Positions 1 through 64,000 of a DNA stretch of 64,000 bases are shown here, piece by piece. The first letter of the stretch is position 1. Every line of letters starts with the position of its first letter. Origin of the DNA: Rhodoferax antarcticus ANT.BR (GTDB lineage: Bacteria; Pseudomonadota; Gammaproteobacteria; Burkholderiales; Burkholderiaceae_C); NCBI RefSeq assembly GCF_001938565.1, contig NZ_MSYM01000001.1, positions 124,001 to 188,000 on the forward strand. The letters are read 5' to 3'. The notes beneath the pieces are model-generated. The model saw nothing but the letters and a program-made list of their open reading frames with translations, made no database searches and was not told the origin of the DNA. The position numbers and the translations under genes were made by a program.

Positions 1-2
1 TT

Positions 3-1205
3 CCCCGCTTGGCGTGCGAGCTGCAGGTGCAGGCGGTGTTTGCCGGGCGCGACGATGAGCCACAGGCGCTGGCGCGCGACCAACAGGTAGCACATGAATT
101 GCAAACTGCCGATATCACGCTGATCACCTGCAAGGACCATGTGATTTTTGAGCGCCGCGAGATCCTCACCCAAGGCGGCACGGTGTATGGCGTGTTTACG
201 CCGTATAAAAGAAACTGGTTGTCGCGCCTGGCCCCCGAGGACTTGGCTGACCACCCAATTGACGCGCTGGGCCAGCGGCTGGCAGCCCGGCCCCTGGAAT
301 TTCAGGCGCGGGTTCCGACGTTGGCTGACATTGGGTTCGAGAAAAGCAACCTGAGCACCCTCAAAATCCCCACCGGCATGCATGGCGGCAGCCAGTTGTT
401 TGAAGATTTTTTTGAGCGCATGGACAGCTACGACACCACGCGCGATTTCCCGGCCGTCAAAGGGCCGAGCTACCTGGGCGTGCATCTGCGTTTTGGCACC
501 GTATCCATCCGCCAACTGGTGGCCACGGCCTGGCAGCGCCAGTTGGCGGGAAGCGCGGGCGCGGCGGTGTGGCTTAGCGAGTTGGTATGGCGCGATTTCT
601 ATGTGAGCATTCTGGCGAATTTCCCGCAGGTGGCGCAAAGCGCGTTCAAGCCAGAATATGACGCGATTGCCTGGGAAACCGGCCTAGAAGCGCAGGCGCT
701 GTTTACCGCCTGGTGCGAAGGCCGCACCGGCTACCCGCTGGTGGACGCGGCCATGGCGCAAATCAACCAGACCGGCTATATGCACAACCGCCTGCGCATG
801 GTGGTGGGCAGTTTTCTGGTGAAAGACCTGGGGCTGGACTGGCGCTGGGGTGAGCGCTACTTTGCAGAACACCTGAACGACTTTGACCTGAGCGCCAACA
901 ACGGTGGCTGGCAGTGGGTGGCCTCCAGCGGCTGCGATGCGCAGCCGTACTTTCGCATCTTCAACCCGGTGAGCCAAAGCGAAAAATTTGACCCACAAGG
1001 CAAGTTCATCCGCCGCTACCTGCCACAACTGGCAGAGCTGTCCAACAAAAGCATTCACGCGCCGTGGCTGGCAAAACCGCTGGAACTACAGGCCGCAGGT
1101 GTGACCCTGGGTGGCAACTATCCGATCCCTATAGTGCAACACGACGAGGCGCGAGCCAAGACGCTGGCACGTTACGCGGTGGTGAAAAAAATCCCGAGCG
1201 CCTGA
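3..1205 (+). CDS. phrB: Deoxyribodipyrimidine photolyase, 5' end outside the window
   Basis: DNA repair photolyase of the cryptochrome/photolyase family, which uses light and reduced FAD to split pyrimidine dimers. The reading frame is open to the left edge, so the first 80-90 residues of the antenna (Rossmann) domain are missing and no start can be assigned. The visible part holds the end of that domain and the complete helical FAD domain: the stretch RTGYPLVDAAM, followed by MHNRLRMVVGSFL, WGERYFAEHLNDFDLSANN, GGWQWVASSGCD and FRIFNP, all hallmarks of class I CPD photolyases. The gene converges on chpA, and repeat R1 lies in the 109-bp gap between their stops. Confidence 0.93.
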   Translation, partial: PRLACELQVQAVFAGRDDEPQALARDQQVAHELQTADITLITCKDHVIFERREILTQGGTVYGVFTPYKRNWLSRLAPEDLADHPIDALGQRLAARPLEFQARVPTLADIGFEKSNLSTLKIPTGMHGGSQLFEDFFERMDSYDTTRDFPAVKGPSYLGVHLRFGTVSIRQLVATAWQRQLAGSAGAAVWLSELVWRDFYVSILANFPQVAQSAFKPEYDAIAWETGLEAQALFTAWCEGRTGYPLVDAAMAQINQTGYMHNRLRMVVGSFLVKDLGLDWRWGERYFAEHLNDFDLSANNGGWQWVASSGCDAQPYFRIFNPVSQSEKFDPQGKFIRRYLPQLAELSNKSIHAPWLAKPLELQAAGVTLGGNYPIPIVQHDEARAKTLARYAVVKKIPSA

Positions 1206-1277
1206 TTAACTGATGCACACCACCTGCCCAGCGTGGGCCAGTTAAGGGGCAGAGCCTTCGCTAAAAAATATACTTTT

Positions 1278-1314
1278 GATAGCTACTGGCGCTTATAGCG
1301 TAAGGGCTAGAAGT

Positions 1315-1320
<6 letters not shown>
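1278..1320 (+). repeat. Dispersed palindromic repeat, copy R1
   Basis: A diverged copy of the roughly 45-bp repeat found at least twelve times here: AGCTACTGGCGCTTAT, then TAAGGGCTAG, then AAGTCTATTT. It separates the convergent phrB and chpA genes. Its right edge contains the chpA stop codon (minus-strand TAG, 1315-1317), so the element appears to supply the end of that gene. Confidence 0.8.
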
Positions 1321-7305
<5,985 letters not shown>

Positions 7306-7341
7306 GGATCAACCCGTCAAATGAAATGGAACTCAGGCGAA

Positions 7342-9594
7342 TCAGGCGATGCGAAAACGCGCCACCGATTGCCGCAACTCCTCAGCCACTTTGGAAAGCT
7401 CACGCACTTGCGTCGCCGTGGAGCGGGTGCCCTCACCGGTCTGCTCGGTCACCGCGAAAATGTGCTGGATGTTCTCGGCCACCTCGTTGGCCATATCGGC
7501 CTCGCGCAAGGTGGCACCGGAAATTTCTTCAATCAGCTCGGCCAGACGCCGCGACACCTGGTCAATCTGACTCAAAGCGGTACCGGCGCTGTCTGACAGC
7601 CGGGCGCCCTCCACCACCCCTTGCGTGGAACGCTCCATGGCGCCCACCGCGTCCTGTGTGTCGGTCTGAATCGCTTTGACCAGCGCCGAGATTTGCCGGG
7701 TGGCGTCTGCCGAACGCTCAGCAAGCCGCTGCACCTCTTCGGCCACCACCGAGAAGCCGCGACCCGCCTCACCGGCTGAGGCAGCCTGGATGGCGGCGTT
7801 GAGCGCCAACACATTGGTCTGCTCGGTGATGTCGGAGATAAGTTCGGTGATTTCACCAATCTCCTGTGAGGATTCACCGAGCCGTTTGATGCGCTTGGAG
7901 GTGTCCTGAATCTGGTCACGAATGGCGTTCATGCCACCAATGGCGTTTTCTACTGCCTGCAATCCCTCAGACGCCGCCAGGAGAGACTGCCGCGCCACGC
8001 CAGCCGACTCTTGCGCCTGCGTTGACACCTGGTTGATGCGTTGGGCCATGTGGACCACCGATTGGCCGGTCTCGCGGATTTCATGCAACTGAGCCTGCGA
8101 CGCGGCCAGCAGATCGGTAGAAGTCTGGTCTACCTCGGCCGTAGTGGCTGCAACCTTCGCGGCCGTGATCTGCACATTGCCAACCAGAGAACGGAGTTCC
8201 TCCACCGTGTAATTCACCGAATCTGCAATGGCCCCGGTGATGTCTTCGGTCACGGTGGCTTCCTGCGTCAGATCACCCTCAGCCACGTTTTGCAACTCGT
8301 TCATCAGGCGCAAAATAGCGGCCTGGTTGGCATCGTTGACACGCTTGGTCTGCTGCTCTTGTTGTTGCGCCTCCTGGCGCTGCAGGTTAGCGTTGGCTTG
8401 GCGCTGACGGCTGTCAAGCAACTGCACATACGACAGGCCAACAGCGCTTAGCAACGCCAGTAGGGTGGCGAAAGCCGATGCGCCCAAAGCCAGTTCGCTC
8501 AAACCACTTTGGGATGACAGTGCAGCCTGCAGAGACGCCAGTTCCTTGCGAAGCAATTCGCTGTCAGCCAGGATAGCCGCCTGAGCTTCACGGGCTGCCA
8601 GCAGGCCCTGCTGGTTGTCCAAAATGGTGGTGGCCTGCGTTTGTGTCTCGTCGAAAAGCTTGATCAGCGCCTCCAAGCGTTCACGCGTCTTGGTATCCAC
8701 AGAGGCCGACAGGCGCAACTCGGCACTGCCATCGAGCAGGCCGTTGGCTATGCGCTTGAATGCGTCGATGTCTTTACCCAGCAATACAATTGCCTGCGGG
8801 CTGACACCTTCCATGGTCAGAAAAACGCTAGCAGATTTGCCGATGCGCTGCGTGAGCATGGCCAACTGACCCGCCGCAGCAATCTCGGCCGCAGGCGCGC
8901 TCTGCTGCAACTTCAAAGAGGCAATGTTTTCTGCGATCTCCAGCAAATCAGAAGATTGGCGGTTGATTAGGCGCCGTGCGGCAGCCACCTGGGTCAGGGC
9001 TTTTTGCTGCGCCATCACCGTGGCGGCATTTTTTTCAGCGCGGTTCACCAGCGGCGTGATCTTGCCCAAGGCGTCTTGCTGCAGCGCCTCATCACCTATG
9101 ACCAGGCCGCGCACCGAGCTTGACAGCACCTGGGCGCTGTCGGCTACATCGGCAAATGCCTTGACATCACCCACCAGCGCCTGCGACACCGACTTGGCCA
9201 GGCGCTGCGACTGCACCAAAGACTGGCTCGTGGCACCGAACTGCTGGGCCGAGCGATCACTGTCGTTCAGGGCAAACAGCACCGAGCCGACCAACAAAAC
9301 CAGTCCCAGCGCTAGAAAAAGCGACAGCAACCGCTGATGCTGGGCCACCGTCTTGCTGCCCAGCAACGCCAGTTTGATCTGAACAGCGCCCGCTTTGCCG
9401 CCTTCAAGCTTGTCGGCATCAAAAGCGCTGGTGCTTCCTTCATCCAAGGACACTTGGCGGGAGAGCTCTGAGGCAAGTTCTGACGGGGCCTGGTTGGTGG
9501 AAATATATGGCATGCCCAAACTCAGCCCGGAATCCAGATCAGAGTCCTGGGGTTTCTTCTTGAACAGATTTTTAAATAGATCAGCAACAGCCAT
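7342..9594 (-). CDS. pilJ: PilJ, methyl-accepting chemotaxis protein of the Pil-Chp system
   Basis: Inner-membrane chemoreceptor (750 residues) that feeds signals to ChpA through the CheW-like PilI. A cytoplasmic N-terminal stretch of about 90 residues precedes a hydrophobic segment (LLSLFLALGLVLLVGS). The periplasmic region contains repeated PilJ-type helical modules. A second membrane segment near 370 (LALGASAFATLLALLSAVGL) is followed by a Gln-rich coiled coil, a HAMP-like region and the MCP signalling hairpin (ITEQTNVLALNAAIQAASAG, then GRGFSVVAEEVQRLAERS). No C-terminal CheR-binding pentapeptide is visible, as is usual for PilJ. It lies between pilI (21 bp) and chpA (36 bp). Confidence 0.95.
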   Translation of the reverse strand: MAVADLFKNLFKKKPQDSDLDSGLSLGMPYISTNQAPSELASELSRQVSLDEGSTSAFDADKLEGGKAGAVQIKLALLGSKTVAQHQRLLSLFLALGLVLLVGSVLFALNDSDRSAQQFGATSQSLVQSQRLAKSVSQALVGDVKAFADVADSAQVLSSSVRGLVIGDEALQQDALGKITPLVNRAEKNAATVMAQQKALTQVAAARRLINRQSSDLLEIAENIASLKLQQSAPAAEIAAAGQLAMLTQRIGKSASVFLTMEGVSPQAIVLLGKDIDAFKRIANGLLDGSAELRLSASVDTKTRERLEALIKLFDETQTQATTILDNQQGLLAAREAQAAILADSELLRKELASLQAALSSQSGLSELALGASAFATLLALLSAVGLSYVQLLDSRQRQANANLQRQEAQQQEQQTKRVNDANQAAILRLMNELQNVAEGDLTQEATVTEDITGAIADSVNYTVEELRSLVGNVQITAAKVAATTAEVDQTSTDLLAASQAQLHEIRETGQSVVHMAQRINQVSTQAQESAGVARQSLLAASEGLQAVENAIGGMNAIRDQIQDTSKRIKRLGESSQEIGEITELISDITEQTNVLALNAAIQAASAGEAGRGFSVVAEEVQRLAERSADATRQISALVKAIQTDTQDAVGAMERSTQGVVEGARLSDSAGTALSQIDQVSRRLAELIEEISGATLREADMANEVAENIQHIFAVTEQTGEGTRSTATQVRELSKVAEELRQSVARFRIA

Positions 9595-9615
9595 TTGGTA
9601 ACCCCGATGAGAAAT

Positions 9616-10146
9616 TCATGCGCCGATGCTCAGGAAAGCAGGCGTTTGCGACAGCGCATACAAATCGATTTCCTGCCATTGGCGATCTTCAGAATCCAGA
9701 AAACGCTGGGTCAACCAAGGCGGTGCGTCGGGCGGCGCAGACAAGTTGCCGGTGAAAGACTCGGGCCTGCGCAAGCCCATCAAAGCGTCAACCACCAGCG
9801 CGCTGTTGACACCGGCTTGCGCATTGAGCGTCACCAACCGCGCCTGCGCCCAGGCCTGCTCAGAGCGCGCCGCCATGGTCTGAGGGTCCAGTAACACGGC
9901 CAGATCCACCACCCCAAACAAACCACCCCGCAAGTTGGCAACCCCACAAAACCACGGCTGGGTATAGGGCACCCGGGAAATGCTGGGCACCGGAAATATT
10001 TCTCCAGACTGGGACAACGGCAGCAGATAACGCCCCCCGACCATGGTCACCGCCAACCATGCCACAGAAACCGCTTGCTCCTGGGCTGACTGAAGCCTGT
10101 CGGCCAGACGGGCCTGGAGGTCTCTGAGTGCTTGTTTCTTGGTCAT
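9616..10146 (-). CDS. pilI: PilI, CheW-like coupling protein
   Basis: A 176-residue single CheW-domain adaptor that would link the receptor PilJ to the kinase ChpA. The domain runs from about residue 30 to the end, with the CheW-like pattern GGRYLLPLSQSGEIFPVP, VANLRGGLFGVVDLA and LVVDALMGLRRPESF. Function rests on its place between pilH (14 bp upstream) and pilJ, and on domain type. Confidence 0.9.
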   Translation of the reverse strand: MTKKQALRDLQARLADRLQSAQEQAVSVAWLAVTMVGGRYLLPLSQSGEIFPVPSISRVPYTQPWFCGVANLRGGLFGVVDLAVLLDPQTMAARSEQAWAQARLVTLNAQAGVNSALVVDALMGLRRPESFTGNLSAPPDAPPWLTQRFLDSEDRQWQEIDLYALSQTPAFLSIGA

Positions 10147-10160
10147 TAAGGTGGTGCGGG

Positions 10161-10526
10161 TCAGCCCAGAGCTCTGATTTTTTCCATCAACTCATCGGCT
10201 TTGACTGGCTTGGTGATGTAGTCCCGCGCCCCTTGCCGCAAACCCCAGACCCGGTCGGTCTCCAGGTTCTTGCTGGTGCACATGATGATGGGAATGTCCG
10301 CGTACTCGGGTGTGCGGTGAATAATGCGCGTCAACTGAAAGCCGTTTTTCCCCGGCATCACCACGTCCATCAAAATCAGGTCTGGCTTGGCGTTGGCCAA
10401 GTGCTTGAGGGCTTCTTCGCCGCTCTCGGCGGTGCGCACCAACATGCCGTTGCCTTGCAACAATTCGCTCAAGTACATCAACTCGGTTTTTGAGTCGTCA
10501 ACAATCAATACATCACGAATGGTCAC
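10161..10526 (-). CDS. pilH: PilH, single-domain response regulator
   Basis: A 121-residue CheY-like receiver with acidic pocket VLIVDDSKTE, phospho-acceptor Asp54 (LILMDVVMPGKNGF), Thr/Ser at 84-85 and Lys106 (YITKPVK). In Pil-Chp systems PilH and PilG are the two targets of ChpA phosphotransfer and affect pilus retraction and extension. The start is a GTG overlapping the pilG stop in GTGA, which points to translational coupling. Confidence 0.93.
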   Translation of the reverse strand: MTIRDVLIVDDSKTELMYLSELLQGNGMLVRTAESGEEALKHLANAKPDLILMDVVMPGKNGFQLTRIIHRTPEYADIPIIMCTSKNLETDRVWGLRQGARDYITKPVKADELMEKIRALG

Positions 10527-10933
10527 GCAACATCCCCTTGTAGCGCATCGGCATATTGCACGACGGCCTTGAGCAACTGGTCTTTGGTGAAAGGCTTGGT
10601 TAAATAGTCCTGCGCCCCCACCATGCGCCCGCGCGCCTTGTCAAACACACCGTCTTTGGAGGACAGCATAATCACCGGCACGCTGGTAAATTTGGCATTG
10701 CGCTTGATGATGGCGCAGGTTTGGTAGCCGTCCAGACGTGGCATCAGGATGTCGCAAAAAATCAGATCCGGGCGGTAGTCGCTAACTTTGGACAGTGCGT
10801 CAAAGCCATCTTCAGCCAGCATCACATCGTGCTGACCCGCTTTCAGGAAGATCTCGGCGCTGCGCCGGATGGTGTTGCTGTCATCAACCACCAGAATTTT
10901 CAAAGGGGACCCGGTTGTATTCACCCGTTTCAT
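10523..10933 (-). CDS. pilG: PilG, single-domain response regulator
   Basis: A CheY-like receiver with KILVVDDSNTIRRSAE, phospho-acceptor Asp near 61 (LIFCDILMPRLDGYQTC), VIMLSSKDG and LTKPFTKDQL, matching PilG of twitching systems. The open frame extends 26 codons further upstream, but that stretch runs into the rubredoxin gene and lacks family similarity. The ATG at 10933 directly abuts GGAG. A GTG at 10924 has the same GGAG at 9-nt spacing and may be the true start (133 residues). Confidence 0.92.
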   Translation of the reverse strand: MKRVNTTGSPLKILVVDDSNTIRRSAEIFLKAGQHDVMLAEDGFDALSKVSDYRPDLIFCDILMPRLDGYQTCAIIKRNAKFTSVPVIMLSSKDGVFDKARGRMVGAQDYLTKPFTKDQLLKAVVQYADALQGDVA

Positions 10934-10970
10934 CTCCAGAGTTGATGTTGGAAAACTGCCTCCGCCTGTT

Positions 10971-11144
10971 TCAGATCCGCACCATCTCAAAATCTTCCTT
11001 GCGCGCGCCACATTCGGGACAAGCCCAGTTCAGCGGAACCTTCTCCCACGGCGTGCCTGCTGGCACGCCATTGTCAGGATCACCTACCGTTTCATCATAA
11101 ATCCAGCCGCAAACCAAACACATCCAAGTCGTTGATGACGTCAC
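10971..11144 (-). CDS. Rubredoxin
   Basis: A small iron protein of 57 residues for electron transfer, with the two knuckles CLVCGWIYDE and CPECGARKEDFE holding one Fe, plus the conserved GVPAGTPWEKVPLNWACPEC core. The open frame is longer, but the GTG at 11144 is preceded by AGGAG at 8-nt spacing and gives the family length. It heads the pilG cluster, 37 bp upstream of pilG, and is divergent from hemL. The redox partner is not visible here. Confidence 0.92.
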   Translation of the reverse strand: MTSSTTWMCLVCGWIYDETVGDPDNGVPAGTPWEKVPLNWACPECGARKEDFEMVRI

Positions 11145-11384
11145 GCGACAGACTCCTACGTAAGAAACCAAAAAAGACCCGCAACCCAAGGGGCAAGACA
11201 CTTGCGCGCTATTCTGCCTTAAGAAATTTCGCAGCAACGCTTTTTGCGCTGCATCAGGCTGCTGGCAACCTGGCTAGGCGAGAGACAATGCAAGCTTGCG
11301 TGACTTTATGTGCACAATCTGCCACTGGCAGCCGTGCATCAGCCCGCGATGTGTTCCCTGATTTTTCACACAAACTCACTTTAC

Positions 11385-12695
11385 ATGACCACTCAAACCG
11401 ACCTCAACCAAACTTTGTTCGAACGCGCCAAGCATGTCATCCCCGGTGGCGTTAACTCACCCGTGCGCGCCTTTCGCGCGGTGGGCGGCACGCCGCGGTT
11501 TATCAGCCGTGCGCAAGGCGCCTACATTTGGGACGCTAACGGCAAAAAATACATCGACTACATCGGCTCCTGGGGCCCGATGATTCTGGGTCACGGCCAC
11601 CCTGCCGTGGTGGAAGCGGTACAAAAAGCGGTGCTGGAAGGTTTCTCTTACGGCGCCCCGACCGAGCGAGAGGTGGAACTGGCCGAAGAAATTTTGAAGC
11701 TCATGCCCAGCATGGACATGGTGCGCTTGGTCAGCTCTGGCACCGAAGCCGGCATGAGCGCGATTCGCCTGGCACGCGGTGCCACGAACCGCAAGACCAT
11801 CCTCAAGTTTGATGGCTGCTACCACGGCCACGCCGACGCGTTGCTGGTCAAGGCCGGTTCAGGCCTGGCTACCTTTGGCCACCCCACCAGCGCAGGCGTG
11901 CCGCCTGAAGTGGTGCAACACACCATGGTTCTGGAATACAACAACGTCCAAGAGATCGAAGCGGCTTTTGCCGAGCACGGCAGCGAGATTGCCTGCGTGA
12001 TCATCGAGCCGATCGCTGGCAACATGAACTTTGTGCGTGCCAGCGTGCCTTTCATGAAGCGCTGCCGCGAACTCTGCACTGCCAACGGCGCCCTGCTGAT
12101 CTTGGACGAGGTGATGACCGGTTTCCGGGTGGCGCTGGGCGGCGCACAAAGCGTCTACGCCAAGTCCATCCCCGGCTTTGAGCCCGACATGACGGTGATG
12201 GGCAAGGTCATTGGTGGCGGCATGCCACTGGCAGCTTTTGGCGCCAAACGCGCGGTGATGCAACAACTGGCGCCGCTGGGCGGCGTCTACCAAGCCGGCA
12301 CGCTGTCGGGCAACCCGATCGCCACCGCTTGCGGCCTGGCCACGCTCAAGGAAATCAGCAAACCCGGCTTTTACGAAGAACTGGGTCGCAAGACCGGCGC
12401 CCTGATTGACGGCCTGAAGGCCGCTGCAGCCGCCGAAGGCGTGGCTTTGACCGGCGACAGCGAAGGCGGCATGATGGGTTTCTTCCTGCTCGACACCTTG
12501 CCCACCACCTACAGCCAAGTCATGAAGACCGACGGCGCCAAGTTCAACCAACTCTTCCACGGCCTGCTGGACCGTGGCGTCTACATCGCCCCCGCCTTGT
12601 ACGAAGCCGGTTTTGTGAGCGCGGCGCACACCGATGAAGACATTGCCAACACGGTAACGGCGGCCCGTGAAATTTTTAAACTGCTTCTGAAATAA
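11385..12695 (+). CDS. hemL: Glutamate-1-semialdehyde 2,1-aminomutase
   Basis: A PLP enzyme converting glutamate-1-semialdehyde to 5-aminolevulinate in the C5 pathway of haem synthesis. The 436 residues match the family length. Visible features are [14 protein letters not shown] near the N-terminus, the [17 protein letters not shown] phosphate-binding region, [12 protein letters not shown], and the PLP lysine at about 274 in [16 protein letters not shown]. The frame extends further upstream, but the ATG at 11385 begins family-like sequence. No strong Shine-Dalgarno is seen. The stop codon touches repeat R2. Confidence 0.96.
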
Positions 12696-12740
12696 TAGCT
12701 GCTAGCGCTTTATTTATAAGGGCTAGAGGCCTATTTTTCA
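12695..12740 (+). repeat. Dispersed palindromic repeat, copy R2
   Basis: One of the best-conserved copies. It can form a hairpin from CTAGCGCTT and AAGGGCTAG with a G/G mismatch around a TATTTAT loop, followed by AGGCCTATTTTT. The hemL stop (12693-12695) sits at its left edge. A minus-strand TAG (12731-12733) at its right edge ends the fossil reading frame described next. Confidence 0.9.
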
Positions 12741-12853
12741 TATAAGGGAATCCTATCGACAGTGGTTTTGTCCTGCTCCAGGCCGACGACAGGGTTGACG
12801 TTCTCAGGTCCATGCTCGCGGGGAAATGGGTTGGTGGCGCCAAGGTCGTACTG
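12731..12853 (-). pseudogene. C-terminal remnant of an unidentified gene
   Basis: A 40-codon minus-strand stretch with protein-like composition (QYDLGATNPFPREHGP, ENVNPVVGLEQDKTTVDRIP, ending LYEK) terminates in a TAG supplied by repeat R2. An in-frame TGA lies just upstream, so the rest of the gene is gone or frame-shifted. I do not recognise the family. It looks like the 3' end of a gene once convergent with hemL. Confidence 0.45.
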
Positions 12854-13084
12854 TCAACACTGAAGCTGGTGCGCTTACCGCCGCCCCACGCGAATGGGGC
12901 CTGCGCCCGCCAACCCCACCACCTGCCTTCAACGGTTTTAGAGGCGGTTGGGCTGGCAAGGGAGCGCAGCGGAATTCCCCTCCGGTAAAGCGCCTTGTTA
13001 GTCGACTTGCGCTTTGAGTTGCTGTTTTCTTTTTTCACCAAGTTCATTCCAGTGCTTGTCAGTCAAAGCGCCTTCAAATGAATA
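12854..13084. other. Decayed intergenic and cassette-derived sequence
   Basis: No convincing gene. In the minus direction the last 65 bp (13020-13084) stay in frame with the broken brnT on the other side of the IS and read SFEGALTDKHWNELGEKRKQ before a stop. The rest contains GGAG/CTCC-rich inverted segments resembling a degraded attC site, but no clean core-site pair could be found. Confidence 0.4.
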
Positions 13085-13109
13085 AGCTATTAATATTAAG
13101 TTAAATACG

Positions 13110-13283
13110 TCAAAAGTTAAATTCATATTTGGACCCAAAGTTGTCAAGTATGTCACCAACATCAGCCTCCAAGGTTTCGCTGTCGCGACAATTGGCGGAC
13201 ATCCAGGTGTATTTCATCAGGTGCCAAAGCTTTTTAATGCGATTAAGCTCCGGACTATACGAAGGGAGAAAATAAAGTGTCAC
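13110..13283 (-). pseudogene. IS630 transposase, C-terminal frame (copy 1)
   Basis: A 57-codon frame starting at a GTG and reading TLYFLPSYSPELNRIKKLW, the last part of the IS630 DDE domain. In functional members the motif is PELNPIE with a catalytic Glu; here the position is Lys. The frame is offset from the preceding ORF (LLENKV then stop versus GVTLYFLP), so a further -1 shift would be needed for a complete protein. Too short to be a separate gene. Confidence 0.75.
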
Positions 13284-13702
13284 ACCTTGTTTTCCAGCAA
13301 AGCCATGATTGGCTTGGTCGCCTTCGCTTTGTGAACTGATGCATTGTCAATGATGACGGTTATTTTCTTCCCAACGTGTTCCTTGAGCAAGCCAATGAAT
13401 CCAGCAAATATTTCTGCCGTTGTAGATTGCCAAATTTTGGCGCTGAATAGTTCCCCGGTGGACAGCATGGCAGCCAGCACGTTGAGCCGTTTTCCGCGTT
13501 TGGCCTCACTCAAATGACGACTTCCTTTGGGTGTCCAAGCGCTGCGATTGGGGTGTACTTGCGAGAATCCTGCCTCGTCACAGTAGGCCAACACCATCTC
13601 ACCCGCAGCGGCTTGCGACCGCAGTCCAGCGATCCCTACTTGGGCAGATCTGAAAGCGGCTTCGTCTCTTTTTTTTTGAGTGATGAACGTGTGCGTTTCC
13701 AT
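13280..13702 (-). CDS. IS630 transposase, central DDE frame (copy 1)
   Basis: A 140-residue product with the first and second catalytic Asp motifs (AYCDEAGFSQVHPNRSAW and VIIDNASVHKAKA). It overlaps the HTH frame across a run of nine A (plus-strand T run, 13669-13677), where a -1 slip would join LKKK to RDEAAFRS, the order expected in intact IS630 transposases. It ends prematurely in LLENKV. Confidence 0.85.
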   Translation of the reverse strand: METHTFITQKKRDEAAFRSAQVGIAGLRSQAAAGEMVLAYCDEAGFSQVHPNRSAWTPKGSRHLSEAKRGKRLNVLAAMLSTGELFSAKIWQSTTAEIFAGFIGLLKEHVGKKITVIIDNASVHKAKATKPIMALLENKV

Positions 13703-14106
13703 ACAAATTGGGCCTTCTTCAATGCCTGGGTCAGTGTGTTCAGATGCACCAAAGTGCCGCCGGCGTCGACGTGTTTGGCCAACAGCGCCTTGGCTGTTAA
13801 TGGCTCCTTCTCTGCCGCGTCCAAGAGCCTTTCAAGTTGCTCTGGGGTGATCTTCCTTGGCGCGCCACTGCGAGGTGCATCAACCAGCGACTCAAAACCA
13901 CGCTTGAGCCAATCCATACGCGTCAAGCCGACTGTGCGAATATCTATGCCAACAGTTTCAGCAATCACTTTCATGGATAGTCCATCATCAAAGAGAATCA
14001 ATGTTTTGGCGCGTTCACGCTCACGCCAGTTTGAACCACGATCAATAATATGTTGCAGCTGGAATCGCTCTTGCGGGAGTAAAGTTAACGTCACCTTCTT
14101 TGCCAA
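13636..14106 (-). CDS. IS630 transposase, N-terminal helix-turn-helix frame (copy 1)
   Basis: A 156-residue product holding the DNA-binding part: a first HTH (MKVIAETVGIDIRTVGLTR), the DAPRSGAPRKITPEQ linker and a second winged-helix segment (TAKALLAKHVDAGGTLVH). In this copy the frame runs through the A9 run and ends in out-of-frame residues. In copy 2 a TGA ends it earlier. Confidence 0.85.
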   Translation of the reverse strand: MAKKVTLTLLPQERFQLQHIIDRGSNWRERERAKTLILFDDGLSMKVIAETVGIDIRTVGLTRMDWLKRGFESLVDAPRSGAPRKITPEQLERLLDAAEKEPLTAKALLAKHVDAGGTLVHLNTLTQALKKAQFVWKRTRSSLKKKETKPLSDLPK

Positions 14107-14195
14107 TTGAAACTCCAGTTATATTGGAGAATAGATTATAAATGGAATTAGTATAATCCAATTTTATATGCGTATTTAATTTAACATTTTTAGCT

Positions 14196-14443
14196 TATCG
14201 GGTTGCCTTTCTTGCGCTAATGATTCGAATGCTATTGCGACGCACCGTGTGAACGACTACCAGAGGCCGCTATTTGTTTGAGATTCCGTAGATCCGACTT
14301 CGTTCCTTAACTTCGGTGTGATCTGTATCCGAAAAAGTCAAGGCTAGAGTATCTCCAAAAACGCTGACCGCCTCGTCGAACGACACGCCATGCTTGTGCA
14401 AGTTGCTCGCCGCTTTTTGATCATCCCATTCGAAATTGAACAA
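14196..14443 (-). pseudogene. Broken brnT-like toxin gene, interrupted by the IS
   Basis: From a TTG at 14443 the minus strand reads FEWDDQKAASNLHKHGVSF, then DEAVSVFGDTLALTFSD, an in-frame TAG at 14270-14272, then VVVHTVRRNSIRIISARKAT. This is the layout of BrnT (compare the intact gene at 15534-15821: FEWDEAKAAANMKKHHVSF and IRIISARKATKRE). The amber codon sits where Gln or similar is expected, and the IS enters right after the KATR codons, leaving the last codons beyond 13084. No brnA partner is found. The gene begins 17 bp after attC-like site C, as the first gene of a cassette would. Confidence 0.75.
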
Positions 14444-14459
14444 GTGAGTTACTCGAGAG

Positions 14460-14516
14460 GTTTAACGTAGAAATGTCGGGCACGTTTTTGTGTCCCAGTC
14501 GATTGGCAAGTTAAAG
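14460..14516 (-). repeat. attC-like integron recombination site C
   Basis: On the minus strand, CTTTAAC (near-match to RYYYAAC) is followed by an imperfect palindrome with a GGGACAC/GTGCCC hairpin and ends in GTTAAAC, a perfect GTTRRRY core. The length of 57 bp fits attC. It closes the cassette carrying the membrane and lipoprotein genes and opens the one with the broken brnT. Weakest of the three sites because of the first base of its 5' core. Confidence 0.6.
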
Positions 14517-14522
14517 GTCATG

Positions 14523-14774
14523 CTAGCGATTGCGGATCTCGATGATATTGTCGGAATCGCGAACGAGGGGTTGGGCGGCAGCGCCGGGCGAAACACACCT
14601 GAATTGCAACTCTGCAGAGCCGAGTCGTCTTGGCATCGCTGGCGTAGTAGTCACATTCAGTGCATCGACTTCAAGTCCCTTTGCGCGACAAAAGGTGTTG
14701 GCTTCACCATAGACCTCTGCCTTATTGCTGAGTGAAACACCGATCCCGGGCGACCCATCTTTCTTGCCAATCAT
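14523..14774 (-). pseudogene. Truncated lipoprotein-like cassette gene
   Basis: An 83-residue frame (MIGKKDGSPGIGVSLSNKAE, then NTFCRAKGLEVDAL, then AELQFRCV). Read upstream in the same frame, the DNA encodes LTGCASTGVIPMD, a TGA, then DSYMIGKKDG. LTGC is a lipobox followed by a typical lipoprotein start, so the original gene was probably a small secreted lipoprotein now cut by a TGA and fused to the end of the preceding membrane protein. Whether the 83-residue part is translated is unclear. The family is not identified with certainty. Confidence 0.55.
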
Positions 14775-14783
14775 GTAGGAATC

Positions 14784-15233
14784 TCAGTCCATTGGAATGA
14801 CTCCAGTGCTCGCGCAACCAGTGAGCATCGAGGCGCGGGCATGGCTCTTGAGGCGAAGTCTTGGCATGACAGCGAAGACCAACAACAGAGCGATGTACAC
14901 CGACCCGGAGACCTTGTCTCTGGAGGCGATGAACTCTGCCAAGGTTCGGTTCTGGAGGACGGTCGCCAGTGCGAGTTCTGCCGCAACCGAGAGGACCAGC
15001 GCCAGAACCCCAACCATCAGTGACCGACTCGGTTGGCAAATAGTTGGAAAGCGCTTAAGGATGTACCCCGCTGCGATGAAGATCACGGTGGCCATGATTG
15101 GCATTTCCGCGAGTTCCGCCCAGCGCTCGCCGATACGCGGAACAAGGAACGGAACCCGGAAGACACCCAGCACAAAACCTGTGCCAAGCACGATGGCGAA
15201 GTACACGAGGCCTGCCTGTATGGTCTTTGACAC
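14784..15233 (-). CDS. Cassette-encoded small integral membrane protein
   Basis: About 149 residues with four predicted membrane helices: AGLVYFAIVLGTGFVLGVFR, MATVIFIAAGYILKRF, VLALVLSVAAELALATV and SVYIALLLVFAVMPRLR. The phrases YFAIVLGTGFVLG and SRDKVSGSVYIALL resemble a family of uncharacterised membrane proteins often seen in integron cassettes (recalled, not searched). The GTG at 15233 matches the expected N-terminus; a TTG at 15248 is the alternative. The last 20 residues (from KSHARASMLTGCAS) look foreign and derive from the downstream lipoprotein gene. Function unknown. Confidence 0.65.
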   Translation of the reverse strand: MSKTIQAGLVYFAIVLGTGFVLGVFRVPFLVPRIGERWAELAEMPIMATVIFIAAGYILKRFPTICQPSRSLMVGVLALVLSVAAELALATVLQNRTLAEFIASRDKVSGSVYIALLLVFAVMPRLRLKSHARASMLTGCASTGVIPMD

Positions 15234-15264
15234 TGGAGCGCTCAGCAAAGGTGGGTTCTGCGAG

Positions 15265-15318
15265 GCCTAACGTGGAAACAACCGCGCCGCAGGCTGCGCG
15301 ATGATTGCCATGTTAAAC
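15265..15318 (-). repeat. attC-like integron recombination site B
   Basis: On the minus strand it starts GTTTAAC (RYYYAAC) and ends GTTAGGC (GTTRRRY). The two cores pair fully if G-U pairs are allowed, with imperfectly complementary arms between them and a GCGC-rich tip. Length 54 bp. The brnA stop codon overlaps the first core, the tight gene-attC packing usual in cassettes. Confidence 0.75.
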
Positions 15319-15537
15319 AGCCTGAGGCCAATTGATCTGCACTTTTCGACTATTGGCAAGGCAGTCGCGCAGGTACAAATTAATGAGGCTCTGATACGGC
15401 ACACCAGCTTCATCGGCCATACCTTTGAAATACTGCACCACGTCTTCAGACAGACGCATCGTTACAGGCTTTTTCAGCTTCGAAGCATAGGGATTTTTGC
15501 GCGACTTCAGTTTAGAGAGATCGTATTCTGCTTTCAT
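15313..15537 (-). CDS. brnA: BrnA-family antitoxin
   Basis: A 74-residue ribbon-helix-helix protein (KPVTMRLSEDVVQYFKGMAD, then GVPYQSLINLYLRDCL) after a short basic N-terminal arm (DLSKLKSRKNPYA). It would neutralise BrnT and repress the operon by binding the palindrome at 15820-15838. It overlaps brnT by the ATGA junction. Its stop codon lies inside attC-like site B, so toxin and antitoxin travel as one cassette. Confidence 0.87.
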   Translation of the reverse strand: MKAEYDLSKLKSRKNPYASKLKKPVTMRLSEDVVQYFKGMADEAGVPYQSLINLYLRDCLANSRKVQINWPQAV

Positions 15538-15821
15538 GTGTGTACACCTCGATAAAACGCGCTTTCACGCTTGGTTGCCTTACGTGCGGAGATGATCCGA
15601 ATAGTCGCACCGTGGTCTCGCTCGCAATGACAGACGATGAGTAACTTTGCGCCTGAACTCATCCCCAACATCAGAAAGCGCTTTTCACCGGAAGATTGCT
15701 CATCATCGAAGAACTGAACGCCAAACTCGTCAAAAAAAATCGACTTGGCCTCGTCAAACGACACATGATGCTTTTTCATGTTAGCCGCGGCTTTAGCCTC
15801 ATCCCATTCAAATTCAACCAT
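15534..15821 (-). CDS. brnT: BrnT-family ribonuclease toxin
   Basis: A 95-residue RelE-fold toxin predicted to cleave RNA. Family features are FEWDEAKAAANMKKHHVSF, EAKSIFFDE, the SGEKRFLMLGMSSGAKLLIV core and the C-terminal IRIISARKATKRE. The ATG lies inside the operator palindrome and no Shine-Dalgarno precedes it; the predicted transcription start falls at the ATG, suggesting a leaderless message. It forms a cassette of about 610 bp with brnA between attC-like sites A and B. Confidence 0.88.
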   Translation of the reverse strand: MVEFEWDEAKAAANMKKHHVSFDEAKSIFFDEFGVQFFDDEQSSGEKRFLMLGMSSGAKLLIVCHCERDHGATIRIISARKATKRESAFYRGVHT

Positions 15822-15855
15822 ACGTACATTGTACGTATACTTTTTCGAAATTCAA
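15819..15855 (-). promoter_or_regulatory. brnTA promoter and BrnA operator
   Basis: On the minus strand TTGAAT (15850-15855) and TACAAT (15828-15833) are separated by 16 bp. The -10 box sits inside a perfect inverted repeat, ATACGTAC-ATT-GTACGTAT (15820-15838), whose proximal arm includes the first two bases of the brnT ATG. Only six bases separate the -10 box from the ATG. Binding by BrnA would cover both the promoter and the start codon. Confidence 0.7.
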
Positions 15856-15872
15856 GTCGCTAAAGGGGAGCG

Positions 15873-15950
15873 GTTTAACGTGGAGCTAAGTGGCGTGCCG
15901 AAGGCGCGTCCCAGCGACCGGAGAGAGTGAACTTGAGCGCAGGGTTGGAC
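15873..15950 (-). repeat. attC-like integron recombination site A
   Basis: On the minus strand GTCCAAC (RYYYAAC) begins a 78-bp imperfect palindrome with internal GGACGCGCC and GGCACGCC arms, ending in GTTAAAC (GTTRRRY). It resembles attC sites of Comamonadaceae cassette arrays (recalled, not searched). It lies just upstream of the brnTA promoter and implies a lost cassette or attI on the recombinase side. Confidence 0.7.
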
Positions 15951-16048
15951 GAAGCCGCTACGCGGAGCAATCCCCAGCAGCAGCCCCACGAATTATTCTG
16001 CAATCTCGCGCCCTCAATACCGAGGCGTGACTTTGCACAACTTCGTGA

Positions 16049-16762
16049 GGATATTCCAGCATAGACACCACCCCCCCCGTCGGCGCCAGTGCGCACTTTG
16101 ATCGGCAATACCAGACGCATCTCAAACACCTCAAACTCAAAGGACTGCAACCCAAAACCATTGACGCCTACGCGCGCGCCATTCGCAACCTCGGTGCCTA
16201 CTTTGCCTACGACATCGACACCCTGTCGCAATCCCAACTCGTCGACTACTTCAGCGACCTGATCGAGTCGCACTCCTGGAGCGCCGTCAAACTCGACCTG
16301 TGTGGCCTGAAGTTCTTCACCGTTCATGTGCTGCGCAAGCCTTGGGTCATGCCCCATCTTATCAAGCCACCCAAGGTGGCTCGCCTGCCCGACATCGTCA
16401 CCGTCGAAGAAGCGCAAAAACTGTTTGGCGCCACCCGCACCCTGAGCTACCGGGTGTTCTTCTTCATCCTGTACAGCCGGGGGCTTGGCCGCTGCCAGCC
16501 GCGCGCCCAGTCCCCTGGACCGGGGTGGCGTGCAGAACACTTTGCGCCAGGTGGCACTGGATTGCGGGCTAAAAAAAAGATCATGCCACACAGCTTGCGC
16601 CATTCATTTGCAACACACCTGCTGCAGGCCGGCACTGACATTCGGACGGTGCAAGAGCTGCCGGGCCACAGCGATGTCAGCACCACCATGATTTATACCC
16701 ATGTGCTCAAAGTGGCGGCAGGTGGCACGGCATCGCCGTTGGATTCACTTTTGTCAATCTAA
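16049..16762 (+). pseudogene. Chimeric tyrosine recombinase remnant (XerD-like N-terminus, IntI-like C-terminus)
   Basis: The first part (to about 16480) reads like the SAM-like core-binding domain of XerD-type integrases: [37 protein letters not shown] and [20 protein letters not shown]. At GLGR the frame breaks. The sequence resumes one frame over with [20 protein letters not shown], then returns to the first frame with [20 protein letters not shown] and [17 protein letters not shown] followed by SPLDSL. The last section carries the HxxR and Tyr of the active site and the SPLD ending of integron integrases. About 70-80 central codons, including the first catalytic Arg, are missing. No good start codon exists. 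It points away from the cassettes, as intI does. Confidence 0.75.
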
Positions 16763-16834
16763 TGACCGGTATCGAGGAAGAACGCGACCGGCTACTAGTT
16801 GCCAGTAGTTGCCGAGCGCGCCCAGCCGCAGAGT

Positions 16835-18433
16835 TCAGTGCCTGAAGTGCCGAACGCCAGAGAACACCATCGCCACACCGCGCTCGTCGGCGGCGTCGAT
16901 CACTTCCTGGTCGCGCATTGAGCCGCCGGGCTGGATGATGCAGGTGGCGCCTGCGTCCACCACCACGTCCAGGCCATCACGGAACGGGAAGAACGCGTCG
17001 CTGGCCACCGCCGTGCCGGTCAGGCTCAGGCCAGCGGCTTGCGCCTTGATGCTGGCGATACGGGCTGAGTCCAGTCGGCTCATTTGCCCGGCGCCCACGC
17101 CCATGGTCATGCCGCCTTTACAGAAAACGATGGCGTTGCTCTTGACGAACTTGCCTATCTTCCAAGCAAACAGCAAGTCTTGCAGTTGCTCTGCCGTGGG
17201 TTGCACCTTGGTGACGACTTTCAGGTCGGCCAGCGTAAGTTCGTGGTTGTCGGCGGTTTGCATCAGCAGGCCGGAGCCCACGCGTTTGATGTCCGTGGCG
17301 TTGCGGCCATTGGCCCAGTCGGTGGTGCCACCGGGTGGCAATGCGATTTTCAGGATACGCACATTCACCTTGGTTTTGAACACGGCCAGCGCCTCGGGGG
17401 TGAAGTCCGGGGCCATCAGCACTTCAATGAACTGCTTCGACATTTGTAGCGCTGCCGCCTCGTCCAGCGTGCAGTTGACGGCAATGATGCCGCCAAAAGC
17501 TGAGGTTGGGTCGGTTTGGAACGCCTTGCTGTAGGCCTGCAACGCGTCTGTGCCCACCGCCACGCCGCAGGGGTTGGCATGTTTGACGATGACACACGCT
17601 GCGCCATCTACTGAACCGTCAAAACTCTTGACGCATTCCCACGCCGCATCAGCGTCGCCAATGTTGTTGTAGCTGAGTTCCTTGCCCTGCAACTGCACGG
17701 CAGTGACCAGCGAGCCCGGTGCCGGATGCAGGTCGCGGTAGAACGCGGCGCTCTGGTGCGGGTTTTCGCCGTAGCGCAGGTCTTGCAGCTTGATGAAGTT
17801 GCTGTTGGTCTGTGCCGGAAACAGCGCCAGCGCGGGTGCGCTGGCCGTTTCGTCGAAGCTAATCGCCGACAAATAGTTGCTGATGGCCGCGTCGTACTGG
17901 GCCACGCGGTTGAACGCAGCCACGCTCAGCGCAAATTTGGTGGCCAGGGTGAGCTGGCCGCTGGCCTGGAGCTCTGCCAGCACCTGCGGGTACTGCGTTG
18001 CGTCAGTGATCACACCCACGTCTTTCCAGTTTTTAGCGGCACTGCGCACCATGGCGGGGCCGCCGATGTCGATGTTCTCGATGGCGTCTTCCAGGGTGCA
18101 GCCGGGTTTGGCCACGGTGGCCTCAAAAGGGTAGAGGTTAATCACCGCCAGGTCGATGGTGTCGATGGCGTGGGCCTTGAGTGCGGCCATGTGCGCGGGC
18201 ACATCGCGGCGGGCCAGCAGGCCGCCATGCACTTTGGGGTGCAGGGTTTTCACGCGGCCATCGAGCATCTCCGGGAAACCTGTCACCTCGGCCACTTCGG
18301 TCACTGGCAAGCCTTGGTCAGCCAGCAGCTTGGCAGTGCCACCGGTAGAGATGAGCTTGATGCCCAACGCGTGCAGGGCCTGGGCAAATTCAACGATGCC
18401 GGTTTTGTCGGAGACAGATAAAAGTGCGTTCAT
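16835..18433 (-). CDS. purH: Bifunctional AICAR transformylase/IMP cyclohydrolase
   Basis: Performs the last two steps of purine synthesis, formylating AICAR and closing the ring to IMP. The N-terminal MGS-like cyclohydrolase domain shows [18 protein letters not shown] and [20 protein letters not shown]. The transformylase domain shows RYGENPHQ and KHANPCG with the catalytic Lys-His at about 284-285. It is 532 residues from the ATG at 18433 (a TTG three codons earlier is possible). It follows fis on the same strand with repeat R3 between. Confidence 0.96.
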
Positions 18434-18465
18434 GGTGTCCAAGCTGATAAAAAGATAAATTTATA

Positions 18466-18511
18466 AGAAATCGGCCTCTAGCCCTTATGAATAAAGCGCT
18501 AGCAGCTATCA
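18466..18511 (-). repeat. Dispersed palindromic repeat, copy R3
   Basis: Minus-strand-oriented copy (GGCCTCTAGCCCTTAT, then AAAGCGCTAGCAGCTATC on the plus strand) between purH and fis. The fis stop codon (18509-18511) lies inside its edge, while purH starts 33 bp away on the other side. Confidence 0.9.
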
Positions 18512-18745
18512 ATCAATGAGCTTATGCTCAAGCAGTTTCTTGCGCAGGGTGTTGCGGTTCAGGCCCAGCCACTGCGCCGCTTTGGACTGGTTGTGGTCGG
18601 CACGCTCCATCACCACCTCCAGCAAGGGCTTTTCGACCACGCTGATGAGCATGTCATACATGCGCTCAGGCTCACTGGCACCCAGGTCGCACAGATAGCC
18701 CTCCAGGTTGCTGCGCACACATTCTGCGATGTGTAGGGGTTTCAT
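18509..18745 (-). CDS. fis: Fis-family nucleoid-associated DNA-binding protein
   Basis: A 78-residue factor with the C-terminal Fis helix-turn-helix (HNQSKAAQWLGLNRNTLRKK) and the dimerisation region before it (PLLEVVMERAD). The dusB-fis pair is a conserved bacterial arrangement; the two overlap here by 4 nt (ATGA), so fis is probably translated from the dusB message. The stop codon is in repeat R3. Confidence 0.93.
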   Translation of the reverse strand: MKPLHIAECVRSNLEGYLCDLGASEPERMYDMLISVVEKPLLEVVMERADHNQSKAAQWLGLNRNTLRKKLLEHKLID

Positions 18746-19782
18746 GGTGTTGTCTCCAAATTCACGGGGGTGTAACTCGACACGTGAGCGGGCAGGCGGT
18801 CCATGTGCTCATGCATGGCATCGAAAAAGTAGGCCACGACGGCGAGTTGCTGGGCGCTGTCGTCCAGCGTATTGATGTGCGCGCGGAAGGCTTCGCCGCC
18901 CGGCAGCGCCGTAACGTACCAGCCAATGTGCTTGCGCGCGATGCGCACACCCAGGTACTCGCCATACAGCGTGTAATGATCTTGCAAATGGTCCAGCAGC
19001 AGGTGCTTGACCTCGCCCACCAGCGGCGGCGCCAGCAGTCGGCCGGTGGCCAGAAAGTGACTGATGTCACGAAAAATCCATGGCCTGCCTTGCGCTGCGC
19101 GGCCAATCATCACCGCATCGGCACCAGTGGCCAGCAGCACCGCCTGGGCTTTTTGCGGGCTGTCGATGTCGCCATTGGCCACCACCGGCACATTCACCGC
19201 AGCCTTCACGGCGGCGATGGTGTCGTATTCCGCAGGGCCCTTGTAGCCCTGCTCGCGGGTGCGGCCATGCACAGTGAGCATTTGCACGCCCGCGGCCTCA
19301 GCCTGACGCGCCAACGTGACCGCGTTTTTGTGCGACTGGGCCCAGCCGGTACGCATCTTCAAGGTGACCGGCACACCCAGTGGCGCACAGGCTTGCACCA
19401 CCGCGGCAACGATGTCGATGGCCAGGCGCTCGTCTTGCATCAGGGCCGAGCCGGCCCATTTGCTGCACACTTTTTTGGCCGGGCAGCCCATGTTGATATC
19501 GATGACCTGCGCGCCACGGTCAATGTTCAGGCGCGCCGCGTCGGCCATCATCTGCGGCTCAGTGCCGGCAATCTGGACCGCGATCACGCCAGACTCGCCG
19601 GCATGGTCCGCCCGGCGAACGGTTTTGGCACAGGCTTGCAAATCAGGGCGACTGGTGATCATCTCGCTCACTGCGTAGCCCGCGCCCAGGCGCTTGCACA
19701 GTTGGCGAAAGGGCCGGTCCGTGACACCCGCCATGGGGGCCACGAAACAGGCGTTGGGCAACGAGAACGGACCGATCTTCAT
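18742..19782 (-). CDS. dusB: tRNA-dihydrouridine synthase B
   Basis: An FMN enzyme reducing uridine in the tRNA D-loop. The 346-residue TIM-barrel protein shows FVAPMAGVTDRPFRQLCKR at the N-terminus, the catalytic Cys near 96-98 in INMGCPAKKVC, LKMRTGW, LTVHGRTREQGYKG, VVANGDIDSP and MIGRAAQGRPW. The first gene of dusB-fis(-purH). The start at 19782 fits the family; 213 bp with no gene separate it from yqaA. Confidence 0.96.
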   Translation of the reverse strand: MKIGPFSLPNACFVAPMAGVTDRPFRQLCKRLGAGYAVSEMITSRPDLQACAKTVRRADHAGESGVIAVQIAGTEPQMMADAARLNIDRGAQVIDINMGCPAKKVCSKWAGSALMQDERLAIDIVAAVVQACAPLGVPVTLKMRTGWAQSHKNAVTLARQAEAAGVQMLTVHGRTREQGYKGPAEYDTIAAVKAAVNVPVVANGDIDSPQKAQAVLLATGADAVMIGRAAQGRPWIFRDISHFLATGRLLAPPLVGEVKHLLLDHLQDHYTLYGEYLGVRIARKHIGWYVTALPGGEAFRAHINTLDDSAQQLAVVAYFFDAMHEHMDRLPAHVSSYTPVNLETTP

Positions 19783-19995
19783 GCTGGCAGCGTGCGGTTT
19801 ATGAAAAGATAAATAAGTTGGGCCGCCATGCGCGTCGCGTCAACTGGTGGTCAACAAGGCGTCGTAGTCGGGGGTTAGGAGAAGATTCTAACTGCCTAAA
19901 AAAGCAGCACTTTTTGATAGCGAGCCTGCCTGACGCGACGCCGTCCGGACAATTTATAGGGACTGTGCGCAGGCAGCTTCTTATACTGCCGCCCC

Positions 19996-20466
19996 ATGGA
20001 CGCTTGGCTCGATCCCCTCCTCACTTGGCTGGCTTTGCCGCAATATGGCCTGAGCAGCCTGTTTGTGGTGTCGTTTCTGTCAGCCACGCTGCTGCCCATC
20101 GGCTCGGAGCCAGCGGTGTATGGCCTGATCAAACTCAGCCCACACCTGTTTTGGCCCGTCATTGCAGTAGCCACAGTGGGCAACACGCTGGGCGGCGCGG
20201 TGAGTTGGTGGATGGGGCTGGGGTCGCACAAGGTGGTGGACAAATTCAGCCACTCCGGGCACCACCTGCGGGTGCTGGTCTGGCTGGAAAAACTGGGGCC
20301 CAAAGCTTGCCTGCTGGCCTGGCTGCCGCTGGTGGGCGACCCGCTGTGCGCGGTGGCGGGCTGGCTCAAGCTGCCGTTCTGGCCGTGCCTGGCTTACATG
20401 GCTTTGGGCAAGCTGGCGCGCTATGTGGTAATGACGTCGGCGCTGGTGGGTGTTTTTGGTGGCTGA
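19996..20466 (+). CDS. yqaA: YqaA family (DedA/SNARE-associated) membrane protein
   Basis: A 156-residue inner-membrane protein with about four helices and the conserved pattern FVVSFLSATLLPIGSEPAVY, ATVGNTLGGAVSWWMG and WLPLVGDPLCAVAGWLKLP. Members of this superfamily are linked to membrane lipid homeostasis, but the role of YqaA is not established. The gene is convergent with ychF; a 9-bp stem hairpin and repeat R4 lie between them. Confidence 0.85.
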   Translation: MDAWLDPLLTWLALPQYGLSSLFVVSFLSATLLPIGSEPAVYGLIKLSPHLFWPVIAVATVGNTLGGAVSWWMGLGSHKVVDKFSHSGHHLRVLVWLEKLGPKACLLAWLPLVGDPLCAVAGWLKLPFWPCLAYMALGKLARYVVMTSALVGVFGG

Positions 20467-20470
20467 CGCG

Positions 20471-20498
20471 ACAACCGGCAGTTGCATGCGCCGGTTGT
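20471..20498 (+). terminator. Hairpin after yqaA
   Basis: A perfect 9-bp stem (ACAACCGGC, 10-nt loop, GCCGGTTGT) starting 5 bp after the yqaA stop, followed by TACTATTAATT rather than a clean U run. Likely a terminator or mRNA 3' end stabiliser. Confidence 0.5.
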
Positions 20499-20510
20499 TA
20501 CTATTAATTA

Positions 20511-20556
20511 GATAGCTCTCACCGCTTATTTCATAAGGGCTAGAGGCCGATTTTCC
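20511..20556 (+). repeat. Dispersed palindromic repeat, copy R4
   Basis: GATAGCTCTCACCGCTTATT, then TCATAAGGGCTAGAGGCCGA, then TTTTCC, directly abutting the ychF stop codon (20557-20559) between convergent genes. The left stem arm is diverged. Confidence 0.88.
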
Positions 20557-21642
20557 TTAAGAGCTGAAAAGGAAATTCATCACGTCGCCGTCCTTGACGA
20601 CGTAGTCTTTGCCTTCGGCGCGCATCTTGCCGGCATCTTTGGCGCCCTGCTCGCCTTTGAAGCTGATGAAGTCTTCATAGGCAATGGTCTGGGCGCGGAT
20701 GTAGCCCTTCTCAAAGTCGGTGTGGATCACGCCAGCGGCCTGCGGGCCGGTGTCGCCTTTGTGAATGGTCCAGGCGCGCACTTCTTTGACACCGGCGGTG
20801 AAGTAGGTTTGCAGGCCCAGCAGGTCGTAAGCGGCGCGGATCAGGCGGTTCAAGCCTGGCTCGTGCAAGCCCAGTTCTTCCAGAAACATCAGGCGGTCTT
20901 CGTCGGCCATATCGGCCATGTCGGCCTCCAGTTTGGCGCAAATCGCCACCACAGGCGCGTTTTGTGCGTGGGCGTAGTCGGTGAGGCGGTCCAGAAACGG
21001 GTTGTTGGTGAAGCCGTCTTCCGACACGTTGGCGACAAACATCGCCGGTTTGGCGGTGATTAAAAAGAATTGCTTCAGCAATGGCCACTCGTCCTTGCTG
21101 AAGTCGAGCGTGCGCACCGGCTTAGCTTCATTGAGGCCTGCTTGACATTTTTCCAGCAACGTGACCAGCTTGGCCGAATCTTTGTCGCCGGAGCGCGCCA
21201 GCTTGGTCACCCGGTGCAAGGCTTTTTCAACCGCTGCCAGGTCCGCCAGACACAGCTCGGTCTGGATGACTTCAATGTCGTCAATGGGATCGACCTTGCC
21301 GGCCACGTGGATCACGTTGTCGTCTTCAAAACAGCGCACCACGTTGATGGTGGCGTCGGTCTCGCGGATGTGCGCCAGAAACTTGTTGCCCAAGCCTTCA
21401 CCGGTGCTGGCGCCAGCCACCAAGCCGGCAATGTCGACAAACTCGACGATGGCGCGCTGCACTTTTTGCGGATTGACGATGGCGGACAAGGCGTCCAACC
21501 GGGCGTCTGGCACTTCCACAATGCCGACATTGGGCTCAATCGTGCAAAAGGGATAATTTTCGGCCGCAATACCCGCTTTGGTCAGTGCGTTGAACAGGGT
21601 CGATTTACCGACGTTGGGCAAGCCCACGATGCCACATTTCAT
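20557..21642 (-). CDS. ychF: Redox-regulated ATPase YchF (Obg family)
   Basis: A universally conserved P-loop protein that binds ribosomes and hydrolyses ATP. The 361 residues match the family. The Walker A is [18 protein letters not shown], switch regions are [12 protein letters not shown] and [18 protein letters not shown], the altered G4 motif is in FVANVSEDG, and the C-terminal TGS-like domain ends [13 protein letters not shown]. The stop abuts repeat R4. Confidence 0.97.
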
Positions 21643-22019
21643 AAAAGTCCTTTGAAATCAAGTATCCAGATTGCACCATTGCGCCCAATGCGGGCAACGT
21701 GTCAGTGCCGGACCCGCGCTGGGCGGGTCGCAAAGCCGGTCAAGCCGAACTGGCCAAACCCGCGCATTTGCAGCCGGTTTTGGCCTGGTTGTGTCCCGGA
21801 AAAGCTGCAGCGATTGTAGTGATCAGCGAATCCCTGCGGCGTCAGGCTGCCAGAACCGATGGGTGGCGCTTAGAAGGGGGCAGATTGCGCGTGCTGTCGC
21901 TGATCTTGGATCGCCGCTTTGCTACTGGCTTGGCAGTCAGCATGACCAAATTCGGCGCAGATGCCGCCTGCGTTCAAGCAATCCGACTATCGATTGGACG
22001 TTCTGTCACTGAGACAACG
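21643..22019. other. Intergenic region between ychF and fadD
   Basis: A 377-bp stretch with no convincing gene; the open frame across it lacks recognisable features. It holds a 7-bp inverted repeat (GACCCGC, 5-nt loop, GCGGGTC, 21711-21729) in the likely ychF promoter or leader region. Confidence 0.5.
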
Positions 22020-23699
22020 CTATTGCGATGCGTCCGTTGGCGCAACACGCAACTCGCGGCGCAAGATCTTGCCGACATTGGACTTTGGTAGCGGCTCGGT
22101 GCGGAACTCGACAATGCGCGGCATCTTGTAGCCCGTCAGATGCTGCCTGCAGTGCGCGAGCACTTCAGCCTCTGTCAGTTCAGTTTTTTGGCGCACGATC
22201 ACGGCTTTGACTGCCTCGCCCGAACGCTCGTCGGGAACGCCAATCACGCCAGCCTCCAGTACGCCGGGGTGCATCGTCAGCACGTCCTCAATTTCGTTCG
22301 GAAACACCTTGAAACCCGAGATCACGATCATGTCTTTTTTGCGGTCGGTGATGCGAATGCTGCCGCGTTCATCCATCACCCCCATGTCACCCGTGAGCAT
22401 CCAGCCATCGGCGGTAAACATGTTGGCCGTTTCTTCGGGTCGGTTCCAGTAGCCTTTCATGATCTGCGGGCCGCGCAAGCCGATCTCGCCGACTTGGCCC
22501 AGCGCGACCGGCACGCCATCTTCGTCAAGGATGGTTGCATCGGTGCTTGGCACCGGAACACCAATCTGACCGCTCCATTCTTGGACCGTGACGGGGTTTG
22601 CAATCGCCACCGGCGCACTTTCAGTCAGGCCGTAGCCTTCAACCAAGGACACACCCGCCCTCTGATTCCAGCGATGCGCCACCACTTGCTGCACCGCCAT
22701 GCCACCGGCCACGGTGAGCTTCAATCGACTCAGATCGACATCGGCGAAGTCTGGCGCATCAAGTAGCGCTCTAAACAGCGTGTTCACGCCGATGATCGCG
22801 GTAAAGCGCGTCTGCTTGAGCACCTTCAGAAACGCGGGCATGTCGCGTGGGTTGGCAATCAGCACCGCCAGCGCACCTTTGCTGAAGAATGACAGCGTGC
22901 CTGTCAGGGCGAACACGTGGTACAGCGGCAGCGGGATGATCAAGGTCTCTTCGCCGTCGTTGAGGTTCGGCGACATCCATACGGCCACTTGGAGGACATT
23001 GGCCACCATGTTACCGTGGCTGAGCATCGTGCCCTTGGCCACGCCGGTGGTGCCTCCGGTGTATTGCAGAAAGGCCAGATCGTCGTGGGTCAGCACCACG
23101 TCTTGCAGTGCCTGCGCGCGGCCGGACGACAACACCTCTTTGAAATCGATCGCACCCTCCAGCTGCCATGGCGGTACCATCTTTTTCACATACTTGACCA
23201 CGGTGTTCGTCAGTAACCGCTGAAGCGTGGGTAGCAGATCACCTACCTGCGTTGTGATCACGGTGCGTATCGGTGTGGTTTGAACCACCTGCGCCAGGGT
23301 GTGTGCAAAGTTTTCCAGCACAACGATGGCGGTTGCGCCACTGTCTTTAAGTTGGTACGCGAGCTCTCGGGGGGTGTACAGCGGGTTGACATTGACCGCC
23401 ACCATGCCCGCACGCAGCACCCCAAACAATGCAACGGGGTATTGCAAGAGGTTAGGCATCATCAGCGCCACACGGTCACCGCGTTGCAGTTTTGCCACCT
23501 TTTGTAGCCAAGCGGCAAAGGCGCGACTTGCGTCGTCGATTTGCCGAAACGACAAGGTCGTGCCCATCGAGCTATAGGCTGGCAAATCAACAAAGCGCGC
23601 ACAGGTGACCTCAAACATGTCTTTGAGCGAAGAATATCGTTGGATATCGATCTCGACGGGAACGCCGGCCGGGTATTGGCCTAGCCAAGTCTTGTTCAT
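22020..23699 (-). CDS. fadD: Long-chain fatty acid-CoA ligase
   Basis: Activates fatty acids as acyl-CoA for beta-oxidation. 559 residues, close to E. coli FadD. AMP-binding motifs are LQYTGGTTGVAKGTMLSHGN, EGYGLTESAPV, LTGDMGVMDERG and DRKKDMIVISGFKVFPNEIE, the last being the fatty-acyl-CoA synthetase signature. The frame is open further upstream, but the ATG at 23699 is preceded by GAGGAATCC and starts family-like sequence (NKTWLGQYPAGVP). Confidence 0.94.
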   Translation of the reverse strand: MNKTWLGQYPAGVPVEIDIQRYSSLKDMFEVTCARFVDLPAYSSMGTTLSFRQIDDASRAFAAWLQKVAKLQRGDRVALMMPNLLQYPVALFGVLRAGMVAVNVNPLYTPRELAYQLKDSGATAIVVLENFAHTLAQVVQTTPIRTVITTQVGDLLPTLQRLLTNTVVKYVKKMVPPWQLEGAIDFKEVLSSGRAQALQDVVLTHDDLAFLQYTGGTTGVAKGTMLSHGNMVANVLQVAVWMSPNLNDGEETLIIPLPLYHVFALTGTLSFFSKGALAVLIANPRDMPAFLKVLKQTRFTAIIGVNTLFRALLDAPDFADVDLSRLKLTVAGGMAVQQVVAHRWNQRAGVSLVEGYGLTESAPVAIANPVTVQEWSGQIGVPVPSTDATILDEDGVPVALGQVGEIGLRGPQIMKGYWNRPEETANMFTADGWMLTGDMGVMDERGSIRITDRKKDMIVISGFKVFPNEIEDVLTMHPGVLEAGVIGVPDERSGEAVKAVIVRQKTELTEAEVLAHCRQHLTGYKMPRIVEFRTEPLPKSNVGKILRRELRVAPTDASQ

Positions 23700-23870
23700 G
23701 GATTCCTCTTCCCTGTGATATTTGGAATCATAGGGCTGGGTAGGCACTAGATGTGTGCAGCATCCCGCAATGGTAATCAAAAGGGGCAAGTGGCCCCAGA
23801 CCCCACCGGCCCAAGCGGCTAAACCCCGGATGCCCCTTAGGCCACCACGGCACTTCTACAATTGCTTCCC

Positions 23871-24992
23871 ATGAAAAACCAATATGACATCTGCATCCGG
23901 GGCGGCGGGATTGTGGGCCACACGCTGGCCCTGCTGCTGGCGCGCGAACGCTTGAGCGTCGGGCTGGTGGCCCAAAGCCCGGTGCGCCCGACGCCCGGCG
24001 GGCCAGACGTGCGGGCCTACGCGCTGAACGCCAAATCCAAAGCGCTGCTGGAGTCGGTGCGTTGCTGGCCCAGCCCGCAGCACGCCACGCCGGTCACACA
24101 GATGCGGGTGCTGGGTGACGACGGGGGCGAGGTGAACTTCTCAGCCGAAGCGCTAAACGTTTCGGCCCTGACCTGGATTGTGGATGTGCCGCTGCTCGAG
24201 GCGCGGTTGGCTGAAGCGATGCGGTTTCAGCCACAGATCGAGGTAATTGACTGCCCCAAGCCCGCGACCCTGACGGTGGTGTGTGAAGGCAAAGACAGCC
24301 GCACCCGCGCCGAACTGGGCGTAACGTTTGAGGTAACGCGCTACCCGCAGCGCGCCATAGCCGCCCGCCTGACCACCGAGCAAGCGCACGGCCAAACCGC
24401 CCGGCAGTGGTTTACCCAAGGCGAAATCCTGGCCTTTTTGCCGCTGGACGGCGAGCAGGGTCACACCGTGGGCATTGTCTGGTCGGTGAAAGAAAGCCGG
24501 GTAGACGCATTGATGCAAGCCAGCGAAGAAGCCTTTTGCGCGGAGTTGGGCCAGGTCAGCGGCCAGTGTTTAGGCGGCCTGAAACTGTCCAGCGAGCGCG
24601 TTGCCTGGCCGCTAGTCGCAGCGCAGGCCAGCCGCTGGATTGGCTCCACGCCTGAAGGTAAATCCTGGGCGCTGGCGGGTGACGCCGCCCATGCGGTGCA
24701 TCCGCTGGCAGGCCAGGGTCTGAATCTGGGCCTGGGCGACGTCGCCGATCTGGCCAGCCTGCTGCACAGCCGGGCCTACTGGCGCCCGGTGAATGACAAC
24801 AAATTGCTGCGCCAGTACCAGCGCGCGCGCCGTGCCGAGGTCAGCGCCACCGCGCTGGCTATGGATAGCCTGCAGCAACTTTTTTCCAGTACCAGCCCCA
24901 CTTGGCAAGCCCTGCGCAACTGGGGCATGAATGGGTTTGAGCGCAGCAGCCTGGCCAAGCAATGGGCGGCCCGTTACGCCATGGGCTTGTAA
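23871..24992 (+). CDS. FAD-dependent UbiH/UbiF-type hydroxylase
   Basis: A flavoprotein monooxygenase of the ubiquinone ring-hydroxylase family (373 residues). The Rossmann motif near the N-terminus is IRGGGIVGHTLALLLARE, and the second FAD motif is ALAGDAAHAVHPLAGQGLNL. The middle DG-type motif is weakly seen as VVCEGKDSRTR. Most likely acts in ubiquinone synthesis, but which ring position it hydroxylates cannot be told. The dsbC gene follows 41 bp downstream on the same strand. Confidence 0.85.
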   Translation: MKNQYDICIRGGGIVGHTLALLLARERLSVGLVAQSPVRPTPGGPDVRAYALNAKSKALLESVRCWPSPQHATPVTQMRVLGDDGGEVNFSAEALNVSALTWIVDVPLLEARLAEAMRFQPQIEVIDCPKPATLTVVCEGKDSRTRAELGVTFEVTRYPQRAIAARLTTEQAHGQTARQWFTQGEILAFLPLDGEQGHTVGIVWSVKESRVDALMQASEEAFCAELGQVSGQCLGGLKLSSERVAWPLVAAQASRWIGSTPEGKSWALAGDAAHAVHPLAGQGLNLGLGDVADLASLLHSRAYWRPVNDNKLLRQYQRARRAEVSATALAMDSLQQLFSSTSPTWQALRNWGMNGFERSSLAKQWAARYAMGL

Positions 24993-25033
24993 GCCGTTTC
25001 GACTTTTTTGAACCTTATCTGGACAGAGTACGT

Positions 25034-25771
25034 ATGAAAACTACCCGCCTTGCCTCCCTCGCGTTGCTTGCATGCGCCACGCTGATGGCCGCCAGCACCG
25101 TTACCAGCGCTTTCGCGCAAGAGGCGGCGATTCGTAAAAACCTGGGCGAGCGCATCCCGCAGATTGGCAAGATTGATGAGGTGAGCAAAACCGGCGTCCC
25201 CGGCTTGTACGAGATTCGCATCAACGGCACCGACATTCTGTACACCGACGCGCAGGGCGACTACCTGATCCAGGGCAACCTGATCGACACCAAACAAAAG
25301 CGCAACCTCACCGAAGAGCGCGTGGACAAGCTCTCGGCGATTCAGTTCGACACGTTGCCGTTCAAAGACGCCTTCACCATCGTGCGTGGCAACGGCAAGC
25401 GCAAGCTGGCGGTGTTTGAAGACCCGAACTGCAGCTACTGCAAACGCTTTGAGGCCAACCTGGAGCAGGTCAAAGACGTGACCGTTTACCTGTTCCTCTA
25501 CCCGGTACTCGGGCAGAAGTCGGTGGAGCTGTCTAACGCCATCTGGTGCGCGAAAGATAAACCCAAGGTATGGCACGACTGGATGGTCAAAAACATCAAT
25601 CCTGCCAACGCCAAATGCGACACCGCTGCGGTAAATCGCAATAGTCAGTTGGGCAAAAAATACAAGATCACCGGCACACCCACCCTGGTGTTTGCCGACG
25701 GCTCGCGCGTGCCGGGCGCCATCAGCGCGGAGCAGGTCGAGCAGCGCCTGGCACAAGCCAGCGGCCAATAG
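25034..25771 (+). CDS. dsbC: Thiol:disulfide interchange protein DsbC
   Basis: Periplasmic disulfide isomerase. A signal peptide (RLASLALLACATLMAAS up to SAFAQ) is followed by the dimerisation domain (IPQIGKIDEVSKTGVPGLYE) and a thioredoxin-fold domain with active site CSYC at about 133-136 (FEDPNCSYCKRFE) and the cis-Pro loop TGTPTLVF. 245 residues. The ATG at 25034 begins the signal peptide. It lies 3 bp upstream of the M61 peptidase gene, probably in one transcript. Confidence 0.94.
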   Translation: MKTTRLASLALLACATLMAASTVTSAFAQEAAIRKNLGERIPQIGKIDEVSKTGVPGLYEIRINGTDILYTDAQGDYLIQGNLIDTKQKRNLTEERVDKLSAIQFDTLPFKDAFTIVRGNGKRKLAVFEDPNCSYCKRFEANLEQVKDVTVYLFLYPVLGQKSVELSNAIWCAKDKPKVWHDWMVKNINPANAKCDTAAVNRNSQLGKKYKITGTPTLVFADGSRVPGAISAEQVEQRLAQASGQ

Positions 25772-25774
25772 GCC

Positions 25775-27616
25775 ATGCCGCGTACCGCCCGTCCTCGTAC
25801 CGCCCCGCCCTGCCCGCTGGACTACCAGGTCAGCGTGGCTGACCTGCACGCCCACCTGTTTGCGGTCACGCTGACCGTTGCCCGCCCGCAAGCCAGTCAA
25901 ATTGTGAGTTTGCCGGTGTGGATTGCCGGCAGCTACATGGTGCGCGAGTTTTCCAAACACCTGCAGAGCCTGCAGGCGCAGCAAGGCAAGCAGGCGCTGG
26001 CCATCACCCAGTTGGACAAATGCACTTGGCAAGTGGACTGCCAGACTAGCAAACCCCTGACGCTGAGCTACCAGGTTTACGCCTTTGATAACTCGGTACG
26101 CACCGCTTGGCTGGATACGCAACGCGGCTTTTTCAACGGCACCAGCCTGTGCCTGAAAGTGCACGGCCAGGAAGACCAGCCGCACCGCCTCACGCTTGCC
26201 CGCAGCGGCTGGCCCAAAGATTGGCAAGCGGCCACCGCGCTGCGACCCGACCAAGCCGATAAAAACGGTTTTGGCAGCTACCTGGCCGCTGATTACGACG
26301 AATTGGTCGACTCGCCGGTGGAAATGGGCGCTTTCTGGAGTGCCAACTTCACCGCCCGTGGCGTGCCGCACCGCTTTGTGGTGGCCGGTGCCAGCGCCAG
26401 CTTTGACAGCGCGCGCCTGCTGGCCGACACGCAAGCCATTTGCGAAGCCGAGATCGACTTCTGGCACGGCAAAGCGGCGAAGCGCCAAGCCAAAGGCAAG
26501 GGCGAAACTGCCCAAAGCCGACCGCCGCACGACCGTTATGTCTTCATGCTCAACGCGGTGGACAACAGCTACGGCGGGCTGGAGCACCGCCACAGCACCG
26601 CACTCATCTGCAAACGCGCCGACCTACCGCGCCTGGGTCAAGCCAAAGCCTTGACCGCCATGCACGGCTACACCAGCCTGCTGGGCCTGATCAGCCACGA
26701 GTACTTTCACACCTGGAACGTCAAGCGCCTGCGCCCTGCCGAATTCGCGCGCTATGACTATGCAAGCGAAAACTACACCGAACTGCTGTGGTTTTTTGAA
26801 GGCTTCACCAGTTACTACGACGACCTTCTGCTGCTGCGCGCAGGCCTGATTGACGACACCACCTACTTGGCCCTGTTGGGCAAAGCGCTCAACGCCGTGC
26901 TGCAAACCCCCGGCCGCCAAGTGCAAAGCGTGGCGCAGGCCAGCTTTGACGCCTGGGTCAAGTACTACCGGCAAGACGAAAACACCCTAAACGCCACCAT
27001 CAGCTACTACACCTTGGGCTCGCTGGTGGCGCTGTGTCTGGATTTAAGCCTGCGCCAAGGGGGCAAAACCAGCCTGGACGCGGTGATGCGCGCGCTGTGG
27101 CAGCGCTGCGCAGGCGGCCCAATGACGGAGGCTGACCTGCTGGCCGTGCTGCAGGCGCTGTCTGGAGAATCCTTTGCCGACCGGCTGGCCGCCTGGGTGC
27201 ACAGCACCACCGAGATGCCAGTGAAAGAACTGCTCGCCCAACAAGGTGTCACGCTGAAAGAAGAAGCGGCACCGCTGGCCGATCAACTCGGCCTGAAAGT
27301 GGCCGAGCTCGCAGGCATTCGCATCAGGGCGGTGCTGCGCGGCAGCGCGGCCGAGCAAGCCGGGCTGGCCGCAGGTGACGAGTGGCTGGGCATGGAAGTG
27401 GGCGCGGGCAAAGCCGCCCAAGGCTGGCGCCTGACAAAGTTGGATGACTTGCCGCTGTATCTGGGCAGCGCCAAAACCTTCCGCGCGCTGCTGGCCCGCG
27501 ACCAGCGGCTGGTGTCTCTCAGCCTAAATTTGCCCGATTCGGTGCGCGTCATCAAACTGCTTAAGTCCAGTAAAGCAGACCCTGCTTTGACTTGGCCTGC
27601 GCTGACTGTTTATTAG
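25775..27616 (+). CDS. M61-family (glycyl aminopeptidase-like) metallopeptidase with PDZ domain
   Basis: A 613-residue protein. The N-terminal beta domain (ISLPVWIAGSYMVREFSKH-like sequence) precedes the zinc-peptidase domain with HEYFHTWNVKRLRP at about 306-319, where the two His and a downstream Glu in LLWFFEGFTSYYDDLL bind zinc. A PDZ-like segment near 515-560 (VLRGSAAEQAGLAAGDEWLG) follows. No clear signal peptide is seen. The substrate is unknown. The TAG stop is the first contact with repeat R5. Confidence 0.9.
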   Translation: MPRTARPRTAPPCPLDYQVSVADLHAHLFAVTLTVARPQASQIVSLPVWIAGSYMVREFSKHLQSLQAQQGKQALAITQLDKCTWQVDCQTSKPLTLSYQVYAFDNSVRTAWLDTQRGFFNGTSLCLKVHGQEDQPHRLTLARSGWPKDWQAATALRPDQADKNGFGSYLAADYDELVDSPVEMGAFWSANFTARGVPHRFVVAGASASFDSARLLADTQAICEAEIDFWHGKAAKRQAKGKGETAQSRPPHDRYVFMLNAVDNSYGGLEHRHSTALICKRADLPRLGQAKALTAMHGYTSLLGLISHEYFHTWNVKRLRPAEFARYDYASENYTELLWFFEGFTSYYDDLLLLRAGLIDDTTYLALLGKALNAVLQTPGRQVQSVAQASFDAWVKYYRQDENTLNATISYYTLGSLVALCLDLSLRQGGKTSLDAVMRALWQRCAGGPMTEADLLAVLQALSGESFADRLAAWVHSTTEMPVKELLAQQGVTLKEEAAPLADQLGLKVAELAGIRIRAVLRGSAAEQAGLAAGDEWLGMEVGAGKAAQGWRLTKLDDLPLYLGSAKTFRALLARDQRLVSLSLNLPDSVRVIKLLKSSKADPALTWPALTVY

Positions 27617-27663
27617 GTTTTTAGCCCTCTAGCCCTTATGCCAAAAGGGATGGTAGCTATATA
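27615..27663 (-). repeat. Dispersed palindromic repeat, copy R5
   Basis: Minus-oriented copy (CCTCTAGCCCTTAT, then GGTAGCTAT on the plus strand). It fills the space between the M61 stop (27614-27616) and the TGA of the thiolase fossil (27666-27668), so it sits exactly between two convergent gene ends. Confidence 0.85.
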
Positions 27664-27665
27664 AA

Positions 27666-27750
27666 TCAAAGCATGTTTAGCGCCACCACCGTGGCTTCAC
27701 CGCCACCGATACATAGGGTAGCAACGCCTTTTTTAAGCCGCGAGGGAAAG
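27666..27750 (-). pseudogene. C-terminal remnant of an acetyl-CoA acetyltransferase (thiolase)
   Basis: The minus strand reads SRLKKGVATLCIGGGEATVV, then ALNML and a TGA. GVATLCIGGGEA is the C-terminal signature of thiolases, containing the last catalytic Cys loop and the glycine-rich segment. Upstream of it the frame carries no further thiolase sequence, so only about 27 codons survive, bounded by repeats R5 and R6. Confidence 0.7.
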
Positions 27751-27822
27751 AAGGCATCAGTTTTCTCTTTGCGGCTGGCTCGCTATACCACTAGGTGTTT
27801 CGCTGGCTGGCCTCTTTAAAAA

Positions 27823-27872
27823 CAATAGCTGTGAGCGCTTATGGGATAAGGGCTAGAGGTCAAAAAAGTCTA
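27823..27872 (+). repeat. Dispersed palindromic repeat, copy R6
   Basis: AATAGCTGTGAGCGCTTATG, then GGATAAGGGCTAGAGGTC, then AAAAAAGTCTAT. Its right edge contains a minus-strand TAG (27870-27872) that ends another fossil reading frame. Confidence 0.85.
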
Positions 27873-28030
27873 TATTTTTATTGCCGCCAGCCGAGCGGCG
27901 TGGTTGGTGATCTCCAGCCCACGCTCGCAAGCTGCTTTGGTGGGTGCCGCGCTGGTAATTTGCCAATACTGTTGATACACCATTAACCAAATGCCGCCGG
28001 TTTGCACAATCAAGCCGACGGCTGTTGATG
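27870..28030 (-). pseudogene. C-terminal remnant of an unidentified gene
   Basis: About 53 minus-strand codons with protein-like content (VGLIVQTGGIWLMVYQQYWQ, then TKAACERGLEITNHAARLAA) ending in a TAG at the edge of repeat R6. No start or family can be assigned. The remaining 157 bp up to the next gene show no structure I can support. Confidence 0.4.
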
Positions 28031-28187
28031 TTCGTATTTTATGGGGCTGCTGTTAGGTCGGACGCTTGACCTCATGCGTTGAGTTTTCTATTCTTTTATC
28101 CGTTTCTGGAGGGCCAGTTCCTGCCCGCGTCCAAGACTGAAGTGGTAAGTCATTGGGCTCTTGTTAGCCCATTTAACAGATCTAAAC

Positions 28188-29810
28188 CTATTGGCATTTC
28201 CTGGCAGCAGCAGCTTCCATACTAGAAAAGGAGTTGTTTCCGCCCAGGCCAATAGCCCCCCATTTGGCGTTCTTATCACGGTACATTTTGTGTTCGGCAC
28301 CGCCGCTGCAACGGATCAAAAAGATGGTGTGGGTCGCGTCAAACCCAAATTCAGCAAAGCCACCTTGGTATTGCCTGATTAGCTTCCAGCTATCGCTTCG
28401 GTCTTTAGCCGCAGTTACGCGGCTGGTATCTGCCGGCACGCTCGATGCCTCTGAGTTTCTTCTCTGCACGGTTTGATCTACTGCGCTGGCCTTGGCTCCG
28501 GCCTCATTGCTGACACGCGCCATCTCGTCGTAGATACCTGCTGCCACCTGGCTTTTTGACACATTGGTACTGCGATCCGCTCGCTGAAACGCAAGGTCTA
28601 CCGGGTGAACACCGCCAAGCAATGAGTGACTCAAGGTGTCGGCGTCCGACGCCATCGCGGTGAGAGGGGCAGGTGATAGAACAATGTTGACGATTTCCAG
28701 AACAGGCGTTTGTGTTGCCTGGAAAACTTTAGTGCCGCCAAACGTCATACCCGATGCCATGCCGGTGCCACCGGCTGCCGCTTGCCACTCCATTTGATAG
28801 CTGGCCATTGCTCGGTAGCCGTTGCTTTTGGCAAGCACCAACTCTATGGGCTGGTCGAAGGTTTTAGTTTCTTCATTGTCAAAGTCGCAATCGCTCACTA
28901 GCATGAGGCCGCATGGACGGTTACCCCTCGATCGCCCCGTCACCTTCAGACGCGCCACGGCCTTAACGATATGGTCGAGTTGCGGTTTGTACAACTTGGT
29001 GTCTAGCGCCGCGTCGACACTCAATTTCGAATTGACAGTGGCGTTAACACGCCGACCCGCCACCTGGGACAGTATCGAATCATCGCCTCCCGAAGAGTAA
29101 CTTTCACCGCCAGCGTTCAATTTGGCGTTGAGAACCAACATTTTGGCTTGCAAAGCATCGAGCATCGCAGCCTCAACAGTAGTGCTTTGTCGTGGTGTCA
29201 TAGCCAGGTCGAAGGCATTGCGCATGAGTGACCGATCAGCCGAGCTCTTGTACTGCGCCAGAAGCTCGGTGATTTGCACGCTGGCTTGGACAGTGGCTCG
29301 TGCGCTTTCCAGCACCTCAGGAGCAAAGGTCGATAAAACTTGATCGACGTAGGTTAGCTGCTGCTTTTTTAAATCTAGCGCGCTTTGTGCGTTCAATTGG
29401 ACCAGCATCAAATAGGCACTGCGATCCGGGCCCTGTAAGCCGCGCGTGTTGAGCAAAATAGGTTGGACTATGGTCCACCTGCTGACCATCTGTGGAAAGT
29501 CTTTTTGCTCACTGTCTGGAGACAGTATTGCTATTGCCGGCAGATCCTTGAGCACGGCTTCAAAGGTAGCCAACAAGTGTTCCAAGCCTTTTCTATTCGC
29601 GAGAAAGTGCGCCGCTTTGTCCACTGGTACAAAGTAGGCGGTTTCCTGCTGCCTTTCCTGCTTGTAGTTTTGCAACTTGATGGCGTTGCCGTGGACGTTG
29701 ATCTGCCCATACGCGGCACCAGCCCATAAACTGAAGGTAAGCGCAATGAATGCTGCACCTTTGGTTATTGGCGTTCGGGATTTAAAAAAAGCTAGAAGTT
29801 TTGGATGCAT
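28188..29810 (-). CDS. Orphan exported protein, 540 residues
   Basis: I do not recognise the family. A Sec signal peptide is visible (basic start, then GAAFIALTFSLWAGAAYGQ with cleavage after AYG or YGQ). The mature part is mainly helical and hydrophilic to about residue 240, then has GGESYSSGGDDS, a beta-rich section with CGLMLVSDCDFD, and a C-terminal domain ending FLIRCSGGAEHKMYRDKNAK and ARKCQ. Four cysteines suggest two disulfides. The ATG is part of the TA target into which IS630 copy 2 inserted, so any native promoter and leader now lie 1.1 kb away. Composition is less GC-rich than neighbouring genes, consistent with acquisition. Confidence 0.65.
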   Translation of the reverse strand: MHPKLLAFFKSRTPITKGAAFIALTFSLWAGAAYGQINVHGNAIKLQNYKQERQQETAYFVPVDKAAHFLANRKGLEHLLATFEAVLKDLPAIAILSPDSEQKDFPQMVSRWTIVQPILLNTRGLQGPDRSAYLMLVQLNAQSALDLKKQQLTYVDQVLSTFAPEVLESARATVQASVQITELLAQYKSSADRSLMRNAFDLAMTPRQSTTVEAAMLDALQAKMLVLNAKLNAGGESYSSGGDDSILSQVAGRRVNATVNSKLSVDAALDTKLYKPQLDHIVKAVARLKVTGRSRGNRPCGLMLVSDCDFDNEETKTFDQPIELVLAKSNGYRAMASYQMEWQAAAGGTGMASGMTFGGTKVFQATQTPVLEIVNIVLSPAPLTAMASDADTLSHSLLGGVHPVDLAFQRADRSTNVSKSQVAAGIYDEMARVSNEAGAKASAVDQTVQRRNSEASSVPADTSRVTAAKDRSDSWKLIRQYQGGFAEFGFDATHTIFLIRCSGGAEHKMYRDKNAKWGAIGLGGNNSFSSMEAAAARKCQ

Positions 29811-29827
29811 AAGTTATTAATATTAAG

Positions 29828-30010
29828 TTAGATACGTCCAAAGTTAAATTTATATTTGGACCCAAAGTTGTCAAGTATGTCACCAACATCAGCCTCCAAG
29901 GTTTCGCTGTCGCGACACTTGGCGGACACCCAGGTGTATTTCATCAGGTGCCAAAGCTTTTTAATACGATTAAGCTCCGGACTATACGGAGGGAGAAAAT
30001 AAAGTGTCAC
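29828..30010 (-). pseudogene. IS630 transposase, C-terminal frame (copy 2)
   Basis: A 60-residue frame (TLYFLPPYSPELNRIKKLWH, then GDILDNFGSKYKF). As in copy 1, the third catalytic acid is replaced (PELNRIKK instead of PELNPIE) and the frame is offset by one base from the central ORF. Confidence 0.75.
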
Positions 30011-30429
30011 ACCTTGTTTTCCAGCAAAGCCATGATTGGCTTGGTCGCCTTCGCTTTGTGAACTGATGCATTGTCAATGATGACGGTTATTTTCTTCCCA
30101 ACGTGTTCCTTGAGCAAGCCAATGAATCCAGCAAATATTTCTGCCGTTGTAGATTGCCAAATTTTGGCGCTGAATAGTTCCCCGGTGGACAGCATGGCAG
30201 CCAGCACGTTGAGCCGTTTTCCGCGTTTGGCCTCACTCAAATGACGACTTCCTTTGGGTGTCCAAGCGCTGCGATTGGGGTGTACTTGCGAGAATCCTGC
30301 CTCGTCACAGTAGGCCAACACCATCTCACCCGCAGCGGCTTGCGAACGCAGTCCAGCGATCTCTACTTGGGCAGATCTGAAAGCGGCTTCGTCTCTTTTT
30401 TTTTGAGCGATGAACGTGTGCGTTTTCAT
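30007..30429 (-). CDS. IS630 transposase, central DDE frame (copy 2)
   Basis: 140 residues with AYCDEAGFS and VIIDNASVHKAKA, almost identical to copy 1 (differences such as KTHTFIA for ETHTFIT). Here the ATG overlaps a TGA that closes the HTH frame (ATGA), so this frame could be expressed by translational coupling instead of slippage. The A9 run is conserved at 30396-30404. Confidence 0.85.
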   Translation of the reverse strand: MKTHTFIAQKKRDEAAFRSAQVEIAGLRSQAAAGEMVLAYCDEAGFSQVHPNRSAWTPKGSRHLSEAKRGKRLNVLAAMLSTGELFSAKIWQSTTAEIFAGFIGLLKEHVGKKITVIIDNASVHKAKATKPIMALLENKV

Positions 30430-30833
30430 ACAAATTGGGCCTTCTTCAATGCCTGGGTCAGTGTGTTTAGATGCACCAAAGTGCCGCCGGCGTCGACGTG
30501 TTTGGCCAACAGCGCCTTGGCTGTCAATGGCTCCTTCTCTGCCGCGTCCAAGAGCCTTTCAAGTTGCTCTGGGGTGATCTTCCTTGGCGCGCCACTGCGA
30601 GGTGCATCAACCAGCGACTCAAAACCACGCTTGAGCCAATCAATACGCGTCAAGCCGACTGTGCGAATATCTATGCCAGCAGTTTCAGCAATCACTTTCA
30701 TGGATAGTCCATCATCAAAGAGAATCAATGTTTTGGCGCGTTCACGCTCACGCCAGTTTGAACCACGATCAATAATATGTTGCAGCTGGAATCGCTCTTG
30801 TGGGAGTAAAGTTAACGTCACCTTCTTTGCCAA
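30426..30833 (-). CDS. IS630 transposase, N-terminal helix-turn-helix frame (copy 2)
   Basis: 135 residues, same HTH region as copy 1, but a TGG-to-TGA change (30426-30428) ends it after KKAQFV, before the A9 slippery run. A fused transposase therefore cannot be made by slippage in this copy. Confidence 0.85.
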   Translation of the reverse strand: MAKKVTLTLLPQERFQLQHIIDRGSNWRERERAKTLILFDDGLSMKVIAETAGIDIRTVGLTRIDWLKRGFESLVDAPRSGAPRKITPEQLERLLDAAEKEPLTAKALLAKHVDAGGTLVHLNTLTQALKKAQFV

Positions 30834-31020
30834 TTGAAACTCCAGTTATATTGGAGAATGGATTATAAATGAAATTAGTGTAATCCAATTTTATATACGT
30901 ATTTAATTTAATATTTTTAGCTTATGAATTGATGCTGGCAAGCAGGCTGGAGCGCTTTGACCTCGGGCTACAGTCAACACAGGGCCAAGGTCTAAATAGA
31001 CTTTCTCCAGCCGAAAAATT

Positions 31021-31070
31021 TATATCAAATCAGCCTCTAGCCCTTACACCTAAAGCGCAAGTAGCTCTCT
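31021..31070 (-). repeat. Dispersed palindromic repeat, copy R7
   Basis: Minus-oriented copy (CAGCCTCTAGCCCTTACACC, then TAAAGCGCAAGTAGCTCTCT). It abuts the mutT stop (31069-31071). The 98 bp between it and the IS show no gene. Confidence 0.87.
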
Positions 31071-31542
31071 AAAACAGAGCATTTTTCCAGCCAATGTCAG
31101 CGGCCAACCACTGCAACACGGGAACAGTTCCGGGCAGGATGGGGCTTACCGTCACCGGGATGTGCTGCCAGGCAAAGCTTTGTGCTTCGCGCATTTGCAG
31201 TTCGCCCGACCAGTCCAGCACCTTACAAAAATGCAGCCGCACCAGCGCATGCGGGTAGTCCACCAGTTCTTCGCGCCAACGCTGAATCTGGCCGGTTTGG
31301 ATACCGAGTTCTTCATGCAGTTCTCGTGTTAACGCTTGTTCCACACTTTCACCGGGTTCAAACTTGCCACCGGGGAACTCCCAGTAACCGGCGTAGACCT
31401 TGTCGATGGGGCGTGAGGTGAGCAAGAAGTCGCCATTGGGCTGGATCAACACACCCACAGCCACGTCCACCACCGGGCGATCCGGGCCGCCCGCGCGCTC
31501 TTCGTGGGCGTCGGCAACCAGCGGGCTTTTGGGCTGCGTCAT
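31069..31542 (-). CDS. mutT: MutT-type Nudix hydrolase (8-oxo-dGTP diphosphatase)
   Basis: Cleanses the nucleotide pool of oxidised dGTP. 157 residues with the Nudix box (GGKFEPGESVEQALTRE then LHEELGI) and the flanking VAVGVLIQPNGDFLLTSRP and YAGYWEFPGG typical of MutT. The ATG at 31542 is chosen over a TTG three codons earlier. Order argJ, DUF815 ATPase, mutT on one strand suggests cotranscription. Confidence 0.9.
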   Translation of the reverse strand: MTQPKSPLVADAHEERAGGPDRPVVDVAVGVLIQPNGDFLLTSRPIDKVYAGYWEFPGGKFEPGESVEQALTRELHEELGIQTGQIQRWREELVDYPHALVRLHFCKVLDWSGELQMREAQSFAWQHIPVTVSPILPGTVPVLQWLAADIGWKNALF

Positions 31543-31614
31543 GAGGACCAACCTGTCAGGAAGTCAGAAAAATTTGTCATCAGATACGTCAGGAATTGGT
31601 GCTGGCTGCCAGGC

Positions 31615-32502
31615 TTACACCGCATCTGACGCGTCCGCATGCCGCCCGGCATAGTCGCGCGCAAACTGGTAGGCCACGCGGCCGCTGCGCGCGCCGCGCT
31701 CCAGCGCCCACACCAGCGCCTGCGGACGGGCGGCTTCAATGCTGCTGGCGCTGACGCCGAACGAGCTGAGCCACTGCGCCACGATGGCCAGGTATTCGTC
31801 TTGGCTGAACGAGTAAAAGCTCACCCACAGGCCAAAGCGCTCGGACAGCGAAATTTTTTCCTCCACCACCTCACCCGGATGCACCTCGCCATCAGGCGTG
31901 TGGGTGTAGCTCAGGTTGTCTTTCATGTGCTCGGGCAGCAGGTGGCGGCGGTTGCTGGTGGCGTAGATCAGCACATTGGGCGTGGTGGCGGCCACCGATC
32001 CGTCCAGAATCGACTTGAGCGCTTTGTAGCCTGGCTCGCCGTCTTCAAAGCTGAGGTCGTCACAAAAGACGATGAATTTCTCGGGCCGGTCGGACACCAG
32101 GTCAACAATGTCAGGCAAGTCCACCAAGTCAGCTTTGTCAACTTCAATCAACCGCAGGCCCAGGTGCGCGTATTCGTGCAGGCAGGCGCGGATCAGGCTG
32201 GACTTGCCGGTGCCGCGGGCACCGGTGAGCAGCACGTTATTGGCCAGGTCACCGCGCACAAACTGCAAGGTGTTGCGCTGGATCTTGTCTTTTTGCGGCT
32301 CGATTTCTTTCAGGTCGCTCAGGGTCATGGCGCCAATATGGCGCACAGGCTCAAGACTGCTGCGCCCGGCGCTACGTTTACGGTAGCGGTAGGCATGGGA
32401 AGCTTGCCAGTCCGGCTGCGCCAGGGGCTGCGGCAGCACCGCCTCGATGCGGCTGATGAGTTGCTCAGCACGCGCCAGCAGGTGGTCAAAGCGCTCACTC
32501 AT
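31615..32502 (-). CDS. DUF815-family AAA ATPase
   Basis: A 295-residue P-loop ATPase with Walker [21 protein letters not shown] near 92-111, Walker B-like [20 protein letters not shown], sensor motif [15 protein letters not shown], and an arginine-rich C-terminal lid. The family is widespread in proteobacteria; its substrate is not known. It overlaps argJ by 4 nt. Confidence 0.85.
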
Positions 32503-33728
32503 GAGCGGTAGTCGGCGTTGATGGTGACGTATTCGTGGCTCAGGTCACAGGTCCAGACGGTGTCTGCCGCGGTGCCACGGCCCAGCAGCACGCGCACGGT
32601 GATCTCGCTTTGCTTCATCACGCGCTGGCCGTCTTCTTCGCGGTAGGCGGGGTTGCGGCCACCTTTGACGGCCACATGCACGTCATCCAGGTACAGATCA
32701 ATGCCGGTCTGGTCCAGGTCAGCAATGCCTGCGTAGCCTACCGCCGCCAAAATGCGGCCCAAGTTGGGGTCGCTGGCAAAGAAGGCGGTTTTGACCAGCG
32801 GCGAGTGGGCAATGGCGTAGGCCACCTGGCGGCATTCAGCTTGTGTTTGACCGCCTTCGACCTTGATTGTTATAAATTTAGTAGCACCTTCCCCGTCACG
32901 CACAATGGCTTGAGCCAGTTTTTGTGCCACACCCAGCATGGCGGCTTTGAGGGCCTGACCAGCGGGGTTGCCGAACGAGTCGATCGCTTTGTGCGCTGCT
33001 TTGTTGGTGGCTATCACCACAAACGAGTCGTTGGTGGAGGTGTCGCCATCCACGGTGACGCGGTTGAACGAGCCTTCAGTCAACTCGGTGGCCAGCTGTT
33101 TCATCAGGGCCGGGGCCACGCAGGCATCGGTAGCCATAAAGCCCAGCATGGTCGCCATGTTGGGGCGGATCATGCCTGCGCCCTTGCTGATGCCGGTGAT
33201 GCTGACCAGCACGCCGTCCACCAGCACCTGCGCGCCAAAGGCTTTGGGCGCGGTGTCGGTGGTCATGATGGCCTCGGCGGCGCGCAGCCAGTTGTCCGCT
33301 TTGGCGTCGGCAATGGCGGCGTCCAAGCCAGCCTCAATGCGTTCCACCGGCAAGGTTTCCATGATCACACCGGTGGAAAATGGCAACACCTGCTGCGCAG
33401 TAATGCCCAGCCGGGCCGCCAGCGCGGTGCAGGTTTGCTGGGCGCGGGCCAGGCCGTCAGCGCCGGTGCCCGCATTGGCGTTGCCAGTGTTGATGACCAT
33501 CGCGCGAATGCCTTGGCCGCCGTCCAGATGCTCTCGGCAAATCTGCACCGGCGCCGCGCAGAAGCGGTTTTGCGTGAACACGCCAGAGACCGAGGCGCCT
33601 GCGTCGATCAGCACCACCGTCAAATCCTTGCGGTTGGCCTTGCGGATACCAGCCTCGGTGATGCCGATGGCGACACCGGCTATGGCGTAGAGTTCAGCGG
33701 GGTTGGGAGCGGGCAGATTCACGGGCAT
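32499..33728 (-). CDS. argJ: Bifunctional glutamate N-acetyltransferase/amino-acid acetyltransferase
   Basis: Recycles the acetyl group in arginine synthesis by transferring it from N-acetylornithine to glutamate. 409 residues. It shows [12 protein letters not shown] and the self-cleavage site in [13 protein letters not shown] (cut between Ala and Thr to expose the nucleophile), [20 protein letters not shown], and the C-terminal [17 protein letters not shown]. The start matches the family N-terminus. Confidence 0.95.
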
Positions 33729-33771
33729 GGTGGTCTTTCAAACATCAAACAATTCAGGGGCCAGATGAACG

Positions 33772-33794
33772 AAATCGGGCGCAAGGCCCGATTT
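33772..33794 (-). terminator. Hairpin between secA and argJ
   Basis: A perfect 9-bp stem (AAATCGGGC, GCAAG loop, GCCCGATTT) 20 bp beyond the secA stop. Neither side has a full U run on the minus strand (ATTTCGTTC); on the plus strand ATTTTCATGGTTTTTT follows. Probably the secA terminator. Confidence 0.6.
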
Positions 33795-33813
33795 TCATGG
33801 TTTTTTGATAGTG

Positions 33814-36558
<2,745 letters not shown>

Positions 36559-36915
36559 GAATGCAATGCACAGCTAGTTTGCCGGACAGGGCAAACCAGA
36601 TATGCCGTCCTATATTACGATCTGACTGAAATAAGGATAAACAGCACCGGCACAAGTGCCAGGCGCCACAACCTTTTAGAAAACAACTTGGCGGATTTTA
36701 CCTGCCCAAAGATGGGAAGGACGAAACCCCTACCGCACAGCGCCGGGCATCGCCAATGGCGCAGCTTTTAGGAATACCCAGTGTGGTTAAGATCAGCAGG
36801 ACGGCGCCTAGCTACATCTGTGCCGCCCGCCAAATACCCGAGAGGTTGACCATGTGCGCCCCGCCAAGCTCGACATCCGTGGCGATCAATTGCATCTGTT
36901 ACGCCATTCAAGCGC
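36559..36915. other. Divergent intergenic region between secA and dciA
   Basis: 357 bp without a supportable gene. It should contain the divergent promoters of secA and dciA, but no pair of boxes stands out. The only structure seen is the TTTGCC/GGCAAA dyad near the secA start. Confidence 0.5.
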
Positions 36916-37224
36916 ATGAAACCCCGACATCAGCATCAGTTTAGCCTGCTACAGGCCAGCGAAAACAACCCAAGCCTGGCGCAATTGATGGCCCGTCAAA
37001 AGGCGTCGTCAGTCAGATTGCAGGCCATTGAGGGACTGATCCCGCCGATGCTGCGCCCCTTGGTCAAGGGCGGGCCTTTTGAGGACGGGGCGTGGTGCCT
37101 GATGCTCTCCAACAACACAACGGCTGCAAAGATGCGCCAGCTGTTGCCAATCTTCGAGGAGAAACTGAGGGCCTGCGGCCTTGAGGTTAAATCCATTCGG
37201 CTCAAGGTGAACCGACAAATTTAA
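36916..37224 (+). CDS. DciA-like DUF721 protein
   Basis: 102 residues with a KH-like DUF721 domain (GLIPPMLRPLVKGGPFEDGA, then WCLMLSNNTTAAKMRQLLP). DUF721 proteins (DciA) load or interact with the replicative helicase DnaB in bacteria lacking DnaC. It sits divergently from secA, with a tRNA gene 1 bp beyond its stop on the opposite strand. Assignment is by domain pattern only. Confidence 0.75.
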   Translation: MKPRHQHQFSLLQASENNPSLAQLMARQKASSVRLQAIEGLIPPMLRPLVKGGPFEDGAWCLMLSNNTTAAKMRQLLPIFEEKLRACGLEVKSIRLKVNRQI

Positions 37225-37225
37225 G

Positions 37226-37301
37226 TGGTGCCGATTATCGGATTCGAACTGATGACCTACCGCTTACAAGGCGGTTGCTCTACCAACTGAGCTAAATCGG
37301 C
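37226..37301 (-). tRNA. tRNA-Thr, anticodon TGT
   Basis: A 76-nt cloverleaf on the minus strand. The acceptor GCCGATT pairs with AATCGGC, followed by discriminator A and encoded CCA. The D arm is GCTC...GAGC, the anticodon stem ACCGC/GCGGT with loop CTTGTAA, and the T loop TTCGAAT. Sequence is close to E. coli tRNA-Thr(UGU). No integrase or attachment repeat is next to it. Confidence 0.96.
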
Positions 37302-37354
37302 ACGAATGGAATTTTACACGAGCGAGGGTGGCGCTTCTTGCTGCCAAAGAACCG

Positions 37355-37762
37355 CTATTTGATACGTTTGAGTGCGGGACGGGCTCCGGCGGCAGGTTTC
37401 GGCGGGTCAGTCTCTGGCGCGGGCGCTGACTTGCTGATCTGAGGAAACGCCATACCTTGCCTATTTTCGCGGGCAAACACGGCGGTCACCTGATCAACAG
37501 GCACCATGATGTCGCGAACTGCACCTGAAAAACGTGCCTTGAAGGAGATGTAATCATTGCCCAGTTGCAAACCTGTGGTTGCCGTTAGGCCCACGTTAAG
37601 AACGATTTCGCCATCTTTGACATATTCGAGCGGAACCTGAACCGAGCGATCCACCAACACGGTGATGTGTGGTGTGTAGCCGTTGTCACAGCACCACTCA
37701 TGGATTGCCCGAATCAGATAAGGGCGGGTGGAGGTGGATTCGGTGTCTTGATTCGCACTCAT
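37355..37762 (-). CDS. sspB: ClpXP specificity-enhancing factor SspB
   Basis: An adaptor that tethers ssrA-tagged peptides to ClpXP. 135 residues: a folded SspB domain (RPYLIRAIHEWCCDNGYTPH, then VLNVGLTATTGLQLGNDYIS), a Pro/Ala-rich flexible linker and a basic C-terminal tail (PALKRIK) where the ClpX-binding motif normally lies. It follows sspA by 7 bp in the conserved sspA-sspB pair. Confidence 0.94.
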   Translation of the reverse strand: MSANQDTESTSTRPYLIRAIHEWCCDNGYTPHITVLVDRSVQVPLEYVKDGEIVLNVGLTATTGLQLGNDYISFKARFSGAVRDIMVPVDQVTAVFARENRQGMAFPQISKSAPAPETDPPKPAAGARPALKRIK

Positions 37763-37769
37763 CGGCCAC

Positions 37770-38381
37770 CTATTTGCGCATGACTTTTTCGGAAGGGGTC
37801 AGCGCTTCAATGTAGGCGGGGCGCGAAAAAATGCGCTCTGCATACTTGAGCAATGGGGCCGCATTCTTGCTCAGTTCAATGCCGTAGTAGTCCAGACGCC
37901 ACAGCAACGGCGCAATAGCCACATCGAGCATAGAGAAACCATCACCCAGCATGAATTTGTTCTTGAGGAAAACTGGCGCCAACTGCGTCAGTCGGTCACG
38001 AATGTGCGCACGGGCTTTCTCCAACGCTTTTTCGTTGGCTTTCGCTGTACGCGATTCGAGCGTTGACACATGCGTGAACAACTCTTTTTCAAAATTCAAA
38101 AGGAACAGCCTGACGCGTGCTCGGTCAACCGGATCCCCGGGCATGAGTTGAGGATGTGGAAAGCGCTCGTCAATATACTCATTGATGATGTTGGACTCAT
38201 ACAAAATAAGGTCACGCTCCACCAGGATCGGTACCTGGCCATACGGATTCATGACATTGATATCCTCCGGCTTGTTGTATAGATCAACGTCGCGAATTTC
38301 AAAGTCCATGCCTTTTTCAAAAAGCACGAAACGGCAACGATGTGAGTAGGGACAAGTCGTACCCGAATAAAGCACCATCAT
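37770..38381 (-). CDS. sspA: Stringent starvation protein A (glutathione S-transferase fold)
   Basis: An RNA-polymerase-associated regulator of the starvation response. 203 residues with the thioredoxin-like N-terminal domain (YSGTTCPYSHRCRFVLFEKG, NPYGQVPILVERDLIL and ESNIINEYIDERFPHPQLMP) and a helical C-terminal domain. The frame is open further upstream, but the ATG at 38381 has AGGAG 8 nt before it. That Shine-Dalgarno lies directly after the U run of the petC terminator. Confidence 0.94.
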   Translation of the reverse strand: MMVLYSGTTCPYSHRCRFVLFEKGMDFEIRDVDLYNKPEDINVMNPYGQVPILVERDLILYESNIINEYIDERFPHPQLMPGDPVDRARVRLFLLNFEKELFTHVSTLESRTAKANEKALEKARAHIRDRLTQLAPVFLKNKFMLGDGFSMLDVAIAPLLWRLDYYGIELSKNAAPLLKYAERIFSRPAYIEALTPSEKVMRK

Positions 38382-38393
38382 GGTGGAAGCTCC

Positions 38394-38434
38394 TAAAAAA
38401 TAAAAGAGCGGGGCGCACAAAGCAACCCCACTCT
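38394..38434 (-). terminator. Rho-independent terminator of the petABC operon
   Basis: Minus strand: AGAGTGGGG, 12-nt loop, CCCCGCTCT (9-bp stem with one T-G pair), followed by TTTTATTTTTT. It lies between the petC stop and the sspA start, so sspA probably has its own promoter or depends on read-through. Confidence 0.85.
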
Positions 38435-38483
38435 GAATCATTGGGTTCGGCTAGCTTGCCGATCCGATGGCCACGAAAACCAA

Positions 38484-39254
38484 TTATTTAATGTCTTTCC
38501 AGTACGACTTATTCAAACGCCAGGCAACCACTATGAAGCCAGCCAGAAAAATCAGCACATAAATACCCATGGTTTTACGCTGGCTTTGAACTGGTTCGCC
38601 CATCCATTGCAAATAGTTCACGAGGTCGCCAACCATCTGGTCAAACTGCTCGGGATTCATGCTCCCCGGCGTCATCTGCTCAAACCCCTTGAAATGATGG
38701 CTCTTGTTACCGTCAACGATAACTTCTTCAAACACGGCTTTGTGGTCGCCTTGTTGTTCCCAGAACACGTTCGGCATACCAGTATTGAGAAAGACACTGT
38801 TGTTGTAACCTGTTGGGCTCGTAGGGTCACGATAGAAACTGCGCAAGTAGGTATACAGGTAATCGGCACCGCTGCCGTTGGCACCCGCGCGGGACCGTGC
38901 GATCACTGAGAGATCAGGCGGTGCAACACCAAACCAAGTCTTTCCCTCTTTCGGTGAGATGACTGAGCGCATGGTGTCACCCACCTTCGCATCAGTGTTC
39001 ACAATCTCAGATTTGATTTGGTCGAGCGTGAAGCCGATGTCCTCCAAACGGTTGTAGCGCATGTATTCAGCGCCGTGACATCCTAAGCAATAGGCCGAAA
39101 ACGTTTTGGCACCGTTTTGCAGCGCGGCCATATCGGTTATTTTGTTGGGCGCTTTGTCCCAAGCGACACCGCCTTCTGAGGCATATACAGAACCTACCAA
39201 GCTCATGGCGATTGCCAAGCCAGCCGTTATTTTTTTGATCATGTTTGTTTTCAT
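38484..39254 (-). CDS. petC: Ubiquinol-cytochrome c reductase, cytochrome c1 subunit
   Basis: Haem-c subunit of the bc1 complex passing electrons to soluble cytochrome c. 256 residues: a signal peptide (KKITAGLAIAMSLVGSVYAS), haem motif CLGCH (FSAYCLGCHGAEYMRYNRL), the GVAPPDLSVIARSRAG segment, and one C-terminal anchor helix (MGIYVLIFLAGFIVVAWRL). The long open frame upstream overlaps petB and was rejected in favour of the ATG at 39254, which has GGAG 7 nt before it. Confidence 0.96.
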   Translation of the reverse strand: MKTNMIKKITAGLAIAMSLVGSVYASEGGVAWDKAPNKITDMAALQNGAKTFSAYCLGCHGAEYMRYNRLEDIGFTLDQIKSEIVNTDAKVGDTMRSVISPKEGKTWFGVAPPDLSVIARSRAGANGSGADYLYTYLRSFYRDPTSPTGYNNSVFLNTGMPNVFWEQQGDHKAVFEEVIVDGNKSHHFKGFEQMTPGSMNPEQFDQMVGDLVNYLQWMGEPVQSQRKTMGIYVLIFLAGFIVVAWRLNKSYWKDIK

Positions 39255-39268
39255 GGCAAATCTCCGTA

Positions 39269-40669
39269 TCAATGGCCTGTGTAAACAACACGCGCGGGCA
39301 CCGGTTTGAACGTACCGATACGGCTCCACCAGGGCATCAGTAGGAAAAAGAAAAAGTAAAACATCGTGCCGATCTGCGACAAGAGGTTGAACAGGTCGGT
39401 GGGCGCCAACATACCGAGATATCCCAGCAACAGGAAGTCGAGCACGAACAGAGCGTACATATATTTGTGCCATGTCGGGCGATAACGGATCGACTTGGCT
39501 TCACTGTTATCCAGCCAAGGCAAGAAAAACAGAATCACCACCCCGCCGCCCATGGCCACAACACCCCAGAATTTGGCTTCGATCAGCAGCAAAAGCGCGA
39601 TGAGTACCACCGTGCCGCCAGCCACCACCAGCCTGAACAGAGTAGGCATCTTGCCCTTCCAAGCCAGCAAGGCGCCGCCGATGGCCACACTGGCTGTCAA
39701 CACGTACATGAAGTCAGCAGTCACCGCACGCAACATGGAATAGAACGGTGTGAAGTACCAAACAGGCGCAATGTGCGCTGGCGTCACCAGCGGGTTCGCT
39801 GGGATGAAGTTGTTGTACTCAATGAAGTAACCGCCCATTTCAGGTGCGAAGAAAATGATCGCAGAGAAAACAAAGAGGAACACGCTGACACCAAAAATGT
39901 CATGCACCGTGTAATACGGATGGAACGGAATGCCGTCCAGCGGAATACCCTTGGCATCCTTGATGTTCTTGATTTCCACGCCATCAGGATTGTTCGAGCC
40001 AACCTCATGTAGCGCAATGATGTGCGCCACCACCAGGCCCAACAGCACCAGTGGCACCGCAATCACGTGGAAGCTGAAGAAGCGGTTCAGGGTTGCGTCA
40101 CCGACGACAAAGTCACCGCGAATCAACAGGGCCAGATCGGGGCCAATGAACGGAATGGCAGAGAACAGGTTAACGATCACCTGGGCACCCCAGTAGCTCA
40201 TCTGACCCCATGGCAGCAGGTAACCCATGAAAGCCTCAGCCATCAGCGCCAAGAAAATACCGCAGCCAAACAGCCATATCAATTCACGCGGTTTGCGGTA
40301 GCTGCCGTACATCAGGCCACGGAACATGTGCAGGTAAACCACGACAAAAAAAGCCGAGGCGCCTGTTGAATGCATGTAGCGGATCAACCAACCCCAGGGC
40401 ACATCGCGCATGATGTATTCCACTGAGCCGAACGCCAGCGCTGCATCAGGCTTGTAATGCATTGTCAAAAAAATACCGGTGACGATCTGAATAACAAACA
40501 CCAGCAACGACAGCGAACCGAAGATGTACCAAACGTTAAAGTTTTTCGGTGCGTAATACTCACTCATGTGCTCTTTAAAGAGCTTGGTCAAGGGGAGCCG
40601 GTTGTCAATCCAGTTCATCGTCTTGGCCGTCACGGAAGCATTTGGGGAGATTTCTTGAAATTCTGCCAT
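39269..40669 (-). CDS. petB: Ubiquinol-cytochrome c reductase, cytochrome b subunit
   Basis: Membrane subunit with two b haems and the quinone sites. 466 residues and eight helices. Recognisable parts are [20 protein letters not shown] and [20 protein letters not shown] (haem-ligating His pairs), [20 protein letters not shown], the Qo-site PxxW region [18 protein letters not shown], and a C-terminal extension typical of proteobacterial cytochrome b. It sits between petA (11 bp) and petC (14 bp). Confidence 0.97.
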
Positions 40670-40680
40670 GTTATTAATCC

Positions 40681-41289
40681 TTAGGCTTTCTTGTCTTCAC
40701 CAATCAGCAGCTTGGCATCTGACAGGTACACGTGCGGTGGTATTTCCAAGTTCGTCGGGGCTGGCTTATTTTTGAAAACCCTCCCAGCCAAGTCAAATGT
40801 AGATCCGTGGCAGGGGCAAAAGAACCCACCGAGCCAGTCGTCCGGCAGCGAGGGCTGAGCGCCAGTTGCAAACTTGTCTGACGGAGAGCAGCCAAGGTGC
40901 GTGCAAATGCCAATAGCCACCAGATATTCAGGATTGATCGAGCGCGTGGGGTTTTGCGCATAGGCTGGCTGCTGGCTAGACACTTTGGATTGCGGATCCA
41001 CCAACTGAGGATCATTCTTGGCCAAATCGGCCAGCATTTCTGGCGTGCGGCGCACGATCCAGACAGGGTTGCCGCGCCACTCCACCGTCATTTTTTCGCC
41101 CGGCTTCAACCCGGAGATATCTGCCTCGACCGCAGCACCAGCAGCTTTGGCTCTTTCCGAGGGTTGAAACGAAGCAACAAAAGGGATCACTAGGGCCGCG
41201 GTGCCCAGAGCCCCAACTGCGCTGGAGGCAATCAGCCATGTTCGTTTTTCGGCATCTACCAAACCGGTTTTGACAACAGATTCACTCAT
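40681..41289 (-). CDS. petA: Ubiquinol-cytochrome c reductase, Rieske iron-sulfur subunit
   Basis: Carries the [2Fe-2S] cluster of the bc1 complex. About 202 residues: a Tat-like N-terminus and anchor helix ([20 protein letters not shown]) and the cluster ligands in CTHLGCSP and [16 protein letters not shown]. The ATG at 41289 is preferred because AAGGA is 5 nt upstream; two alternative starts lie just before it. First gene of petABC. Confidence 0.96.
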
Positions 41290-41350
41290 GGGCATCCTTG
41301 ATGATAAAAACCACACCTAATCAAAGGAAAGCATTGTAACTTAGCCACTT

Positions 41351-42454
41351 TTATCCAAGGCCCGCGCTCGGGTAACGGTGACTTTTGTCACGTTGACTTG
41401 ACAGAAGCCTCGCCATGCGCACCGCTTCTATCAGGCTGGACGCGTCGGCCCGGCCTGTTCCGGCCATATCAAAGGCGGTGCCATGGTCCGGGCTGGTACG
41501 CACCAGCGGCAAACCCAAGGTGACATTGACCCCTTTTTCAACACCCAAATACTTCACAGGAATCAGGCCTTGGTCATGGTACATGGCCAGCACCACATCG
41601 AATTCGCCGGAGTGTTCACCTGTGGCCCGCGCGCGCATAAAGATAGTGTCAGGAGCCTGGGGGTCGCTCGCCGACACCCCTTGCTGCCGGGCTAACGCCA
41701 CTGCAGGGGCAATGATGTCGCCTTCTTCCGTGCCAAACAACCCGCCCTCTCCCGCATGCGGATTGAGACCCGCCACGCCAATGCGCGGCACACGGCCCAG
41801 CAGCGCTTTCAGGGCGTTGTGGGTGATCAACAGGCTTTGCAAGACATTCTCGAACGTCACCGCCGCCAAGGCGTCGCGCATCGACAAGTGAATACTGACG
41901 AGCACCACCCGTAATTCGTCGTTGGCCAGCATCATGCGTACTGGGCATTGGCTGATCGTTAGCCCCTGATGCGCTGCCGCCAACGACTGCAACAGTTCGG
42001 TGTGCCCTGGAAAAGCCACATACGGTGCACCTGCCAGCGACAAAGCCGCTTTGTTCAGCGGTGCTGTGACCAGCCCAGCCACGTCGCCACGCAATGCCGC
42101 ATTGGCCGCCCAAACCACACAATCACCGGCCATCTGACCGGCATGTGCGCTGATCTGGCCGAAAGGCGGAGGTGGCAGCGCGCTGGCAGGTGAATCCACC
42201 TGCCATACCGGCACACACCGCGGCGGGCATTGCAGGGCCTCTTGCACGTCTGACAACTGCAGCACGGGCATCACCACTGCGCCCGTAGCAACCACCTGGG
42301 CGGCACGCCGCAGGGTCGCTACATCGCCGGCCACAAAGCAGCCACGCAATTGATCCGGCGCGTCACGGAACGCCTTAACGATGATTTCCGGGCCAATACC
42401 GGCCGAATCCCCTTGGGTGATGGCAAGCGGTTGCAGGGCAGCAGATTCAGTCAT
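41351..42454 (-). CDS. pdxA: 4-hydroxythreonine-4-phosphate dehydrogenase
   Basis: Acts in the DXP-dependent pathway to pyridoxal 5'-phosphate. 367 residues with PLAITQGDSAGIGPEIIVK, LVTAPLNKAALSLAG, FPGHTELL, GLNPHAGEGGLFGTEE and AMYHDQGLIPVKYLG, covering the metal-binding His residues. The ATG at 42454 is chosen because upstream codons overlap the Nif3 gene. It is 7 bp downstream of that gene. Confidence 0.95.
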   Translation of the reverse strand: MTESAALQPLAITQGDSAGIGPEIIVKAFRDAPDQLRGCFVAGDVATLRRAAQVVATGAVVMPVLQLSDVQEALQCPPRCVPVWQVDSPASALPPPPFGQISAHAGQMAGDCVVWAANAALRGDVAGLVTAPLNKAALSLAGAPYVAFPGHTELLQSLAAAHQGLTISQCPVRMMLANDELRVVLVSIHLSMRDALAAVTFENVLQSLLITHNALKALLGRVPRIGVAGLNPHAGEGGLFGTEEGDIIAPAVALARQQGVSASDPQAPDTIFMRARATGEHSGEFDVVLAMYHDQGLIPVKYLGVEKGVNVTLGLPLVRTSPDHGTAFDMAGTGRADASSLIEAVRMARLLSSQRDKSHRYPSAGLG

Positions 42455-42461
42455 GGTGTGC

Positions 42462-43220
42462 TCAAGCCGGGTTGTCGATGTCGATGAATACATGTTCCAG
42501 TCCAAACTGGTTAGCCACATGCGCTGCTACGGCAGGGGCACCATAGCGCTCGGTGGCATGGTGACCGCACGCCAGGTAAGCCACACCACATTCGCGGGCC
42601 AGGTGGGTTTGCGGCTCGGATAATTCGCCGGTGATGAAGGCATCTGCTCCGGCGGCAATGGCCGCCTCGAAATAGCTCTGCGCACCACCGCTGCACCATG
42701 CTATTTTTTTAATAGTTATCTGCGCTTTATTTATAAGGGCTACAGGCCTATTTAGTATATAAGCGACATGGTCTGCCAAGGCCTGGGCTGATTCAAAACC
42801 GGGGCCGTTGGCGCGCTCGCCCAGCCACCCCAGGTTCTGCTCACCAAAGCTGGCTTGGCCCACCAGGCCCAGTTTGCGGGCGAGTTGTGCGTTGTTGCCC
42901 AACTCGGGGTGGGCGTCCATCGGCAGGTGGTAGGCCAGCAGATTGATGTCATGGGCCAGCAGCAGCGCCAGGCGCTGCTTCATCCAGCCGGTCACGCAAC
43001 CACTCTGACCGCGCCAGAACAAGCCGTGGTGCACCAGCAGGGTGTCTGCTCTGGCCTCAATGGCGGCTTCAATAAGCGCTCGGCTGGCCGTGACCCCGCA
43101 GACGATTTTGCGAACCTGTGCGCCGCCTTCCACCTGCAGGCCGTTGGGGCCATAGTCGCGAAACTGCGCGGGCTCTAGCAAAGCGTCGAGTGCGCCCAGA
43201 AGTTCGTTGCGGTGAATCAT
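42462..43220 (-). CDS. Nif3-like dinuclear metal centre protein, with a repeat-derived segment
   Basis: A 252-residue Nif3/YbgI/GTP-cyclohydrolase-I-type-2 family protein of uncertain function. Metal ligands are in LLVHHGLFWRG, LAYHLPMDAHPELGNNAQLA and LACGHHATERYG. At residues about 155-172 the coding DNA is repeat R8, giving YILNRPVALINKAQITIKK just before the conserved IAWCSGGAQSYF. Related proteins have here a variable strand-loop of similar length (recalled), so the element seems to have replaced or rebuilt a tolerant loop without breaking the frame. It lies 7 bp upstream of pdxA. Confidence 0.9.
   Translation of the reverse strand: MIHRNELLGALDALLEPAQFRDYGPNGLQVEGGAQVRKIVCGVTASRALIEAAIEARADTLLVHHGLFWRGQSGCVTGWMKQRLALLLAHDINLLAYHLPMDAHPELGNNAQLARKLGLVGQASFGEQNLGWLGERANGPGFESAQALADHVAYILNRPVALINKAQITIKKIAWCSGGAQSYFEAAIAAGADAFITGELSEPQTHLARECGVAYLACGHHATERYGAPAVAAHVANQFGLEHVFIDIDNPA
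42711..42756 (+). repeat. Dispersed palindromic repeat, copy R8, inside a coding region
   Basis: AATAGTTATCTGCGCTTTAT, then TTATAAGGGCTACAGGCCTA, then TTT: close to the consensus of the intergenic copies but lying wholly within the Nif3-family gene, where the minus strand translates it as LNRPVALINKAQITI. The flanking gene remains open and conserved on both sides. Confidence 0.88.
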
Positions 43221-43300
43221 TTGTCAAACCAAAGAATATCGGGGTCTAGATGATAAAGGTCTACCGTTGACAATAGGGCACAGGCCGTGACTTGGCATGG

Positions 43301-43672
43301 CTAGCGTGGTGCGTCTGGCCCCGAGGTTGGCTTCAGCTCCGCATCACAGTCGCAGCCTTTTCCAGCCGCCACCCAGCGCACCGCCAAAACGGCCAGAACG
43401 CTGGCCAGTGGCGAAACAGCCCAGCGCAACCACTGTGGCATGCGTTGGGCGAGCACCTCCAGCGGCTGTGTGATGGCACCGCAGCGGTACATCAGGGCAC
43501 CCTCATCCCAGCGCAGCGCATGGCAACGCCCTTGCCGCGTGCCGGACAAGACCACGCCCAGCGGACACGGCTCCAGCAAACAACATACGCCGCAGCCATT
43601 GCAGGGTGCGCCTATGGCTGGCTTGGCTGGCGCCTGGGCCAAAATAAGGATGTGATCAGGCGTCTTGGGCAT
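43301..43672 (-). CDS. Small cysteine-cluster (putative metal-binding) protein
   Basis: 123 residues. The N-terminal half has a Cys cluster (APCNGCGVCCLLEPCPLGVV, then GRCHALRW and YRCGAIT) like YkgJ/ferredoxin-type iron-sulfur or zinc sites. The C-terminal half has a hydrophobic helix (WAVSPLASVLAVLAVRWVAA) and a CDCD tail. Function unknown. Divergent from htrA. Confidence 0.7.
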   Translation of the reverse strand: MPKTPDHILILAQAPAKPAIGAPCNGCGVCCLLEPCPLGVVLSGTRQGRCHALRWDEGALMYRCGAITQPLEVLAQRMPQWLRWAVSPLASVLAVLAVRWVAAGKGCDCDAELKPTSGPDAPR

Positions 43673-43740
43673 TGAAGTCGCACTGTATACCTACAATTTA
43701 ATTTGTTTATCTCCTGAAACTGGGCTCAGCCCTTCACCCC

Positions 43741-44880
43741 ATGAAACGTCTTTGGTTGTTGTTTTCCCAAACGGTCACCGTTGTCTTGGCCGCCTACTTT
43801 GTTGTGGGCACCCTCAAGCCGGGCTGGTTGCCCCAGCGCGGGGTGACCTCTTCAGTGGCGGTACTGGAGGCACCGGCTGCGCGCGCCGACAGCGTGCCGG
43901 CTGGCAGCTTCCGGCTGGCGGCACGAAAATCATCGTCAGCGGTGGTCAGCATCAACATCAGCAAAAACGCCCGTCCCAGCCCGCACGGCAATGACCCTTG
44001 GTTCAAATTCTTTTTTGGTGAACAGCAAGACCGGGCGCAAATGGGCTTGGGCAGCGGCGTGATCGTCAGCTCGGACGGCTACATTCTGACCAACAACCAC
44101 GTCATCGAAGCGGCTGACGAGATCGAAGTCATCCTTAACGACCGCCGCCAGGCCCGCGCGAAAGTGATCGGCACCGATCCCGACTCTGACCTAGCGGTGC
44201 TCAAAATCGACCTGGACCGACTGCCGGTGATTGTTCTGGGCGATTCGAATGCGCTGCAGGTGGGTGACCAGGTGCTGGCCATCGGCAACCCGTTTGGCGT
44301 CGGCCAAACGGTGACCAGCGGCATCGTCAGCGCGTTGGGACGCAACCAGCTGGGTATCAACACCTTTGAGAACTTCATTCAGACAGATGCAGCTATCAAT
44401 CCTGGCAACTCAGGCGGCGCGCTGGTGGATACCAACGGCAACCTGCTGGGCATCAACACGGCGATTTATTCGCGCTCGGGCGGCAGCATGGGCATTGGCT
44501 TTGCCATTCCGGTCTCGACTGCCAAGATGGTGCTGGAGGGCATTGTGAAAGACGGCCAAGTCACGCGCGGCTGGATTGGTGTGGAGCCCAACGAACTCAC
44601 GCCCGAACTGGCGCAGACCTTTGGCGTGCCAGCCGAGCATGGCGTCATCATCACCGGCGTGCTACAAAATGGCCCGGCCGCGCAAGGTGGCATGAAACCG
44701 GGTGATGTGGTAACGGCAGTGGCCGACCAGGAGGTGCACAACGTGGCCGAATTGCTATCAGTGGTGGCCTCACTGCCCCCTGGCCAGTCACAGGCTTTTG
44801 AGGTGCAGCGCACCAATGGTAAGACCACGCTACAAATTGCGCCGGGCATGCGCCCCCGACCGGCGCAGCGCCCGCAGTAA
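43741..44880 (+). CDS. HtrA/DegS-type membrane-anchored serine protease
   Basis: Envelope quality-control protease, 379 residues. One N-terminal helix (LFSQTVTVVLAAYFVVGTL) anchors a trypsin-like domain with the triad His120 (TNNHVIEA), Asp about 149 (DPDSDLAVL) and Ser224 (NPGNSGGALV), and one PDZ domain (GVLQNGPAAQGGMKPGDVVT). The single PDZ and membrane anchor resemble DegS more than DegP, but its role in sigma-E signalling is only inference. Convergent with tatC, with 21 bp between the stops. Confidence 0.92.
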   Translation: MKRLWLLFSQTVTVVLAAYFVVGTLKPGWLPQRGVTSSVAVLEAPAARADSVPAGSFRLAARKSSSAVVSINISKNARPSPHGNDPWFKFFFGEQQDRAQMGLGSGVIVSSDGYILTNNHVIEAADEIEVILNDRRQARAKVIGTDPDSDLAVLKIDLDRLPVIVLGDSNALQVGDQVLAIGNPFGVGQTVTSGIVSALGRNQLGINTFENFIQTDAAINPGNSGGALVDTNGNLLGINTAIYSRSGGSMGIGFAIPVSTAKMVLEGIVKDGQVTRGWIGVEPNELTPELAQTFGVPAEHGVIITGVLQNGPAAQGGMKPGDVVTAVADQEVHNVAELLSVVASLPPGQSQAFEVQRTNGKTTLQIAPGMRPRPAQRPQ

Positions 44881-44901
44881 GGACGCGCCAGGCAGGACCG
44901 C

Positions 44902-45696
44902 TCAGGACGACGAGCTTGGCGGCGTTTCGTCGTCAGGCGCCTTGGTGTGCTTAATGAACAGCTGTGCGGCGATGATGCCCACCTCATACAACGCAACCAT
45001 GGGAATAGCCAGTGCCAGTTGCGACACAACGTCGGGCGGCGTCACGATGGCCGCAATGATGAAGGCCAGCACGACAAAGTAGCCGCGAAATTCCTTCAGC
45101 TTCTCGATGCTGAAAATGCCCATGCGTGCCAGCACCACCACCACCACCGGCACTTCAAACGCCAGCCCAAAGGCCAGAAACATCGACAGCACAAAGCTCA
45201 GGTATGCCTCAATATCTGGCGAGGCGGTAATACTTTTTGGCGCAAAACTCTGAATAAACGCGAACACCCGGCCAAATACGAAGAAGTAACAAAACGCCAC
45301 CCCGACAAAAAACAGCATGGTGCTTGACACCACCAGCGGCATCACCAGTTTTTTTTCATTGGCGTACAAACCGGGAGCCACAAAGGCCCATATCTGGTAC
45401 AGAACCACCGGCAGTGCGATTAAAAATGCGGTCATCATCAGCACCTTGAGCGGCACCATGAAAGGCGAAATGACAGAGGTCGCGATCAACGTGGACCCTG
45501 CCGGCAAGTGCGCCACCAGGGGCGCGGCCAGCATGTCATACAAGGCGCCGGGGCCAGGGAAAAGCGCCAGCGCCACAGCCACCACCACGATCGCAATCGC
45601 GGCCTTGACCATGCGGTCGCGCAACTCGACCAGATGCTGGGAAAACGGCTGCTCAGACCCCGACAGCTCGTCGTCTTTTTTGGAAGAATCTGCCAT
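44902..45696 (-). CDS. tatC: Sec-independent translocase subunit TatC
   Basis: Receptor core of the twin-arginine export pathway. 264 residues and six helices, with the conserved QHLVELRDRMVKAA near the N-terminus, FMVPLKVLMMTAFLIALPVV, WAFVAPGLYANEKKLVMPLV and the late AIVTPPDVVSQLALAIPMVA. The start overlaps the tatB stop (TAATG). Confidence 0.96.
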   Translation of the reverse strand: MADSSKKDDELSGSEQPFSQHLVELRDRMVKAAIAIVVVAVALALFPGPGALYDMLAAPLVAHLPAGSTLIATSVISPFMVPLKVLMMTAFLIALPVVLYQIWAFVAPGLYANEKKLVMPLVVSSTMLFFVGVAFCYFFVFGRVFAFIQSFAPKSITASPDIEAYLSFVLSMFLAFGLAFEVPVVVVVLARMGIFSIEKLKEFRGYFVVLAFIIAAIVTPPDVVSQLALAIPMVALYEVGIIAAQLFIKHTKAPDDETPPSSSS

Positions 45697-46169
45697 TATT
45701 TGTATTTTTTCGGCCGGTAGCGTGCCACCCGGGCCGCGCCTGACAGGGCACGGGTGCGCATTCCGGTGCGGGCCTTATACCAGTTGGGCATGGTGCCTTG
45801 TTTCAAACGCCAGTTTTTCTTCGGGTGGCGGTATTCAGGGGGGGGCTCAGTCAGTTCCGAGCCATAGTCACCCAAGCCCTTTGACGCGCCTGCAGTGGCC
45901 TCGTTCCAGGATTTTTCGAAATCGGCAGCGTTTTCCCGGATCGAGTGGCCAACATCCTTGGCCGCGCTCTCGACCGACTCTTTCATCTTTTTGAGCTCGT
46001 CGAGCTCAATGGAGCGGCTGACCTCGGCTTTAACATCACTGATGTAGCGTTGCGCCTTGCCCAGCAGGGTCCCCATCGTGCGCGCCACACGCGGCAACTT
46101 TTCCGGCCCGATGACGATCAGCGCCACCGCGCCAATCAAGGCCAATTTCGAAACACCAAGATCAATCAT
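45696..46169 (-). CDS. tatB: Sec-independent translocase subunit TatB
   Basis: 157 residues. It shows [20 protein letters not shown] with the Gly-Pro hinge ([19 protein letters not shown]), an amphipathic helix and a long hydrophilic tail rich in charged residues. Forms the Tat substrate receptor with TatC. Lies 30 bp after tatA. Confidence 0.95.
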
Positions 46170-46199
46170 GCCAACCTTGCACCCTGCCCGCGTTTTGCA

Positions 46200-46430
46200 T
46201 CAAGACTTTTGCTTGGCTTGGACGTCAATCGTGGTTTTGTCAGCTTTGACTTGTGCAACCTGCTCAGGGGTTTTGTCGTCCGCGGTGGTGCTACCGTCCT
46301 TCATGCCTTCCTTGAAGCCCTTGACCGCACCGCCCAAGTCGCTGCCCATGTTTTTGAGCTTTTTGGTGCCAAAAACCATGACCACGATCAACAAAACGAT
46401 CAGCCAATGCCAAATTGAAAATGAACCCAT
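46200..46430 (-). CDS. tatA: Sec-independent translocase subunit TatA
   Basis: 76 residues: one membrane helix ([20 protein letters not shown]), the conserved [20 protein letters not shown] amphipathic helix, and a charged tail. Pore-forming part of the Tat system. The ATG at 46430 is preceded by AGGAG at 7-nt spacing; the longer open frame upstream is not coding. Confidence 0.95.
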
Positions 46431-46498
46431 GCTGCTTCTCCTAACGATTTCTGAAATTTTTGACGGGTACCCGCTACGTCTGCGGGAAAAGAGCGGGA

Positions 46499-46873
46499 TT
46501 ATCCCCGCAACCAGGGCCGGGGACCACCCATCACATGAATATGCAGGTGCTGCACTTCCTGGCCGCCTTCCAACCCAGTATTGCAGACCAGGCGAAAGCC
46601 CCCGGATGGGTAAGGGTTGCACCCCTGCTCCAGCGCCAGCTTGGGCGCCAGCACCAGCATGCGCCCCATCAACCCGGCTTGCGCGTCGGTGAGTTGGGCC
46701 ATCGACGGGATGTGCAGTTTGGGGATCAACAAGAAATGCACCGGCGCCCACGGGTGAATGTCGTGAAACGCGTACAACTCGTCGTCCTGATAGACCAGTT
46801 TTGACGGGATTTGGCCCGACGCGATTTTGCAGAACAGGCAATTCCGGTCACTGTCAACAATCTTCTCCGTCAT
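46499..46873 (-). CDS. HIT-family nucleotide hydrolase/transferase (HinT-like)
   Basis: 124 residues with [33 protein letters not shown] and the His triad [10 protein letters not shown]. HinT-type enzymes cleave adenosine phosphoramidates. The ATG at 46873 has GGAG 8 nt upstream and overlaps the preceding gene by 4 nt, placing it in the his-tat gene string. Confidence 0.93.
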
Positions 46874-47298
46874 GCGGGGATCTCCATCGGCAAACCTTTG
46901 TTCAAACGCACCATGCCACTGACGATGCGGTACAAAAACCAGATTGAAATGGCCAGCCAAGCCAGCCAGCCCGGCAAAAACAGCAGCAACCACAAAGGCG
47001 CGGTCACCAGATACAAGATGCCGGCAATGATCACGGTGCGAATACGCCAGCGAAAGTGCGAGGCATGCCAGGTGCCCACCGCGTCACCACGCTTGACCAG
47101 ATCAATCACCAGTGCCACGACCAGCAGCAGCGGCCCCATCTGTGCGCCCGGAATCAGCGCCGCCACCGCGACGATCAAATGCAGGATGTAGCTGACCGTG
47201 CCCCAGGCGTTCAGGCCGTTGAGGGTTTGCACGTCCAGCTCGCGCGACTCTCCGCTCTGACCGTTGGCCGCCTGGTTGCTTGAAAAATCCTGTGTCAT
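46870..47298 (-). CDS. DUF4870-like small membrane protein
   Basis: 142 residues with three hydrophobic helices ([34 protein letters not shown] and [20 protein letters not shown]), the pattern of DUF4870/YtxH-like bacterial membrane proteins. No function known. Overlaps hisE and the HIT gene by 4 nt on either side, so it is translationally linked to both. Confidence 0.8.
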
Positions 47299-47696
47299 GA
47301 AGGGTCTCCTTGTGGCTCGGCTTCGCGCGCTTTGACCTTGCGCAGCGCCTTTTCCTCGATGCCGCTGGTGCCGACGCGGCGGTTCAGCTCAGTCAGCACA
47401 TCGGCCGGGCTGAGCCCATAGTGCGCCAGCGCAATCATGCTGTGAAACCACAAATCGGCCACCTCGTAGACGATCTTCGCCTTGTCACCGCCGTGGTCGG
47501 CGTCCTTGGCGGCCATGACCACCTCGGTGGCTTCCTCGCCAATTTTTTTCAGAAAGGCATCCGGCCCCTTATGCAGCAAACGCGCCACATAACTGGCGTC
47601 GGGGTCGCCACCGCGCGCGGGCAAGCGCGATTCGATCACCGCAGCCAGCGCGGCCAGCGAGTCGGAAGATGAAGTGGTGGATTGCATGGCACTCAT
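47295..47696 (-). CDS. hisE: Phosphoribosyl-ATP pyrophosphatase
   Basis: Second step of histidine synthesis. 133 residues: [31 protein letters not shown] and [14 protein letters not shown], containing the metal-binding Glu/Asp residues of the MazG-like fold. Overlaps hisI by the ATGA junction. Confidence 0.95.
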
Positions 47697-48082
47697 TTGT
47701 AGATGGTTTGCGGATCTTTCAAGACCGGGTCAGTGACTTTCCACACGCCATTTTCATAAACACTGAAAAAACAGCTGTGTCGCCCAGTATGGCAAGCAAT
47801 GCCCGGCGTGTGGCCGGTTTGGGTCACCTTGAGCAACACCACGTCGGCATCACAGTCCACACGGATTTCATGCACGGTCTGCACATGGCCGGACTCTTCG
47901 CCCTTGAACCACAGCTTGTTGCGTGAGCGACTGAAATACACCGCACGGCCCAGCTCAGCGGTTTTTTGCAGCGCTTCGCGGTTCATCCAGGCAAACATCA
48001 GCACGTCGCCCGTGCCCTGCTCTTGCGCGATGACCGGCACCAGGCCTTGCGCGTCCCACTTGATGGCATCGAGATAATTCAT
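47693..48082 (-). CDS. hisI: Phosphoribosyl-AMP cyclohydrolase
   Basis: Third step of histidine synthesis. 129 residues with [38 protein letters not shown] and the zinc Cys/metal Asp region ([11 protein letters not shown], then [11 protein letters not shown]). Separate from hisE, as in most Burkholderiales. Repeat R9 lies between it and hisF. Confidence 0.96.
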
Positions 48083-48116
48083 GAAAGCATTGTCCCTGAT
48101 CAGCGGGACAATCTAA

Positions 48117-48166
48117 ATTGATAGCTATCAGCGCTTTATTTATAAGGGCTGGAGGCCAATTTTTCT
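48117..48166 (+). repeat. Dispersed palindromic repeat, copy R9
   Basis: TGATAGCTATCAGCGCTTTA, then TTTATAAGGGCTGGAGGCCA, then ATTTTTC. It abuts the hisF stop codon (48166-48168) and occupies most of the hisF-hisI gap, so it is transcribed as part of the his operon. Confidence 0.9.
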
Positions 48167-48966
48167 TAGAACCTGACGGGAATGCCTCGCTCAGCCATGC
48201 GGGCCTTGGCCTGCGCCACGGTGAACTCGCCGTAGTGAAAGATGCTGGCCGCCAGCACCGCATCCGCGCCTCCAAGCTGAATGCCGTCGGCCAGATGGTC
48301 CAGCGTGCCTACGCCGCCCGAGGCAATCACTGGCACACTCACTGCATCGCTCACCGCACGGGTCAGTGCCAAGTCAAAGCCAGCCTTGGTGCCGTCGCGG
48401 TCCATGCTGGTGAGCAAAATCTCACCCGCGCCAAACTCCGCCATCTGGGTCGCCCAGGCCACCGCATCCAGGCCGGTGTTTTGGCGTCCGCCGTGGCTGT
48501 ACACGTCCCAGCCTTCGCCTACAGGTTGGCCATTGGCGCCAAGTCGCAAAGCGTCTTCAGCAGTGCGCCGTTTGGCATCGATGGCCACCACGATGCACTG
48601 CGCACCGTACTTGCGCGACGCATCACGAATGATCTGCGGGTTGGCAATCGCCGCCGAATTGAAACTGGTTTTGTCCGCCCCAGCATTCAGCAGGCGGCGC
48701 ACATCTTCCACCGTGCGCACACCACCACCGACAGTCAGCGGAATGAACACCTGACTGGCCACCGCCTCAATGATGTGCAGAATCAGGTCGCGCCCGTCAC
48801 TGGTCGCGGTGATGTCGAGAAAGGTGAGCTCGTCCGCACCCTGATCGTTGTAGCGCGCCGCAATTTCCACCGGATCACCGGCGTCGCGCAGTTCGACAAA
48901 GTTGACGCCCTTGACAACCCGGCCACCGGTCACGTCCAAACAGGCAATGATGCGTTTAGCCAGCAT
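48166..48966 (-). CDS. hisF: Imidazole glycerol phosphate synthase, cyclase subunit
   Basis: With HisH forms the enzyme making imidazole glycerol phosphate and AICAR. 266 residues, a TIM barrel: [20 protein letters not shown] (first catalytic Asp), [43 protein letters not shown] and [15 protein letters not shown] (second catalytic Asp), [13 protein letters not shown]. The AICAR product links to PurH elsewhere in this window. The stop abuts repeat R9. Confidence 0.97.
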
Positions 48967-49133
48967 GAGTCACCCACGAGTAAACACCAACATCGCCAGA
49001 TTTGGCTGTCTGGGTGTTCTGTGTAGCGTGGACTTGGGGTTTGGCCAAATCAAGGATGAGACCGCAGGTCGGGGGACAGCCGCGCAGCAGAATACCCAGG
49101 CAGCCTAATCCCCGAAAGACGCGGCATTGGCCT

Positions 49134-49874
49134 TCAACCATTGAGTTCATCCGCCCGCTCTTGCGCCTTTTCAAAATCAAGGTCACCGCTGTAAATAGCG
49201 CGACCGCAGATGACGCCTTCAACGCCCTCTTCTTCCACCGCGCACAAGGCCTCGATGTCGGCAATGTTGGACAGGCCACCCGAGGCAATCACCGGAATGG
49301 TCAAGGCTTGCGCCAGCCGCACGGTGGACTCGATGTTGATGCCGCTGAGCATGCCGTCGCGGCCAATGTCGGTGTAAATGATGGATTCGACACCGAAATC
49401 TTCAAACTTCTTGCCCATGTCGATCACACCGTGGCGGGTGAGCTTGCTCCAGCCGTCGGTGGCGACCTTGCCGTCCTTGGCGTCTAGGCCGACGATGATG
49501 TGGCCGCCAAACGCGGTGCAGGCATCTTGCAAAAAACCCGGGTTGCGCACCGCCGCCGTGCCAATGATGACGTAGCGCAGGCCAATATCCAGATAACGCT
49601 CGATCGTGTCTAGGTCACGAATGCCGCCGCCCAGTTGCACATCCACCTCGCTGCCCACGGCTTTAAGGATTTTGCGTATGGCGGCCTCGTTTTTTGGCTG
49701 CCCGGCAAATGCGCCGTTCAGGTCGACCAGATGCAGACGGCGCGCGCCTTTATCCACCCAACTGCGCGCCATCACGGCGGGTTCCTCGCTGAAGGTGGTG
49801 ACAAGTTTCATGTCGCCTTGTTGCAGGCGCACGCAGTGACCGTCTTTAAGATCGATGGCAGGAATTAAAAGCAT
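49134..49874 (-). CDS. hisA: ProFAR isomerase HisA
   Basis: Fourth step of histidine synthesis, a TIM-barrel isomerase of 246 residues: [68 protein letters not shown] and [16 protein letters not shown]. The upstream open frame is longer, but the ATG at 49874 begins the conserved N-terminus. The 167-bp gap to hisF shows no gene. Confidence 0.97.
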
Positions 49875-50007
49875 GATGCTTCGCGTTGGAGGGTGAAAAA
49901 AACGGGGGGAACCGGTGGCCTGGAAAAAGCTGTGCTGATTCAAGCCCGGCGCGGGGCGCACTCAAAACGAGGGGTCGATGACATGACGCGTGTCGGGTGA
50001 AACTGAA

Positions 50008-50691
50008 TCAAGGATTCCAGTGAAGAAAGTTGCGGTACAGGGCCAGCCCGTGGTCAGCACTTTTTTCGGGATGAAATTGTGTCGCAAAAATATTATCACG
50101 TGCAATAGCCGAACTAAAGCGCTGGCCATAGTCTGTCTCGCCCACGCTGTGGCGCGCATCCGACGGTTTGGCGTAAAAACTGTGCACAAAGTAGAAATAG
50201 CTGCCGTCGGGCACCTCACCCCACACCGGGTGCGGCGCGCCGCTATGGTTGTTGCGCCACACCTGGTTCCAGCCCATTTGCGGCACCTTGTAGCGGCTGG
50301 CGTCGGGTTGCAACTGGCCTACTAGGTCAAATTTGCTGACCTGGCCGTGGATCAGGCCCAGCCCCGGCGTGTCGCCCTCGGCGCTGTGATCTAGCAGCAT
50401 CTGCATGCCGACACACACACCAAACAGCGGCTTGTTGGCTGCGGCTTCCAGTACCGATTCCTGCAGACCGGATTCACGCAGCTCGCGCATGCAATCCGGC
50501 ATGGCGCCCTGGCCGGGCAGCACCACGCGTTCGGCCGCGCGCACCTCGTCAGGGTTAGCGGTGATGACCACTTGGTAACCAGTGCCCACCGCCGCCGCCT
50601 GCACCGCCTGCGATACCGATCGCAAATTGCCCATGCCGTAATCGACCACCGCTACGATTTTTTCCGAGGGATTAGTAGATACACTATTCAT
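50008..50691 (-). CDS. hisH: Imidazole glycerol phosphate synthase, glutaminase subunit
   Basis: Supplies ammonia to HisF. 227 residues, class I glutamine amidotransferase: [32 protein letters not shown], nucleophile in [19 protein letters not shown], and the His-Glu pair in [14 protein letters not shown]. The start codon falls on the edge of repeat R10. Confidence 0.96.
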
Positions 50692-50738
50692 AGCTATCAG
50701 CGCTTATATCTAAAGGGCCAGAGGCCAATTTGGCATAT
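50690..50738 (+). repeat. Dispersed palindromic repeat, copy R10
   Basis: ATAGCTATCAGCGCTTATAT, then CTAAAGGGCCAGAGGCCAA, then TTTGGC. It fills the 50-bp gap between the hisB stop (50742-50744) and the hisH start (50689-50691). The hisH ATG is formed by the CATAGCT edge of the element. Confidence 0.88.
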
Positions 50739-50741
50739 AAA

Positions 50742-51380
50742 TTACAGCGAACCCTTGGTGGAGGGAATCTGGCCTGCTGCGCGGGGGTCGAGTTCCACGG
50801 CAGCGCGCAGCGCCCGGGCAAAGGCCTTAAACACCGACTCACACTGGTGGTGCGCGTTGACGCCTTTGAGGTTGTCGATGTGCAGCGTGACAAAGGCGTG
50901 GTTGACAAAGCCTTGAAAGAACTCATGCACCAACTGGCTGTCAAAGTTGCCGATCATGCCGCTGGTGAACGTCACATCCATCACCAGACCCGGGCGGCCG
51001 GAAAAATCCACCACCACGCGGCTCAGTGCTTCGTCCAGCGGCACATAGGCGTGGCCGTAGCGCCGGATGCCTTTTTTGTCGCCCATGGCCTTGTGCACCG
51101 CCTGACCCAGCGTGATGCCCACGTCTTCCACGGTGTGGTGGGCGTCAATATGCAGGTCGCCCTCGGCGTCAATGTCGAGGTCAATCAGGCCGTGGCGGGC
51201 GATCTGGTCCAGCATGTGGTCAAAAAAGCCGATGCCGGTGTGCAGGCGCGACTCCCCGGTGCCATCCAGGTTGACGCGCACCGACACATTGGTCTCGGCT
51301 GTGTTGCGAACCAGTTCGGCGATGCGCGGCACGGTGGTACCCAAGGCTTCAGGGAGTTCAGTCAGCGGGTAGTTGGTCAT
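50742..51380 (-). CDS. hisB: Imidazoleglycerol-phosphate dehydratase
   Basis: Monofunctional enzyme of histidine synthesis, 212 residues. Two Mn-binding His motifs of each half are visible: [56 protein letters not shown] and [18 protein letters not shown]. Overlaps hisC by 4 nt. Lacks the phosphatase domain found in enteric HisB. Confidence 0.96.
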
Positions 51381-52492
51381 AGCGAGGTTTCCAGGGCTGC
51401 CAGCATTTGGCGGTTTTCGGGCGCGGTGCCCACGGTCAGGCGCAGGCAGTGGTTTAACAGTGAATGCATTTTAGAAACGTTCTTGATCAACACCCCGCGC
51501 GCTTTCATGCCGTCGAAGGTTTTTTGCGCGTCCGGCACGCGCAGCAGGATCATGTTGGCTTCGCTAGGGAACACCTGCACGCCAGGCAGTTGCGCCAATG
51601 CTTCCAAAAGTAAAGCGCGTTGTGCAACGACATCAAGGGCTTGCGCGGTGAAAACCGCTTCATGCTCAAGCGCGAACAGCGCTGCCTCGGCATTCAGCAC
51701 ACTCACGTTGTAGGGCGGGCGGGCCTTGTCGAGCTGGGCGATCAAGGCTTGCGGCCCGATCAGATAACCCAGGCGCACACCCGCCAGACCAAACTTGCTC
51801 AAGGTGCGCAACAGCAGCACATGCGGGTGTTGCGTCAGGCGGTCCAGATAGCTGCTCGCGGCAAAGGGCTGGTAAGCCTCGTCAATCACCACCAAGCCGC
51901 CCTGCGCGCCAGCCGCCGCAATGACGGCCTCCATGGCAGCGTCGTCCCACAGATTGGCGCTGGGGTTATTCGGGTAAGCAAGGTAGGTGATGGCCGGGCA
52001 ATGCTGCGCTATGGCTGCAAGCATGGCGGGCACATCCAGTTCAAAGTCTGTGGTCAAGGGCACGCCGACATAGTCCAGCCCCTGCAACTGCGCGCTCATG
52101 GCGTACATGACGAACCCCGGCTCTGGCGCCAGCACGCAGGCTTTTTGCTGGCCGTTGGCGGCAGACGGTGGCACCGCGCAGGCCAGCGACAGCAGGCTGA
52201 TGAGTTCATCCGAGCCGTTGCCGAGCATCAGCCCATAGTCTTGCGGCACGCCAGCGTGGCGGCGTAAAGCGGCCTGCAAATCGTTGATACGTGGACCGGG
52301 GTAGCGGTTTAGCGCCACTGCGCCCAGGCGCTGGCCGAGTTCGGCCTGCAGCTCTAGCGACAGGCGGTGCGGGTTCTCCATGGCGTCCAGCTTGATCAGG
52401 CCATCGGCGTTTTGCACCACATAGGCGTGCATGGCTTGCACGTCGGCCCGGATGCGGGGTAGGCCAGGAATCACTGCTGAGGAAAGGGTCAT
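51377..52492 (-). CDS. hisC: Histidinol-phosphate aminotransferase
   Basis: PLP-dependent class II aminotransferase, 371 residues. Visible are [58 protein letters not shown] and [15 protein letters not shown] with the PLP lysine. Overlaps hisB (ATGA); a passenger hydrogenase-protease-like gene lies upstream. Confidence 0.95.
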
Positions 52493-52558
52493 GAGGCGAA
52501 AGGCAAAGAAGCGTCGTCTAAAAAATTTTCTTGGGAATAGATGGTTGCAATGCCCCGA

Positions 52559-53050
52559 TTAAGGTGCGGCGGAACTGTGATCCGGGGCGGGAAAAGCCTG
52601 GTACAGCCACTCGGTAAGCACCCAGCGCAGCGCAGCGTCCAAGTTCTGCAGCGCCTGGGTGCTTGGCGCTTCACCCAGTTCAACGCGCTCAGCGCGGATC
52701 GCCAGCAGCGTACAGGGCGGTGGCGATGTGGCGTGCAGTTCCTGGTACAAATGCAGCAGCCCAGGGGGCGACAAGGGGTCGGAGGTGTAACTTTGGTCCG
52801 GCGCCGGCAGCGGCTGGCTCACCTCAAATGGCGTAGCGCCGCTCAGGCTGGCGTTGACCAAAAGCACATGCCTGCGCCCAAGCAGTGCCATCGCGTGCTC
52901 GATCTTCAACTGGAATTCATCCAGAAACTCGACCTGCTCGCGCAGACGATCCGGCAGGCCGAGGTGCAGCGCATCCAGCAACAAGGGGCCCAGCGCATCG
53001 TCGCCACGGCTGAGGTTGCCCCAGCCCAAAATCAACACAGGGGCGCTCAT
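52559..53050 (-). CDS. Hydrogenase maturation protease-like protein
   Basis: 163 residues of the HyaD/HybD/HoxW fold: VLILGWGNLSRGDDALGPLL at the N-terminus, FLDEFQLKIEHAMALLGRRH and VLLVNASLSG. These peptidases trim the large subunit of NiFe hydrogenase after metal insertion. The acidic Ni-sensing position after GNLSRG is Asp, and a usual VDAS is VNAS. No hydrogenase genes are in the window, and it lies inside the his operon. It may act on a hydrogenase encoded elsewhere or be a divergent member. Confidence 0.75.
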   Translation of the reverse strand: MSAPVLILGWGNLSRGDDALGPLLLDALHLGLPDRLREQVEFLDEFQLKIEHAMALLGRRHVLLVNASLSGATPFEVSQPLPAPDQSYTSDPLSPPGLLHLYQELHATSPPPCTLLAIRAERVELGEAPSTQALQNLDAALRWVLTEWLYQAFPAPDHSSAAP

Positions 53051-53076
53051 ACGCGGCACATACTCAGTACTGAAAC

Positions 53077-53122
53077 TGTAGCTACCAACGCTTTATCTAT
53101 AAGGGCTAGAGGCATAAAAAGC
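53077..53122 (+). repeat. Dispersed palindromic repeat, copy R11
   Basis: TGTAGCTACCAACGCTTTAT, then CTATAAGGGCTAGAGGC, then ATAAAAAGC. It abuts the stop (53123-53125) of the small hypothetical gene and precedes the protease-like gene by 27 bp. Confidence 0.9.
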
Positions 53123-53422
53123 TTATAACTCCAAAAGGCTGTAAACATGTGTCGCCTGACCACTGGATGCGCTGTTTAGCGGGCCCAACTGCTTTGGGTC
53201 GGCGGCTGCAAGGCTCATCACCAGCGGCATCTGGCCCAGCGCTTTGGTGGCGCATGAAAGGAGCGAATCATAGGCCTGATTCGCCACGTCGATGTTCTTG
53301 AGCAAACCCTCGGTCAGTTCATGTCCATCCAGATCGTCGTGCGCCACTGAACGCACCAACGACAACAGTTTCGACTTAAAGCCGCTCAACCTGTTATCTG
53401 GCCCCGGAGGTTGCGCTGACAC
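53123..53422 (-). CDS. Small hypothetical protein between hisD and the protease-like gene
   Basis: 99 residues from a GTG 14 bp after the hisD stop, with no clear Shine-Dalgarno. Composition is protein-like (LLSLVRSVAHDDLDGHELTE, then GLLKNIDVANQAYDSLLSCA). No family recognised and no membrane segment. Its place next to the hydrogenase-protease-like gene suggests they may have arrived together. The stop touches repeat R11. Confidence 0.5.
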   Translation of the reverse strand: MSAQPPGPDNRLSGFKSKLLSLVRSVAHDDLDGHELTEGLLKNIDVANQAYDSLLSCATKALGQMPLVMSLAAADPKQLGPLNSASSGQATHVYSLLEL

Positions 53423-53436
53423 GCAGCAAACCGAGT

Positions 53437-54810
53437 TTAGTCAGGCGTCTTCAAGCGCATTTCAGCCGCCCGCGCATGGGCCTGCAAACCTTCGCCGTGT
53501 GCAAGGACCAAGGCAATCTGCCCCAGCGTTTGCGCCCCGGCCTCGCTGACTTCAATAAGGCTGCTGCGCTTTTGAAAGTCGTAAACACCCAGGGGTGACG
53601 AAAAGCGCGCGGTGCCGCTGGTAGGCAGCACATGGTTGGGGCCGGCACAGTAGTCGCCCAGGCTCTCGGAGGTGTACGCCCCGAGAAAAATCGCGCCAGC
53701 GTGCTTCAGCAGCGGCTCCCAGCGGTGCGGGTCGCGGCTGGAGACCTCCAGATGCTCGGGTGCGATGCGGTTGGCAATGTCGCAGGCCTCTTCCATGCTG
53801 CGGGTGAGGATCAGCGCGCCGCGGTCGTTGAGGCTTTTGGCGATGATCTCGCGCCGTGGCATCTCAGGCAACAGGCGGTTGATGCTTTCCTGCACCTGGT
53901 CGATGTAGTCTTTGTCAGGGCACAGCAGGATGCTTTGCGCCAACTCGTCGTGTTCAGCCTGGCTGAACAGGTCCATCGCCACCCAATCCGGCGGCGTACT
54001 GCCATCAGCCAGCACCAAAATCTCGCTGGGGCCGGCAATCATGTCGATGCCGACGGTGCCGAACACGCGGCGCTTGGCGGCGGCCACGTAGGCATTGCCG
54101 GGGCCGGTGATCTTGTGCACGGCGGGAATCGTCAGTGTGCCATAGGCCAGCGCGGCCACGGCCTGCGCGCCACCAATGGTGAAGACGCGGCTGACGCCCG
54201 CGACATAGGCGGCGGCCAGCACCAGTGTGTTGACTTCAGGTTTGGCGTCAGATGCAGCGCCATTACCGCCGCTGGCCACGCTGCCGCGTACCGGGGTCGG
54301 CACCACCATGATGATCTCGCCGACACCGGCCACATGCGCGGGAATGGCATTCATCAGCACGCTGGAGGGGTACGCCGCCTTGCCGCCGGGCACGTAGATG
54401 CCGACGCGGTCCAGCGGGGTGACCTTCTGGCCAAGCAGGGTGCCATCGGCGTCGCGGTAGCTCCAGCTCTCGCCGCTGGCTTGCTTTTGCGCCTCGTGGT
54501 AGCTGCGCACGCGTTTGGCGGCCTGCTCCAGCGCATAGCGCTGTGCATCAGGCAAGGCGTCAAAGGCACTTTTTAGCTCAGCTTGCGTGAGTTCCAGTTC
54601 AGCCACGCTGGCCGCCTGCAGGCCGTCAAAACGCGCGGTGTAGTCCAGCACAGCGGCATCACCACGGTGTTGCACGTCAGCCAGGATGTCGGCCACACGC
54701 TGTTCGATGCCCGCATCAGTCTCGGCAGACCAGTACAGACGCGCCTTGAATTCAGCTTCAAAAGTGCTGCTAGCCGTTGATAAATATGCGGGGGTAGCTA
54801 TGACTTTCAT
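53437..54810 (-). CDS. hisD: Histidinol dehydrogenase
   Basis: Last two steps of histidine synthesis, zinc-dependent and NAD-linked. 457 residues: [81 protein letters not shown] and [20 protein letters not shown]. The ATG at 54810 starts family-like sequence. The first 15 codons ([13 protein letters not shown]) lie in DNA resembling a decayed copy of the dispersed repeat. Confidence 0.96.
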
Positions 54811-54859
54811 TGCGACTTGACGAAGAATTAGACGTGGAATGAACCGATGAAAAAACCAG

Positions 54860-55072
54860 CTAGGCTTGATTTGGCCGTTGTGCCCGAATGGCAGCGGCGA
54901 TACTTTTGACAGTTTCACCCTTGAACAGGGGCTCGCGCTCTCGCGTGTAGTCGCCGCTACCTGCTTGAAACTGGTTTAGAAACCGGATTGCATCCGTCAC
55001 CCCCAGTTCCTGAATCAGAACCTGCCTTGCTCGTTGCGAAATTTCAGCTAGCGGATGAATAACTGCGTTCAT
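54860..55072 (-). CDS. Putative antitoxin partner of the PIN protein
   Basis: 70 residues ([20 protein letters not shown], then [20 protein letters not shown]) with an antitoxin-like helical core followed by a basic tail. Starts with a strong GGAGG 7 nt upstream and overlaps the PIN gene stop by 4 nt. Assigned as antitoxin from size and pairing with the PIN gene. Confidence 0.7.
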
Positions 55073-55509
55073 AGCGATACCTCCACAACAAGATTCAATA
55101 AAGAGATGATCTGGCAGCCCAAACCTGACATGCTATTGGCTTTGCGAAACAACCTGTCGTCACAGGTACAAAAATAATCCACTTTGGCCAGAGACGCACA
55201 TGCCAGATGCAAGGCATCCACCGCGCCCAAGCCTTGCTCTTCAAATGACAAAGCCAGGGTTTCAGCAGCCTGCGTCACGACCAAAAGCTCGTCAGCCAAG
55301 GACAACATGGACAGCGATGCTGCCCGCCTTGCATCATCGGGTATTCGGCTGATTTCATACAGCAAAACCTCGGAATTGCAAAGCGTGACATCCTTGGCTT
55401 GAACTGCCGCAAGCACCGCAAAAACTGCCTCTGTTTCAACCCGGATTCGAGGCTGTGTCTGCTTGTCCAGAGGGCGCTGCAAGCAGCAATTGTCAAGATA
55501 AACGCGCAT
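55069..55509 (-). CDS. PIN-domain ribonuclease (VapC-like toxin)
   Basis: 146 residues with the PIN acidic set: VYLDNCCLQRP near the N-terminus, Glu in VLLYEISRIPDD, Asp in GAVDALHLACASLAKVDY and CTCDDRLFRKA. Such proteins cleave RNA and are kept in check by a cognate antitoxin. Order is toxin first, then antitoxin. The pair sits between hisG and hisD on the same strand, so the operon promoter probably drives it too. Confidence 0.85.
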   Translation of the reverse strand: MRVYLDNCCLQRPLDKQTQPRIRVETEAVFAVLAAVQAKDVTLCNSEVLLYEISRIPDDARRAASLSMLSLADELLVVTQAAETLALSFEEQGLGAVDALHLACASLAKVDYFCTCDDRLFRKANSMSGLGCQIISLLNLVVEVSL

Positions 55510-55526
55510 AAACATTTTACGGATGG

Positions 55527-56171
55527 TTATTGTGATGCCCCGACAGCGGACTCAAACGCGTCAATGATCGGACGAATCTGCGCCTGCTTGAGCTTGAGGG
55601 CGGCCTGGTTCACCACCAGGCGCGAGGTGATGTCCATGATGTGCTCCACCTCAACTAGATGGTTGGCCTTGAGGGTGTTGCCGGTGGACACCAAATCGAC
55701 AATCGCGTCGGCCATGCCTACCAGGGGTGCGAGTTCCATGCTGCCGTAGAGCTTGATCAGGTCCACGTGCACACCCTTGGAGGCAAAAAACTCGCGCGCA
55801 ATCGCCACATACTTGGTCGCCACCGTCAGGCGTGACCCCTTTTTGACAGCGGTTTTGTAATCAAAGTCCGAACGCACCGCCACGCTGATGCGGCATTGGG
55901 CAATGTGCAAGTCCAGCGGTTGGTACAGGCCCTGGCTGCCGTGCTCCAGCAGCGTGTCTTTGCCGGTAATGCCCATGTCGGCACCGCCGTACTGCACATA
56001 AGTGGGCACATCGGTGGCGCGCACCACCAGCACCCGCACATCGGGCTGGTTGGTGGTCAAGATCAGTTTGCGCGAGGTGTCCGGGTCTTCCAGCACCTCG
56101 ATACCAGCGGCCTTGAGCAGAGGCAAGGTTTCTTCAAAGATGCGTCCTTTGGACAATGCAATAGTGATCAT
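55527..56171 (-). CDS. hisG: ATP phosphoribosyltransferase, short form
   Basis: First and committed step of histidine synthesis. 214 residues: [62 protein letters not shown] and [20 protein letters not shown]. It lacks the C-terminal regulatory domain of long HisG, so it should need HisZ encoded elsewhere. The apparent Shine-Dalgarno GAGG, 5 nt before the ATG, is the end of repeat R12. Confidence 0.96.
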
Positions 56172-56212
56172 TTTGGCCTCTAGACCTTATAAAGCCTGCG
56201 TAAGCAGCTATA
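56171..56212 (-). repeat. Dispersed palindromic repeat, copy R12, at the hisG start
   Basis: Read on the minus strand: TATAGCTGCTTACGCAGGC, then TTTATAAGGTCTAGAGGCCA, then AA ending in the hisG ATG. The CTAGAGGCC part of the element provides GAGG at ribosome-binding-site distance. The rest of the 163-bp gap to murA holds no gene. Confidence 0.85.
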
Positions 56213-56334
56213 ACAACAATAGTAAGAACAGCATCGCATCGTCTGCTTTCATGGCGTGAGCGCCGCCGGGCCGCCCCAAGGCGCGCGGGCCCCATCGGGG
56301 GGCAACGAAGTACACAAAGTGACGAGCGCGGGGG

Positions 56335-57609
56335 TCATCTCACCCGCTCGATGTCAGCACCCAGCGCGCGCAGCTTCTCTTCCATCTGGTCGTAACCCCG
56401 GTCCAGATGGTAGATGCGGTCTACCAGCGTCTCGCCCTGCGCCACCAGCCCGGCAATCACCAGACTGGCCGAAGCGCGCAGGTCAGTCGCCATCACCATG
56501 GCGCCGGAGAGCTGCGGCACCCCTTCCACCAAGGCGACTTTGCCGTCGATCTGGATGTTGGCACCCAGGCGAACCAACTCGTCGACATGCATGAAGCGGT
56601 TCTCGAAAATGGTCTCGGTCACCATCGATGCACCCTGGGCCACGGCGTTCAGCGCCATGAACTGCGCCTGCATGTCGGTGGGGAAACCGGGGTACTCGGT
56701 GGTGCGAAAGTTCTGCGCTTTCAAACCCGATGCACCGCCAGATCGCACGCGGATGCCGTCACCTTCAACCGTCACCGTTACACCCGCGTCGCGCAGCTTT
56801 TCCACCACGGCTTCCAGGTGGTCGATGCGGGCGTGGCGCACCAGCACATCGCCGCCCGCTGCCGCCACGGCGCACAAAAACGTGCCCGCTTCAATCCGGT
56901 CGGCCACCACCTGGTGGGTGCAGCCATGCAGTTTTTCAACCCCCTGGATGCGGATGCGGCTGCTGCCGTGGCCTTCGATCTTGGCGCCCATTTTGATCAA
57001 CATTTCAGCCAGATCGGGAATCTCGGGCTCTTGGGCGGCGTTTTCCAGAAGGGTTTCGCCTTGCGCCAAGCAGGCGGCCATCAGAAAGTTTTCGGTGCCG
57101 GTCACGGTCACCATGTCGGTGGCGATGCGCGCACCTTTGAGGCGCGTGCGCCCCGCAGGAAGACGAGCAACCATGTAGCCGTGCTCGACCACAATCTCGG
57201 CCCCCATGGCGGTCAGGCCCTTGATGTGCTGGTCCACCGGGCGCGAACCTATCGCGCAGCCACCGGGCAGCGACACTTTGGCGTGACCAAAACGCGCCAG
57301 CAGCGGACCCAGCGCCAGCACCGAGGCGCGCATGGTTTTCACCAGCTCGTACGGGGCTTCGGGGCGAATCGGGTCAGCCGCATGAAAGCCCATGCCACCG
57401 CGCTCGCCAAAAGTCTGCGTGACCACGCCCATGTGCTCCAGCAAGGTACGCATGGTGCCGACATCTTTCAGGCGCGGCACGTTGTGCAGGTTCACCGGCT
57501 CCGCAGTCAGAAGCGCCGCGCACAGTTCGGGTAGGGCGGCGTTTTTGGCGCCGGAAATGATGACCTCGCCGTGCAGGCGGCGGCCACCGCGAATCAGAAG
57601 TTTGTCCAT
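56335..57609 (-). CDS. murA: UDP-N-acetylglucosamine 1-carboxyvinyltransferase
   Basis: First committed step of peptidoglycan synthesis, the fosfomycin target. 424 residues: [31 protein letters not shown], the active-site Cys at about 116 in [20 protein letters not shown], and [16 protein letters not shown]. The Cys form implies ordinary fosfomycin sensitivity of the enzyme. Followed upstream by bolA, 27 bp away. Confidence 0.97.
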
Positions 57610-57636
57610 AGGTTGGGTGCGGTGTGAGGCGCAGGT

Positions 57637-57879
57637 TCAGGCGCGCTGTGCGGCCCATTCGGTCGGGGTAAAAGCTTTCATGGACAAGGCGTGCACCTCG
57701 TCCGTTTTCATCTTGTCGCCCAGCGTGGCGTACACCCGCTGGTGGCGGGCAATGGCGCGCTTGCCTTCAAACTCGCTCGATACGATGGTGGCAAACCAGT
57801 GGCGGCCATCGCCATCGAGTTCGATGTGCTCGCAGGCTAGTCCGGCGGCGATCAAGGCTTTGAGTTGGTCAGCGTTCAT
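57637..57879 (-). CDS. BolA-family protein
   Basis: 80 residues: LKALIAAGLACEHIELDGDG, RHWFATIVSSEFEGKRAIAR and HQRVYATLGDKMKTDEVHAL. The HQRVY motif and the invariant His are the BolA/IbaG signature. Members bind [2Fe-2S] with monothiol glutaredoxin or act as regulators; the place next to murA and mla genes matches IbaG. Confidence 0.92.
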   Translation of the reverse strand: MNADQLKALIAAGLACEHIELDGDGRHWFATIVSSEFEGKRAIARHQRVYATLGDKMKTDEVHALSMKAFTPTEWAAQRA

Positions 57880-57940
57880 ACATCAGTGGGTTGGCGGGGC
57901 AGGCATCTGGCCTGCCAAGGGTAAGAAAACAGGCTGATTA

Positions 57941-58696
57941 TCAGTTGCGGATGCGGTAGCCAATACGCAGCAAATAGGCCGCCATGCTAGCCACCAGCAG
58001 CAGGGTCGTGCCCACCACACCGAGACTCAGCCAGGGCGAGACATCGCTGACCCCGAAAAAGCCGTAGCGAAAACCGTCAATCATGTAGAAAAACGGATTG
58101 AGGTGGCTCACACCCTGCCAAAAAGCGGGCAGCGAGTGGATGGAGTAAAAAACACCACTCAAAAACGTCAAGGGCATGATGATGAAGTTCTGAAACGCCG
58201 CGAGTTGTTCAAACTTTTCGGCGTGCAGCCCGGCGACCAAGCCCAAAGAGCCCATTAGCGCTGCACCCATCAGGGCAAACACCACAATCCAAAGCGGCCA
58301 AGCAAAAGACAGGTCGGTAAAAAACGCCGCCACCACAAACACCCCCAACGCCACCACCAGCCCACGGACCATGGCAGCGCCCACATAAGCCACAAACCAA
58401 TGCCAGTAAGACAGTGGTGTGAGCAGCAAGAACACCAGATTGCCCATGACCTTGCTGGTGATCAGCGACGACGAACTGTTGGCAAAGGCGTTTTGCAGCA
58501 AACTCATCATCGCCAGACCGGGCACCAAAAAGGCGGTGTAGCTGACCTGGTCGTAGACCTTCACATGCGACTCCAGCGCATGGCCAAAGATCAACAGATA
58601 CAGCATGGCGGTCAGGATCGGGCCGCCAATGGTCTGCCCCACCACGCGCCAAAAGCGCATGATTTCTTTGGTAAAGAGCATCTGCCAGCCGGTCAT
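57941..58696 (-). CDS. ABC-2 type transporter permease
   Basis: 251 residues, six membrane helices: TIGGPILTAMLYLLIFGHAL, FLVPGLAMMSLLQNAFANSS, YVGAAMVRGLVVALGVFVVA and FIIMPLTFLSGVFYSIHSLP, the ABC-2 signature. Overlaps the ATPase gene by 4 nt. Substrate unknown; position beside the mla operon suggests an envelope component. Confidence 0.9.
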   Translation of the reverse strand: MTGWQMLFTKEIMRFWRVVGQTIGGPILTAMLYLLIFGHALESHVKVYDQVSYTAFLVPGLAMMSLLQNAFANSSSSLITSKVMGNLVFLLLTPLSYWHWFVAYVGAAMVRGLVVALGVFVVAAFFTDLSFAWPLWIVVFALMGAALMGSLGLVAGLHAEKFEQLAAFQNFIIMPLTFLSGVFYSIHSLPAFWQGVSHLNPFFYMIDGFRYGFFGVSDVSPWLSLGVVGTTLLLVASMAAYLLRIGYRIRN

Positions 58697-59643
58697 ACCA
58701 CCGCCTTCGATGCCTGAGATGGCGTCTGGGCGTGCTGCTTCATCACTTGCAAGAACACGTCTTCCAGGTCGGCGCGGCGGATTTCGATGTCGTGCAGCGT
58801 CAAACCCGCCTCGCGTGCGGCTGCCAGATACTGCTCAATGGCCAGCGCGTCAATCGCCGGGTACTGCACAACACGGCCTGTCACTCGGGCTCCAGCCGGC
58901 AAGGACAAGGGTAGTTCGCTATCAATTTTAAATTGAAGCACATTACCGGAGGCCGCTTTGAGCAAGGCGCGGGTGGTGTCGAGCGCCACCACCCTGCCCT
59001 CTTTGAGCATGGCAATGCGCCCACACAGCGCTTCGGCTTCTTCCAGATAGTGGGTGGTCAGCAACACGGTGCTGCCCTGCTTGTTGAGTTTGGAGATGAA
59101 CGCCCACAGCGTCTGACGCAGTTCCACATCCACACCGGCGGTGGGTTCGTCCAGCACAATCACCGGCGGCCTGTGCACCAGTGCCAGCGCCACCAGCACC
59201 CGGCGCTTCATGCCGCCAGAGAGCACCCGCATGTTGACGTGGGCTTTGTCGGTGAGGCCCAGGCTTTCCAGCAGCTCGTCAATCCACGCGTCGTTGTGTT
59301 GGATGCCAAAGTAGCCGGATTGAAAACGCAAGGCCTCGCGCACATTGAAAAACGGGTCAAACACCAACTCTTGGGGCACCACGCCCAGCTTGCGACGGGC
59401 TGCAGCATAGTCGCTCTGCACGTCGCTGCCGAGCACCGAGACCGTGCCAGAAGTAGCTCGCGCCAGCCCGGCCAAGATGGTGATCAGCGTGGTTTTGCCA
59501 GCGCCGTTGGGGCCAAGCAGGCCAAAAAACTCACCTTGATCGATGTTGAAACTGACCTCATCGAGCGCCAGAAACGTGTCACTGGCGGCGTTGCGGGGAG
59601 ACGGATAGGCTTTGGAGACAGACTGAAAGGAGATGGCTGGCAT
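58693..59643 (-). CDS. ABC transporter ATP-binding protein
   Basis: 316 residues: Walker A FGLLGPNGAGKTTLITILAG, signature RVLSGGMKRRVLVALALVHR, Walker B VIVLDEPTAGVD and the switch His in LLTTHYLEEAE. The C-terminal 90 residues form the extension seen in ABC-2 exporters (YadG-like). It pairs with the permease and starts 8 bp after mlaB. Confidence 0.93.
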   Translation of the reverse strand: MPAISFQSVSKAYPSPRNAASDTFLALDEVSFNIDQGEFFGLLGPNGAGKTTLITILAGLARATSGTVSVLGSDVQSDYAAARRKLGVVPQELVFDPFFNVREALRFQSGYFGIQHNDAWIDELLESLGLTDKAHVNMRVLSGGMKRRVLVALALVHRPPVIVLDEPTAGVDVELRQTLWAFISKLNKQGSTVLLTTHYLEEAEALCGRIAMLKEGRVVALDTTRALLKAASGNVLQFKIDSELPLSLPAGARVTGRVVQYPAIDALAIEQYLAAAREAGLTLHDIEIRRADLEDVFLQVMKQHAQTPSQASKAVV

Positions 59644-59651
59644 GAAGACGG

Positions 59652-59972
59652 CTATTTTTTCGGAAGGCTTTTTGCCGCAGGGGATTCAGCGGCAAGGGCA
59701 GCGCCAGCGGTGGCCGGGAGCAGCTCCGCAATGCCATAAAGCCGCGCCAGATCGGCCATGCGCTGCGGCAGTTCGCTGACCGCAAAGCTTTTGCCTAAGC
59801 CCAGCGCGCCACGGCGCAAAGACAGCAGCACAGCCAGCGCCGCCGAATCAAACCTGCTCAGGCCAGAGGCATCAACCACCACCGCCTCAGGCTGATTTGG
59901 CAGGGCGGCGCTCAACTCACGCAAGCAGGTGCTGGCGGTGGCTTGCGTCAGTAAAGCCGGCAGTTTCAGCAC
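59652..59972 (-). CDS. mlaB: STAS-domain protein MlaB
   Basis: 106 residues with a STAS fold: AVVVDASGLSRFDSAALAVL, then LSLRRGALGLGKSFAV, the DxSG...DSA pattern of MlaB. It stabilises the MlaF ATPase in the phospholipid transporter. The C-terminus has a 20-residue Ala-rich tail beyond the usual fold. Confidence 0.85.
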   Translation of the reverse strand: MLKLPALLTQATASTCLRELSAALPNQPEAVVVDASGLSRFDSAALAVLLSLRRGALGLGKSFAVSELPQRMADLARLYGIAELLPATAGAALAAESPAAKSLPKK

Positions 59973-59974
59973 GC

Positions 59975-60631
59975 TCAGCCTTTGGTGGGCTTGGCATCGC
60001 CAAAGGCGTTGGATTTGTTGCGCGCAGACAGGGTGGCAATCAGTCCATCAATGCCTTTGGCGTTAATTTCTGCTGAAAACTGGCTGCGGTAGGTGTCCAC
60101 CAGCCAGACGCCCAGCACGTTGAGGTTGTAGACTTTCCAGCCCGCGCCCTCACCGGGTGTTTTTTCCAGGCGGTAGTCGAGCTGCACCGGGTCGCCGCGG
60201 CCCTTGATCAGGGTGCGCACAATCACCTCTTTGTCCTCAGGCGACGAGCGCATGGGCTTGATGCTGAAGCTCAGGTTTTGCGATTGGCTCATGGCACCCG
60301 AGTAAGTGCGCACCAGCAAGGTTTTGAATTCGGCTTGCAGCTTGGCGCGCTGTTCTGGCGTGGCGCGCCGCCAGGCCGGGCCCACGGCAGACGCCGTCAT
60401 GCGCTGAAAATTCACATGCGGCATGACTTTCCGCTCGACCAAAGCCAAGATGCGCGAGGCATCACCCGACTGCACGTCTTTGTCAGTCTGAATAAGATCA
60501 ATTGCCTCTTGGGTCAACCGCTTGATCAAGGCATCCGGGGCTTCATCTGCAGCCCAAGCCGCACCTACTCTCAAACCCATTGCTGCCGCAGCCAAAACCG
60601 GCAGGCTATGCAGTAAAAAACGTCGTTTCAT
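59975..60631 (-). CDS. mlaC: Periplasmic phospholipid-binding protein MlaC
   Basis: Ferries phospholipids between outer membrane MlaA and inner membrane MlaFEDB. 218 residues with a signal peptide (RRFLLHSLPVLAAAAMGLRV, cleaved near GAAWAA), VMPHVNFQRMTASAVGPAWR, FKTLLVRTYSGAM and VYNLNVLGVWLVDTYRSQFS. The second of two close ATGs is preferred because GAGAGA lies 6 nt before it. Confidence 0.94.
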   Translation of the reverse strand: MKRRFLLHSLPVLAAAAMGLRVGAAWAADEAPDALIKRLTQEAIDLIQTDKDVQSGDASRILALVERKVMPHVNFQRMTASAVGPAWRRATPEQRAKLQAEFKTLLVRTYSGAMSQSQNLSFSIKPMRSSPEDKEVIVRTLIKGRGDPVQLDYRLEKTPGEGAGWKVYNLNVLGVWLVDTYRSQFSAEINAKGIDGLIATLSARNKSNAFGDAKPTKG

Positions 60632-60651
60632 GGTCATCTCTCTCGAAAAAT

Positions 60652-61410
60652 CTATTGGGCAGGATTGTCGTAGGTTGGCAGCAGATCGTCCTGGTCGGGG
60701 GGACTACCGTCATAGACCAAGCTCTGCCTGCGTTGCAAAAAGGCATCGCGGGTGAAGGTGTAGGGATCCAGCGCCACCTCTTCCAGCATTTTGCTGGCAT
60801 CCAGCAGGCGGGAACGGCGATTCACCAGATTCAGGACGGTCGCCGAGTTGCGGGCGGGTATGTCACTGACATGAGACAAGGCGTTGCCGTTGGAATCAAC
60901 CGGCAGCGCCGCCGTGTCACGCAAGGTAGACGGGCCAAGCAGCGGCAACACCACATACGGGCCAGCACCCACGCCCCAGTGCCCGAGTGTCTGACCAAAG
61001 TCTTCGGGGAAACGCTCAATGCGCATCTCGGAAGCAATGTCCAGCACACCGCCCAGACCAAACGCCGTGTTCACACCAAAGCGCATGATGCTGTTGCCAG
61101 CACCCTCGCCTTTGAGCTGCAAAGCGTTGTTGACAAACGACCACAGGTCTTGCAGGTTACTGAAAAAGTTGCTGACCCCGGTGCGCACCGGTGAAGGCAA
61201 AACGTCTCGGTAGGCCGTGGCGACTGGTTTGACCACCGCGCGATCAACCACATCGTTAAAGCTGTACATACCGCGATTGAACGGCTCCAGCGGATCGCGC
61301 GGGTCGGCGTTGGGGCCAGTGGCGCAAGCGCTGAGCAGCAGCGCGGCTGTCAGAAATGCTGTGCGCGCCGCAAAGCGGCGGTATCTTTGGTTACTTTTGG
61401 TTTGGCTCAT
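60652..61410 (-). CDS. mlaA: Outer membrane lipoprotein MlaA (VacJ)
   Basis: 252 residues with a lipobox (LTAALLLSACATGPNADPRD), DPLEPFNRGMYSFNDVVDRA, NFFSNLQDLWSFVNNALQLK and DFGQTLGHWGVGAGPYVVLP, the VacJ signature. Removes phospholipids from the outer leaflet of the outer membrane. In this order it sits inside the mla operon, unlike in E. coli. Confidence 0.95.
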   Translation of the reverse strand: MSQTKSNQRYRRFAARTAFLTAALLLSACATGPNADPRDPLEPFNRGMYSFNDVVDRAVVKPVATAYRDVLPSPVRTGVSNFFSNLQDLWSFVNNALQLKGEGAGNSIMRFGVNTAFGLGGVLDIASEMRIERFPEDFGQTLGHWGVGAGPYVVLPLLGPSTLRDTAALPVDSNGNALSHVSDIPARNSATVLNLVNRRSRLLDASKMLEEVALDPYTFTRDAFLQRRQSLVYDGSPPDQDDLLPTYDNPAQ

Positions 61411-61428
61411 GGTGTGCGATGCTGTTAC

Positions 61429-61908
61429 TTAGTTACCGGACTCGGGCGCGGCTGGTTCCGCCGCCTTGCTAAATAAAAATTGGCTGATAAGGTTCTCCAG
61501 AACCACCGCTGACTGTGTGCTGGAAATGACATCACCGCCAGCCAAATTTTTGTCGTCTGCCCCGGCTTCAATGCCCAAATACTGGTCCCCCAGCAAGCCG
61601 CTGGTCAGAATTTTCAGCGAACTGTCTTTGGGGAACACAAAGCGATCTTCCAGTGCCAGGGTAACGTTGGCCCGATAAGACTTGTCGTCAAACGCAATAT
61701 CTTCCACCCGTCCCACCACCACGCCAGCACTTCTGACCGCGGCTTTGGGCTTGAGGCCACCGATGTTGTCAAACTTGGCCGTGACCGCATAGGTTTTCTG
61801 AAAGCTCAAGCTCAACAGATTAGCCGACTGCAGCGCCAGAAACAAAATGGCGATGCCACCCAGCAGCACAAACAGGCCAACCCAGAGGTCGTTTTTCGAG
61901 CGTTGCAT
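61429..61908 (-). CDS. mlaD: MCE-domain protein MlaD
   Basis: 159 residues: one N-terminal anchor helix (LWVGLFVLLGGIAILFLALQ) and an MCE domain (TAKFDNIGGLKPKAAVRSAG, then VVVGRVEDIAFDD, then LLGDQYLGIEAGAD). Hexameric substrate channel of the Mla transporter. Followed upstream by mlaE with a 71-bp gap. Confidence 0.95.
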   Translation of the reverse strand: MQRSKNDLWVGLFVLLGGIAILFLALQSANLLSLSFQKTYAVTAKFDNIGGLKPKAAVRSAGVVVGRVEDIAFDDKSYRANVTLALEDRFVFPKDSSLKILTSGLLGDQYLGIEAGADDKNLAGGDVISSTQSAVVLENLISQFLFSKAAEPAAPESGN

Positions 61909-61979
61909 TTAAATCCCTTCTCAATGGTTGCAGGCAGAGCCAGCGCGCAATGCGTCGCCTGGGTCTGCCCTGCAGAAAC

Positions 61980-62762
61980 TCAAATTGTGAACATCATGGC
62001 GGTCAGGATGAAATCCAGACCCAAAACCGTGAGCGAGGCCATCACCACCGTTCGGGTGGTCGCTTTGGCCACCCCTTCAGGCGTGGCCTGCGCGTTGTAG
62101 CCCTGCAATAGGGCGATAAAAGTCACCGCCACACCAAAGACAAAACTCTTCAACACACCGTTACCCAGGTCTTTAAACACATCCACCCCGCCTTGAATCT
62201 GGCTCCAAAACGCGCCGCCGTCCACACCGATCATCAGCACGCCCACCACCCAGCCGCCAATCACGCCGGCGGCGCTGAACATGGCAGCCAGCAGCGGCAT
62301 GGTGATCACGCCCGCCCAGAACCGCGGCGCCAGCACCCGCTTGATCGGGTCTACCGCCATCATTTCCATGACGCTGATCTGCTCACCGGCCTTCATGAGA
62401 CCGATTTCAGCGGTCAGCGAGGTGCCCGCCCGCCCGGCAAACAACAGAGCCGAAACCACAGGACCGAGTTCACGCAGCAAAGTCAGCGTCACCATCAAGC
62501 CTAGCGACTCGGCTGAGCCATAGGTTTTCAAAATGTAGTAACCCTGCAGCCCGAACACAAACCCGACAAACAAGCCTGCGACAGTGATGATGGGCAGCGA
62601 GTAGTTGCCCAAAAAATGAATTTGGTCGCGCACCAGCACATTGCGCTTGATGGCGTAGCTGAAGGTACCCAGCAAGCGGCCCAGCAATCGCGCCGCGTAG
62701 CCCATGGCGTCGAGGTGCCTGCGCACCGCAAACCCGATGTCTTTAGGCTGGTACCAGCTCAT
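61980..62762 (-). CDS. mlaE: MlaE permease
   Basis: 260 residues, integral membrane permease of the phospholipid transporter. Visible are RDQIHFLGNYSLPIITVAGL, FVGFVFGLQGYYIL, VVSALLFAGRAGTSLTAEIG and MKAGEQISVMEMMAVDPIKR, the MlaE family signature. Overlaps mlaF by 4 nt. Confidence 0.96.
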   Translation of the reverse strand: MSWYQPKDIGFAVRRHLDAMGYAARLLGRLLGTFSYAIKRNVLVRDQIHFLGNYSLPIITVAGLFVGFVFGLQGYYILKTYGSAESLGLMVTLTLLRELGPVVSALLFAGRAGTSLTAEIGLMKAGEQISVMEMMAVDPIKRVLAPRFWAGVITMPLLAAMFSAAGVIGGWVVGVLMIGVDGGAFWSQIQGGVDVFKDLGNGVLKSFVFGVAVTFIALLQGYNAQATPEGVAKATTRTVVMASLTVLGLDFILTAMMFTI

Positions 62763-63577
62763 GACACCACTCCAGAAGAAAAGTCCTGCGCCAGACTGGG
62801 ACCCGGATAATGAAAATGCACCGGCCCTTCCGGCAAGGCATGAACAAATTGGTGCACCAGCGGGTCGGTGCTGTTGCGCACTTCATCGGGCGTGCCCTGC
62901 GTGGCAATCTTGCCATTGGCCAGAATAATGATCTGATCGGCAACCGCGAAGGTCTGCTCCAGATCATGGCTGACAAAAATACTGGTCAGCCCCATGGCGT
63001 CGTTCAACTCACGGATCAGCGTCGCCGCGGTACCCAGGGAAATCGGGTCCAGCCCGGCAAAAGGTTCGTCGTACATCACCAGTTCGGGGTCCAGCGCCAC
63101 CGCACGCGCCAGCGCCACCCGACGTGCCATGCCGCCTGATAAGTCACGGGGCATCAGATCGCGTGCCCCGCGCAAACCCACGGCGTTGAGCTTCATCAAC
63201 ACAATGTCGCGGATCAGGGCTTCTGACAAATCGGTGTGCTCGCGCAACGGAAATGCCACGTTTTCAAACACATTGAGATCGACAAACAAGGCGCCAAACT
63301 GGAACAGCATGCCCATGCGTCGACGTGCGACATAGAGCTCAGTCTGTGTCATGGGCGTGACATCCTGACCGTCAAACAGGGTCTGCCCTTTTTGCGCCCT
63401 GATCTGCCCGCCGATCAGCCGCAGGATGGTGGTCTTGCCACCGCCTGAGGCGCCCATCAACGCGGTCACCTTGCCACGCGGAATGGCCAGCGACACGTCG
63501 TCCAGAATCAAACGCTCACCGTAGCCAAAGCTCAGGTGATGCATTTCAACGAACGGTTTAACGGGATTTGTGGTCAT
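62759..63577 (-). CDS. mlaF: MlaF ATPase
   Basis: 272 residues: Walker A ALMGASGGGKTTILRLIGG, signature PRDLSGGMARRVALARAVAL, Walker B LVMYDEPFAGLDPISLGTAA and switch His in IFVSHDLEQTFAVAD. Energises phospholipid transport with MlaE, MlaD and MlaB. First gene of mlaFEDACB; only 5 bp separate its start from the U-run side of the gltD terminator, so the operon promoter must overlap the gltD end. Confidence 0.96.
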   Translation of the reverse strand: MTTNPVKPFVEMHHLSFGYGERLILDDVSLAIPRGKVTALMGASGGGKTTILRLIGGQIRAQKGQTLFDGQDVTPMTQTELYVARRRMGMLFQFGALFVDLNVFENVAFPLREHTDLSEALIRDIVLMKLNAVGLRGARDLMPRDLSGGMARRVALARAVALDPELVMYDEPFAGLDPISLGTAATLIRELNDAMGLTSIFVSHDLEQTFAVADQIIILANGKIATQGTPDEVRNSTDPLVHQFVHALPEGPVHFHYPGPSLAQDFSSGVVS

Positions 63578-63581
63578 GAAT

Positions 63582-63606
63582 AAAAAAAGTTCGGGAAAAC
63601 CCGAAC
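63582..63606 (-). terminator. Rho-independent terminator of gltD
   Basis: Minus strand: perfect 7-bp stem GTTCGGG, TTTT loop, CCCGAAC, followed by seven T. It lies 28 bp past the gltD stop and directly in front of mlaF. Confidence 0.93.
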
Positions 63607-63633
63607 CCGCGATGATAAGGGACAGACCCGCCC

Positions 63634-63999
63634 TTACCTTGGAAGGTCGCTAAAACCCATCAGGAACTCATCCACCGAGCGCGCCGCCTGACGGCCTTCA
63701 CGGATAGCCCACACCACCAGGCTCTGGCCGCGGCGGACGTCACCAGCGGCAAACACTTTGGGCACGTTGGTGGCGTAACCACCTACAAAATCGGTGCTGG
63801 CCCGGGCGTTGCCACGCGCGTCTTTCTCGATGCCAAACGCATCCAGCACGGTGGACACCGGGTTCACAAACCCCATGGCCAGCAAGACCATGTCGGCCGG
63901 GTAAGTTTTCTCGGTGCCCGGAACTTCGACCATCTTGCCGTCTTTGAGTTCGATGTGTACTGTCTTCAAGCCGGTGAGCTTGCCCTTTTCGCCGATGAA
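63634..63999 (-). CDS. gltD: Glutamate synthase small subunit, C-terminal part (truncated by window edge)
   Basis: The frame runs off the right edge, leaving about 121 residues of the NADPH/FAD-binding domain: [40 protein letters not shown] and [19 protein letters not shown], the GltD C-terminus. The beta subunit passes NADPH electrons to GltB for glutamate synthesis. No start in the window. Confidence 0.93.
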
Positions 64000-64000
64000 T

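What the first reader, a model, noticed from the sequence alone, without database searches (positions are those of the whole stretch)
42711..42756. A copy of the repeat translated inside a conserved Nif3-family protein
R8 lies fully within the Nif3-like gene and is read in frame as LNRPVALINKAQITI, directly before the conserved IAWCSGGAQ. The minus-strand frames of other copies give nearly the same peptide ([14 protein letters not shown] at R2, ALINKALIAIN at R9), so the element has an open frame in this orientation. The protein stays open and its metal-site motifs are intact. This parallels the Rickettsia palindromic elements that insert into proteins, but in a betaproteobacterium.
Basis: partly seen in the sequence, partly recalled or inferred. 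Interest (0 to 1): 0.85.

Follow-up and report, generated by a model that had tools for sequence, protein, structure and literature searches.

The report
DNA motif written into Nif3 codons
A stretch of the Nif3 gene in this Rhodoferax-like bacterium is one of hundreds of copies of a roughly 62-base DNA motif that sits both between and inside genes, and inside genes it appears to have been written into the existing codons, not inserted, by something that acts on DNA across the whole genome.

Summary
Window 42699-42762, inside a DUF34/NIF3 gene, matches a 65-column profile of the repeat trained without it (41.7 bits, E 3e-11) and is translated in frame. The Rickettsia-type insertion reading fails here: 30 of 30 genus nif3 loci show no length change in the stretch, which contains an invariant Nif3 residue.

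The finding generalises. 464 kb of this genome hold 87 copies (0 in reversed or shuffled controls); a refined profile lists 90, 33 inside genes by a rough gene call. Pfam-checked hosts include aroA-cmk, a carboxyltransferase, trpF, ilvD and hisD. In genomes with the repeat, four such stretches have third-position GC of 0.30-0.41 against 0.71-0.76 earlier in the gene; in repeat-free relatives 0.64-0.68. AroA changes mainly codons. Lineages have dialects that in-gene copies tend to follow (50 of 75). Copies persist in orthologous spacers of similar length.

So this is a DNA-level motif maintained in place by an unknown genome-wide factor. The closest analogy is a DNA uptake sequence, but it is far longer than known ones. 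The agent is inferred, not shown.

The parts
42699..42762 (+). R8, in-gene copy of the motif inside nif3 (gene on the - strand); codes AYILNRPVALINKAQITIKKIA, protein residues about 152-173 in the numbering
   Evidence: 41.7 bits, E 3e-11 with a profile that left R8 out
42462..43220 (-). DUF34/NIF3 family gene (ybgI-like), 252 aa
   Evidence: PF01784 E 1.2e-66; 1nmo YbgI E 5.9e-63
1269..1328 (+). motif copy, between ORFs 9-1205 (+) and 1315-7305 (-)
   Evidence: 46.5 bits
12682..12745 (+). motif copy
   Evidence: 62.7 bits
18460..18513 (-). motif copy
   Evidence: 55.5 bits
20499..20559 (+). motif copy
   Evidence: 49.9 bits
27612..27673 (-). motif copy, one arm of an inverted pair with the next one
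   Evidence: 44.8 bits
27814..27874 (+). motif copy, other arm of the inverted pair
   Evidence: 42.7 bits
31019..31081 (-). motif copy
   Evidence: 48.2 bits
48113..48169 (+). motif copy in an 84-base spacer; copies in the orthologous spacer of G004, G032 and G010, weak in L031; none detected in G003 (100-base spacer) or G024 (151-base spacer)
   Evidence: 52.8 bits; spacers
50678..50739 (+). motif copy in a spacer of about 50 bases, overlapping the start of gene 50008-50691(-); copies in the orthologous spacer of G024, G004, G032 and (weak) L031; spacer of similar length without a detected copy in G003 and G010, though G010 still shows part of the core
   Evidence: 46.9 bits; spacers
53068..53127 (+). 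motif copy that forms the 3' end of ORF 52541-53128
   Evidence: 47.8 bits
54760..54813 (-). weak in-gene copy in the N-terminal part of histidinol dehydrogenase (open frame 53440-54975)
   Evidence: 18.4 bits, E 5.6e-4; PF00815 E 1.5e-163
56167..56224 (-). motif copy
   Evidence: 37.8 bits

Best explanation
R8 is not an insertion. It is one of roughly 750 sites (extrapolated) of a long, sequence-specific, double-stranded DNA motif that a genome-wide agent maintains in place. Where the site falls inside a gene, the existing codons have been pulled toward the motif, mainly by synonymous and tolerated amino-acid changes, in one preferred reading frame per strand. When a lineage loses the system, in-gene sites drift away from the motif and most return to GC-rich codons. 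Supported by the data: in situ character, codon-level constraint, orthologous persistence, co-loss and dialects. Inferred: the agent. The agent I think most likely is uptake- or recombination-biased transfer between cells, as with the DNA uptake sequences of Neisseriaceae and Pasteurellaceae. My estimate is about 0.85 for in-situ DNA-level maintenance of some kind and about 0.35 for the uptake-type agent.
For: Length: no gap at the site in nif3 30 of 30 genus loci, carboxyltransferase 26 of 26 and AroA-Cmk 29 of 30. Codons: carriers have GC3 0.30-0.41 in the stretch against 0.71-0.76 in the part of the gene before it; repeat-free genomes have 0.64-0.68 in the stretch. Codon identity at unchanged residues is higher in the stretch than in the rest of the gene for carriers in all four genes, and lower for repeat-free genomes in all four. 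Co-loss: G003 and G021, with 0-1 first-look candidates, sit in a clade of carriers (support 1.00; sister to G008, 0.99). G003 is GC-rich at all four sites and G021 at the AroA and DUF3683 sites. Carriers score at least 10 bits in nif3 in 10 of 15 genomes, repeat-free ones in 0 of 15. Spacers: copies in the same two spacers in distant carriers, with similar spacer length in G003. Dialects: core ATAAGGGCTAG in G000, ATAAGCGCTAG in G010, ACGGGGGCTAG in G032; 50 of 75 in-gene copies fit their own lineage's intergenic profile best (one third expected by even assignment; the intergenic copies themselves, left out one at a time, do so in 106 of 127). Strand: 37 plus, 37 minus in 400 kb. Frames: 64 of 82 in-gene copies use two classes. 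Divergent spacers hold 12 copies, convergent ones 44, in nearly equal base totals. Published accounts of uptake sequences describe point-mutation origin without insertion, dialects and no orientation bias (passages).
Against: The motif is about 62 bases and about 54 bits, far beyond known uptake sequences. Scores peak at 25-50 bits with few copies at 10-20 bits in G000 (7) and G032 (8), more in G010 (15); uptake sequences show a continuum of near-matches. Density is about 0.2 per kb. Spacing is not clearly even (CV 0.83, 0.066 of random sets as even, G000; CV 1.09 in G032). G021's nif3 stretch has lost the motif but keeps AT-rich third positions (GC3 0.36), so reversion there is incomplete. 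In other genera 10 of 80 named nif3 loci do differ in length here by 1-4 residues, or by compensating gaps. In the DUF3683 gene the loop length varies (11 of 30 without gaps) and its codon-identity excess is weak (77 of 411 control windows reach it). A third spacer is about 40-90 bases longer in the three genomes with a clear copy than in four without, though G032 has 100 bases and no copy, so some copies may have arisen by insertion. AroA's CGGGGG core is not confined to G032, and 11 of 31 G000 in-gene copies fit the G032 profile better. ComEC is found in 56 of 60 genus genomes, repeat-free ones included, so it does not discriminate. No uptake or binding was tested.
Confidence: 0.5

Rival explanations
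1. Sites for a chromosome-associated DNA-binding protein (nucleoid, segregation or repair) kept by ordinary selection at each site; the dialects follow the protein's specificity.
For: Explains the same maintenance, co-loss and dialect data and the peaked score distribution. The consensus alternates near-invariant and free positions, as a multi-part binding site does.
Against: Hundreds of sites with about 54 bits each would be unusual for selection on single sites. Absence of detectable copies in several lineages argues against an essential role. No candidate protein was identified, and no unbiased search for one was possible.
Confidence: 0.3
2. Templated overwriting: a single-stranded copy of the repeat (for example from a REP-type transposase or another source) anneals at partly matching sites and is copied in without changing length; selection then filters the result in genes.
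For: Patches that end within a few tens of bases: AT 0.53-0.56 inside in-gene copies, 0.49-0.54 in the next 15 bases, 0.37-0.40 after that and 0.34-0.39 further out. Dialect homogenisation. One copy lies about 330 bases downstream of a REP-type transposase domain in G000, with a weak one at the same place in G010.
Against: AroA keeps its conserved residues and reaches the motif mainly by synonymous codons, which overwriting would not be expected to give. Such transposases occur in 22 of 22 genus genomes searched, repeat-free ones included. Copies lie in 6 of 12 carrier loci around such genes (1.3-6 kb each), about what one copy per 5 kb predicts; no formal test was made.
Confidence: 0.15
3. 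Insertion of a mobile palindromic element in frame, as in Rickettsia.
For: Many copies, in-frame reading, preferred open frames. Loop and spacer length differences at two of the loci looked at.
Against: No length change in three of four genes tested, apart from one of 30 AroA loci. The repeat covers conserved residues of the host proteins. Copies sit at orthologous spacers of similar length in distant species.
Confidence: 0.04
4. Ordinary coding sequence that resembles the repeat by chance or local AT-richness.
For: The stretch is alignable with orthologues along its length.
Against: E 3e-11 with R8 left out of training; 0 hits in controls; the repeat-free relatives score nothing here and as a group are GC-rich here, G021 excepted.
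Confidence: 0.01

Closest known systems
DNA uptake sequences (DUS of Neisseriaceae, USS of Pasteurellaceae)
   Same: Hundreds of copies, in and between genes, no strand bias seen, in-situ origin without insertion, lineage dialects, fewer copies in coding than non-coding DNA (passages of PMC7811141, PMC1939737, PMC3630211).
   Different: About 62 bases and 54 bits against a 9-12 base core; about 0.2 per kb against 1,465-2,206 copies in the small H. influenzae genome; a peaked score distribution; a different family; uptake not tested.
Rickettsia palindromic elements
   Same: A repeat family found inside many proteins and translated in frame (PMC10969869 passages).
   Different: Those are insertions of about 150 bases with a coded peptide; here there is no length change in three of four genes and both strands are read.
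REP sequences with RAYT transposases
   Same: Partly palindromic consensus in two dialects, often intergenic, hundreds of copies; a RAYT-type gene (PF01797) is present. REP features are recalled.
   Different: About 37 to 51 percent of copies lie inside genes; the palindrome is broken in the G032 consensus; no co-occurrence with the transposase.
BRE, Betaproteobacterial repeat element (PMC3110155)
   Same: Repeat of 40-90 bases in Betaproteobacteria, some inside coding sequences, 4 in Rhodoferax ferrireducens, 29 in Polaromonas sp. JS666.
   Different: Bordetella BREs average 69 percent GC and are partly in tandem, with at most 29 copies per genome; this motif's intergenic copies are 56-60 percent AT and dispersed. 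The BRE sequences themselves were not compared.

Membership tests
DNA uptake sequences (DUS/USS) | Functional preference of the uptake machinery for the sequence | not testable with these tools
   Needs a transformation assay
DNA uptake sequences (DUS/USS) | Short core of 9-12 bases | tested here: not met
   65-column profile, about 54 bits
DNA uptake sequences (DUS/USS) | Arises by substitution in place, not by insertion | tested here: met
   nif3, carboxyltransferase, AroA and two spacers; one gene and one spacer are exceptions
DNA uptake sequences (DUS/USS) | Lineage dialects shared by copies of a genome | tested here: met
   Three dialects; 50 of 75 in-gene copies and 106 of 127 intergenic copies follow their own
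DNA uptake sequences (DUS/USS) | No orientation bias | tested here: met
   37 plus, 37 minus in 400 kb; replication direction not tested
DNA uptake sequences (DUS/USS) | Continuum of near-matches | tested here: not met
   Peak at 25-50 bits, few copies at 10-20 bits in two of three genomes, less sharp in G010
DNA uptake sequences (DUS/USS) | Rare in foreign DNA | tested here: inconclusive
   0 of 50,697 phage records and 1 of 72,556 plasmid records match the 65-base consensus; how many come from this family was not counted
Rickettsia palindromic elements | Insertion that lengthens the protein | tested here: not met
   No gap in 30 of 30, 26 of 26 and 29 of 30 orthologues
Rickettsia palindromic elements | Open frame in the repeat, in-frame with host genes | tested here: met
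   Two main frame classes, 64 of 82
REP / RAYT | Extragenic location | tested here: not met
   33 of 90, 25 of 66 and 29 of 57 inside genes by a rough gene call
REP / RAYT | Co-occurrence with and flanking of a RAYT gene | tested here: not met
   PF01797 in 22 of 22 genus genomes whatever the repeat count; copies in 6 of 12 carrier loci around it, no clear excess
BRE | Sequence of the published element | not tested
Rfam RNA families | Match to a curated family | tested here: not met
   Only a tRNA in the window at gathering score; at one strong copy only a microRNA model far under its gathering score

The most novel reading that the evidence does not exclude
Comamonadaceae have a third, independently evolved self-recognition sequence system, with a motif of about 60 bases, the longest of its kind. 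It is strong enough to rewrite the codons of hundreds of genes, core metabolic ones included, to split into dialects between lineages, and to decay across a whole genome when its receptor is lost.
Probability: 0.33. Interest if true: 0.9.

Novelty: new variant of a known kind. Interest (0 to 1): 0.75.

Why it matters
A passage seen here says that, among competent bacteria tested, strong uptake preference for short motifs is known in two families (PMC7811141). A long, dialect-forming motif in a third family, inside genes, would be a natural experiment on how a DNA-level force reshapes proteins, and repeat-free species nested among carriers make gain and loss testable. Even if the agent is a chromosome-binding protein, it would be a large set of sites that constrain codons and for which my searches found no report. 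It also warns against reading such stretches as protein inserts.

Tried and rejected
Insertion model: rejected for nif3, AroA and the carboxyltransferase on length. Chance: rejected. REP/RAYT: no co-occurrence and no clear excess near the gene. ComEC as a marker: found in 56 of 60, uninformative. RNA family: none. Hairpin as the conserved feature: the palindrome is good in the G010 consensus but broken in G032. Even spacing: not significant. Structure: one AlphaFold2 model of Nif3 placed the segment; no fold search was made. Literature: in the held open-access library showed no report of this motif in their listings; one search searched four core strings and found one unrelated paper. Papers seen: PMC3110155 passages and one section; passages of PMC2755013, PMC10969869, PMC3630211, PMC7811141 and PMC1939737; others as listings only.

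Limits: the 87 copies include the 70 that trained the profile. In-gene counts rest on an open-frame and GC-position rule (29 of 87; used again) or on a rough gene caller. Twenty candidate host proteins were checked by Pfam and 19 had a family; one of the 20, the HemN-type protein, carries a copy below the E<=1e-3 line (13.6 bits). The carrier/repeat-free split was mine; G026, G015 and G016 have 1-2 matches and were counted as repeat-free. GC3 of the 'rest' is the part before the stretch; for G000 alone the part after it is 0.60-0.80. Rows dropped: for the carboxyltransferase I used 26 of 30 loci, leaving out two paralogues at about 50 percent, one at 34 percent and one fragment; nif3, AroA and DUF3683 used the 30 loci returned, of 33, 34 and 34 genus genomes with a match. 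Seven of 82 in-gene copies and four of 28 G032 intergenic copies did not align and were left out. First-look candidate counts are not confirmed copy numbers.

Full report
OBSERVATION. The finding lies in a DUF34/NIF3 gene at 42462-43220 on the minus strand. The window belongs to a 4.0 Mb genome; the best named nif3 matches are Rhodoferax records. Twelve clear copies of the repeat and one weak one lie in the window. A profile built from 70 copies, R8 left out, matches R8 over 42699-42762 with 41.7 bits. In 464 kb of this genome (400 kb of one contig plus the window) the profile finds 87 copies at E<=1e-3, its training copies included, and none in the reversed sequence or in five block-shuffled sets. 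Extrapolated, this is about 750 copies in the genome.

NOT AN INSERTION. In 30 genus loci (of 33 genus genomes with a match) the Nif3 alignment has no length change in residues 150-180. In the 80 named loci of the wider family, 10 differ here by 1-4 residues or by compensating gaps, so the loop can vary over longer times. The repeat-coded residues include R157, invariant in the window protein and 20 orthologues from about a dozen genera by title, and A173 of the IAWC strand, nearly invariant. An AlphaFold2 model (mean pLDDT 91.5) puts the segment on the end of a helix (144-155), a turn, a short strand (160-162), a loop (163-171) and the start of the strand 172-175. Of 15 carriers with a nif3 locus, 10 score at least 10 bits with an early profile (11 window copies without R8); of 15 repeat-free genomes, none does.

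IT IS GENERAL. An open-frame scan of the 464 kb lists 42 candidate in-gene hits at E<=0.1, and a stricter rule at E<=1e-3 leaves 29 of 87. Twenty host proteins were checked with Pfam and 19 have a family: carboxyltransferase, AroA-Cmk, an ABC transporter, a 2-oxoacid dehydrogenase E2, IlvD, DUF2201, a type ISP enzyme with two copies, a DUF3683/FAD-oxidase protein, an AraC regulator, two photolyase-type proteins, an outer membrane efflux protein, an Era-type GTPase, TldD/PmbA, a peptidase S49, histidinol dehydrogenase, RlmJ, TrpF and a HemN-type radical SAM protein whose copy is below the line. Many copies fall between domains or in N-terminal parts; some, as in AroA and the carboxyltransferase, are inside domains. 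A rough gene call puts 33 of 90, 25 of 66 and 29 of 57 copies inside genes in three genomes (copies from lineage-refined profiles). In-gene copies lie in both orientations and mostly in one frame per strand (64 of 82).

CODON-LEVEL CONSTRAINT. For four genes I compared orthologues from up to 35 genus genomes. The carboxyltransferase has no gap in 26 of 26 (four of 30 loci were left out as paralogues or a fragment), AroA-Cmk in 29 of 30; in the DUF3683 gene the loop length varies and 11 of 30 have no gap. In carriers GC3 in the stretch is 0.30, 0.35, 0.41 and 0.36 (carboxyltransferase, AroA, DUF3683, nif3) against 0.76, 0.74, 0.76 and 0.71 in the part of the gene before it; in repeat-free genomes the stretch has 0.65, 0.65, 0.64 and 0.68. 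Among carriers, codon identity at unchanged residues is higher in the stretch than elsewhere (0.83 against 0.63, 0.63 against 0.55, 0.68 against 0.62, 0.59 against 0.49); among repeat-free genomes it is lower in all four (0.49 against 0.65, 0.43 against 0.52, 0.43 against 0.57, 0.46 against 0.50). In carriers 4 of 160, 14 of 201, 77 of 411 and 3 of 55 control windows reach the stretch, so DUF3683 is weak. AroA is the clearest case: DASSASYFIALGAIA is nearly unchanged between carriers and others while the codons move to the motif, ATA codons included (that ATA is rare in GC-rich genomes is recalled).

HISTORY. A midpoint-rooted tree of four proteins with the stretches removed (33 genomes) places the repeat-free pair G003 and G021 in a clade with G008, G010, G013, G023, G031 and G033, all carriers (support 1.00), sister to G008 (0.99). 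G003 is GC-rich at all four sites. G021 is GC-rich at the AroA and DUF3683 sites, was not available for the carboxyltransferase, and its nif3 stretch has no motif score but keeps AT-rich third positions (GC3 0.36). They most likely lost the motif across the genome; many parallel gains around them are less simple but not excluded. In the genus 37 of 60 genomes have a match at E<=0.01; in the family 30 of 120 genomes, each from a different genus, do; 0 of 16 genomes of other families do. The nif3 neighbourhood shows copies at the same two spacers in distant carriers. The spacer after gene 50008 is 75-81 bases long (with short gene ends) in all seven genomes shown, motif or not, and the other is 84-100 bases in all but G024 (151, no motif). 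A third spacer is longer in the three genomes with a clear copy than in four without, which would fit insertion or deletion; G032 is an exception, with a long spacer and no copy.

DIALECTS. Intergenic consensus cores differ: ATAAGGGCTAG in G000, ATAAGCGCTAG in G010, ACGGGGGCTAG in G032. In-gene copies, classified by intergenic profiles alone, fit their own lineage best in 18 of 31, 12 of 19 and 20 of 25 cases; intergenic copies left out one at a time do so in 53 of 59, 35 of 44 and 18 of 24. The main miss is 11 G000 in-gene copies that fit G032 better. At orthologous sites the change from GGG to GCG is visible in G010 for the carboxyltransferase and in G010 and G023 for DUF3683; it is not clear in AroA, where CGGGGG is shared by several lineages.

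MECHANISM. Both orientations, both strands of genes and a broken palindrome in one dialect argue for a double-stranded DNA signal and against an RNA or hairpin function. Copies are fewer in spacers between divergent genes (12 against 44 in convergent spacers of nearly equal total length), as passive sites would be. A maintaining agent must act on all sites of a genome at once. Uptake-biased exchange between cells is a known process that yields these marks (passages). Two features do not fit it: the length, about 54 bits, and the peaked scores. A chromosome-binding protein under ordinary selection is nearly as good an account. Templated overwriting explains the patch-like AT-richness but not AroA. 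None of these was tested at the bench, and no gene for the agent is known.

VERDICT. Observation confirmed, insertion reading rejected for this site, DNA-level maintenance well supported, agent open.

Noticed in passing
window 54760-54813: A second, weak in-gene copy of the motif in the N-terminal part of histidinol dehydrogenase.
   Followed up: partly
window 13078-13377 and 29805-30104: A 300-base direct repeat, 97 percent identical, with ORFs of the same lengths (140 and 198 aa) beside each copy; perhaps a recent duplication or mobile gene.
   Followed up: no
window 4302-4357: Short tandem repeat of GCTCTG type inside the 1,996-codon ORF 1315-7305.
   Followed up: no
window 27612-27874: Two copies of the motif as an inverted pair, centres 202 bases apart, in the gap between ORFs 25775-27616 (+) and 28188-29810 (-).
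   Followed up: no
L382:2489-2547 (Rhodoferax antarcticus plasmid NZ_CP019241.1): A 46.6-bit in-gene copy in an annotated FtsX-like permease gene on a plasmid, read in what looks like the same frame as in nif3.
   Followed up: partly
L281:2489-2546 and L329:1249-1301: A copy lies about 330 bases downstream of a REP-type transposase domain in G000, with a weak one at the same place in G010.
   Followed up: partly
L048:216-962 (Ramlibacter sp. H39-3-26): The nif3 stretch scores 23 bits in a record of another genus; several Polaromonas and Variovorax nif3 genes have partly AT-rich forms of the same stretch.
   Followed up: no
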